DNA from: Mugil cephalus
Taxonomy: Eukaryota; Chordata; Actinopteri; Mugiliformes; Mugilidae
Direction of reading: 5' to 3'
DNA length: 64,000 nucleotides
NCBI RefSeq assembly: GCF_022458985.1
Contig: NC_061772.1
Location: 6,872,001-6,936,000 of the forward strand
Every line of letters begins with the position of its first letter. Position 1 is the first letter of the stretch. The notes below the pieces were generated by a model. That model did not search any database. It was not told the DNA's origin and saw only the letters and a program-made list of their open reading frames with translations. The position numbers were made by a program, and so were the translations under genes. Below, one piece after another: positions 1 to 64,000 of this stretch.

Positions 1-479
1 GATGAAAGTGAAATGTTTAAGAGATCAGAGCACTGCTTTGTTGTTTGTAGCATGTCTGTCACCAAAGTAGGGGCCAAGTTTTTTGATTTGTTTTTGTCAT
101 TATCATGTCATCCCTTTGCATTTTATTGCATTTAATGTCATCACAGTTTGGCTGCTCATATTTGAAAGGGGAACAAAAAAGTTGAATGACAATCAGCTGA
201 CATTTGAATGGTCTGCTCCACCTTGAGTTCATCATACAGTACGGTGAGAGCTGACAGTCACACAAGAGCATGTGGTAACAGCAAGGGTGGGTGTGTTACT
301 GTTTAAGACACGATCTCCAACAGAGACATTAAGGTGCTAGCTGTTAGCCTTACACCCTATTACATACTGTGAGAGTTTACATACTTGATCACCATGTGTG
401 TTTACATCCCCGCTAGATCTGGTGCAGAGATTACACGTGAGGCTATTCATACCACTACATTCAATGCACTACAGACAGT
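1..479. other. Intergenic, no gene seen
   Basis: AT-rich non-coding sequence at the left edge. Open frames here are short, have no recognisable similarity and no splice context. Nothing supports a gene. Confidence 0.5.
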
Positions 480-1472
480 CGACAGCCCCAGCACCCTCAG
501 GCTTTTCTGCTCATATCATGCAACCCTGGACCGTATATTGACTGCTTTTTACCAGTTTGCTGACTGTTCTACCAGGAAGAACAGGACCATTGACCTATTT
601 TATGTCAATAGGATGTATACACAGCCTTACCTCTGCCACCAGTGGGCAGACCAGACCACAACCTCGTCCTCCTGTGACCACAGTACAAGTCATTAGTACA
701 ACGACAGCCAGCTACATCCAGGTCGGTTCAGGAAGTGGTCTAATGCTGCTTAGGGCCGACCTCTGTTTTGATTGCACCAGGACCAGACAAAGTGTGACCT
801 AGGATGTTGGGAAAGGTCCCCACCCTGTGGAAGTAATTCATGCATCGACCCAGTACCAAAGGGAAGGAGCTCTCACACCCCACCTCATGAAGACACTTGA
901 GCGGCTCATGCTCCACCTCATCCGCCCTCAGATTCAGCATGCTCTGGACCCCCTTCAATTCGCCTATCGGGAAGGTGGAGGACAGTGTCTTGTTTCTCCT
1001 CCACAGAGTGTACTCCTTCCTGGACAAAGGATGAGAATCTGACTAAAATGCGTGTTGACCCCTTCGATCACAGATTACCTCAGTGATATTCCATGGTTTG
1101 TCAACTTCCAGAACACTTGGACACATGTCACATGCATACGAAATCAAGGAAATGGAAGCTGACTACAGGAGGATGAGTTCCCACCTGATGCTGGTGTCCA
1201 TAGTGGGGGTGGAGGTGGAGGTAGTCAACTCTCACGAGTATCAAGTGTGCCAGCTCTGTAGTGGGCAATAAGTCGATGGTGGCAGTGGCCGAGAGGACAA
1301 CTATGGAGAAACTGCTGGCCATTTTGGACAATGTCAGCCTCTGCAATGTGCCTCTGCACACAAGTATTATTTTATTTGGATGTGTGTAATATGGAGCAGC
1401 TGCGAAGTGACTTTCCTTCAGGCTCATTAAAGTATCTATAAAGATCTATGTATGTATGTATGTATGTATGTA
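480..1472 (+). mobile_element. Degenerate L2/CR1-type non-LTR retrotransposon (LINE)
   Basis: A broken fish LINE in plus orientation. Near 575-620 the frame reads CSTRKNRTIDLFYVN, typical of the region after the endonuclease domain of fish L2-like elements. Near 880-975 it reads HLMKTLERL followed by ALDPLQFAYREG, the start of the reverse transcriptase domain. Near 1015-1275 come scrambled remnants of later RT blocks, including a GVEVEVV..HEYQ segment resembling the 'EVVDSYKYLG' block. The element ends in an AT-rich tail and (TATG)n at 1446-1472, as expected for this class. Frameshifts, stops and internal deletions make it inactive. Family name is from memory; the clade (L2 versus Rex1/CR1) is not settled. 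Confidence 0.75.
1446..1472. repeat. (TATG)n microsatellite at LINE 3' end
   Basis: About seven tandem copies of a TATG tetranucleotide, directly after the LINE 3' region. Short tandem repeats at this point are typical 3' ends of fish L2-like elements. Confidence 0.8.
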
Positions 1473-4000
1473 TCACCAGATACATCAAAACAACACACAT
1501 GGGCTATTGGGAGTTCTTGGTGTGCACTTGCTTATGAGTACTACTAATATCTTTCTTGGTGCCTACCTTGGGAGACAGGTGAGACAGGTGAGACAGGCTG
1601 AAGGTGAATCACTGCTGTTATTAAACACACACCCCTCAGCATCATTTGACCCACGGCTCCTCTATAAGCCTCAACAGTATACTCTGGTTTCAGTCAGGGC
1701 TGCTGTACACTCACGCAGCACGGCACCTACACACAAGCTTCAAAATAGCTCCAACAACTCATTCCATCCAAGATACATGTGCACTCAGCATTTTTTGAAA
1801 ACCAGGTCACATTTCTCGTATTAAACCTAAAGCATAAGGACGGGTAATATGGCAAAACATCAGTATTTATCTCAAACTTTTGAGCACCTGGCACCAAAAG
1901 TCATGCATTTAAAATGTCTAACAATATACAGGAGGAGAAAGGCAACACAGTACTCCCATTATATTCTCATCTTCTATAACCCCAAACCGTTTTATCATAA
2001 CATTTCTTAGACAAGTTGATTCAGATACCAGATAACATGCAATATTAAGTACAGTTCATGGCTCATTTAAAAGAGTTATGAGAGACATTCATAGTTTTCT
2101 TTTTTATAGTTTGTAGTTTATTCCATTACAGGCAGGGCAGTGAGGGAAAGGGATTAAATACATTCTCATTGTGGGGCAGGATAGGAAGGGAAGCAAACCA
2201 GGTAAACATGGACAAGACATAGTTGAATTATTCATTTCAATATAGACCAATTTGTAAATCTGCCAATAGTTGGAATAAATAACTTTCAGATGATTTTTTT
2301 TTCTCTATACGTCAATACTGATATCTTTTAATATATCCATTATCTCCTTACTGTTATATAGTTGTTTTCTACATGACTCTATTGGAATTTATTTAGACAT
2401 CTGCATAAATAATTACACATAGAAGATGGTGCTGTACACATCATGGTGAAAAGTACTGGTGCTTTCTTTCAGCAGTGTTTCATATATGACCAGCTGCAAG
2501 CGAGGCTACTGAATGTAGGAAAATGCTGGCCCAACCTTATTGTGTCTGCTGGGACTGGCAGCATGATTTGAGTAGTGTCAGACGGTAAACTGGCTGGAGC
2601 TGTCCACTGTGAGTAACCACAGCACATCTCATCCCAATTAGAGACACTGTGCGTAGACAGATCGCTATGGTGACTCCAGGCTTGACGGTGGATTTTGCAC
2701 CAAAGGTCGCAGTGAGAAGGCAGTCACTTTTCAGCATGTCTCACCACTATGACACATTTGCAAAAGAAAGAAAAACATATTGACACCATGCCGTGGCAGA
2801 ATGTCAAATACTTTTTCACTCGGACAGAAAAAAAGCTGAAATAGATAATGTCCTACGTTTGGGAAAGTTTAAAAAGTTCCCCACACTGTCCTAAAAACTG
2901 AGATAAAAACCACTGACATCAAACCAATCTGTTGCAAGAGCAATAAGGATAATAATACCATCAAATATAGCAATAAAACAACATTAACTGTAATAAATAA
3001 TGCAAATTTTGAGCCACCTGTTACACCCAAAGTGATATGGAAGATCATATGCCACAAACCATTTTTAGATTTGGGATACGCAACGTTCAACCCATTTCGT
3101 CAGTCAGTCCAACCTCAAGGCTGTTTGAGATGAACCAGATTAAAGGGAAGCAAACACCTCGACGTCCAAAATGACTGAGAGCACCTTCAGAACGAGAAAT
3201 GATATCCTGGGACACCTTAAGCATATGCAGTTTGGTCCTCTCTGGGGACCTGGGCATCCAATCAGCCTCTCAAAAGTTTATATATGATGGTTTCTGGAGA
3301 TATTCATAGCTTATTTAATGTGGCTTAATGACAACGCTTGTTTTATACCAGCCATGCTACTCTGAAATGCATAAAGCATGCAAACTCTGACCTGGGCACA
3401 TTGCTAACAGCTCTCCGAGGAGAAATATACAGTATTCATGAAACTAGGACAACTATTAGCAAGTTTGCTCTTTGTTTAACCCAGTGTGCAGAGGATCTGT
3501 TTTTCAAAATGAAAGCCATGGCAGTGTTTAATGTCAGGGTGACATTGTTTCTGTGGTGTTGCTGTGTAACAGTCTCAATGGGAACCAACTGAATGTCGTG
3601 GGGAGAAGATGATGAACTTAGCTGTGTGTGTAAATAAAGCAATATCCATGTACATATACAAAATTACATCTCATAAATACATTTGGCAAGACAGTGTATT
3701 CATTTTTTGGCAAAGGGGATAAATTCAGCAACATAATGTGTGCAAGTATAACCAAATGTCAGTCTAAGTGGCTTAGTGACAATTACTCTTCATGAATAAA
3801 TAAAATAAAAAAACATCTTCATGCACTATAAAGAGTAACTGAAAGACTCAAAAACATCCATAGGCGTCTGTTATAACTTTGTCACAATCACTAAATGTTT
3901 AAGACACATGGATTCTCACCAATGAAACACACTTACTCTATTTCTCAAAGTCAATTCATTGTAGACCTGAGGAACTTTTCTTAATGTCTTCTCGCTTCTA
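1473..4000. other. Non-coding sequence downstream of dagla
   Basis: AT-rich sequence with no recognisable gene. It may hold a long dagla 3' UTR, since minus-strand AATAAA signals occur at 2117-2122 and near 2390 as well as at 4001-4006. Which is used cannot be told from sequence alone. Confidence 0.4.
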
Positions 4001-4556
4001 TTTATTGACGAATATGTCCATCTTCACATTCCTGAATTAAAAAAATAAAAATCAAATAAACGCTGGACAAATTTCCGGAGCTGCTGAGGGTGCAGGAAGT
4101 TGTACAGTACATCAACCCAGATGGTGTGCCTAAGCTAACCTCTTCTACAGTGTGAGTTTTTAATCCCTGCTCAGTTAATTATTCTCCCTTTGATTGAAGT
4201 CAGGGAATCGATGTAATGCGGACGTGTCCCCGTGTGGTTGAGACAACATTGTTTTGGAATGGCATTGTGAAGCTACAGTTATCTATATTCACCCAAAAGC
4301 AGCACAGCCCCCTGGCATGCAGAGAGAGGTATCTTTTTTTCTTTGTCATTGCAATAGTGTGAAAATGCTATAAACAGAGTTCAAAAGGGACACCTGAAGA
4401 ATGGATAGAGTTTGTGAGTTGGTCAGTGAAGTTCTGTTATTGGATCTCTGACGAGTGACTGCATTCCACCGCATGCATGTACTGTGATATGTTTTCAAAT
4501 TTGGATGACTGCACCTCTCAATTTAGAGCAAATGGCACTGGAGCCTTCAGAAAGCG
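4001..4556 (-). other. dagla: Putative dagla 3' UTR (minimum)
   Basis: This is the sequence after the dagla stop codon (4557-4559) on the minus strand. The first AATAAA encountered is at 4001-4006, about 550 bases past the stop. The true 3' UTR may be much longer, as it is in mammals. Confidence 0.4.
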
Positions 4557-7500
4557 CTACACCATGGAGGATAGCGTGTTCTCCTCGGGGCAGTGGCAAG
4601 GGGTCGATGTCCGTAAGGAGTGCATGGATGGCGGGGCACCCTCGCTGGGGGAAAGATCGTTGAGCTCCTCGGATGACGAGAGAGGGAACGAGGGTGACAA
4701 AGATATGCCTGAAGACGGGTCAGCAGACCCGGCAAAAGTGCGTGGGGGCTTGGGGACTAGATTAGGCTCCAGTGTTGCTCTGGCCAGAAGCTGTTTGTCA
4801 TCCAACCGCTGTCCATCTCCAAGACACTCACCTTGCCCAAAGGAGCCCCGGCCTGACTCGGACTCCCCGTCCGACAGTTCCAGAGGCGGTGAGCTGCTGC
4901 CGTCCAGTCTGAATAAAGAGTCTAAGTACTGGGCAAACTCCAGCACTGCCTGGCTGGGGTTCCCATTGGATAACTGTTGTGGAGGAGTAGAAGCTGCCGG
5001 TCTGATCTCTGCACTTAACTGTTTCTCTGCCATTTCCAACTCCCAGTCTTCGTTTTCTCTATCCATTGGTCTAGAGCCTAATTGTGGGCTTAGAGGAGCG
5101 TTAGGAGTGCTCCCTGGGCTGTAGACACCGGGTATCTGTTGGTCATCTCCATCAGGAAGTATTTTTGAGGTGGCATTAGGCTCTGGTTTGAAAGGCTGAG
5201 CCAGGGCACTCTGGTTCAGAAGAGCCGGGGAATGGTGTCCACTGAAGCGTGGTGTGGCAGGAGAAAGACGCATGGGGTAGTCTGGGGGGGATCTGGAATC
5301 CAGCGGGGTAAAGAAGGGCCCGACCTCACCCAGGTGCTCCGGCGTTGCCTGGCAGAGGCAGTCCGCAGCGAGTAGTTCAGTGCGAGAGCTGAGAGATGGG
5401 TTCTCCTCTGGGATTGGGGCATCCAAAGGGAACGGGAGACTGCCTAGCATTGGAGAACCCCTTAATGCAGCCGAGGAGCGTCGGGAATCCAGACTATAGA
5501 GGGACTCGGCGTCTGATAGACTCTCCATGACAGCCAGTGGTGCTTTGCGCTCCCTCAGCTCCACTGCAAGGCGCTCCCGCGCTCCACGCAGCACTACAGG
5601 CACTGGGGGAGGAGGGCACTCAGAGAAACCATCCAGAGAGATTTCCGATTGAGCACACGAACTAGAGGAGAGGAGAAGAACGGGTTGGAGAGTAGTGACA
5701 GGGAATGGAGTGGAGAGGGGATCCAAAACACAAAACAGACATGAGAAAATGGGTCAAAACGACTTACGAAAGGTTAAATAAGGGACACGTGGGAACACGT
5801 TAGTACCATATGTCAGTTCTACGGACTAGGTGAACACCATTACATGTTACATAGATGGAAGAAAAAAACAGAAACGGAGAGACTGGGAGGCCAGGAGTGT
5901 ATCCAACTGTAGCGCATGTATGCTCTTGTATTAACATCTAATACAGGAGGTAACATAATTCTACCAACACTACAAGGAGGTCACACTGGCTTTGGATGGG
6001 GGCTAAACCAGAGAGGACGAGGGGGAAACTGAATACTACCATACGTTGTAAGTGGTCTGTGGTCAGACAGCGTGCATGCGTGCATGAGAGAAGGGACATT
6101 ATGCAAAATTAGTATTGGCATGCTTTGCTTACCGTAACAAGTGTTTTTGTCTTTTTTTTTTTTTTTTTTTAAACAGAACAGACAGAAATGATAAATTTGA
6201 GAGAACAAAGTATCAGTTAGTAGCAGTAGTATTTCTTTTAGCACTAGCTACATATGTACGTTAAGATCAGCCATCTACATATGGAAAGCCCTAGAGTTTA
6301 GTGTGAGGTTTACTTCATTACATATTGAGGCAAGACTGCAAACTGGATATACTGTATATATATATATAAAAGATCAAACAGCTTTTTATATTCCTTTTGG
6401 CTCAAACACACCCACAGTTGTGCTTGGTGTACTAACCGAACACTACTGTTCCTGCGATGGTGGGTTGTAGGCGTCGGCTGCTGAGAGGTCGTTGATGTAT
6501 CCACGAACATCGTCTCTGGGTTCAAGTCCACTTCTGTGGGGCTCACCATGATCTTGGCTGCTGACAGCAAAGCAGTCTTCCCTTTGTTGTAGTTCTCCAG
6601 CACCTGTCACAAGCACAGAAGTACACACAGACACATGACTTGACAGGTACATGTACAGCTTGATAGCAGGGAGAATCTGGACTGGTAAGAATCAGTGAAA
6701 ACTATATAATCTCATACAGAATGAAAGCTAAGTGTGTTTTATTTATTTATTTTTTAAGTGTTTTCATCTTCTCAAAATTATTATATTCATAAAAACTGCT
6801 ACTTTTTCAAATATAACTAATTCATATCCCCACTGTCTTATTTAATTTCTACTATTCTCAAAAAACTAAACGTACAGGGATCTCATTTAACTGGCAAATA
6901 TAGTCAACACAATTTTTTTTTTTAAATTAAGTCAGCTTTATGTGAACATCAGGGATTAAATCCACAAGACAATAATAGTTTGGGAATGCATCATGAAAAC
7001 ACAATGTCAGTTTTCAGCCGTATTCACTTGTGTCACTTATCAAGCGACAATTCACTGTTGTTTCAAGTATAATATCCAAGTAACCACTACAACTGCATTC
7101 AACAGCGCATGCAGAGCGAATGCATCTCTTAATATAGTGTTACAAAACTGTGTAGTTCAGATAAATGTAAGTGCAATCTATCTGTGAGCTTACACCTACT
7201 CTGACTGATGTTAAACACCCACGGCAGAGTCATGAACTCTGAGCAAAAACTACGCAAGACCTACATTACACCTATGATAAAGACTAAACTGTAAGAAAAA
7301 TGTATATGCAACCTAGAAAATCTTGCCCTACAAAATATAAATGTGAACAAAACAAAAGCCAATGGCAAATCACATCAGCACACAAATACATATATTTGGT
7401 TTACTTTAATGACTTAAAAACAGAGCAAATGATGATATAAAAACAGATGAATAGTGAGGGGATGTAAACACACTCATACAAACATATAATACTTGTGGCA

Positions 7501-10500
7501 ATGGACATGAATGATAAAACCACATGGAAAACAACATTAAAACCAAGAATGAATCTCTTACAGGCAGGTTTAGTACGTTTAAAATGAAACAAGAAACAAA
7601 CATGTTTGGGTTATGGATCACACATGAACATATGATGATGTTAATTGTGTGAGTGTGACCAATGACAAATAAACTATAAACAGCAAACACCAACATTATC
7701 AAACACATCACCTGCAATTTTATAGGCACAATGACTAACCAATAATAACAAAAAATATATACACATACGTTTACTAGCTCTACATCAAGCAATAATGTAA
7801 TGAATCTCCAATGGCCATGAATTTATGACATATATGCACAGTGGAAGATATTTATGATCTTATTAGTGACAGCCCTCTCCGTCCCACGTCAAGACATTTC
7901 TTTTTTTCTTTTCTTTTTAACATTTGTTAGACACATTTGTTCCCCGTTGTTACTTCATCTGTGGCTGATGAGTAATTGACACCTTCTTCAGGGGATTACG
8001 ACTGAGGAAAAGCTGAATATGTGCATTCAAACAGCAAAAAAAGACACTGAGCTGCAGCTCAAAAGCTGAAAACCCCAGCCAAGGAGGAAGAAAGAGCAGT
8101 TAATGTGGAAGAAATTAGGTTACCATGGAAACTTTGTGAATACAAAGAAAACTTGTTAGGTCAAGGAAAAGGGTTACAAAGTGCATGCCAAAGCACTTGA
8201 CCCAATGTTCTGAAGCTGAAAGAGGAAGAGAAAAGAGGGTTGAGGGTGTTGATTTCGGGAAAGCTGGATGACGAATGTCATTAACGAGACATAGAGATGC
8301 AGGTGGGTTTGGACTCATCCTGTAGGAATGTTAAAGCCATTTGAAGAGATTGCATACTCATTAACCTGCGCTGGATTTCAGCAGCTATTTATTGCTAGAA
8401 TTTACCACATCACCTTGTGGTTCCTACCTTTCCTGAGACACATTTTAATGGTTTCCAGTGGATTCGCCTGGAATTGTAACATCCAGCCAAAGGTTTATGT
8501 GCAAGTGGAAAGGCCACTAGTGCCAGCTGGAACGCCAAGGGAGGAGTTTTACCAGTTTTTTCTTGACTGCTAATGCATTTTGGCTGCTTGGGATCCTGTT
8601 TTTTTGTGGCCTCCTGCAGTGGAAGGATTGGAGTGCTTCCAACTCCTCTCTGATGACTTTAACTGTTGGTCGCAGTCTTTTCAGAAGGTCCTTACCCAAA
8701 GATTGACACAAAATCCTCATGCAAAACGTTTTTAATGTTGACCATCATTTTAGTCTGACCATTCAGTCCCAGTAAAACTGAATACAACTGAAGCATTTAT
8801 TTTATATTTATTCAAACTAGTAAGTGTGACCACAGAGGCTGAAGAGCGTCATGACTTACTATACAACAGAACCACAACCACTGTTTTGCAAAGAGCTATG
8901 TGACGCTACCATCTCGAGATGAGCGTTTTCTTTCTGAGTAGCGTTAGACTCATCAGCCAGGAATTCACAAATAGCAATTTCATCTTCACCGGGGTGAAAA
9001 ATGGGAGGTTCTGATTGGGTTTGCATTGGCGTGCATGACTCATTCTGAACTGGAAAAATTCCTGAAAGAGGCTTGGAAGGGCTGTTAGAAAGTGGAAGGA
9101 CAGACACCAAACATTGCTCAGAGGTAGAAGAACAGTCTGACAGAGGAGGAGGCTGAAGAACAGAATCTGCATCTGGAAAAGAGGTAGAAACAGGGACTGT
9201 CAAAGGAACAGAGGTAGCCCCAGAGTCTCTGAGGGAGGAAGAGCAAGACTGATCTTTGTGGGAGGTAGATGGAGAGTCAGAGGGAAGAGAACTATGGTTT
9301 AATTCTTTTTGAGAAGATCTGAACACAGTAGGACTGCTGGTAGGTTGACTGACTTCCAGTTCCTCTGATTCCGAGTTTTCCTGCTCAGACAGGGGACAAA
9401 ATGGTTCCAGTACCTGCAGAAACACCAGAGGTATCACACTACATACTAGGCATGGCACACATGAACACATTCTTCGTACACAGTGAACATACTTACATAC
9501 CTATTCAAGGTCCATCCATTAAGAGTCGTACAATATCAAGGAAAAACACACGGCAAAAAGGGGAAAACAAACCACACAGGAAAGTGCAAACCCCAAAGTG
9601 GATCCTTTACATGCAAATATACACGTTAACAATAACCCTTTCATTAAAATAGATGTTCAATGTCCGTGAAGAATATGCTCAAAAAGACCAGAGAAGACCA
9701 TGAAACCAACCACGGGTGAACAGTTCCCATGCTTTGAGACAGGAGCAATGTGGAGAAAACAAAAGGGATGGTAAGTTGTAGGTTAATGATGAGTCACATG
9801 CATAAATTAATGTTGGAGTCAGAGTTACACGGAACAAAAAAGAGTTCTTGACTAACACTGGAGCATACCAAAAAATAACTTTCCCCACATTTCACTGTAC
9901 CACTTACAGCCAGGAGTACATGTTATCACTCGCAACTGAAACCGTCTTTGTGACCTGATTTGTCCTTTTTACAGATTCTTTTGCATAACAATCTGCTGTT
10001 TGCACATGCCTATCTTGCACTAATTACCTCAATGTTATTCAATGACCCTAGCAATTTATATTATATTCAGATTTTTTTTTTTAATTCCCTGCCCACACTG
10101 TATATACTGAATGTGAGTGCTGTACATTCTTGTATATTTTGTACATTCTTTCAAATTTGATACTGTCTTTTATTGTTTCTTGTTTCATACCTAATTCTGT
10201 GCAACTGTGACAAGGTAGTTTCCCATACATGGGATAAATAAACATTGCCTTACGTCTTACGTGATAAATCTCCATTTGGTTGTGATAATCAACAGTCATG
10301 AGACATGTGGATTTAAAGGCCAGAAAGATGATGAATGGATCCTCTATCTTCAAAAGACATTTCTATCTTCCCTAGAAATGTCAAAGTTCTCAACCAACTG
10401 AAGGCTTGTCCATCTGTTAGTAATAATATGTTGAATGCACTGTAGTAAAATTATAGATTTATAGTTTTTACCAAATATAATATAAAAATAGATCTAAGAC

Positions 10501-13500
10501 TGTCTTTGATTTATTTATGACTTCAAATGTTAGTACAGTTAAATTTTCAGTTTACGTTGTTCTCGTCTAATCCCTCTTGACCTCACTACTGTCATTCACA
10601 TTATCAAAGTAGACAAACAAGATTTAAATTGTAAGATCAGTAAGCTTAGGAGATTCTTATGTAAATCTTTAACTAATACTGATGTTCTCCTTAGATCTAT
10701 TATAACTAACAAATATAACTACAGTTCAGCTGCTAAATAGTAGCTTTCATTTTTAAATAAAAAAAATAGTATACTCAGTCCCCCAGTGTTAGAAATCAAG
10801 AACATCTTTTCAGAGCCATTTCTTCATCATTTCAAAATATCCCCCAGAAAGAAATCAATCTGTGCGCACACAAATAAAACAGACCTTGTTGAGGCCCTCC
10901 ATCACCATGTGGGGCATGTGCTCGTTAAGCATGGCAGGCGAAATAATGACCTCATTGAAGGCTTTGTTGTCCCCCCACAGAGCCGAGTATGTTGGCTCTT
11001 CCTGGCCACAGCTGCAGAGCAGAGAAAGAGACGGATTGTCGATCACGGTGAAAACAAGTGAACTTTCATTTGCCTCAACATGTTTTACTCACAATACATC
11101 AGAAATATAATAAGACGTCAGAAAATATAATCATCTGGACTGTTTTAGCCTCGAGAGTAATAGTTTTGCTACAAAACGCCGGAACAGATGATCTGTAGAT
11201 TGAGGCAAAAATCTGATTTGGCAAATTATAGAATGACTCAAAGTGAAGCAAGGCAGGTTTATTTGTAAAGCACCTTGGAATGACAAGCGACTTAAGATGC
11301 AGTGGTAAAAGAGAACACAAATACGATGAGGAAAGTAGAAAATAGGACTAAGAATCATCATCACTTGACAGCTGTTCTTTTTTGTTCATCAGACATAAAG
11401 GCATAGTGCTACCAAAAAGAAAATCACTTTCACCTCTTGCACCAGCTGGCAGAGGGTGGAAAAGGATTGCACAGCTACTTGTTTTGTGTAATTGCTTGAC
11501 ACATGCAGTGACACTGCAGTGGCAGCGAGTTACCGAGGTCAGACTGCTCCACCTCCATGGGCTACCCTTAAGTTAAATGGAGATCTGCAATACTGCCATA
11601 AACTCTCGAGGGCTTCTTTCCTTTGATAGTGTACGAAGACTGCTGTAATCTGGATTACAGACCAGCTGATGTATGTATCCGCTAGCATATTCTGACAATC
11701 AGTAAAAAAAAACTTTTGTACTTCCAGCCATGACAGTATTTTATATTTATATTTTCCCCATAACACATTCCCAGACTGTAAAAAATATATAAAAAAATTG
11801 CATATTGGAGGAGTATAGAAAAAAAATATGATATGAGACTGCAACCAGATAAACCGGTCCGCGTGACACACTATAAACCCACACTGTCCCAAGTATTCAG
11901 CGATATACCTTTTCCCACTGGACTGCCAGTTCTTTTATGTCACAGGTGTGAAAAAAATGCGACAATCGCTTTGAGGTGTCCGCAAATCAGTTACACAAGC
12001 ACTCAGCCGATTGCGAGCTCCATTGTATGGTAACAAATGTACATTTCCCAAGAAGCTCAAACACGAAAAACAAGAACGCTTAATTTTTTTAATTGTTTTA
12101 ATCCGACCACAGCTTTCAAGTGAGTTTTCTTACCACGTCTCTGGAGGATGGTTGTGCACCACGTGGATGATCCTGCCTGGAGGGTAAAGGGGTGTGGAGG
12201 CTGACAGGGCAATACTGAGGTCACTGGGGTGCAGCCACAGGCGGCTGCTGGGCGGTGCTGTCGGCTGAGACTGAGGATCATCATCCTCTAGTGGAAGCTC
12301 TGATTTTGGGATACATTTAGTGCCTCCCGCAATGATCCTCCACTGTTGAAAAGAAAAATGTGTTGTTACGTAACTTTACATTGGCATCTAAATTTATCTT
12401 CTGTATGTTAGAAATTTTTCAGCAACAGCCAGGGGCTGCCTGGTTGGTGCTTTAACTACAGTAAAGATAACTCCAGTGATGTGGAAGGCAGTTTATTTTA
12501 ATTAGTCACTGCAAAACTTGGAACAGTGTACAGGCTCGTGATGCTACAAAGGCTTCTACTGCTTATTTTGATGGACAAAATTCAAATGTGTTGTGAATCT
12601 TGTGAGACTTTAATTATTCATTAATGTCTGCACAGAAGAGAAGTGTTTTGTCAGCAGTCCAGATATAACAGCTTTTATGCTTTCATAATACAAATGGTCT
12701 ACAGGTCTGATACCAAGAGTTTAAGTCACCTTTGGCTTGTTACTTTTTTGTAAGACTTCCAGAAGGTGGCGTCGGAAACCCTCCAGTTGTGACAGACCGA
12801 GCCTTTGAGAGATCAGATACTATTGTGATAATACTGCAGAAAAGTCAAGTTAACGTCAGTATAAGAAATTCTGTACAAGGGATACCTTGGCACCAGATCT
12901 TTTCCTAATACCACCGATGTGACAAACTCTTTGGAGTACTCCATGGCATCCTCACTGGGAAAATAAAAGTAAGAAAATGTGTTAAATCACGACATGCAGA
13001 GAGAGTACTGGATGAGAACCGAGGACAAAATGTACTTTCCAATGAACACCAATTCAAAAGTGCTTAAAAACACCAGAAACACACGTACAAATACTATAAT
13101 GCTTTACAGACTGTACATCTTTATACATTAAACATTTAAAATGTACGGTTTCTGGCCATTTTACATGGTACAGAAAGAATTGCTTTTATGAATAATAACC
13201 TTATAATAGCTTAGTCTGAGGAATGTTATGGCTAATTGAACGCTTTCAAATATAATACTATATTTATCTACTGTAGCTAGAGCGTACCCACATGGGAGTG
13301 GTATTTTACGCTAGAATAGCGTAAGTTATTTCTCCAATATAGGCATTGTAGGGACATTCAGCTGAAACGATTTTATTGTTAGCCACAATCATCTTATATC
13401 AGCAACAAATTAAATGTGTGAACGTTATTATTTGCAGATGAATGACCTTGATCATAAATAGCAAATTTTAAATGTATATATTCAAAGTTGGATAACAGAT

Positions 13501-16500
13501 TAAAGGACCAACATAAGTGGTGCTTGTGTTTTCCTTTCTTTTGCAACCATCTGGTGTCTTCTAAAAATTCCTTGTCTTGGTTTTAATGAAACACCAAAGG
13601 TACACTGCAGCATTTAGTTATCTCTTGGTATAAATCCTCTTCCTACATGATTTGCATATCAAACACGTTAATGCTGCATCCAGCTGTATGGCAGGGTGCT
13701 GGATAATGTCCAAGTATAGACAGACAAAATGAGAACAGGCAATTAAAATTACTGTGGGATCTAAAGCTTGTTTTTTCATAACCTTACTGGATAAGGGTCA
13801 TGTGGGAACAAGTCAAACAAACTATGTTTATAGTTGTTTCAAGTAAATCAACCTGATCGTCCCTGCTCTGTATACAGCTGGTCTGCTGCAATTTACAATT
13901 AAAATAGTGAATGCTGAATGAAATTATTTTAGGATTACTATTTTTCCCAAGCAGTTACTTCTGTGTCAGTTTCTAACTTCTGCACTACTAAAATTGCTGC
14001 CATGCTGACCTGTCAAGTTGCAGTTCACACTGATGTCTGGCCAGAATTCTGGTGATAACCAGGTTACCATTATATTGACATTTATAATTCCAGTGAATAC
14101 TTTCAAGCGAAAAATATGTTGTCTTCACTAAGGTGTGTAACTAAGACTGGGGTCTCCAATTCACAGTCTGACTAAATGGGAAATGATCATGACCTCTCCC
14201 TCTGTTCTCAAGTTACAGCGCTGAATGATGACCAGAAAAGTGTTTTTGCAGAGCATTATGATTTAACAGAGAAACTAACCTTTGAGCTTTTAGGTAAAAA
14301 GACTCATTGCTTCATTATTTTATCCAACGAGACATCTGTGTGAAGCTTTGCCACAATTAGCAGATAAATTCTCGTGAGGACAAAACGTGTTATGTAGGTG
14401 TACACAGGGAGCTTTGACCGTTAAAGCTGAATAAATTAATGAGTCTAAAAACTGTAAATGTCATGTCAGTGTTCGTGAGATATTGCTTCTACAAATGGGA
14501 CTGACAGACAAACAACCTGAAAACATAACATGTCCAGACCTGGCAGCTGCCAGGGTGGGGTTTATAAAAATGTCAAGAAGGAAAGATGACACATTGTTCA
14601 CACTGTCACATTTAATGTTCTGTGTAAATGCATGGGATTTATGTGACAGTGTGTCAAAACAGTCCTCCTACAAAATGTATTCAATCCAAAAGCCTGACCT
14701 TCTCTTTCAGCCCTATTTCATATACCCCTTAAACGAAGACTCACCTAAGAAGGCCACCAGGTGGAGAGTAAGAGTAGCAGTGAAGTGTTGGATATTCACG
14801 TCTCAGCAGGAAGGAGAGGATAGCAGCAGTGCCTGCACCAAGAGAGTGGCCAACTATCACCAGCCCGTAGTGCATGGTGCCCTTGTTCTGTGAGAAAGAG
14901 TCATTACGTGAGCACGCTGTTGTTAGACAGTGAAGATGGCCACATTAACAAATTCCTTCTACACCTTTTTATCACAAATTTGTTGTATACTCTAGGTGTA
15001 GGGTTATAGTAATGTTGCACAGCCAAGTACAGCCTTACATAAGGTACTATACTGGTGTCAATAAAAATTCTTCATCATCGCTGAGCCTGCCATTCTTTAC
15101 ACAGAATACTGAGTCACGTACCAAGTCTCTTCCAAAAGCTTGTGACAAGATCATTTCCTGCTCCAGTTTCTTCTTAATGTATTCTGCTGAGTAAACCATT
15201 CCCTGGTAGTAAAAAGAGAGGGACGGAGCCCGGTGAGAGAGACACACAATATGAACAGGAAGTTTGTTCATTAATCTCTAATTAAAACATCCATAATAAT
15301 TATCCAAACATTAAAGAGCTGAAATGACATTAGGGAATCTGTGACGCTCATTCAAACTGCACTATGAAGAGCAGATTAACGTAAAAGAGGAAATATCCCC
15401 GAGGACTGTACAGTGGAGAATGATATGAATTGTAGATCAGGTGTTTAATCTCGAACCTTGTGGCCAAGCCAGGTACCATGCTGCTCCTCCACAGGCAAAC
15501 GCTCAGAATCCCCCGTCAGATCCGTCAAGGCATCCTGATGCACACAAGACAAATTAAAAACTTAGGAGAATGCCCTGACGGTGTCAGGCATGTATACAAG
15601 CAAGTACTGAGTACCATTGTGAGTTACTGGAATGACAATTCAGCAAAACGGACTGATACAGTCCATTTAGGATGGACACACTTGTTTTCTTCCCTTTGAT
15701 TTTCGGTCAAATATCCAAAAGGTTTTTTCCCCAATTGAGATCTGATGTGCTTTCAAAGAGTTCCTTTTATTTTTTTGAGCAGTTTAGTACAAGTATGAAC
15801 AGTACAGGGATACTAATTTGACAGACTCGACATCTTAACTTGCTGAGATTGACTGAGTAGTTATTTATCTCCCAAAAGGCCTTTGTTCTAAAACCAAAAA
15901 TAATCTCTTTGATTCATCTCAAGCCCAGAGAACTACAGGATGCTTCTGAATTGCTTACATAAGGTCACATTTGTCTCAGAAGTAGCCAGTCATGTTTCCG
16001 CTCTATGTGTGCAGGGTGTGGGAGTCTGATGCATTAAACTGAGAATTTCACCTGCTCTGGACATGTTGGTGTTATGAGGCACCGAGAGGAGCAGGGTCAG
16101 TTAATGTTTCAAAGGGATTGAAGAAATACCATTATATATATAAAAAAAAACTATATAAGAAACATAAAAGTCACCTTTGGTGAAAGGGTTCCTCTGATAC
16201 TAATGACAACTTTCTTTTTCGCATGATCCACTGCCACAAAAAATGGGGTTTCGTAAACCTGTTGGAAGATGCAGATTGAAGCAGAGCAGAGGAGAAAAGA
16301 AACTAAGATGAAAATGTGAGCGGGGACATTAGGAGAAGAGTAAATACTTGTGTATCATAATTTCAACTGCTGCCAAAGCAGTTCTTTGAGTATTGTCAAC
16401 AAAACCTTACCAAACTTGGCACAGTGCACAGTCATGAAGAGAGAAGGAATTTATAGATGGAAACTCAGTGTTGGGTAGCCTCACAAAAGCTCTCTGCTTT

Positions 16501-19500
16501 ATAAATCACTACTATTCTGTGGCTCATGTCCAAATTTCATATAAAAATTAATATAAAAATATTATATATTATTTTGACAAATATAAAGAATTAACAACAA
16601 ATGAACAATAGCTGATGAATTGTACAGCGGGGCACAAATCTTCATGGAGAATGAAGAGTAAGGATGTCACTGTGTCACTTAAACTTATTCCTAAAAAATC
16701 AACTGTAGCTATTGCTAACAGCAACTTACTTTCAGCTGAACAGCCTTAATATAGAACGGCTTTGCAAGACAAATTTACAACAGAGTTGTACAAGATGACA
16801 CAATACTAGTCAACCAGAGTTGAAACCAATCCCCAACATCACCTTACACATCAGTGGTGAGCACAGTCATTGCATTATTGTCACCACACTGGTGCAAAAA
16901 AGTTTGGCACCCACTCCACAGGGGAGGGATCTCCTGACAGTTCAGCCTTCACATTCATAACACTTAGGCCTGTATATGAAGCACGACTGCTCCGTATGTT
17001 GAGAGCAGGAATGCTTCCAGAGGCCACTGATGAGGACACCTTCCTTCTGTTCATGACAATCATAAACACAATCTGTGACAAAGCACAGGCTTGACGGAGT
17101 TCAGCCTCTACTGAGAAAGCACATGCCTTGATGTTGAGGAGGATGACACCGCTCTCACTCGGTTGACCGCATCTCAACAACTAAACTGTTGAGTGAAGCG
17201 TCATCAAAACGGATACAAAGGATGCATACATACAAAGGACTCTGTGTGCACCAAAAAAGGGATAGCATAATCAACCTCTACAGCCTATTATAAAAAACAA
17301 AAAAACATTTAAAACATAAAAACGTGAGCCTAAAGCTGTTAAACTGCTCTCGTGCTTTGTGTTACAGAGGAAGTGAATCCCAAACACCTCTGACTGCCTT
17401 CTGCCCAGTTGTCGGATTACTCACGGCATCATGGCAGGAAGTGTAGACAATGTGGACCTGCTTGAGATCCCTGTCCAGGAAGTGTCTGCGTATGGCCAGG
17501 ACATTACAGCCGCAACAGTTGTCCTCCTCCACTGTCACGGACTGAGACAACCGAGAGCCAGACACTGATGTGCAGCTGTGTAAAGAGAAGATTCTGATTT
17601 TTATAAATAGTAGGTGGAACAGACAAGAAAAATACTCTAAGCAAGTACGATTACAAAGGCATAATTAGCAGCCCATTGCGGCAATTCTGGCTAAGAGAGA
17701 TTAATTTCACATTGCTTCTGTCAGTGAGTGGGTCCAACTAGAGCTGTATTGTCTCAGTGGATCACCACTTGGCAAGTGTTGACGCATGTGAAATTTGTTC
17801 CGCACTGGAGAGGCTCAAGAGACGCAGAAACCAAATAGATCAAATCTGTGCGGGTGTATGTTTGAGCGCTTACGGGCAGGAGCTGGCAAGGCGGCACAGC
17901 CCACAGGCAGGCTTCCTCATCAGGTACATGGGCCAACCATACGCAGCCAGGGCAAAGAGCATGTAATAGCACACATCCTTGTACATGTTCATCTCACCCT
18001 GGGAGAGGAAAACACAAACAACAACATCGTAAATAAGATTCAGAGATATTGAGGGTGTCATTCAGATCCTTAGAAATAAGCATTGCACTACTGCTGGGAA
18101 ATAGATGTTTTGGATTATCTATTTCACTGTTATAATCTCAGACATTCCTGGACAAAAATAATAATAGTCTCTTGAAACCTCTATTGGCCGTTAGAGTTAT
18201 TATGAGCCCTCTCTCTGTGTGAGAGGGTAAATAAACCCAGAAGAGCTTTCAAGATAAGATCTGAGTGGTGAAACGATTAAACTTTTAAAATAGTCTACTA
18301 TCCGTGTGATTTGGCATGGAATATAAACACAGAGACACTCACTGAGTTCTTAAGGTCCAGGTATCTCGTGTTACGAGTGACAGGCATTCCCGATAAGAAG
18401 GCTAAAATATCATTGTTGGCCTGCGGACAAGAAATCAGAACAAAAAAAGTGATTTCAGTTCAATTTCAGTTTAAACCTTTTAGACTGCAGATTTTAGCAT
18501 ATTTTACATTAGTTATACCTGGTCCAGGATGGCAGATCTCTTAGACCTCTGTCTCTGGCGTAGAAGTACCAGGCCAGCAATAATATCACTAGGCACAATG
18601 TCCAGGTCTCTGAAGAACTCTGCAAAAAGGCTGGCCACTTCTGAATACGCGTCCTGGACAGGAAAGCAGCAGAGTCACAAAGAGGACACGGACAACCACG
18701 AAAGACACATGTTGTCATCGCATAACATTTAAATTCATGTCTGATGCTGACAGACTAAATAGCAATGTAATGACCAAGCAGATATACGTAAAGTGTCAGT
18801 AAGTTCCCAGAAAGAGCTTGAGAATATTCCAATGAAGAGGAATGTCTAGACCACATTGCTACGCTTTCTACCTACAACCTTTCCCTGGATAAAGGGCAGA
18901 AAATGGTTGAGTGAATAGACATTTCTCAACACTGCAAATGAAATTCTATTTAGATAACACAGCAATGTTCAAGCAATTGAAGCTCAAATCTACAGTTTTC
19001 ACTGGAGTTTAACTGCAGATTAACTTTTTCCCCGCGAGATAGCTAGTAAATGGATTTACCCTGAAATTAATCCATTTTACATTCATGTTTTACATTAAAT
19101 GGTGAATGTCGCTGGTAAGTAGCTGAGCGAATCCCCGCTGTATGTCACAGTCTCTATTAAACTAGTCAGAGCTTATTATAATAAACGGCTCACAGGACGT
19201 TGAGCATTGAAACATATCTGCTTTTTTTTTTTTGTCTTTTAAGTGCAAACAGGAAATGGGTTCAGTGTGTATGTTGTGACTCACTGATTGTGTATCCTGT
19301 GCTCTTGTGCAGCACATGAAGAACTTCAGTCTCCTGCTCCAGCTGCTTGCTTGGCCTTCCTCTAGCCTGTGTCTAATGGCGGGACAAAGGCAAAGAATTC
19401 CTCGTGATTTCATATTAATTTCACGTTTTTTTGTATGAAGACAAAACAACAAAAAGAAAGATCCAAGAGGCTGTTAATACCTGAGTGTGTATGTAGTCAG

Positions 19501-20402
19501 GTTGCGCTGCCGTCGGCGAGTTGCTTTCAGTTTGACAAAAGTCCGACCCGTAGGATCGAAGGTGCACATGAGGGTAATGCAAACACTGAATATGACTAGC
19601 CAGTTGCATGCAACGATCCCTGCAGAAAATATCAAAACATTCAAGCATAAAAAAACAAACACACACAAAAACTTTTTATTTCAAATATTAATTCCCTAGT
19701 CCCCTTGAAATCCCCTCTCTCTCACTCACTCACCCAAAGCCAAGTTCTTGGCAGTGACATCAGAGCATGGCTGGTAGTACTGGACAAGCCAGGCAATTCC
19801 TACAATGGCATACACTAGCTCTACCAGCAGAATAGCTGGAGAGAGAACAAAAAGAGGGAGAACAGAGATCAATAGCTGCCCAATCAATATAAACGGTGTT
19901 CAGATCTTAACTAGAAACACAAAATGAAACCACATAACCACCACCTTCGACCCCAACGAGCATCAAGACACAGCCGTGTTTAAAAACAGAAGCGTCTTAC
20001 CTAGCCGTATATAAAGGACATACTGCACAGCTTCCCTGGGCTGTGTGTACAAAATGCTGCCCCTCATGCTCAACCACATGATGGCGCTCTCACATATCAG
20101 GCAGCTGACGAGGATGCCCAGGTACCCTCGGCCATGGTCCACTAGTGTTATGGAACAGGACTGTTCTGAGCCGTACGGGAGGCCGAACAGAACCACGGAC
20201 AGAACCACCAACCTGACGATGAAAGGCAAGCGTGAAGTGGAAGTTGTTCAGGTGAATTAGCTTCCTACAGAAATCTACAGATGAATTAAACAGTGGAAGA
20301 AACTCACCAGATGCAGTGTAATAAAAAAAGGAAGAGGGCGGGCAGCACCAAGTCATCACTGCCGACTGACCAGCGCCGCCGAAACATCACCATTCCAGGC
20401 AT
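4557..20402 (-). CDS. dagla: Diacylglycerol lipase alpha (sn1-specific), 19 coding exons
   Basis: Membrane serine lipase that makes the endocannabinoid 2-arachidonoylglycerol from diacylglycerol. Coding exons (5' to 3'): 20402-20308, 20212-20001, 19835-19734, 19619-19481, 19372-19285, 18653-18519, 18420-18343, 17998-17874, 17575-17425, 16258-16175, 15534-15457, 15202-15122, 14887-14745, 12954-12886, 12802-12730, 12342-12134, 11011-10885, 6603-6437, 5661-4557. They join in frame to 1086 aa (human about 1042). Start [17 protein letters not shown] is the family N-terminus. Four membrane spans lie in the first four exons. The nucleophile Ser471 is in GHSLGAG, Asp523 in VLGKDLVP, and the expected His is 652 in SPAMLNEH. 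The long Ser/Pro tail keeps a PPRTF Homer-binding type motif (1024-1028). The tail and the SADPSSGIS block indicate DAGLA rather than DAGLB. All junctions use GT/AG; the exon ending at 15457 has a weak GTTCGA donor. Confidence 0.96.
8796..8812 (-). terminator. Tandem intronic polyadenylation signals
   Basis: Two minus-strand AATAAA hexamers at 8807-8812 and 8796-8801, about 47-65 bases after the stop of the candidate alternative dagla exon. The placement fits an intronic poly(A) site for a short transcript. Such hexamers also occur by chance in AT-rich introns. Confidence 0.4.
8859..9413 (-). CDS. dagla: Candidate alternative dagla exon (184 aa, Ser-rich)
   Basis: A large open frame in the 4.3-kb intron between the exons at 11011-10885 and 6603-6437. 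It follows a good acceptor (TTTCTGCAG, first exon base 9413) in phase 0, exactly as the normal next exon does, and both begin with V-L-E. It reads 184 residues rich in Ser, Thr, Pro and Glu, like the normal tail, to a TAG at 8861-8859. The last bases overlap a strong donor, TATA|GTAAGT, leaving phase 2, the same as the normal exon. Two AATAAA signals follow within 65 bases. Used as a last exon it would give an 847-aa protein; used in place of 6603-6437 it would keep the frame. Possibly a chance open frame, but the combined signals argue otherwise. Not recognised from other species. Confidence 0.55.
   Translation of the reverse strand, partial: VLEPFCPLSEQENSESEELEVSQPTSSPTVFRSSQKELNHSSLPSDSPSTSHKDQSCSSSLRDSGATSVPLTVPVSTSFPDADSVLQPPPLSDCSSTSEQCLVSVLPLSNSPSKPLSGIFPVQNESCTPMQTQSEPPIFHPGEDEIAICEFLADESNATQKENAHLEMVASHSSLQNSGCGSVV
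16870..17180 (-). mobile_element. Degenerate reverse transcriptase fragment in dagla intron
   Basis: Minus-strand translation reads [20 protein letters not shown], resembling the 'GLRQGCxLSPxLFxxFMDR' block of non-LTR retrotransposon reverse transcriptases. A 'SSSV..GS.ALNIRSS' stretch follows, where 'GGLRISSLLFADD' would be expected. Only this short piece is legible. The catalytic FADD is not seen, so this is a dead fragment. Clade not assignable by eye. Confidence 0.45.
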
Positions 20403-23400
20403 CACTGCCCTGTGGGAAGACAATGGGGAGAGAAAAAACGCTTAGAACTCACTATACTGCATCACACACATTTCAGATGTATTTTGCAACATTATATCTT
20501 TCACACTGAGCATTATATGCTGACATACCCAGTGTAGTGCATACAAAATCACTGACAAGAAAAGTGAATCACATTAACCATCTTGTGACAATTTAATGTT
20601 CTACTGGGAAACTTTTGGACCTGGCATCCATGTGGGTGTTACTTAGACTTGTACCACCCACATAGACCCCATAGCAATGACACTCCTTGATGGCAGCAGC
20701 ATTTCACCAATGAGAAGAGCGGTAGATAATGGGAGCTGGAGAAGACAAGATTAAGTGGATGAAAGGATGCAGAGAAAGTGCATCAATTAATGTAAAGATG
20801 AACAAAATCCAGCTACTTAATGAATGGTGTCACCATACAGCCAAAAGGAAAAGCTTCTTTTGTGTCACTCTGTCTGTTCTTTGTAGAAGAGGCACACCAT
20901 GATTACTTAGGCCGCCTCTAGGCTTAACTGAAATGAACTGTAAAAGGCAGAGAAGGAAATAGTGAGGAAAGAAGGAGCCACAGAGACGCTGAGCCATGCC
21001 TTATGGTGCTGATACGGGCTGATACAGCCTTTATGGTTCCTGCTAATTTGGTGAAAGCAAAACAGCTTCTGTCAAAAAAAAAAAAAAAAAAGCATGCCAT
21101 CCTTGTGCCAAAACCACTGACTGTGCTGCATTTAACATCTATCTATAGCGTAAAGACAAGCATAGCAACTGATAAAGTGAAAGCGAATATTTCTTACTGG
21201 TCACTGTCCAGCCTTCCTCAGCATTTTAATTTCATTTGAGAACATTTTTCCAGAAACAGGCAACACCCTCTTTGCTTCACCCTTAAATACCACAGTCATC
21301 ACACTTGCTGAAGTCTCACTCTGCATCGTGCCTTCATAAAATAGCAGAGAAATACTTGCGTCATTCCCTGCTCTTGTACTGTCTGCAGTGGATTACTATA
21401 TATTCAAATATATGTCCGAGGCAGTGCTATCAGTAGCCACAGGGGGTAATTTATTGGGCCCATAAACGAACAAAATGGAGCAGCTGCAGGACCTGGGTTG
21501 TTAACTGAAATGGATCAAAAGCAACACTGGTGTTCAATTGTGCAATAACGTCTGTTCCGGTTGGGACTGGTCAGGTTGGACCAAGTGGTGTCCCAGCTCC
21601 TCAACAGTGCAGCTAAAATATTTATTTGGCTGCACTGGAATAATTTACAAGTTTGTTCACACTTTATTTTCCTGTCATCCTTTTTATTACTTATTTATTT
21701 TATTCTTTTGTTTTTTTGTCAGTCTATGTGCATGTTAAAGTGCTGAAAACATGAGTGTGTAGCCTAAGACGGATCAGCGAGTTGCATTTTCAAAAGGTGA
21801 CGGCGCAAGCTGACAATTCCGATAATTCCACATAAACAAGTGCACAAAAACACTGTCTCTGTACAACAATAACTTGTTTAACACCTGTAGAACTGCGCTT
21901 CACAGAACAACCTTTCAACAGCAAACAAAGTAGTAGCCTATATGCAGCATGCAAACCATTTATTGACCTAACAAGGGTGATGCGCATAACAGTCTCTCAA
22001 ATGACTTGCTTTTAGGAGAGACTAACAAGTGTCATTGCTGTCTCCTAGTATCGTAGCTGGCTGACTGCCAAGCTGGATGGAAACGACCTGACCCTGCGCA
22101 GACCACAAACAGCCCTCCTTCTGGCATCCGCATGAGGCTTGATGTCATTAAATTATTCTCTCTACAGAAATCAACTGCTACCATTGCATGTACTCAGTAT
22201 TACCAGCTCAGCACATGATCAGGAAATGAGATGAGGGTCAATTGATGGCTGCTCAGACTAAGGAGGGACACCACTCAGCCTGACTGAGCTCATGAAATAA
22301 GACACAAATAAACCAAACAATTCCTTAGCAGAGAATATACTGTTCCCGGTTGGTACTTCAACAAAGAATGAACCTAATTACCTCTGAAGGGAGAAATCAA
22401 GCAAAGAAAAAAAAGCTTTCATTGAGGCACTTGTGCTACCACCTACATACAGTAGCTCTCAGTAGGGATGTGTAGAGTATAACAGAAAAAACATTGGCAT
22501 TTCCTCTGTGCAGATCTGGTGAAGAAGTAGCTTCTTCTTCTTTTTAAACAAACCCTTCTCTGTTCTGTTACAACACAAACAGAAACACCAAAGACCTTGT
22601 AGTCAGAATGGATTCCCATGCTCCCTCAGGTCCACAAGACAAACAATGTACCAAATTCCAGTAGTCAGAGTCCAGGACATTCACACCGGCAAAATAAAAG
22701 TCCAGTGAATATATACGCAAACTTAAAACATTGTCACACCCAATTGCATCTTTTCATCACTAATGTTCAGCCATGTGTTGCTTCTTGCTTTACTTTCCAA
22801 GTGGTTTCTTACTGAAACTAATGGATTGCACCGCGTCTGAAAACAAATCAAAGGCTTCCCAGCATAAAATATGGGTCCCTATACTTCTCAGCAGGACTGT
22901 GGCCGTGGCTTCTTCTCTGTGACTACCTAGAATGAACGTGACCATACGACAAACTACTGGTTACCCAAAGTCGTCATTTCAGTTCCAACAGATGCAAGTA
23001 CATGTCATCTTTCCTGACTTATTTTGCATGACAAAACACATCGACGGTGAAACTGTCACAGACAAATACTGACCACTGAAAGCAAAACAGGCAATCAGCT
23101 ACGTTATACAATATGTCCCACATTGCTGTGACTATTTTGTAAGGGGTGTTTCCTTTATTGTTCTTGCCTTGTCAAAATGTCTACACATGCCAGGAGCAGT
23201 ATTTAGCATCATTGTGTCATTATGTTTCTGAAGTGAAGGAGGGGACAAGTTTATCAGCTGGTTCTGTCATCTCAGGCAGCATTTCAATAAAACACAGACT
23301 AATGCTGGACAAAAGACATTTTGTGGTGGCCTGATTACAGCTATCCCCAGTAGTTGAGAATGTTATGTATGATGCAAAGTTTTATGGGCTTTGCATGGCT

Positions 23401-26285
23401 CCTTCCACACACACACACAGATAACACGACCAACAAAGTGACGTAATACACATTACTGCCAACAGCTAGTTCACACTATTCTCCTGGTGTACACGTTGCT
23501 TTAACACGCCATAAAAAGCAGCAATGCACTAGCAAAGGCAGACAGAAAACAATGTTCAAGTTTACCTTTCAAAGTTTCATTACACATGTTACCCAGCTCG
23601 ACAGTCGCGCACTCCTTTATACAAGCATCACAGGTATGGATACCCTGTGACAAAACAACGAGTGCTCTTCAAGTAAAAGAAGTTCTGCTTTATGACTAAC
23701 CTTAATAAAGCAGGCGCCCAGTATTCACCTGACTGTGAAATGCCTGTTATAGCTACTTGAAAATTTACATTCGCCAGCAAAGAGGCCTCGTCATCATCAT
23801 CATGTTTCTGCAATGGAAAGTTCCAAGTGCTCAACTCCCCACGATTAGACCCTCAACGACACCGATAGACTCTTTCCATGTTTGCTTGACAACACGGGTA
23901 AACTACATTCTCAGAACACTGTGACATTCAGTTGTTAGGAACTTAGCATAACTTTGATTTTACTTGGCATATTTTATCAAGCACTATTGTATAATAGCAC
24001 ACGATAAAACCAACTTCTATTCATGTCAGCGCAATTAAAGCCAACACTTTAAGGGCCAAGTAACAACTAAGTCCTAAGTCCACAAAAAGAAGACGACAGA
24101 GAGGCGGGATTATGGAGAAGTCAGAGAACCCTCGAGCTTTTCTATTAGTACAGTCTGTATTTTATATTTAATATCTTATACTAGTTTTTAATCCATGCTA
24201 TTTGTGTTTCTCTGTTACTTTACTGCACTAGACACTGAATTCCTCTCTGATTCAATAAAGCATCCATCCATTTCAACTCCACTTGGCTTGAGCTGTGTTA
24301 TCCTGTGATTACAAATAGCTACAAGCATCAAAGGAAAGGGGTCAAACTATGAGCTATGGAGTGACAGTATGATGGTTTTCCTTCCAGTCCAAGCGCTACA
24401 GCAGGTGGTTTGACTGATTGGCTGAGTTTCAGCTCGAGAGGACAGACAGCACAGTGAAAATGAGCTGCACGACTGCTTGCTTGGAAAAAGAAAAACCTGT
24501 TTACGCTCAGTCTTCCGCACTAAATGGTGCGAAAGCTCTGATGTATAGTTTGCAGAGTTGCTCCGAGGTGCACAAAGGAGCAGTAGGGTCAACTAATAAG
24601 CCTAAAAGTCAACATATCAGAAGAATCGCTGACACAATTGTTAACCTCCATATCTGACTGACAAATTGTGTTACAAATTTCCAAGCTGTGACACTGAATG
24701 AAAGAAAGGCATGTGAATGGGTTCTGGCTGAAGTCACCTCACAGCCTCTTGTAAAACTATCTGGGTTGTAGTAACATTAAAGAGGACAGCGGAAGGAGGG
24801 AGGGAAGAAAGAAACAGGGGGAAAAGTGAGCGACTGACCCCCCCCCCCCGAAAATCTCATTTAGGCCAGAACAATCAGGCCAACCAAATCAAAAAGATCT
24901 CTTTTAAATGCAAATGCGCGTACTAGACCGCCAGGGAGACTGTTATCAGCACGCTCCTCCAGGCCTGTTGTTGCAATGTGGCTTAAACTTCCAGCAGAGG
25001 CCGCAACACTGGAAAGTCTATGACATACTTACAAATTAAATAGGATTAGAGAGTAACAGTAAAACTTTGTGTGTGTTTTTATTTATTTTTTTTGCAATTC
25101 ATTCCAAACGACTTAACTACTTCACAGGAGGCTGAAGACTACCAGCATGCACCAGTTGATTTTCACATTTTTGTGGCATAAACAAACACGATTTGGGATT
25201 CCTTTTTTTTTTTTTTTAAATATGTCCCTTCTTTATCAAGGTCTCTGATCACTTTATTCCAGTTGGTTGTGACTATGCTTACAACCAGATTACTCTTTTC
25301 TCAGAGCAATCCATAGACGATGGTACCTTTATATCAACACTCATACAAAACTGACAAAAGTAGCAAGTCCACCCCATATAAATTCTTACCTGGTAAACAA
25401 AATGGCTTAAATAACCAACAAATCAGTTAAACTCCCTGGTAAATAGTTTTAGGCAGGCATTATCTTTTTTTTTTTAATTTATTTGCTGATAGTGTAATCT
25501 CACTGAGCATTTTAACACGACCACAAGTAGACCAGAAAATGTTAGTCGGTTTTCAGGTTGTCTCCTCATGTTTCAGGCTTCTGTTTGGCAATAACAGTAA
25601 CCACTGATTCTGAGGTCAGTCAATATCCGATTGATCGCGCTAGAGGTTCTAAAGTGATCAATGTGGAAAAAAATGCCTCCCTGTACTCCACAAATGTAGC
25701 TGGAAATGACCGTGACTCGTCCTCAAGATCCAGTCTGAATTTCCCTGTCAGTCCTGCATTTAAGTAATCAGCACTGACCCATGATGAGAAAGAGTGATAG
25801 CCCAATTTCACGGAAGACGACTCTGGCCCATCATGTCTCCACAATCCTCACTAAAAGCAGTTGCCTCCTCCAGAGATTTCTCATTCATCACCCAGAGGAT
25901 GTTAGCTTGTTAGTGGTGCTGTTTTGCCTCTAATGTAGACATTAGCTGCGCAAATGCATCTAGAACTTTATACCACAGTCAAACACGAGTACATCATACT
26001 GATTTTCAATTCAGGCTTTGCATTTCACCGGCATCCCAGCCTTGAAATAACTAAAATAAATGAATTCCAAAGAACACAGAAAGAAAAAGAAAAAAACAAA
26101 CAAAAAGAGGATTAATTCAATTACATATTTAATGTCTTCATGATTTAGCGATGGAAAGCTTTTTCATTAAATGAACTTGCTAAAATCACTGGTCATTTAA
26201 AACATTAAAATATGGTGCACGGATAAGACTTTAGCTTCCTAACAAAGCTGGGATCTGCATAGAAAAGTAACTGAGTTGTAAAGGA

Positions 26286-26707
26286 CACCAATCAAGCATA
26301 ACATTACAACTGCCTGCCTAATATTGTCTGGGTCTCCCTTGTGTCCCTAGTGGGGGTCTTTGGGTCCTATGGGTTGAGAGGAGGGGCCTCTGTGGATCAT
26401 CTCACCAATACTGTGAATTTAGAGACCAGGTCAACACCTTGTGGTGTTCTCCATGTTTTTTGAGTTGTTTCTAAACTGTTTTGTGTGTCTGTGTCAGGCT
26501 GCATCCTGTTGGGGATGGCTGCTGCCATCAAGGAGTTTCATTGCTATGGGGTGAGGGTGTCTGGTCTGGTCTAGGTGGTACATGTTAAAGCAACATCCAC
26601 ATCAATACCAGGTCCAAACGTTTCCCAGCAGAACACTGAATTGTCACAAGATGGTCAATGTTATTCACTTCTCCTGTCACTGGTTTTAATGTTGTGGCTG
26701 ATCGGTG
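26286..26707. mobile_element. Tc1/mariner-derived non-autonomous element, copy 1
   Basis: Complete short element with inverted ends: the left end CACCAATCAAGCATAACATT pairs with the reverse complement of the right end (AATGTTGTGGCTGATCGGTG), about 20 of 25 positions matching. The interior resembles fish Tc1-like transposons on the strand opposite the transposase gene (CTGCCTAATATTG, GTCAACACCTTG, CATCCTG..GGGGATGG, CCCAGCAGAACA), but most of the transposase region is missing. Related copies lie at 52640-52950 and 56473-56970. Confidence 0.75.
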
Positions 26708-29700
26708 TATATCAAGGGACATTCTTATTATTATTCTTTAAACCTATTATACTATTTTCTGTAAGATATCTTATATCTTGCAAGATATTTACAAACTCCA
26801 GTTTCCAAATATAAAGCCATGTAACAGGACATGAGCAAATTCTTCATCACATTTCCTTGACAATGGCAGTAATTTATGCAGGTATGCCTAAACTCAGTGA
26901 TCCCTAAAGGCAAAACCAAGACATATAAAGGCCTGTAAAGTTACCCTTAAAACATTTAGGTGAAAAACATCCCTGGTCACAGTCGTCTTATACTGATATA
27001 TGTTAAAATAATGATCATTATACTGCTGGCACACAGCACAGACAGACACCTGACTAAAGCGACTTTCATACAGCATGCACACCACTGCATTTTAAAACCC
27101 AAATACTATGAGAAAATGTTATCAACACAGCTGTTTAAGTTAAATGTTGGATGTCACTGCTAGTGTAATTTCACTCTACTGGTCGTAGTCTAAATACGGA
27201 TGTAGCTTCTATTGATCACTAGTTCAAATGGCTCTTTATTAAATGTCAATGTGTAAACATTCTGTGAGTTCATAGATTTTTGTGAATAGTGAGCAAGTCA
27301 TCTTTTAACTTATGCAACCCTGTTACTCTTAAGATGAGACAAATTGGATTGATGCTTTACTAAGAGGCTAACCACAATTCGATTACAACACCCAAGCTAT
27401 CAGATTAACTGTATTGCACTGCATACTGATTCAGTGAGCACAGTCTTTCCTCGTGTTATTAATGATGCCTTGTATGATTTTCTTATTATGCTCAGTCAGG
27501 ATGAAAGCAGAGCCAAGCAAATCCATTATTGATGCAGTGGGAATAATTGAGAGACTTTCTAATGTTGTTAATGAGGTGAAATGTTAGATTTTTAAACCTC
27601 CTCAAGCAATGAATACACTCAATTCCAGCACCTTAAGCTACCACACAGGCGGCTGTGACCTGAGATCAAAAGAGCATCCAAATGTCTCAAACCTGACCTT
27701 TAAGGCAACTGCTACACAGTCGACTCTAGGGTCAAAGTGCTGTTCATGACTTTGTAATGATGGACGCATTCTGCAAGAGGAATGAGTCACACTAACTCCA
27801 GACTCGTATCCTGAGCTAGTAACGTCATGTGCATCCAAATGACATGTGTTTTGTGGAGGGACTGTGATATATTCCTGCATGTGAGCAAAGCTTTTGTGCT
27901 CCACACAGTGTGCTACTCTGTGCCAGGCCCACAGCCACGTGACGAAAGAACAATGATGTAACAACAATGACAGGGTTTCCCGTCCATCATCGTGGCTTTG
28001 TGTTCCGCATGGACAAGCGAGGCATAGGTATGCGGCACAGCATCTAAAATCTATTACTGGGGCCGACCGAGCTGTCTGATGCATCGTCTCCTCCTACCGA
28101 CATCCACAACAATCTCATTCTTACTCACTCAAAAGAAAAAAAAAAAAAAAAAAAAAAACTCCAGCTGCTCTGTTATCTCTGCACACAGTAAGTAAACACA
28201 CACATGCGCCTTTGCAGATAAAAAGTAAAAACTCACCTGGTCTCACTGCTAAAATAATTACACAGAGCTCTGTCGATAAATCAATACGCAACACTCCTGG
28301 GGAGCCACAGATACTGGACCTGAATCTAAAATCTGCACAAACAGCAAGGTCACATCCCATCAGCACTGTGGTACATTCCTTTTTGATTCAGAGAGAGCTG
28401 GTTGATCCAGTATGGCCAGCAGCAGGTGTTTTAGTATCCTACTCTTCTCGCTCACTCACACTGAGTCTACTGCAGCAACAGCAGCAGCATAAAGCCAAGT
28501 TGTGGGACACAGCCTCTTTATTTCCCATCACATTCTTTCCCTGACCAACCACTCAATCTATCAGCACTGTAAAAAGCTCAAGAACATTTAGTTTGCATCT
28601 CCACACACACACACACACAGATGAAAACTAACCTTACAAACTGGTTTGAAAACAAACAGCTTGGAAACACTGACCCATTGTCTTAACAGAGCATTGCAGT
28701 TCTTTGATCTTACTGATGACAAATATGTCACAGCGACTTAATTTCTAATACTGTTGGCTTTTAAATTGATGATGCATTAAGCCATTTTACCTGCACACTA
28801 AACCTATTAATAGTCATCTTTTTGTGACAGTTAAGCTACTATGATCAATTAATTTCCCTTGTGGATCATCAAAGTCTGTCTAAGTATCACTTATTTTCCA
28901 TAGTGCAATGTTCAGGCTGTGGTCAATTTGACTTCCCTTAGCTACAACATTACAAAAGAGCGCTGTTTTCATGTTGAGACATGTAGGAGTATATACACAC
29001 AGGAAGAACCCCGTCATTTCCTATTAAGAGCAAATTTACCATTTTTTCCTGTGAAAATTTGTTACCACTACCTTTCAAAGCCTCAGTGGGCAAAAGAGTT
29101 TGGTTAGGTCTACATGCAACTTGGTTTTTCACAGATACAGTTAGTCTGACTAAAAAGCAGGATGTCCCGTTGTCTTAGAAACTGGGAAGCTGTGACAGTG
29201 CAGCAATGTGTGCATTTTTCAGCACAAGATTAAACAATTATGAAACACTGTTCCCCTTTCGTGTTGAGTGGGTGACTGTGTTGAATCTGAAACTCAGACA
29301 GTAAACCATCCACTGGTAACTTAATATATAGCTAAATTTTACCCAATGTTTATCCTGCAGACACACACACACACATAACCCCTAGACTGACATCTACATG
29401 TCCTTGCTGAATACACTTTCAGTGGGACTCACGCCTGATGAGAGTCGACATGTAAACAAAGGTGCGTCCAACATAACAGAGTTTTCACATCCTGGATGTA
29501 CCTGGCAAATACTCTACAACAAACCCTGAGCTAACCCACAGAATTATTAGGAACTATTTTGTGGTGCTTTCTGATTTTGAAATAAAATTGAGCATCTTTA
29601 AAACACCCAAGAATATTGATTTCAAATGCCATCCATTTGTCTGTACACACAAAACGTTAAGACATGACTTTAGTAACGAAGTTGACAGATCACATGCACA

Positions 29701-30229
29701 TGTGGAATACAGAATCCATCCAGACCGGATACTGCGTGATGGGTCTTAAAGGGTTACTGAACTACTGCACCATCAGTCTGTGAATGATGGGCACATTTGG
29801 GCATACATATATATATATATATAGTGGTGTCCCTGCCCTGCAGGTAGCTTGTCATGTTGTCAGAATCAACAAGAATTAACTAGCCAAATATTTGCTGAAG
29901 GGGTTGTGAAGGCAGACTGAAGAGGACTTGGCATGCAGAGAGGTGTTGGGCACAAACCTGGAAAGACAGGCTAGTAAAGACGTCTTCAGAAACGCTGAGG
30001 TTATGCTGGGTTGGCATGACTGCACCATCCCAAATCTCTCTGTCTCCTCTGCTGGCTGTCATACATCCATCTGCTGTAGTCTCTCTCTTTTTCTGCCTGG
30101 GTCAGTGTTACACTCGCTCAGATCAAGATTGTCTCCAACATTTGTCACATCCCTGGCTCCGGTCTCGCCGTCTCTAATCATCCCGTCTCTCCTTGTTCTG
30201 TCACACAACAGCAGTGTTCTGCCCATCCT

Positions 30230-30620
30230 AAGGAATCACACCCTCTACTTTCTCCATCTCACCCTTTCTCTTTCTCATCATCCTTCTTCCCATCTCCATG
30301 CTCTCTCCTACCCACACACTCATTCAGTATTCATATTTTAGAGGACATTTATGAGCCTGAAACTGAGCGTGTGCATCTGCACCATTTTCAGCGCAGAGAG
30401 AACCTACATTTTCTCCTTCTCCTCCTTCCCCTGTCCCCCTCCTCTTCCTTATCTAGCTAATCCAGATTCTGGTTTTGGTTCCGTGCTGCTCATCTTTTTT
30501 TAGACTGAAAGCCATGTGCCACTCACTCCTACTCTCCCTCTGCCTCTTTCTCCATCTTTTTCTCCCACTGCCACCCACTCAATCCCTTTCACCTCTTCCC
30601 ACTCCATTTTCTTTTCTTTC
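30230..30620. repeat. Pyrimidine-rich tract in dagla intron 1
   Basis: About 400 bases dominated by C and T on the plus strand (CTCTTTCTCAT, CTCCTTCTCCTCCTTCCCC and similar). On the dagla sense strand it is purine-rich. No coding signal. Confidence 0.6.
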
Positions 30621-33103
30621 CGTTGATGTGATCGTATGTGCGCTGCAGATTGCATGCGTGCGTTTGTGTGTACATGTTTTTTTTTATGTTCGGGTGGTAA
30701 CATATGTGGTCTGCCAACCTGTCTGTGGCTCGCTGCCACAAACCATGTACGGCTTTGTTTGCCATTGCATTTGGTCAGTCACTGAAAATAACTGCAGCAG
30801 TTACTTTCCATACAACACTCTCCTGCAGCCATAGGTTTTTGGCAGCCCGTTGAATTTATCGTGGAACATTACATGGCATTCGCACCCAACTGCATTGAAC
30901 GGTTTAAAGATTTTGCAATAAACGCAAGTCTGTCTAGAAGGGGGCATGCACAATACACACCTGCCAGACCATCAATACTGTCACACTCACTTTATCATTG
31001 ATGCCCTTTCACGATCACCTACGACTGACTAAGTCAAGGTGCATGCATCTGTTGCACAATGGCACTGTGCGAAAAAACTCGTGCAAAGGCACTGGATATT
31101 TAATAGAGGGTAATTTTCAACAGCATGTTTGAAAATGTTAACTGCCTCGTCATATCTCATGAATATGCATTTCAACTGCTATGTCTGGCAAATGGATACA
31201 CAGCGGTCATCGGAACTCATTTCTCATTTTTTTCCTCTTGTCATGAATTACCGCACGCCCTGACAAGAGAAAACTCTCCATTTCCATTTCAAATAAATAG
31301 TGTAATTGCATTTTTCTTGTTGAAGCCTGTTGTAAATGGTCTCGCGTAATAAAAACGAAAGTGTCCTGCAATTGTGAAATGTGCTTTCAACGCAGATAGC
31401 AGAATTACGTGTTCAACCTGAATATTTGCAGGTTGACCAACAAATGCTTTCCCTGTTTAGTTAATAGATGCATGAATAGTAAACACATGCATGAGCGTCC
31501 TGGTAGTCTTGCTTTCACTTAACAACCCAAACACCATTTAACGCACGATTATTTCATAAAACACGTTCTTTAAATAGTCCATTTACACATGGTGTTTGTT
31601 GCACGACAATACATTGTGCACATGCCAAAGATGTTTATGTAAAGTCAAACACAGAAAAGAGAAATGAAATAAAAGGGAAGAGAAATGACTGACAGAAAAC
31701 ACCATTCTGCACAGTTTAACTGTGTCTAATGACTGCCTGGAACATAATATCCATTGATAGGAGTTGATCGGAGTGACTGCAGATTAATATGGTATAGTCA
31801 TGTCGCACTGTATATATTTTTAGCCGCTTTGGGTCATAAATTAGCTACTGACTGTGCTCCATCAGTGATGCTGTTGGTTACGTGCTGAACCAGAAATAAT
31901 CAAATCGTGCTAAATCTCCGTTTTGCTGCCACTTCATCCCAAAGCACCATGACTGTTTAACTATATGGGAAACACCGCCATTATGTTCTGCTCAATCAGA
32001 TTACACAGATAAGTCAATACCGAAAGAGAGAAGCCAGCTTCCTGGCACGAGAGGATGACTCAAATAGAAACCACAGCCCACTGTAGTTGTGTTGGCCGTC
32101 TGTCTGTGTCAAACTTTTCCACGCCTAAGACTGCATCAGTGAATGCAGACCCCCTCCAGTCAGCCTCAATCTCAGTTAGGCTGGAAATCATAGAAAACAA
32201 GGAAATATGCAATCAGAAGAAGCTGGGATGTATTGCGGGACTCGCCTCCGTGCCACAAAGGTGCCGTGAACTGCTACTCATAACACGGCTGTTTAGTGTC
32301 TCCATTTAGACACAAACCTTGAGGAGACTGTACCCCACTTTATGTGTAACAAACGCAACGTTTCCCTCGTTACTCTCAGGTGAACTCATCACATGTTGTG
32401 CTCAAATACTATGCCACCCCCTTCCCTGCCCTCCCCCTTTCTTACACTGAAATATTACATACATTGGGACAGCTGGTCGTATATGCTGCAGCATAATGAA
32501 AATAGAGGAAACACGATGTTCACAACTGGACGTCGTGAGCGAGGAAGGGCCCAATTAGCAGTGAAATATTCAGTGTGGATGATAAACAGGTGTGACATTA
32601 CCCCATGACTGTCACTGTGCCAGGAGGTCTTTTATCTATTTATTTTTTTTCAGGAAAGCATGCCATCTACTGCTGAATTTCAAAGGCAGCGTATAAGCAT
32701 TAAGACGGTTGAAGAGGTATGACATGAATGACAAATTAGGCCAATATAGGTGAATGGGTCCTCTAAGAAATGGGCACATCAGGTTAGGCTCTAGAAATAA
32801 GTTAATATTCTGCTACGGCGCGCTGTTAGATCTCCGTAAGACTGTTTAAAAAAAAAAAAAAAAAAACTACAGCACTAATGTGTGTCTGTATGTGCAACAG
32901 CATCACAGCGTGTGGTTCCAACAAGTCGATCAGGAGCAGTAGTGCCTAATCTCATGCAATCAGGACAGCTGCTTAAGGTGGCATCCTGCGGGCCTAGCTA
33001 ATGGAGATGTGGCCTAAAAGGGACAACATGGGTTTAAAAGCCGGGTCACACATCTGAGGGCAGCGCATCAGTCAGCCCGCTCGTCCCGTACCATGCCGCT
33101 CAC

Positions 33104-33850
33104 CTGTATTTTGACGATGCCTTGCCAAGACCCACTGCATCGGTTCCGCTCTCTCTCCCATATCCCTCCGACTGCCGAGCCGCCTCAGCCCCGCTCTCCC
33201 CGACACCGGCTCAGCGTTGGGTGGATTAATTCTCAGTCGTCGCACCGATTTATAACAACCGCGCGAACGGCATTACAGCAGAGGGATGAATGGACCCAGA
33301 GACGTCAAGAAAAAAAAAGAAACAACAAAAAAAAAAAAAGAAGGAGACTCCTCACCGCCTCGGTTATGTGGCCGGCTGTCATGCAGACCCGGCACATACC
33401 ATCAAGAGCAATTCACTACACCGTCCGCTTCGCCTTGAATCCCGCCGGAGACTGACGGCTCGGTGCTCGGCTTAATTGCAACACGTCGTCGGCTGTGGCT
33501 TTTCACAGTACGTGTGGGTCATTTTCGTGTCCTTCCGTCGGAGCACGGATTTATTACAGTCAAACCCACATTGGATCACAGTTGTCTTTAAGGTTCAGCG
33601 AAGAAGAATGAGAAGAAGGAGAAGACGGAGCCCTTCGCGTTTGCAGTCAGTAGACTTAGTGTGCCATCAGCCGGACAACTCCCGAACCCCGAAACCGAGA
33701 GCGGCTAAAACGGAGGTAGCGTTTCCCGAGATTCTGGCCCATCCCATAGGACATTTTCCCACCGAAAAATACGTACGAATCGGCTATTCCCCTTCCGCGT
33801 TCGACTGCGCAAATGCCGTACAACGTTTACGCACACCTGACCGTTTTTTT
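33104..33850 (-). promoter_or_regulatory. dagla: Putative dagla non-coding exon 1 and CpG-rich promoter
   Basis: The 33.1-33.85 kb interval is clearly richer in CpG than the AT-rich surroundings. On the minus strand it ends in a consensus donor, AATACAG|GTGAGC, with last exon base 33104. It lies upstream of the dagla first coding exon, which starts in 5' UTR directly after an acceptor, so at least one upstream non-coding exon is required. I infer that this is exon 1 plus core promoter. The transcription start cannot be fixed. Plus-strand frames here are low-complexity and not credible genes. Confidence 0.5.
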
Positions 33851-34117
33851 TTCATGGCAAACCTCAGCCACTCGGAGATCCAGTGGAGAAAGGGCGCTAC
33901 CGGTGGTGGGTGAATATCAAGGAACCAGCAACTGGTTCAAAGAGTGCTCTGTTTTTTCCAGAGGCTGCCGCTCCCCTTTGTGATGTCACCCACAAAGACC
34001 CAGGGGATGGAGTGACTCTGATTTGTTTGTGCAGTTGTTCCATAGTTTCAGAAAGCTCCCAGTTATGTAGGAAAACAGGACAAGGGACGTCAAAAGTGAG
34101 AGTGATCACGCTGGAAT

Positions 34118-34129
34118 TGCGCATGCGCC
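34118..34129. promoter_or_regulatory. NRF1-type palindrome
   Basis: TGCGCATGCGCC matches the NRF1 consensus TGCGCATGCGCA in 11 of 12 positions. It sits just upstream of the CpG-rich segment inferred to be the dagla promoter. NRF1 sites are common in CpG-island promoters; binding is inferred only. Confidence 0.45.
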
Positions 34130-35380
<1,251 letters not shown>

Positions 35381-35410
35381 ACTTGCAATCTCTACTGAGC
35401 TGCCATAAAG
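35381..35410 (+). other. cend1: Possible end of cend1 non-coding exon 1
   Basis: The cend1 coding exon begins after an acceptor (GTTCCTCAG, ending 36139), so an upstream exon is expected. The best nearby plus-strand donor is CATAAAG|GTAGGTAAGG, exon end 35410. The exon start is unknown; the left coordinate is only nominal. Confidence 0.3.
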
Positions 35411-36207
35411 GTAGGTAAGGCCCTTATTTCCTTTTATCACAGCAACATTTAGACTGAGGCATTTTTGTAAAGATGTATCCAGCCTACTCTCTATTGAAGC
35501 TGCTATGATGTGATCAGTCAATCTTAGCATTATTTATTCCTCTTAGATTTTTTCCCCCCATTTTACTCTTGCATTTTCCCAGATTTCCTCTATCGCAGTT
35601 GCTGTGGTCCTTATTTCTCTCCTCCATCTTGTCCTCCATTTATAGCACAAATGAGTCATGCGGGTTTTACAGTGAGGGAACGGGAGCAAGACAGAGAAAG
35701 ACATCGAAGCCTTGTATTATTGCATCTGGACAAGACACTGGTGGGGGAACTAGAGATAAAGATTTAGTCCTTAACTAGGAATAAGCTTTGCAGCTGCAGT
35801 TACCTTCTTCCTGCCTCCTTTATAAAACTACCAGTTGGTGCTGTATAAAAGCCGTGTAATTATTTCTTGAGTGGAGGGTTATGTCATAGCAGCTGCGACC
35901 AAAATAAGTGATTTCCTGTTCCTGTGAGCATCGGAGTATTCCCATCAATGTCATATTCTTCCAAGGTCACATTTAAGGCCCCTACGCCCCGTGACTGTTT
36001 CACTGTTTTACAGTGAGTACATGGCTAACTGGGAGCCTTTCATATGTCAGCGTCTCTATATTCAACAGAGCAGATAACATGGTGTCTGAGGCTAATTTCG
36101 ATAGATAATCTGGCTGTGTCTGTTTGCTGTTGTTCCTCAGTGAAGCGGCACAGAGCTGACCTTATAAAGACTCCACCAGACCAGACCACACCTTTGTCTC
36201 AGAGTCC

Positions 36208-36498
36208 ATGGAAGCCAAGACCAAGTCCGGGGCTCCAGCCCCCAAGGCAGCTTCTAAAGCAGAGAAGAAAGAGCCAGCAGCCCCACGCAAGGCTGACCCT
36301 GCCCCTGCAGCCCCTGAGCCTGAGCATCGCCCTCCCTCCGAGGATGGAGCAGCAGAAGCTGAAACAGGAGCAGGTGACGAGGCAGCGGCCTCCGGCACAG
36401 ACTCTCTGGAACACCTGAAACCCTTTCTCATCGGTGGTGCCGTTATTGCTGCAGGAGCCATCTTACTGGGAGTGTTGCTACTGGCAAGGAGAAATTAA
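36208..36498 (+). CDS. cend1: Cell cycle exit and neuronal differentiation protein 1 (CEND1/BM88)-like
   Basis: A 96-residue protein in a single exon that begins after the acceptor at 36139. The first two thirds is low-complexity, rich in Ala, Pro, Lys and Glu. The C-terminus is a hydrophobic span, LKPFLIGGAVIAAGAILLGV, ending LLLARRN, giving a tail-anchored protein. This layout and the closing segment match mammalian CEND1 (FNPLLVAGGV..., ending LVRKK), a neuronal protein that promotes cell-cycle exit. It is shorter than the mammalian protein (about 149 aa), with loss in the disordered part. As in mammals the whole coding sequence is in one exon, and polr2l follows, as at human 11p15.5, which supports orthology. 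The ATG at 36208 is preceded by a short UTR after the splice site. Confidence 0.8.
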   Translation: MEAKTKSGAPAPKAASKAEKKEPAAPRKADPAPAAPEPEHRPPSEDGAAEAETGAGDEAAASGTDSLEHLKPFLIGGAVIAAGAILLGVLLLARRN

Positions 36499-38930
36499 AA
36501 CCCTAAACTTAGAGTATTTATTGGTTGGTGAGTTAGTGTGTGGATGCTGGTTGGTTCACAGACTATCACGGTACAGATGGGGATGGGGAGCCACTGTGCA
36601 TTTTACTTTTCTTTATCTGTTTTTCTGGCCTGCTTCCACTTGTAGTGAATCAAACCATTCAAGTTCTGATCACCGCTGTAAATTTAGCACAATTATACAT
36701 AGTACTATATGCATGATATCGCTACAATACTGCATCTGAAATGTAATTATCTACTTCTTAAAAAAATAACTTACACTGTATTACTGAGCTAAAAAGTCTA
36801 AACTCTCCTAAAGGTAGCTTATTCAACTGCTTTATCTTGTTTAATCCAGTTTGCACAAATGTTGAATTGATGTTGCAATGTTTGTACATTCTTGCACTGG
36901 AAATTAGCTAGGTTCACTTAGCTAGAAGACGACGAAAAACTGTACTTGTAATGTCGGAACTTACGGTATCGGCTATCAGAGTTTTAGGGTTTATTTTACT
37001 TGCAAATAAGTCAGTGGAGACAGTTGAGAGGAGGGTGGAGAACAGCTGGGATTATGCACTATGACATATTGCACATGTCTAGGCTAAACCAATGTATAAC
37101 TGAAGGGCATTGAGCACATGGTAAAATACTTTGAGTCCCTGTATATAAAAAAAGTCAGATACAGAATGGCGTTGTGCAATTTCAAAACATCTTCAGAGAC
37201 AGAACGTAGAATATAAGCATGCAGCGGTTGAGGATTAGCATGTAATGGGATTGTTGGACATAAAATATGTACACTAAAGAACTGAGAAAAATAGTGAAGT
37301 TACTGTTGCTGTAGGATAATAAAAAAAAAAGATTTCTTTTATTGTCTAATCATATCACAAATCAATAACTTTTCATGTCTTTTACATCCGCTGCTTCAGG
37401 CTGTTTACATCTTATAGTAGATGCCTAGCTGTAGGAGGCTCAACAGCCGTTAATGTTGCAGTGTCATGTTTGAAACCTGCTACCAAAACATGGGAGTTGC
37501 TTCCATCTACACTGTGCTCCCCATGTATTTTCAAAATCTCATTCTCAAAACCTCATTAATAAGTAAGTACAACTACAATGTAATGAGAGCATCCAAGGTT
37601 GCTTATACAATGAATGTTGGTGTAAAAAGAAATACTGTCATGTAGTTTACTCAAACAGAAAAAAATGTTAAGCTGTCGCAATTTTGTTGCTGCGCACAAT
37701 CAATCATACATGTGTACACACTATTTTCATTTCACGTTGGAAAACTCATGTGGTAGTCCCTGTTGCAAGTAGGTAGCAGAAAGACACTTCATTGCTTCAT
37801 TTTAGTTGTATAGTTACAAATAATTCTATACATTACTGGCTAAAATATTGTATGAGCATACCACATTAATCATTCACCCCAGACATTTCCAAAAGATAGT
37901 ATTCCAACACCAAAACAAACTTCACCTTACATTGTACAATACAGTGTACCAAAAAAATATAATAATAATCCTATTTTCATAATTTCAACAGCGTATAAAT
38001 GCAATAATTCAGATAGGTCTCCTCATTTAGCACATGTGCTGTAGCAAGTTAAATTACATTAACAATGTAATAGTGTGCGATGCTAGAAATGGAAATGGTG
38101 GTGATATGGAGGTACAAGAAATGACGATGGCGATGATGATGCTTTTCATGGTGATTGTAATGATCAGGATGATGGTTATGATATATTTTTTATATATTTC
38201 TAACATACTTTCCTTATGCACTCTCCCCTCTGCCCCAAACTTCTAAATGTACAAAAGAGTTTGAAATCCAACCTAATTAAAGGAAGTGAACCAGCCCAAG
38301 TAAGCATTTTTTTTATGACAAATGTATCTTCAGCTTTGTATGAATGAATGAGAGGTAACAGATCAGTACAGATTCATTTGTTTAGTTTAGTTTATTCTAA
38401 CATGTAAAAAGCAATCAAAATTATTTAAAATGACACATATATGTGTGTGTGTGTAGTCATACTAGATCTTAAGACACAATCTAAATCATTTGATTATAAC
38501 ACTATTAAGGATGAGAATTTATGTCTATTTATATCTGCAAGAAGAACCATGTCTACTGTTCAGAATTTTAAATGTCTGGCATCTGCTGTCAGAAGGCTAT
38601 CCCTAATGATGGGTTGTTTGTCAGTGTTTCTCAATACTTCATGCTCTTTACTATCCCACAAAACGATAACCATACCTTGTGCTCTAACAGCACACCAGTG
38701 AAGATATTTCTTTATTAAACCAGATTAGATCATAGATACTGTTGGAGCTATTTGTATATTTGAACTGTTTTGGGATGTCTGTAGTTTTCCATACTTGCGT
38801 CAACGGCATGTTCGGTTTTTAGGGCTGTAGTTTTGAGACGGTAATGAAATATTTCACGTGCAACTGAAAGACATCACATTTTATCAACGCTCTAATGAAC
38901 TGTTCAGATGGTGAAGCTTTTATTCTGAAG
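36499..38930 (+). other. cend1 3' UTR and intergenic sequence
   Basis: AT-rich non-coding sequence. A plus-strand AATAAA at 37318-37323 is a plausible cend1 poly(A) signal, giving a 3' UTR of about 0.8 kb; others lie further on. No other gene is recognised before the polr2l promoter. Confidence 0.4.
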
Positions 38931-39063
38931 GGTTGAGGACGGAAGTCTTCCTGTTGTTGCGACTGAAGCATTGGGCTGGAGAGAGAACGAGGGAAAACTA
39001 CAATCGCACTGTTGTAGTCGATTTCTCTACGTTTTTGTTTTCAAGGAAACAGAGGCGGTGACG
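38931..39063 (+). promoter_or_regulatory. polr2l: polr2l promoter and non-coding exon 1
   Basis: A consensus donor, GTGACG|GTGAGTAG, has last exon base 39063 and precedes the coding exon acceptor at 39444. The upstream sequence contains GGAAG ETS-like motifs. The exon start is not fixed, so the left coordinate is nominal. Confidence 0.5.
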
Positions 39064-39427
39064 GTGAGTAGATACAACACGACTCTTTCGGGCTAGATTT
39101 TGTGTTTTTACTGTTAAGTAACCACTAGTATATCAACACAGGACAGCATGTTGCTAGCGGCTAACGTAAGCTAAACGTGCCGAAACGTACAGTTGTGCTA
39201 GCCGCGTGGCTAACAGGGAGAGAGCTACTTATCTTAAACCATGGAGCTTAATCGGCGTCTCTGGGTGTATTAGTCAACGACTTCTGGTTTAAACGGCATT
39301 AAATCAACACTTTACAGAAACTGTAACTAGATGAATCTTTAGTTGTTTATTATAAGCGCCAATCAGAGTTAGCATAGCATATCGGACTGCTTAGTTTGCA
39401 TCACATGTATCAGTGTTTACAGGGTGA

Positions 39428-39900
<473 letters not shown>

Positions 39901-40046
39901 TGACTGGAAGGACTATTTGGGGATGTGGCTTGCATAGATGCATGTCATTATATTAATGTGTGACAACAAATGCAAGCCTCCGTGAAGACTTTCACAACAT
40001 TCATGTGTGCACCCGTTTGATGTTTTTTTTTAATTTTTTTTTCTCA

Positions 40047-40052
40047 AATAAA
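40047..40052 (+). terminator. polr2l: polr2l polyadenylation signal
   Basis: AATAAA about 150 bases after the polr2l stop codon, in an AT-rich context with a T-rich run before it. Placement fits a short 3' UTR. Confidence 0.7.
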
Positions 40053-40059
40053 GATGTTG

Positions 40060-41856
40060 ACATAGTTTCCTGTATTACTGCCTGGTCTAGTTCCCATGGT
40101 CAAATGATGTAAAGTGAGTCCTGATGCCGTGCATGCAAAGCAGCACCAATGAGTAGGTGTACTTCATTTTTGTTCTTATTTTACAAAATACACAGGAAAC
40201 TAGTTTGAGCTATGCTTATATCACAATGATCAGTGACAATAGAAAGCAAATATATTTGCCACAAATTAGTTTTGACAGTTTTAAGTTGAAATAAGGTCCT
40301 TAGGTTTTATCAGTTTAAAAATATATATATGCAATTATGAGATTGTGTTTCTCAGTAAACAGATGTAGTAAAATATGAGTGAATGAAAAAACACGGATTA
40401 TAATTTCAGGGAATGTTTTTTAATTTGTAGATTTGATACAAAAAAGGTGATCAAAACATTACACTAGCTGTTAAGATGTGTTACTTATGACTGCATGCAA
40501 GCACTGAAACCTACAACCATGGGTTTTCTCTTAAAACAAGTAAAAGTCTCAATGTGACTGGAGAACCAAGGAAGTACACTTCGGACTTTAGAGATATTTG
40601 ATGTATATATCTTCAGGTTCATTTTATATTCCTCCAGCTTCTTATACGACTTTGAAAAAAAAAAAAAAGTCCTTTCGTCGCTCTGCTTCACACAGAGAGC
40701 CCACCAGTCTAGGGAGGAGGAAAAAACATACTTTTCAAACTCACACTTAAACCAAATATCAACTGTATTGGTCAATATAGGGTACACCTCTTAGGTGAGA
40801 CTTTTGCTGCTATTTACACAAAGATTTTTTACAAACACTATCATGCTGATGTTATCCATATTTGGAACCAAACTATATGTTATCTTTGAAATGTTGTTCC
40901 CATGCAGACGGGGAAACTGATGCAGAAAAAATCTGGTGACATGAAGGGCTGCAGAGTTTTAACAGTGGATTGCATTGGAAGACATTTGTCAGTGAGCTTC
41001 ACTACTGACCCATCTGTCTGAAAGGTTTTTGGAAATGTTGAAATAGCAGAGAATCTAAGCATTCAGCAGGGGACATTTAAAAAAACAAACAAACAAACAA
41101 ACAAAAAAAACAACAACATCCAGTCACACACAGAATCAGACAATCCCACAGTCTCATGAAAAGTTCAAAATTAAGTTAGAATTTAACCGAGTTGAAGCTT
41201 GTTTTAATGTACATTTTAACAGTGTAAAGCACTGCAAGGCACTCAGCTTCTATTTATGATTTATTTACATGTATTGTAAGTACAAGTATTGTGGGCATTG
41301 TAAATCTGACAGATGGAATATACTGTGACAGCTTATATAAAGACTAGTGTTTTTTTAAATAAGGCCTTCAGTTTCACTGAAGACCTTAGTGCTACACTGT
41401 GCATGAAAACAGTTGAAGATGATGATTTTAATTTATATACAAAATATATCTAACGGATGTCACAAGAGGTAGACTAAACAATGCTCCCTGTGTGATTCGT
41501 TCATAGTTCATAGTTCATCATTATAGTGAAGAATTTCAACTTCTGTTGCAGTCTTGGTTTACTTCAAAACACAAAGGTTCAATATGCCAAGAAATCAAAC
41601 AATGAAAATGATAACAGACGTCACAGCAAGTCATTTTGACTTATAACAGAAGCACAGGTAGAGTGGGAAACATTCGTAATGGCTCAGTTCCATTAAAAAG
41701 TTTCGGTGAGACCAAACTGCTCTGCCAGAATAATGCGACTGAAAACGTTCTTGCTATGACAAGTTAAAATTTCTTCTGAGAAAAGGGTCTATAAAACACA
41801 TGAAATGAAAGATGTACCACAGTAAGATCTAAGTATAAATTAGTTAGCTTACCACG
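40060..41856 (-). other. cpsf7: cpsf7 3' UTR and short intergenic gap
   Basis: AT-rich sequence between the convergent polr2l and cpsf7 genes. A minus-strand AATAAA at 41260-41265 would give a cpsf7 3' UTR of about 0.6 kb; a longer UTR is possible. Contains a poly-A run and an (AAAC)n-like stretch near 41081-41107. No gene recognised. Confidence 0.45.
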
Positions 41857-44800
41857 TTAGCGGTATCGGTCTCTGTAATCTCTGTGCCTCTCCCGTTCCC
41901 TTTCTCGTTCCCTTTCTCGCGAGCGGTCTTTGTCCCTCTCTCCACCCAACGAACGCTCTCTGTGTCTTCGAGACATTCCCGCACCTTCCCAGCCAGAAAG
42001 ATCCTCTCTTTCACGATCCCTCTCACGGTCTCTGTCACGCTCTCTCTCTCTGTCACGACCTCTGTCCCGGTCTCTCTCTCTCTCCCTCTCCCTGGAACGG
42101 CTGCTTTTCCTGTAAATGAATAAGATTTTTTGTTACAAAAACTGACAACAATAATAATAAAAAATCTAACAGTTCTGGGTCCAGTATCAGTATGAAGAAG
42201 TCCTGATGGGTAAGTATACGCACCTGTAGCCAAAGTTGTTCTGGATAGAGACTAGACAGTCTTTAAGTGAGGTGACCAGAGCTTGGCATCGTTCATCTCC
42301 ATACACCCTGGACTGCTTGATGATGGCAATTGCAGTTAGTAGTGTCTCCATGGCCACTCCCATGTCTCCTGCATAGGAATTGTGGAGATTAGCTATTAGA
42401 AATCATTGATTTTAAGAAGTTAAATTAAAAGCCCCTACAATAAAGGTTAATAAAAACAACAACAACAAAAAAAAAAACATTTATCATAAAAATGCAGTAA
42501 AGTAAGGCTAAAATTCCAAGTGCTCACACCCATTTGGGTTCATCTTCATTAGATTATGTAACAAACTATTTGATATTATCTATACCAATACATCAGAAAT
42601 AAGGGATCTTTGTACTTCCAAGTTCCAATTTAAATTGGAGTGCAGAGGCTTTATATTCAGATTGTTATTTCCATCTGCGTGTCCCTTATCCACATTCTGT
42701 TATTGCTTCCAGTTTACAGATTCTGATCATCTGTACTCACCACTTGTTGCTCCAGACACAGCCTTGGTGATTGCACTGCTGGTAATAGCTCTATTTCTGT
42801 TCATCAGCTCCTCAAAATCTCCAGCTGTACTTTGTGGTGTACTGAAAAGTAGAATTAATAAACCGTCACCAGAAATTACTACTAAAAACAACAATATTTT
42901 AAGTGCTTTGTTATCTGAAAAATTATAAAACATCATTCAATGCTCTAAGAAGCAATAAAAATAATGTGTGTTCTGACCTTTGCTGGTTATAAGCTTTGCT
43001 GCTCTGTGCGTCTTGTGCCGGGGGGAAGAATGCAGGATTTATATGCAGACTGGGAGATGGTTGGCTGGGGATGTGGAGGAGAGGAGGGGGGATCAAATGG
43101 GGTGGCATGGGTGGAGGGATTGTTGGCGGCATATGCGGGAATGGCGGTGGTGGATGACCAAGAAAAGGGTTCGGTAATGAAGGGAACCGGTTTGCAAGTG
43201 GATGTGATGGAAAAAGTGGAGGTAGAGGGGGAGGGCTGGGCTCCTGCGGTAATAACGAGGGAATCTTTTCTGAAGTGTTGGAAGATTCCTTTGTGTCTTT
43301 GGCATTAACACGCAAGGGTATACCTGTAGAGAACACATTGGGTTATTTATGAAAGGTGACAGTAATGGTGTCATTTTGCAATACAATGTAAATTCAATAA
43401 TGCGTTCTTAAATTTGTAGCCATCTTACGTTTATTCGCTATGTCCTCAAACACAGTGAGGTTCTGCCGAGTGGCAAAGCGACAGTCTATCCTTTCCCCGT
43501 TGAGTTCACATTGGGGTAATTTTTCCAGCAAAATTTTTAGCGACTCTTCTGTGGTTACCACTACTTCTGCATACCTGTAACGATAGCACAAGCAACAATA
43601 CATTTATACCTACTAAAGATACAACATAAAGGTCCTAGTATAATATATCAAAACACAGGCATCCTTTCTCCCAATAGTATTAGTTTTCTCTGAAAACATT
43701 TGCCAACACTCACCCTCTTGACTGGCCGTTGATTTTGTTCTCAGCAAACTTGATCTCGGTCAAGTCCTTCACACCAAGCCGCTGGGCAATGGACACAAGG
43801 TCCTTGTCAGATGTCCACTGAAAAAATGACAGGTTTGGGAAGAGGGAATGAAGTTAGTAATATAAAGTCTTGATTTGACAGGGTGACCTAAAATGTGACC
43901 TAAATCATGATATCAATTTGTCCCTTGTGCTAATAGAAATCCAAGAGGACACAGCTGTTTTACAGCACTACAATTCCGGCAACTCTATCTGCCTTCTACT
44001 GTTATGACTGTGAGTCATTTGTTATCTGTCTGTGGTACTGTTCCCCCCTCCCTGCTTACAGGGGCTGTGGTTTTCTTGTTGTATTTTTCAGCTTCCTGTA
44101 GTTTGGACCATAATTGGAGGAGAGCTGTTGAGGTGCCATTCAAAAGAGGCCTTTGTGAAGAAGCTGGTCGCTTTCTCTCTTTTCCTGTGATCAACCAAGA
44201 GCTGAACCACTTCAAGTTCTGAACCTATTGTACATCCACTAGTTTTAATTTTACCAATGCAGTCCTGCCTAGTAGGGTTGAGAAGCCAGATTTTTTTGTT
44301 TGTTTTCTCCTGTCTTTGGTAAGGAGGTCAGGGAAGGGCTCGCCTGTTTTTTTTTTTTTTTTGGATTTGTTTGGTTGGCCGACGAGAGGTCAGTAAAAGT
44401 AAAATACTGGTTTGAATACGTTTTGTGAGGCACATGATGTTCCACCATTCAAAATAAAGTATTAAAAGAAGACATTTTTGAGTGGACAGAGAGACATTCT
44501 AAGAAAACATTTCAAAGGACGAAGTGCAGGAATCACCACTGATGAAGAAGAAATGACACTTCTCATTTTTTGGACTCAGTACCTTGAAGGAGAGATTTGT
44601 CTAGCTGTTATTGTTTATTTCCAGTGCTGAAGAGAACCTGTACAACCTAGTAGATGGTGCTCAGTCTAATTAAAGTGAATATACAATTAATTTGTTCAAT
44701 CACTCTGTCCCGAAAGGAGAAGTGGAGAGTTAAACCAACAAGATTATTGTCACTCATTACTGACATTTTGTGTTGACTTCAGGAAAGTCAATCATTCTGA

Positions 44801-45964
44801 GGATATGTGATGAAACTATGCGTAATATTATTGCAGAAAGTCTTGTGTCAAGATATATCAGACCACTTACACATCTGTTCAACTTTATAATCAGAGACAT
44901 GGTGGGCAGTTACAAACAAGGCGCACATTTGAAGATATTCTAAGAAGCATGGATGTATTTATGCCATGTCAGGGAAACTGACAACATTTCAAAACAAATG
45001 GTAAATTTGGTGAGACGGTTTATTTGATCATATCTCAGTGCAATGACTGAAATGAGAAATGATTTGTAGAAAGATGTATTTATTTTCTTCTTAAAGGTCT
45101 TCTACTCAAGCTGGCAATGAGTTCTGAGGGATGACATGATGAATGTTGAGCAATACAACAACAAGCAATCAGCATTAACAAGGAGAGAGGCTGTCACTCA
45201 CCCAGGGAAAATTTCCGATGTACAACGACAACCTCCTCTGTGAGTTCACTACTTTTTTTGTAGCCATTTTTGTTGATCTACTTCCCTCTTCTGCTGGTGT
45301 CTCCTTACAAGGGGGAACACCAGTAGCATTCTTCTTGTCTTGATTAACTGAACCGGTCAGAACTGCATCAAAAAGCTCATTTGCTTCAGCAATTCTGACC
45401 ATATCCTGAACGAGATAGAAAATACAGACTTAGTAAGCAAAGAAAAAAATACAAATCTGCCCCATAGTTCATTTTCTCAAATTGTGTCTGTACATTAAGT
45501 TTTAAAAGAGAATAGTGACTTGATTCAGTGTATTGTCTACGACCAGATGCATATCAATGTTTACTGTATAGAAGTACTCTCACCAGACTTAATGAGGCAA
45601 AAGGCTTCAGTGAGACAGAAAAAGTGTCATTTTATTCTAAGCAGATATAAACTGTACTTTTACTATTATTATTATTATTTTAAATCACTGCCCCATGTCA
45701 GTAACGGATTAATGCATATATGTCATAACTTCCCTTAAGACTGAAAAAACAAACATCATTTGCTCTCAGGCCACACAGATAGCAAATGTGTGTGCATTTG
45801 AACTGTGAAAACACGAGGCATTGGCAATATCACATGAAGTGACTTCATCGATGCATTTACAAAATGTTTCAAGTCGGACTCACCTCGTTTTCATTGAGGT
45901 CGCCGTATAAATCTATGAGGTCCTCTTTGGCGCTTGGTCCATCTCCTGATCCTGCTGCAGCCAT
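41857..45964 (-). CDS. cpsf7: Cleavage and polyadenylation specificity factor subunit 7 (CFIm59)
   Basis: Large subunit of cleavage factor Im, which with NUDT21 binds UGUA sites in pre-mRNA and steers poly(A) site choice. Coding exons: 45964-45884, 45405-45202, 43817-43714, 43574-43429, 43323-42978, 42841-42741, 42368-42224, 42109-41857; all join in frame to 459 aa. An RRM spans about residues 83-165 with RNP2-like LYIGNF, WWTSDKDL and RNP1-like RGYAEVVV. A Pro-rich block follows (about 180-290, including INPAFFPP), then the conserved [20 protein letters not shown] helix region, and a C-terminal Arg-Glu/Arg-Asp domain (376-459) ending [21 protein letters not shown] favours CPSF7 over CPSF6. 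The acidic N-terminus ([10 protein letters not shown]) is diverged from the mammalian form. Confidence 0.9.
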
Positions 45965-46800
45965 CCCGTGGGCCTTAGAGGATCAGCTGCTGGCACTGCA
46001 GCCGGAGTTTACGTCTTCCTTTTTTCAGGGCGGTTTTCACATGCAAACGTTGTAAATTGCCACTGCACATCGACAGCAGGTGCAATGGAAGTATTTGGCA
46101 GTTTTCCTTGTTGCTCCTTGTTTTGCTAGCTAACGGTAACGCTCCGCTGGAGACCACAACCAATGATACCTTAGCCAAAACAGAATATAGCTAACCACAT
46201 ATAGAACGAGCAAAAACAACGCATGGGATTGTCCTTCTAATTAACACTTTGAAAAACATGCTCGGCGTTTCGTGTATGAATGCACACACAAGTTACAGTC
46301 TGCAACATGCTCGCTCTTTGATCTGCTAATGCTAATTTTGCTAATCTTTCGGTGCGTGAACATTCCAGTCCGTTAGGGAAATTTAACCGGTTTAGAACAG
46401 CTATTAACATTGGTTCCTATTGCCAAGGCCCTTTTAGGTTCCGGTGTGACAAAAGAATGGGTTTAGCTTTTACATCGACTGCACTAATCCTTAACGATAC
46501 ACGTATTACATATCAACTTTTAATTGTAGATTTTTGTCGTGAATTTTGTTTTTACTGTAGCAAAACCTGAGCAATATGGCGATATGCGCGCGCCGTTAAT
46601 AGTCCTCCGACCTGTCTGTATAATTCTTGTCGGGAACAGGTGTCAGCCTAATAAGAAAATCATTTTTGACCTATTATTTCTAAGGTGCTTGCTAAAAATT
46701 GTGGTGTCTTTTTCTTATTTTCCGAAAACGTTCAACTAAGACAAACAATATTGGGCTTCCTCGTCGGGATGTGTTCCAACTCGGCACGCCCCCCGAAAAC
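45965..46800 (-). promoter_or_regulatory. cpsf7: cpsf7 5' UTR and promoter region
   Basis: Upstream of the cpsf7 start codon. The sequence has scattered CpG, including a GCGCGCGCC run near 46587 beside an ATGGCG motif, and no TATA box. It presumably contains the start site. I see no divergent gene on the plus strand. Confidence 0.4.
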
Positions 46801-46814
46801 ACCACATCAAAGCC

Positions 46815-46965
46815 AGCGTTGCTAATTCAGCGACTTTATCGCTATATTTAGCGAGTATTCAGGCCCCTCTATCGATTTGTTTTTCAAAATGGACTACTGA
46901 AAAATCTAGGCATTTTTTTTTTACTGTTGTTCCTGGAGACTTTGGGCGATTCGGATGTGAAAGCT
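46815..46965. repeat. Teleost interspersed repeat fragment (AGCGACTTT type)
   Basis: GTTGCTAATTCAGCGACTTT, TCGCTATATTTAGCGAGT and CCTGGAGACTTTGGGCGA resemble a fish dispersed repeat with recurring GCGACTTT units that I recall. Degenerate, no coding content. Confidence 0.4.
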
Positions 46966-46990
46966 CATATCTTCTTACCCTTCTCAACGA

Positions 46991-47039
46991 GCTGCCCCGA
47001 TCTGAATCCAGTGATCTGAGTTCAAGTCTCAGTGGGCCT
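46991..47039 (+). pseudogene. tRNA-Gln-like 3' half
   Basis: CTGAATCCAGTGATCTGAGT runs into TTCAAGTCTCAGTGGGCC. This matches the anticodon arm, variable loop and T arm of vertebrate tRNA-Gln with few changes: the T stem CTGAG/CTCAG pairs and the TTCAAGT loop is B-box like. The 5' half (D arm and acceptor strand) is not recognisable. It is either a truncated tRNA pseudogene or the tRNA-derived part of a dispersed element. Confidence 0.5.
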
Positions 47040-47617
47040 TAATTAAGCTTTTTTCTCTCTCTCACCAACATAGCCCCATCCAATTAGACCTCCTAATCAG
47101 TATTCCTTTGATAAATATCCCTCTTCTTGCAGTTTTCTATACACGCGGTCTTCATATAATTTCAGATTCATAAAACTTTATTTCTCACGTGGGGCAATTT
47201 AAGGCAATATGAGCAGAAGGACTTGGTAAACACCCAATATATATACAAAAGGTATGTTATAAATGTTTGAAACTTTTCAAACCGTCCATAGAGGATGTCA
47301 ACAAGGATAATGTAATAAAACATAAAACAATTTTCTCGTTGACACATAAATTCCCAGTATATTTTCCAAGAGTTACTCAATGAAGACTTATATAGCACAT
47401 GATTATATAAGGATTCGTAAAAATGAGGGTTGATGTTTTGGAGAGTGTAAATATTGCGTATAGAATAATAATGATAATCCTTCTTTTCTTCTTTGTGTTT
47501 GTTTCTTCTCTCTTTATGTTATTGTTTCTATCTCCCCTGGTGTTTTGTTCTCTCTGCATCTCTCAGGTGTAAGGCTGATATCCAGACGTCATATCAGCTG
47601 AGCAGGTCCATCAAGCA

Positions 47618-47689
47618 GCCGTGATCGTATAGTGGTTAGTACTCTGCGTTGTGGTCGCAGCAACCCCGGTTCGAATCCGGGTCACGGCA
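47618..47689 (+). tRNA. tRNA-His (GTG)
   Basis: A 72-base gene with a perfect acceptor stem (GCCGTGA/TCACGGC). The D arm carries the A box (TATAGTGGTTAGT), the anticodon loop TTGTGGT carries anticodon GTG, and the T arm GGTTCGAATCC carries the B box. The discriminator base is A. A TTTT terminator for RNA polymerase III lies at 47714-47717. No intron. Looks functional; a single copy in this window. Confidence 0.97.
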
Positions 47690-48410
47690 AGAACTGCTGA
47701 AGTGGAAGAAACATTTTCTGGAAAAATGGGCAAAGAAACAATTAATTACTTAAAACCATGAGTCAATAATGTCTTTCTGGGAGAGTACCACCATGTTTTA
47801 CCATAGCGTTCATCCAGAACACATCCTCACTGGCTCCTTCTGTCTTGTTTCTTTCTCACATCATTTCTAAAAGAAAAATTCACCCCCAAAAGAACCCATT
47901 TCAATCATTTTAGAATAAGATAAATAAAAATATCTGAAAATATCAAAATCTGAAATATGGTGTATGTTTACTGTATGGTAGAGGGGTTAAGTGCTTCTTC
48001 TTCTTCTTCTTCTTCTTTGTTTTGTCTTCTGTCTTCATGTCATTGATTCTAAAATTCTCCGCTCTAAAAGATAAAAGGCAAATAATGGGATACAATTCAA
48101 TTTCTTCTTTCTTTGGTCTCTTTCTAAAAGACTAAGTGAAAGTAACAGGATATAATTCAATTTGTCATGAACAGAAGACAACATATTGATAACACTCAGG
48201 ATTTTTTCATAAAAAATTAAATTTTAAATTTCTAATTTTCAAGTGTTGTAGAGCATGATCTTTCCTTTCATAGTTTTTGCTCTGATGTCTTTCTTTTTTC
48301 CTTTGTGGAAGGAAATAATGTTAACATAATGATTGATCACAACGGACAATTTGATAAAATTAAGAAATAAATACATACTTCGCAATCCAGGTAGTCTCTT
48401 ATCCTTGAGT
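47690..48410. other. Intergenic with imperfect internal repeats
   Basis: AT- and CT-rich sequence with a (TTC)n run near 47996-48017. A loosely repeated unit, with GGATACAATTCAATTT near 48088 and GGATATAATTCAATTT near 48148, suggests a diverged duplication of about 60 bases. No gene recognised. Confidence 0.45.
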
Positions 48411-48506
48411 CCTTCTCTTCTCTTCTCTTCTCTTCTCTTCTCTTCTCTTCTCTTCTCTTCTCTTCTCTTCTCTTCTCTTCTCTTCTCTTCTCTTCTCTTC
48501 TCTTCT
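48411..48506. repeat. (TCTTC)n pentanucleotide microsatellite
   Basis: About 18-19 near-perfect TCTTC units. The repeat has no stop codons in any frame, so long spurious open frames (LLFSS and REEKR repeats) cross it on both strands. Confidence 0.95.
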
Positions 48507-49197
48507 GCGCAAAAGACAAACGTCAAATCATTTCAGAATAATAAAAAAGTGATTGAATATCAGAGAGAATTATCATCACACCATCAAGTATTTACCAACC
48601 AGAGATGTTGTGGGGATGTTTCTTCTCGTCTTGTCGCATCTAATATCTTCTTTTCTCTTTCGTGGAATGAGAAAACTGTGATAAAGTGCAAATAAAATAT
48701 GTAAAATCGCATCAGAACAACAAGATAAATGTTTGATTATTCAGAGGAATCATTATAATGACATAAAAAAAGGGAATATTTACCATTTTAAAGAGAGAGG
48801 TTGCAGAAAAGCAGAAGGTTCAACAGGAGGAGCTTGACGTCCTCCTGAGAGGATTCAAACATGCGTCTCCTCAAACTCTAACTCTCTTTCTTGGTGGAGA
48901 AGGGCTGCTGGTGATGATGCTCTCTTCCTCTTGCCGCTTTCTCTTTGACTTTGCCAGCTGGACTGGACTTAAACTTTCTCATATGCTTCTCCATCAGGAA
49001 CTGAAATATCACATACTGATCACAGGAGGAACACAGGCTTTGACTCCACCATGTTCAAACAATAACAGACTCGAGACTGACCGCACTGAGGTCATATCCA
49101 TGGCACTTGAATCCACTGTAAACTACAGTATGTGGTTGAATCATACAGCATCATTCAAAAATGAGCCAGGCGGCATCTTGGCCTTTTATAATTTTAA

Positions 49198-49234
49198 TGC
49201 ATATATATATATATATATATACAGTTGATGAGCG

Positions 49235-49320
<86 letters not shown>
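49198..49320. repeat. (AT)n microsatellite, two tracts
   Basis: A short AT tract (about 49198-49221) and a long one (about 49240-49320, nearly 40 dinucleotides) separated by a short unique spacer. Likely to form cruciform or unpaired structure and to vary in length. Confidence 0.95.
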
Positions 49321-49324
<4 letters not shown>

Positions 49325-49330
49325 TATAAA

Positions 49331-51230
49331 GTTGAAAACTTTCGTCGAAGTTCAAGTGAAGAATCGATGTACAACTGTTTCCATGACGATCACCATGCAG
49401 TGATTCTTTAAATTTCACATAAAAATGTTTTTATTTAAACTGCCAGGTAACTAAATCGGAAAGTTGAATATTCTAAGTGTTAAATAATTAGTCACTATTG
49501 AATCTATTTATAAAATAAGAATTTACATTGGTTTTATTTTCATTTTATATATTTTTTTAAAGATATTCTTACAGATTTAAAATAGAAATGGTCGTCAATT
49601 TTTTCATATATATTTTTTCCCTGATTTAAATATTTTAGGGGTGAAATTGATTAGACAATAAATAACTGGTCACTATAAATAAATAATATATATAAGGATT
49701 TTTGCACTATTTATTCTACATGCATAGGCTACCCTTACTTACTGCCTATTGCATTTCTGGTTAGATGCTAAACTTCATTATGTTGACAATATTGTATTGA
49801 CAATAAAGTTGGATCTGTGTATGTAAGTATGGGCAAAGCGAAACACTAAGGCATAAACAGACAGTTGATGAGTGAGTAGCCTGAGAATCTGTAACTACAC
49901 AGTAAATTTCCGAGTGTAAATTTTGCACTGTCAAGTTGTTGTTCGTACTGAGTTATTCCAACTATAGCGAGAGTAAGTTGCCTCGCAGTGTTGGTGAAAA
50001 TATTGGTTAGTGGTCCAGTGTAAAATGTACAGTGTGGACAGTACATGTAGGACTCTCTCAGACTCAGTGGCTGGAGGTGCATTTTCCACCGAGACCTTCA
50101 CTGAACTCCAACCTTATTCAAAACACCTCTTAATACGATTGTTATGACGCCACTGCGATATAATCATCAACATGACGCTTTTAGACACATTTCTTTGTTT
50201 GTTCCCAATTATACACATCTTTTATTCCAACTTAATGGGCACCAGCGTATAACGTGCCTCATCAATGCACCAATAGATAGTGAAGGGTGCAAAAACACAG
50301 GAAGTTTCAGCAGAACAGCGACATCTAGTGGTTCACGAAATCCTCTCAGTTCTTCACAGCTCATGGATTTTACCCTCATGTATGACTGGTCGCCACGCTC
50401 TCATCTACAAATGTGATTTCAAGAGAGTAAAAACACCTGTAAATAACTTCTTGTCCATTTAACATATCCTAACGCGATACAACATGTTGCTGTTTACAGA
50501 TTTTAATATTTCAATGAGTGTTAACATCTCAGCCAGGAGGACCAACATCGAATATTTTGAGGCAAATATTGTGTGACATTTTGCAGTCGTATATGAGTAA
50601 GCAGACACTTGATCTGACATGACGCTTTAATGCAGTGTGGGTACTGCTGTGAATTCTACCCACTCCCATTGTTCCTCTGATCTAGATTAGTTTTGTTTTT
50701 GCTGGCTGAAGACGGCTGTTTCACTTTGATTAAAAGCTCTTTTAAACTTGAATTTTGAAAATAATAATCCTGATCCAATTCTTTGTTTCACGAAGGTTAT
50801 GGTATTCAGAGCTGATGATTCAACTGTGTTTTCATTTTGGATGCTTTGTATTAAATTCTATTAAGTTATACCAACATGTGTTCCTACTCTCTAAGAAATG
50901 AAATGTTGGATTTACTGAATTAATCTAGCTATGGCAACCAAATAATAATATTCAGTTAACTGTAACAACATGGTTTACATTTACATTTTAAATCTGAATT
51001 ACACAGTGAACACTACAGGACTTTACTTAATTCCATCCTCAATCCAGTTGTACAACAACTCGCCTTGCTGCAACAGATGTAAAGTTGAACTGAACTATGT
51101 TTGAGCTTTGCTGTGCTGTGTATTGACGTGCCATGAAACGAAGTGATCACCGCTGACAAGTCTTCTCTTGCGATTGGTGCTCAAATTTGTCTCCTTCGGG
51201 CCGTTTAAGAGAGCGACACATTTACGCATT
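49331..51230. other. Intergenic upstream of dkk3
   Basis: AT-rich sequence without a recognisable gene or repeat family. The right end, from about 51100, is less AT-rich and presumably contains the dkk3 promoter. Confidence 0.45.
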
Positions 51231-51234
51231 TTAC

Positions 51235-51420
51235 ATGGACGACGCAATGGATATGCGTGATGACGGCGCTGCGGTGACGGAAACATCAGCTGTTTGTGTT
51301 TCTCAGCATCATCGCCACACCCTCCTCAGAGTGCAGCAGCAGCAGCAACAGCAACAGCATGATGCGAGCCGGCTTGTTAGTTTTGTCTCTCTCTGCGGTC
51401 TGCAATGGCATCCTCCCTGA
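51235..51420 (+). other. Overlapping upstream ORF at dkk3
   Basis: An ATG at 51235 opens a 61-codon frame that includes a run of eight Gln encoded by the CAG/CAA tract at about 51332-51357. It ends at 51420, inside the dkk3 coding exon in another frame. If the dkk3 transcript starts upstream of 51235 it could repress translation. No sign that its product matters. Confidence 0.35.
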
Positions 51421-54400
51421 GATAGTCCACTCAGGCATCAGTCACATCCTGCAGGAAAATTCGGCCCCGGGAGAATCGGAGCTGGACCGCATGTTTGTGG
51501 AAGTGGAGCAGCTCCCAGAGGAGCCGCAGCAAAAACCAGAGGATGCGTTTCAGCAAGTGAGGAGCCGGTTGCAACTCTAAGTCATCGTCTGTTTACGTGA
51601 CACAGCATTATTTCACTGCTTATTTCTGAAAACAGACGTATTTTAACGCCTGAACGTCTGAAGTGAAATCCAAGAAAGCTAAGAGGCAGATGTTGCATTG
51701 GATGGAGCTATAGCATGATAATGATTTCTTAATGCATATGAAGTCTTCTCACTGATCCTTTGCTAAATCCTTCCAGACAAACAACGTCACTGCCAGCCCC
51801 CCTACTAAAAACACTTATCCCAATGAAACGACCTCTAATACAGTGACTGATAACGGATCTGTTCAATCCTCAGCGGACCAGGTAGGCTTTTAAACAATTA
51901 ACAAAATTAGCTTTTTGTTTCCTCTTGTGAAATAAACTTAACTGGCGACCCACCTTCACACAGGAGACAAACAACATTACCACAGCCGTCCAGCCCAGTG
52001 ACCCTTGGAACAGTATTGATCATGTAAGTTTATTCTGTTTACCTGCAGCCTGTAATGATGCACAGTCCAGTTAAAAGCAAACATTTAACTCACATGGCTC
52101 AGTCTGAATTTCTCATCAGCTGAAAATGTGTGAATGTCTGGCAGCACCATCAACACCACTGACTTGGCATTATGTATGCAAAAGAATATGTGTGCTGCCC
52201 ATATTAATGCTCTATCTACTACATACAAATTTGAAAAAATGCTAATGTGTGCAACTGATGTGTTGAGCATCTGTCAAAATGACGACTGTACAAAACAGTG
52301 ACTAAATAAAGGATTATGGGTCCTTTAGCTGCTTTGAATTGGAACATCGTCCCCTTGCAATCACACAAGTTTAGGAACGTTGGTTGGTCATAATATCATA
52401 ACACAATGTCCAAACTCAATTCAAAGGGTGCCTTTATTTATTTACTTCACTCACAGAGTTATGGTGTAACAGAGCAGTTAAACCATTTTCCTGAATTAAC
52501 TGCTCCACATCATTTGTGTTGAACGTCTTGTCATCTTGCTTCTTTTGCTATATGTTGTAAATTGACAGAAGAGAACGCAATGGATGGTTTGTTTAGTTAG
52601 AGGTGATACAAATAAATCCAGAGGAGCTCCGTCTGTCTTCATAAGGATCATCCCTCAGATACATGTTCAGTTTGGGGTCTAGTGAATTTAGAGGCCAGGT
52701 CAACACCTTGTGCTATTCTTCATATTTTTTTTAATTCTTCTTCCTGAAGTGTTTTTGTGTGTGTGTGTCTGTGTCAGACTGCATCCTGCTGGGGATGGCT
52801 GCTGCCATCAAGGAGTGTCATTACTATGGGGTGGGGGTGTCTGGTCTGCTGTGGTCTGGTGCTACATGTCTAAGTAACATCCACATGAATGCCAGGACCG
52901 AAATTTTCCCAGCAGAACATTTTATTGTCACAAGATGGCCTCGGTGGTGTATTTTATCTGATGTTTTGCACTCTGGACAGATTGCTGTGATCTGAATGTT
53001 TATCAGGTTATCAAGCATCTGAATCCCCTGTAGAGTCACTTGATATACCGATTGTTTGGACTGAAATACTGATTTTGGTTATATTTAATAAAGAAAAGTA
53101 GTGTCTGCACACTTACCCATTTGCTTGTGACAGTAGACCATCACCTTAATTCATGCCTATGAAGTTAAAAAACAAGTTAGGAAAGATCAAGCCCCCTGTA
53201 ATTCTTCCTCTCTCCTTTGTTCAGGGATGCATCAGTGATGACGACTGTGGGAGGGGCAGGTACTGCCTTCATGACGAACACAATTCCAAGTGTCTGCAAT
53301 GTAAAGCAACTGATGTGGTGAGTGAACTTACAGTCAGCTGCCTTTTTATTAGTGCCTCCACTGTTGTGGTCAATTATTTCCAAAATGCACCATTTCAAGG
53401 ATGTGGCGTTTTCAAATACGCACACACGGGTTATTGAAGTTTCATATTGACTGCATTGCAGTGTGTCCACAAGTGTAATTGGAGTGTGCGAGCAGTCTGT
53501 CATATGAGCTTCACGTGAAAGGACGAACATGTGTCAAGGTTAAATAAGAGCACTTTGCTTCCTTCTTCTCTCCCAGAGAGCATCTTGATAGACCAAATAT
53601 AATAATGGGTCTTCCATCTCTCTGGTTTTATTGACAACTCAGATATTACTTTAGCGCTGAATATGGAGTCTCCACCGGATGAATTAGTCTTAGTGTAACA
53701 GACTATAAAACAATGCCAGGGGATGAAGACACTGGCAGGCTGCCAAACAAGGTTACAAGGGACAATCAATACGCTGAGTGCAGGGTGTGTGTCTCTGCAC
53801 TGAAAAACTCCCGGTGGAAATAACCAGAACATTATTTGTCAGGTCCCCATATTTACAATTCATTTAGAGTGTTAAGTTATGGAACTCTTCACTCTGCTAT
53901 CAGAGACCACACCGTTAGACATTTCAGATTCACATTTTACAGTTACCGTAAGTTAGATTTACAGTACTATTACTGTATTTCACTTTTAGAGTAACTCAGT
54001 GTTAATGTAATTATGTAATACAGTCAGTTATTGCAAACAAACTAATTTAACAGTATACTACTGTAACTTTATTATCTCATCTCATTTCATCTCACCTTCC
54101 GTACCACTTAATCCTGCACTAGGGTTGCGGGGGTTGCTGGAGCCTATTCCAGCTGGCATCGGGCGAGAGGTGGGGTACCCCCTGGACAGGTCGCCAGCCT
54201 ATCGCAGGGCTTGTAACTCTATTTTTTTAATATATATGTTTTTAAAAAATTTATTCTGCTGAAATTCAACAGAAACTGAAACAATTATGTAGAAAATATA
54301 AAATTAATTTATTTAGAGGCAACACATTTATATAATAAATAATAAACAGAAACTCATTTGCTTGATTGCAGAAGTACTTTAACCAATTTTTTTTGTTTAT

Positions 54401-55590
54401 TCATGTGTACATACTCAGACACATAATCACAACACTTAATGTTGCATTTGAGGTCACCACGTTTTTCCATCCAATTTTATGTGATATGATTGCATGCATG
54501 TCTGTTGGACCTCAGGAAAAATAGCTGAGCTAATTAATGTGAACTGACTTTTCACGGGCAATGATAACGTTACAGACAAAAATGCTTCATTCAAATTCGC
54601 AACTTAGGTGAACTACTGCTTGGAAATATTAACAATACGTACGTAACGTCTCAGCTAATGCAAATACTTAGAATTAAATATCATGATAACGCTAACCTTT
54701 TCTCCCTTTTGTGCTTCATACCTTGCTTTGCCTTCTTGGTGGTCTCTATGACGACAAAATCACTTGGTGATCCATGGTGTGGTGATGTTGAAACCGCTGT
54801 TGGTCCCTAAACCGTCAGCTAAAGTTAATCCGTCATAGTGATAAAGAGTAAAAAAAAAAAAAAATGTCTTGTAAACAAACGAAAAAAAAAAAGTTGAAAA
54901 GCTCCTTCATGTCATTAATGCTGTGGGAAGTCTCAGCTTTGTTTAAATCTGCTGAATTGTTTGTTGAAAATGCTCTTCAACAAATGGTTATTCTTTCAGC
55001 CATGTACCAGGGATGAGCAGTGCTGTGGTGAACAGCTGTGTGTCTGGGGCCAGTGCAGCCCAAATGCAACAAAAGGAGAGGCTGGCAGCACCTGTAAATA
55101 CCAGACTGACTGCAACCCAGACCTCTGCTGTGCTCTCCATAAAGGTGCAGTGCATCATGCACGTCATGTGTATCAATCAATCTCTACTACCTCTTGATGA
55201 AATGTCTTTCTATTGTGCGTTCAGTCCTGCTCTACTCTGTTTGTACGGCCAAGCCCATTGAGCGCGAGCGCTGCTTTGGTGCCTCCAACCACCTGATGGA
55301 GCTGTTGTCGTGGGACACGAGGAATGACGGACCCAGGAAACATTGTCCCTGTGCAGGAGATCTCCACTGCCAGCATCTGGGGTGAGTGCAGCACATTTAA
55401 CAGCGCAGCAAGTCTTATATGTCTTCTAAAGTCTGTTCAAAAACAGTATGTGTGATATTAAAGCTATAACTGAAATACTGCGCTGTGGTCCTGTTTTGAC
55501 AGGCGAGGATCCATGTGCCTTCAAAGAGAGGACTCGAGTGAAGAGAACCTGACAGACACTCTATACTCAGAGATAGATTACATCATCTAA
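51359..55590 (+). CDS. dkk3: Dickkopf-related protein 3 (secreted)
   Basis: Secreted glycoprotein of the dickkopf family. Coding exons: 51359-51556, 51777-51881, 51964-52023, 53225-53317, 55000-55144, 55225-55381, 55503-55590; joined they give 281 aa (human 350). A hydrophobic signal peptide (AGLLVLSLSAVCNG) is followed by ELDRMFVEVEQL, matching the human LNEMFREVEEL. Two Asn/Thr-rich exons with NVT, NET and NIT glycosylation sites come next. The first Cys domain (C123-C171) has ten Cys including RDEQCCGEQLCVWG, close to DKK3 RDSECCGDQLCVWG. The colipase-like second domain (C184-C258) also has ten. A short acidic tail ends SEIDYII. The start is the first ATG of an ATGATG pair; either would serve. 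The a or b paralogue is not decided. Convergent with usp47, as in human. Confidence 0.93.
52640..52950. mobile_element. Tc1/mariner-derived non-autonomous element, copy 2
   Basis: Lies in the dkk3 intron between exons 3 and 4. It shares long stretches with copy 1: GAATTTAGAGGCCAGGTCAA, GGGGATGGCTGCTGCCATCA and CACATGAATGCCAGGACC, then CCCAGCAGAACATTTTATTG. The terminal inverted repeats are not recognisable, so it is truncated or decayed. Confidence 0.65.
54070..54212. repeat. Teleost interspersed repeat in dkk3 intron
   Basis: GGAGCCTATTCCAGCTGGCA, CGGGCGAGAGGTGGGGTACC and GACAGGTCGCCAGCCTATCG are hallmarks of a very common fish dispersed repeat. Much more GC-rich than the surrounding intron. 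Family name uncertain. Confidence 0.65.
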
Positions 55591-56110
55591 CAGCAGTCAT
55601 TCACTTTAAACAGCTGGACAGACGTCTGCACTGACCCCTGAGCTTTTTCGCAAAGAGGTGTAACACTTTTTCCGCAAGCTTAATCCAAAACGGTTAAACT
55701 TAAGAGCATGGGAAACGGATGAAAAAAAAAATATTTCAACTACTGTATAGTTGAGCTTTGCAATCCTTAAAGCTTGATGAAATTGTACGTATATATAAAT
55801 ATTGCTAACACTATGCAGGAAATGCTATATTTGCACTGGCTTCTTAAATATTTGCTGCATCTCTCTGCAATTCTTTTGTAAACTCTAACCCTTGACTAAT
55901 GCTGAACCCATAAGTGTAACCACAGCACGCTCATACTGTGGACTGCTCACCGATGATCATATGGTCTGTATCACGCTGTCATCAGATGATGCTACTTTTG
56001 GTAGCAGCACTGTTTCTTTAATAACCTGAGTAACAAATAGACTATACATTATCCCTCTCTATGACCGGTAGGACCAATTAAACAGCATTAGTATGTTGTT
56101 ACACAGATTC
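55591..56110 (+). other. dkk3: Putative dkk3 3' UTR
   Basis: Sequence after the dkk3 stop. An ATTAAA variant poly(A) signal lies at 56077-56082, about 490 bases on. The actual end is not determined. Confidence 0.4.
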
Positions 56111-56472
56111 CTCTAAACTATGTATCAACGGACCGCAATTCTCATGGCAAATATCTGCTGCCATTGATTACAGCATTTAATCAAAATGACATCTAAGAGG
56201 CAACTTAGCTTAAAACGCCACAGTTGTTTCTGAGGCAGTCTATTTCTAGCTGCATATTCACTTGTTATAGCTGAGAAATATTTTGGACAAACTCACTGGC
56301 TTCATCCCTGATGCTGATGTTGAACAGGTTTGATGTTAAACATGCTGAGGCCTCCAATCAGGCTTCAACATGTTTATTGCACAGAGATGATGTGTAATTA
56401 CATGAATGGCAGCTGGAAATACGGTCCAGAATGTCAATATGTGTTGTGTTTTGCCCACGCTGCTTGTATTTA

Positions 56473-56970
56473 CACCGATCATCATGATCACCAGTCAAGT
56501 GAAAAACACTGATTATGAGGTCATTATGGGACCTGTCAGTCAGTGGCAGCAAGTGAACATTTTGTTTTCAAAGTTGATGAGTGGGTCAGAGAATCTCCAA
56601 AACAGCAACCCTTGTGGGGCGTTCCCAGTCTGCAGTGGTCATTCAGGGTCATGGAAACCTGGGAACCAAAGGCTGCGTGGTTTCATCCAACAGACGTGCT
56701 GCTTTAGTTCAAATTGTTTAAGTTCTAGATAGAAATACGTCTGATGCTCCTGTACCCACGTAGGGCCTGGGGTGACTATGCATCACTTATCTGCTGCTTA
56801 TTAAAACCTGTGCTTGTTCTGTAACAATGTTCAGGTGGTGGTTTGTATCAAAGTAATATCCACATGAATGCGGGACCCATGTTTCCCAGAAGAACATTTC
56901 ACCATAATAAAATCATTCATTTTATTCATTCTACCTGTTGGTGGTTTGGATGTTGTAGCCGACTGATGTG
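56473..56970. mobile_element. Tc1/mariner-derived element, composite copy 3
   Basis: Left end CACCGATCATCATGATCACC, right end GCCGACTGATGTG. The left half (about 56500-56700) keeps Tc1-like sequence in the transposase-sense orientation (GGTCAGAGAATCTCCAAAAC, GCAAGTGAACATTTTGTTTT). The right half (56826-56970) matches copies 1 and 2 in the opposite orientation (TCCACATGAATGCGGGACCC). So the two halves point in opposite directions with the middle lost. No intact transposase frame. Confidence 0.6.
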
Positions 56971-57844
56971 TATTTAATTCCATCCTTCTGTAGTCCACTA
57001 CTGTGTACAAACTAACTCATTCCAGTGCTTCTGATTAGTCTGAAGGTAATGTAGTGATGCTGTATTTTGAAACTAAAATAAGAGCTCCAGGATTTATAGC
57101 TCAAGTGCTAATGGACTGCTTTAGTTGTAATCAATGAGCCCTTAGCCGAAGGAAAAATGTGTAAAAAGTAAAAAGGCCAGTAGTGTATTTTATTTGTTTA
57201 CCAAGTAAAACATTTGAAGACCCTGCACACACACACACACACGTGTGTGCTAATAATGGCTGATTATTCCTCGTCATATGGAGATTGCCTGATTAGAGAG
57301 CAGCTTGTAATCAGGCAACATAAAGACAATGGTTATGGAGTTTAGCCAGAATTAAACAGGATTTGAAAAGCAACCCATTAAAGCACAACAACAGTGATGC
57401 GGAAGAAAGTTAAATTAATTTGAACTTTTAAGCTTCATACAACATGAATAGGAAACTGGAGCTCAGCCTGTTGCCTCCACCTCATAGTTTAAAATGACCA
57501 TTTCTGTGTATTCAGTGAGACATATGGAGCAGGAGATGATGAGAGTGTCGTGAGTGACCAGCTGGAACCACATGACTTTGTATGTTGTGTGTCTGCACCA
57601 TCCAGTAATTAGGATGCTCCAAACATTTGTGTTTGTATGTGAGTTTTTTTTTTTAAAGCCAGACTGGAAATTAAAATATTAGATGACTAGTTTGTATAAA
57701 TTACTCATATGAGATGTTAATGTACAGTGGGATCTGTCAAATATAACCTCAGCACTTGAAACCTGCTACGCAGCTTATACAGGTGTTCACTTTTGGATGC
57801 AATTGTTAAAGTGACAGAAAACTACACTTATCAAAAAAAAAAAG
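56971..57844. other. Intergenic between dkk3 and usp47
   Basis: AT-rich sequence with a small CA repeat (57229-57242) running into CGTGTGTG. No gene recognised. The usp47 3' UTR may extend into it. Confidence 0.45.
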
Positions 57845-59239
57845 CAATTTAATTATTTTCTAAAATCCTATATTCACACAGGATCTGAAATCTCAAACAA
57901 ATAAACAACAACAACAAAATGAAAAGATTTTCTTCAGGTATTGGCATTTCTACAGTGAACAGCTGGTGGCAGCATCAGATACCCAGGAGGGGGGGGTGGG
58001 CCGGGATGCTGAGCGTCAGTCCACAGGCAGACTGAGGAGGGAGTCCAGCAGGCTTTCTACACCATCTGGTGTCAGTCTATCAAGCAGCAGGTAGAAGCGC
58101 AACAAAAAAATAAAAAAACAAAACAAAAAAAAGAACAACCCAGCCAAGTCCTCTGCCAAAAATCCAGAGCGCTCCCTCCCCTCAATACAACACCACACAC
58201 ACACAACTGGATGACAATAGACATGTACACCCAGTTCACATGATGGTGCAAAGGAAAAAAAACAAAGATATCCACTTTCTAAATTAAAGGTTAATACAGA
58301 AAAACAGATGTGTGCCTGGTGTCTCACAAGACCAAACTGAACAATTAAGTCTGGAGCAAAACAATAATTTACAGCAAAACCAGGAAATTCTTGACATAGT
58401 CCACTCGGTTTAGTTCCATTGTACTTTGTATTAAAGAACCAAAAGCCTATGTATCACTACATCTAGTGGAAGTGATTTAACAGGCAGCGCTCCTATAAAG
58501 CACAAACAGCAGCAGTAAGAACATCCCATAATACATTACTCTGCCACTATAGGAGCACTGGTGAATCAGAAACAACCTTTAGTTTACAAATTCTTAATTG
58601 TTGCTTTTTTGATACATTAAATCTTGTGAGTGAATAATTGAACTTGAAAGTCACTGAGAGCGTGAGGTTTGTCTCCCCAGAGACGGAGACTGAGGAAGGC
58701 TGGCTAAGTAGTTCTCGGTTGAACGCATTGTTGGTCTTTAAGGTTCTAGAGGAAGGTAATCAAAATAAAATGAGGATGATTTCTTACAGTGCTCAAAACT
58801 TGTCTACACATGGACACAGACGGCCACAGATGAATAACAGGAAGATCAAAGACGCAGTGACAGGGAGGAGTGAAAGAGCCTGATGTAAAAGGAGACTGGA
58901 GACTTAAATAGACAGAACAGAGGCCCTCCAGGCCAGTTGCAGTCCGAACATCTCTGCATCCTTCTCTGAAGCTTTTATGTTAAATTGATTTGTCTGTACA
59001 GTATTTGATTCGTTTTCTGTATGTACTTCCCTTTAAACTTTACAGTACAATACACTATAGTGCACAATAGGGATTCTGAGCCAGTCCTGGGGCTCAGAGT
59101 GGAGGTTGAGAGCGCGACAGCCTCACTGCGCTGCTTGATTTCAAGTCACTATTGGGCCTGACGTTCAGAGTCCCACAGCCTGGTTGCTTTTGCAGCAGCA
59201 GCCAGACGATCCCAATCACAGAGAGCGGTTGTCTGCGTC
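57845..59239 (-). other. usp47: Putative usp47 3' UTR
   Basis: Minus-strand sequence after the usp47 stop. A minus-strand ATTAAA near 57846-57851 would give a 3' UTR of about 1.4 kb. Contains a G-run (57987-57995 on plus) and A-rich tracts. Open frames within it show no similarity to known proteins. Confidence 0.35.
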
Positions 59240-62200
59240 TCAGTCCTGCCCCGGGTCCTTGGCAGGGCCGCCGTCCAGATAGATCTTGAGGGCCTTCTCC
59301 TTGCGTGGCGAGTAGCTGACACGGTGGCCCGTCTTGAGCAAGCGGCTGCTCTCCTTCTTCATTAGCTCATTGCGCTCATCCTCCGACAGCTCCAGAGGTT
59401 CCTCTGTGCTGTCCCTGCACGGACAAATATCACCGATACGTTGATCTCACATCACAAATGTGTCAAATTTAACTTCATATGCTGTTAGTAATTTTGGGAA
59501 CAATGAATGATATGAATGAAAAAATAGAGAATCTTTGAGTGAATTATTTTGTTTAATTAAAAGGCTGAATTAGTCTCATTAACAGATTTAAGTGTAAATT
59601 TTTTACTTAACAATATGGAGAAAAAAAAACATCAACAATATTGATAATATAGATGATAATAAGACCCAAGCTAGAAAAAGAAACTGTGCTAATTTAAGGC
59701 TACAGTGCAGCCATTGTACTTCAAAGAGTTATTTATAGTCCTTCTTGACCTGATGTTACATTATTTAAGCAAAATATAGAAAAGACCCAAGAGTCGACCT
59801 GTTCTTGAAGGACAGGACTCTTTCTTCTTTTTTTACCTGTAGAAGACCACAGCGCCATCATCGCAGATGTAAAGAGGCCACACATTAAGGGTTGACACCT
59901 TAGGATTCCAGTCCAAATCCTGATGGATCTCCAACACAGAAATATCACAAGGAAATGTTCCTCTACCCTGCAGAGAACCAACAGAGAGCTCATCAGTAAT
60001 GTAGCAGAAAGTTTTCATCATACCCTGTTGTAAGTAATTAATTCCTCATACCTTTGCAAACTCCAGGTTTTCAAGGGGAATCTCACTTATTTCACTGAGC
60101 TGTAAACAGAATACATAAATAAGCCACAAGAAAAGCTGTGTTGCTTAGAGCAATGAGTCTACAAAATGATCTCAATCGCACACCACAGGCGCCAAATGAA
60201 AACAGTGAAATCAGGTGACAGACGTACCTTCTCTTTCAGTTCTTCTACACTGCTGCTCTCCAGAATCACCTCCTGAAAGGGACCCAGCTTCATCGTAGCC
60301 GGACTCCATCTCCGAGTCAGAACTGCGAGCTGAGACATGGACTTCATCTTCTCTGGTTCTGAGAAACACACAGGACCATGGATCAATCAGATCAAACTTA
60401 AGCAGCTACTGGGCAAAAGCTTTAGGAGGAATCTGGATCTAGTTTCACCAATTACATTTATCTGTCTTGAGTTTTTCTGCCCAGAGCAACTCTAAATCTA
60501 GGCATAAGGTATAAAAACACAAATATAGTATTAAGACAACATTCTAACTAGTTTGAAAGAAACTCCAGATCATGTGTTACCATTAAGGACTTCCAGGAAA
60601 ACCTCCCAGTTGGAGGAAATGCTGATGTCTTCCTCATAGACATGGTAATCCAGAAACACTGTGCCTGGATTCTTCCAAGTCTTTTTCCTGAGACGAACCC
60701 TGAACCCCACACACGTACACAATTAGTTTTATACACGTACATTTCATTCATTTCATCTCTGTCAAACTTTGATCAGTGACTGATCTTACCTATCGATGCT
60801 GAGGTCAAGCTTACACTGCTCTTTCAACTGAGGGAGCAGCTCCTCTTTGGACTGTCTGACAGTCATACCCTTGGCAAATACCGTGTCCACAAGAAACTTG
60901 CAGGGCTAAAAAAAATTAAAAAATGATGACATACAACAGATTACTATATCTCAGATCACAAGAGTAAAGACCATCATGACAAGATTGACTCTGTCCTTAC
61001 CTCTGGTTCATTCACTAGTAGTTGGTACACTTTAACTCTGTATTCACCCTTTTTCAAGGCTCTTCCTAATCGAATGGTTATCTATGGAGAGTAATAAGTA
61101 TAACAAGTTATAGCTCAACTTCACTTCCACAAAAAATGCAGGAATGACATTAATAAATCCTGAACAACGCCGACCTTGTTATCGTCGGAGAACGACGAGA
61201 GTGTTTCATTGAGTCGTACACTCTCAAACTCCTGGTTGTTGGCGTAAACCCGGAACACCTTGAACTGGGTTGAGGTCACTCCTACGTAGGGCTCCAGGTT
61301 CTGTTTAAACGCTGCTAATGTTATTCTCTTGTCCACATGAACCACTAAACCTGAAGTAGAGCACAAGCAATGTCAATGTATCAGACTGAAGAAAAAACAA
61401 AAACTCGTGACTCTTGGTCACTTTTCTTTTGTGACAATAATTTAGATTATAGAACAATTTAAATTAAATGAGGGAGCAATTCAAGAAAACAATATATTAT
61501 TTGCACCTACGAAGATTACAAATGTACTTTGACGCAAATCAAACTAGTCAAGGACAACAAAACATTTATAACACGCTATAAATAAAAAGTGTATACATTT
61601 TTGTGCATCCCACGCAGAGTCATCTTGAGAACAAGGCTCCGCTCTGAAGTAAAGGTACTGAGCCTCTGCCTTGCTCTTTCCATTGTCGTCATACTCGCTG
61701 TCTGTTCCAGAGTCCTCTTCAGCCGTGTCCCAGGTCTCCTTTTTGCCCTCATGGGCTTTAGAGCGTCGGCTACTTGTGATGCTGTGCGAGTCTAGGCCAT
61801 TGGCCAGCTGGATGGGGCCGCTGTCTGCATTACACAGTGTATCACTACTGTGGCTGGAGCTCAGTATGTCACTGTCCACTGAGCTGGTGCTGCGGTCATT
61901 GTTCACCTCAGAGTCCGACCGCTCCTCACAAGCAAAGTGGTTCTCAGGGTCAGAGGCACCACCGCTGCCTGCAGGTGTGGCCCTGATCCGGTTTTCCAAC
62001 TCTCTGTTGTCTGCAGCCACACAGAGTGAAGAGTTTGAGTCAGCCTCTTGGGTTGGGGATTCGATATGTTCAAAGTCGCTGGCGTCAGAGCTTTTCTGGC
62101 TGTCACTGGTGCTGGAGCCCTGCTGCTGTTGTTGCTGCTGCTGCTGCTGCTGCAGAGACAGATTCTTTAACTTTTCTGTGCTCTCCTCCAGGATAGCCTC

Positions 62201-63820
62201 CACAGATTTCCTGTTACCCTTCGAGCCATCAAAGGGTGCATCAGAGTCACTCCCTACTTTTTGGCAAAGAGTTCTGTTGGCCAGGGTACCAGGAGACTGT
62301 TCAGGCAATAAGACCAACAGTCGGATCGTGTTCCCGTGACGATCCAACAGTTTCCACAAGAGCGAGTCAGTGAAAGCCACCTGATGATCTGTCAACTCTG
62401 AGCTCTCCACAAAAACCTAATGGAAAAAAACAAACCCACGTTAAAGTGGATTTTGACTGTGAAATGCTGCACAAATCTTTAACTGCAAATGGCAGCACAA
62501 CACAAGAAACACAGACAACATAATGAAGGGACCTTATTACTCCTGAAGAACCCCTCAGCTTTCAGTGTCTTGTTTGGGACGTAGAGGAGTCGGAGGTCAT
62601 TGTAGCAGCGCTCCAACACCACACGCATGGCTTCTGCAGACAGCCCAGTAGCCTGTAGAAAAACACACAATATGAAAACCTGATCTCACATTCTCATTCA
62701 ATGAACATGCATTTTACATAATTCTGCATAAATGGTCAAAGTAAAACACAATGAAAAAACTGAGAAGAGTAAAAACCTGTGCAATAAGCTGTTTGAATTC
62801 AGTGATCGTCTGGTTCAAGTACGCTCGAACACTGACTGGAGAGGCAATGGTCTCAGTCTTCAGATCAACAACATGAACCTTCACCATCACCTCTGTAGAA
62901 AAATCAGAACATACCCATACTGATAAAAAGCACCCAGTTTCCATGGTATTCTGATCCTCTAGACATCACTGTACGCTTGCTTGTAAACATTATCTCCAAG
63001 GCCAGGTCATTCCTAACTGTTATCACTAAATGTTTGACTTGAAAGTAGCAGATTACTGACCTCCAGGTTTGTAAGGCTGGAACACTTGCTCTGGCTTGCG
63101 CGTCTCTAGCAGCAAGTCAAACATGTAAGAGGACTTTACTCCTCCCAGCAGGAGGCCCATCGGTGTGTCCTCCTCACCCTCATATGAGCACTCCAAGTAT
63201 TCATGGAACTCATCATATTTTACCAAGCGACAGCAGTCCAGAGAGACGACTCCCTCCAGCTCCATCAGCTGAGGTACAGAAACACACAAAACAGATAGAT
63301 TTTATTTTTCTGTGTAATCATTTACTTGAAACGGTTTAGATTGATAAAACAAACCAACAAACCTTGTAGGCCATTTCGGTTGCTTCTCTCAGAGTTTTAT
63401 CCTTGTGCACTTCCAACTTGCTCTCCATCATCATCTTCACAGGATGCATGCAGAAAAGCTTGATCTGGTGATAAAGAGTATAGCATTACTAAAGGTAACC
63501 AAAAGGGGTAATGTATTAACTGATCCTTATTCAGATGCAGAACGGTGACCAAGTACCTTGCAAGTGTTGCGTTCAATCTCTCTCTGTCGCTTTTCTTGCT
63601 CTTCAGATTCTTTCTCTTTCTGAACCAAACTCTTTATGTGCTCTGGGAAGTCTTCTACAGCTAAATACTCTGAAGACAGAAAAAAAACAGTACACATTCA
63701 ATCGATTGGTGCGGGGAAACCTACAGGCAAAGACAATAAAATATTTAAATGAATAACTTCTTACTCGCATTCCTTGAGGGGTCTTTCAGTCTATAAATCA
63801 GCATATATGCATTTGTAGAG
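59240..63820 (-). CDS. usp47: Ubiquitin carboxyl-terminal hydrolase 47, C-terminal part (partial)
   Basis: Deubiquitinase acting on DNA polymerase beta and other targets; partial because its 5' part lies beyond the right edge. Exons: 63820-63765, 63669-63557, 63464-63363, 63268-63061, 62892-62777, 62652-62533, 62416-61597, 61350-61175, 61081-61001, 60905-60790, 60699-60581, 60358-60228, 60099-60052, 59967-59837, 59414-59240. They join in frame to about 836 residues, ending at the family C-terminus ([20 protein letters not shown], ending KDPGQD). [14 protein letters not shown] marks the end of the catalytic USP fold; the rest is the ubiquitin-like-domain region with YNDLRLLYV and [11 protein letters not shown]. 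The catalytic Cys and His boxes are outside the window. The 820-base exon holds an acidic Ser-rich stretch ([20 protein letters not shown]) and an 11-Gln run at 62120-62152. Confidence 0.95.
62120..62152 (-). repeat. usp47: Coding CAG repeat (polyglutamine) in usp47
   Basis: Eleven Gln codons, nine CAG and two CAA, in the disordered part of usp47 after LSL. The human protein, as I recall it, has about four Gln here. Confidence 0.85.
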
Positions 63821-64000
63821 CTGTTGGGAGAAAACAAAAGATAATAAATATATTTTTATATATATAATCTTCTTTATTCCTCTTTGATAACAGATGTAAA
63901 ACAGGTTCCAGTGTTTTTTTCTTTTCTTAGCCGGTGTACTTTGAGTGTGTGTGATGTCTGTAAATCCATGCAGTGCTGGAGAAGGATATGACGCACAACA
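63821..64000 (-). other. usp47: usp47 intron at right edge
   Basis: Begins at the acceptor (CCCAACAG on the minus strand) of the first visible usp47 exon. AT-rich; no further exon can be identified before the edge. Confidence 0.5.

Follow-up and report, generated by a model that had tools for sequence, protein, structure and literature searches.

Does a long open reading frame within an intron of the dagla gene encode an alternative last exon, through which the animal could exchange the entire tail of DAGL-alpha, an enzyme that produces a messenger resembling cannabinoids? In the mammalian literature, this tail is regarded as the site of synaptic placement, via Homer, and of kinase control, via CaMKII. 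A preliminary description of this DNA had singled out a frame of 184 codons on account of its acceptor, phase, composition and trailing AATAAA signals. We followed up this proposal in the window, i.e., the whole stretch of 64,000 nucleotides that was analyzed (bases 6872001–6936000 of contig C3), and in the genome to which it belongs (635 Mb in 24 contigs). On balance, we lean with moderate conviction toward the view that dagla has here a genuine alternative last exon with coding function, probably one of recent origin or weak use, that would be included by skipped-terminal-exon splicing combined with intronic polyadenylation, a reading that is derived from sequence features.

Results

The host gene lies on the minus strand, as do all features of the locus described below in window coordinates. 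Its exon pieces follow one another in order from position 20402 via the GHSLGAG motif (14851) to the sequence ...MVMEGLNK (10885). We take the gene to be dagla, going by the human sequence and the preliminary description; the exon that encodes the lipase serine motif GHSLGAG (14747–14881) helps in this identification, and the joined exon pieces match three lipase sequences in the PDB (best E value 3.9e-6). The exon preceding the junction under study (10885–11011) ends with ...MVMEGLNK in phase 0 at the donor AAG/gtctgt and is followed by an intron of 4281 bp (10884–6604). The normal next exon (6437–6603) starts with GTG CTG GAG AAC TAC, encoding VLENY, and includes ...NSSV, and the normal last coding exon (4557–5661) carries a PPxxF motif and ends with TLSSMV ahead of its stop codon. 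No second dagla copy was found in the genome, in which the tail exon matched only itself. The exons at the junction matched themselves and a single place on contig C16 (43% over 37 residues, E 0.001). On this contig, an exon encoding GHSLGAG and a gene end with a short tail look like daglb, and we call the gene by that name on the basis of its sequence features. A Lipase_3 family search of the genome retrieved C16 alone and missed dagla itself, and is thus insensitive to split exons.

The coding part of the candidate alternative last exon (8859–9413) consists of 184 codons and a TAG stop codon (8861–8859) and reads VLEPFCPL...SGCGSVV. Its coordinates, frame and sequence, including the translation into 184 residues, proved to be as originally described. 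A CAG acceptor at 9413 opens the frame with GTA CTG GAA. The proposed junction in phase 0 holds as well, the donor exon ending in this phase at 10885 just as it does for the normal exon at 6603, and translation bears out the V-L-E start common to the candidate (9413) and the normal next exon (6603). Among the 241 AG sites of the intron, V-L-E follows this one only. Splice sites were scored with a PWM; by this measure the candidate 3' splice site (tacctctggtgtttctgcag; 9414–9433) attains 9.1 and ranks sixth of the 241 AG sites, compared with 5.8 for the normal acceptor. Three of the five intron sites that outscore it are located inside the frame. Behind the stop codon, the two AATAAA poly(A) signals mentioned in the preliminary description are indeed present (8796–8812; 8812–8807 and 8801–8796), 47 and 58 bases past the stop.

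The surroundings of the candidate and normal acceptors (9383–9473 and 6573–6663) align over 35 columns with a score of 29, which was reached by 4 unrelated sites out of 2925 acceptor-like AG sites and by 1 of 500 shuffles. Judged from this alignment, the acceptor and the V-L-E start might derive from the normal acceptor through a small duplication, but since four unrelated sites score as high, this is suggestive only and should be taken as a hint. A local alignment between the first 200 nt of the candidate and the normal exon yielded only a 16-column match.

The frame could instead be a chance opening in TC-rich intron sequence, its acceptor, phase, V-L-E start and AATAAA signals being coincidental. 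When Markov introns were modeled on the remaining intron, the longest same-strand frame attained at least 184 codons in 2 (order 1) and 1 (order 2) of 1000 cases each, and 184-codon frames occurred in 0 and 2 of 500 introns modeled on the whole window. However, 72 and 340 of 1000 Markov introns contained such a frame if they were built from the frame's own composition, meaning that such a length is not unusual for sequence of this composition. Also in line with a chance origin, 180 kb of other genome sequence (18 stretches, both strands) harbor seven frames that span 184 codons or more from stop to stop, three of them in L023, a gene-like stretch. Since such frames arise in the own-composition simulations as well as in the 180-kb scan, frame length alone is weak evidence for coding and suggestive only. 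The downstream signals are likewise compatible with coincidence, as AATAAA lies within 60 nt of a random intron point in 7.7% of cases. The composition of the frame, on which the original proposal had also been built, departs from that of the AT-rich intron around it (GC 0.459 versus 0.359 in the rest of the intron), and its amino acid composition comes near that of the normal tail (cosine 0.926; among 137 random frames with a minimum of 100 codons, 3 were as close).

Three-base periodicity argues against a chance frame. The base-by-codon-position chi-square of the candidate frame amounts to 41.1, a value reached by 2 of the 1269 sliding windows (552 bp, step 50) across the 64 kb; the two lie around 62100, in an exon that presumably belongs to a gene resembling USP47. 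It was attained by none of the 5000 Markov copies generated per order (three orders), nor by any of 3000 frame-conditioned simulated copies in each of six settings. The large USP47-like exon (61544–62416, minus strand) has a run of glutamines. In the 18 other genome stretches of 10 kb each, 35 of 3402 sliding windows reached 41.1, namely 20 in L023, 8 in L017 and 7 in L008. While L023 and L017 have long open frames and a high GC3 and are exon-like, L008:7500–8400 resembles a degraded or imperfect GTT/GTC trinucleotide repeat, whose chi-square of up to 65 mimics coding periodicity. Because this repeat-like stretch reaches the value of the candidate, periodicity alone can mislead. In the candidate frame, no tandem repeat was found, and its lag-3k self-similarity excess is 0.024, versus 0.189 in the L008 repeat; a degraded trinucleotide repeat was thereby rejected as the source of the periodicity.

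The periodic signal is also coherent along the frame. Its two halves share the same phase (r 0.93; −0.29 and −0.63 when shifted), with corresponding values of 0.48 for the USP47-like exon, 0.55 for the dagla last exon, and 0.21 and −0.23 for two intron parts. In a held-out test, frequencies from the middle 336 nt of the frame were set against a reference of identical composition that lacked periodicity. Here, the inner flanks preferred frame 0 over the other two frames (0.9 versus −7.9 and −5.1; 4.5 versus −9.9 and −7.6) but the outer flanks were rejected by the periodic model (−7.0 for 9521–9414, and −10.3), with 9389–8919 as the best periodic segment. The shared phase, this confinement to the inner flanks and the lack of a tandem repeat are difficult to reconcile with a frame that is open by chance. 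With plain intron composition as the reference, the inner flanks came out neutral (−0.6, −0.4), and only 9290–8916 was left as the best segment. Moreover, the periodicity is uneven across quarters, which speaks for a chance frame: the chi-square values are 5.9, 19.8, 6.2 and 19.6, such that the first and third quarters are weak, and with them the first 138 nt past the acceptor. Omission of TCT codons lowered the overall value to 28.2, of TCT plus CCT codons to 21.5, and of five Ser/Pro codons to 36.3.

Codon usage points in the opposite direction, toward chance, in that it differs from that of the known exons tested. Relative to a small and GC3-rich table of 3815 codons, taken from 10 receptor exons and 4 window stretches, frame 0 scored −33.7 (synonymous part −35.7), compared with −17.3 and −12.4 for the other forward frames, and it fell below two of the three reverse frames too. 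Per codon, 69 of the 137 random frames with 100 codons or more equalled or exceeded the candidate. Its GC3 of 0.35 is close to the 0.36 of the intron, whereas three dagla exons in the window have values of 0.56, 0.69 and 0.74; GC at codon positions 1 and 2 is 0.51 versus 0.35 at position 3, with intron parts being flat in this respect. With its negative score against the 3815-codon table and its GC3 of 0.35, the candidate is unlike a typical constitutive exon of this genome, and codon usage and low third-position GC speak against its being one. The low GC3 may reflect selection on residues without synonymous selection or biased conversion, as would fit an exon that is young or seldom used, but it may equally count against coding function. 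Weighing these findings against the periodicity, we regard a chance frame as an unlikely explanation, though one to be taken seriously.

At its end, the candidate exon contains a donor-like site that is absent from the preliminary description, TATA/GTAAGTC (8853–8863), in which GTAAGT starts at 8859, the final base of the stop codon, and for which the last exonic base would be 8860. It is one of three GTAAGT sequences in the intron and, with a score of 6.4, ranks ninth of 303 GT sites, above the dagla donors at 10885 (5.3) and 6437 (4.7). This exact position and this score would fit an internal or bipartite exon that uses the site as a donor and is spliced to 6603. The TA at the end of such an exon and the G at the start of the next would together rebuild the TAG, leaving the protein unchanged; with the stop codon now upstream of the 6437 to 5661 junction, the spliced-on mRNA could be a target of nonsense-mediated decay. 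Several features tell against it: positions −1 and −2 of the site are A and T, two AATAAA signals follow directly downstream, GTAAGT can stem from a double stop, and a poison exon has no need of a 184-codon frame. We thus consider an internal exon improbable. A double stop, TAG TAA, does overlap GTAAGT at the exon end, and the latter may perhaps be a by-product of it. Polyadenylation past 8801 and the donor at 8859, if used, may compete with each other, as splicing and polyadenylation do at the IgM terminal exon.

The open frame extends upstream of the acceptor to 9500, where an ATG is found, as one might expect if it encoded the product of an independent gene nested in the intron, or of a retrocopy there, without being joined to dagla. 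Yet the periodic model is rejected in just this upstream part (9521–9414), and past the acceptor the first Met is residue 130 of 184. In addition, no parent copy was found in the genome: in a DNA search that skips very common words, the candidate matched only itself, and in a protein search of the genome with the candidate tail the next two matches had E values of just 0.3 and 0.7. Nor did Pfam reveal a domain in the 213-residue open frame, or PHROGs and the PDB a match to the 184 residues. An independent gene is accordingly very improbable. Given that these searches found no related copy in the genome, an exon derived from a transposon or retrocopy was rejected. Rfam detected no structured RNA at gathering scores across 6500–11100, and 19 stretches fitted a pattern in a search for viral relatives, none of which was confirmed.

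Compared with the normal DAGL-alpha tail, which comprises about 423 residues according to the exon boundaries (6603–6437 plus 5661–4557), the new tail would have 184. Both are rich in Ser, Thr, Pro and Glu (share 0.47 in the new and 0.40 in the normal tail), start with V-L-E and end with a class I PDZ-type S-x-V, which is S-V-V in the new tail. PPxxF motifs are of the Homer type and RxxS/T motifs of the CaMKII type; the new tail contains neither of them and no Tyr, whereas the 420 residues scanned of the normal tail contain one PPxxF, four RxxS/T and five Tyr. Without PPxxF (Homer EVH1 type) and RxxS/T, the candidate was rejected as a copy of the normal tail. A DSGATS stretch in the new tail fits the DSGxxS pattern, which corresponds to a degron of the beta-TrCP type. 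The AlphaFold2 single-sequence model of the tail had a mean pLDDT of 45, bearing in mind that alignment-free models of this kind are often poor, and DSSP gave nothing; with this model and its Ser/Pro/Glu-rich composition, the new tail is probably disordered. The normal tail of this animal ends with SSMV (4557–4580), which is of the class I PDZ type; the end of human DAGLA differs from it.

Discussion

The proposal of a real coding alternative last exon fared well in one part and less well in another. The periodicity, the acceptor score of 9.1 versus 5.8 and the failure to find a second copy in the genome make the frame more likely coding, but its codon usage and GC3 set it apart from a typical constitutive exon, which is why we favor a young or weakly used exon. 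According to this model, some cells would splice from 10885 to 9413 in place of 6603, and the transcript would be cleaved about 10–30 nt past 8801, which is the usual distance from a poly(A) signal to the cleavage site. The shared donor AAG/gtctgt, with a score of 5.3, falls short of a strong site, which makes weak, regulated splicing plausible. The resulting DAGL-alpha product would keep its membrane and lipase parts and carry the 184-residue tail instead of the normal one. Because the new tail is devoid of PPxxF and RxxS/T, we expect the enzyme to be released from its postsynaptic Homer anchor and from control by CaMKII through sites in the tail.

A more far-reaching idea, which we put forward only tentatively and consider doubtful at present, is that this animal, and perhaps many fish, switches the whole DAGL-alpha tail via the choice of last exon, giving up the Homer anchor and the CaMKII-type sites and gaining the DSGxxS motif and the S-V-V end. 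If so, splicing and polyadenylation would determine where 2-AG is made and how long its synthesis lasts. A naturally occurring isoform with an intact enzyme and an exchanged tail would allow the function of the tail to be tested directly, and it would also serve as a marker in studies with RNA or antibodies. Should the exon turn out to be unused, on the other hand, it would be a good example of how sequence alone can mislead, and L008 is in any case a warning for gene calls based on periodicity.

In the open-licence literature on isoforms and splicing, fish dagla and tail regulation, we recognized no alternative DAGLA tail among the matches listed, although such an isoform may be annotated in sequence databases. 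The available portions of five articles (PMC3433705, PMC4116436, PMC9663203, PMC8615865, PMC6753062) contain neither an alternative DAGLA tail nor support for the Homer and CaMKII roles. Drosophila inaE bears a likeness to the present case as a diacylglycerol lipase gene with long and short products: its isoforms of 2214 nt and 1935 nt led to similar outcomes when either was overexpressed, and the available part of that article is silent on which part differs between them (PMC4116436).

With skipped-terminal-exon alternative last exons that employ intronic polyadenylation, the dagla candidate shares an intronic acceptor, an in-phase frame with a stop codon and poly(A) signals close by. Alternative last exons are a common, everyday mechanism; relative to them in general, the present candidate stands out by the donor-like site at its stop codon. 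A layout with a short tail also exists in DAGL-beta. The protein of the C16 daglb gene likewise consists of a lipase core and a short tail, in this case of about 22 residues (LTVDKPYSLCPSSSNNSQHNAI), which by eye is unlike the 184-residue candidate tail, and it is to this layout that the tail-swapped DAGL-alpha enzyme would come closer.
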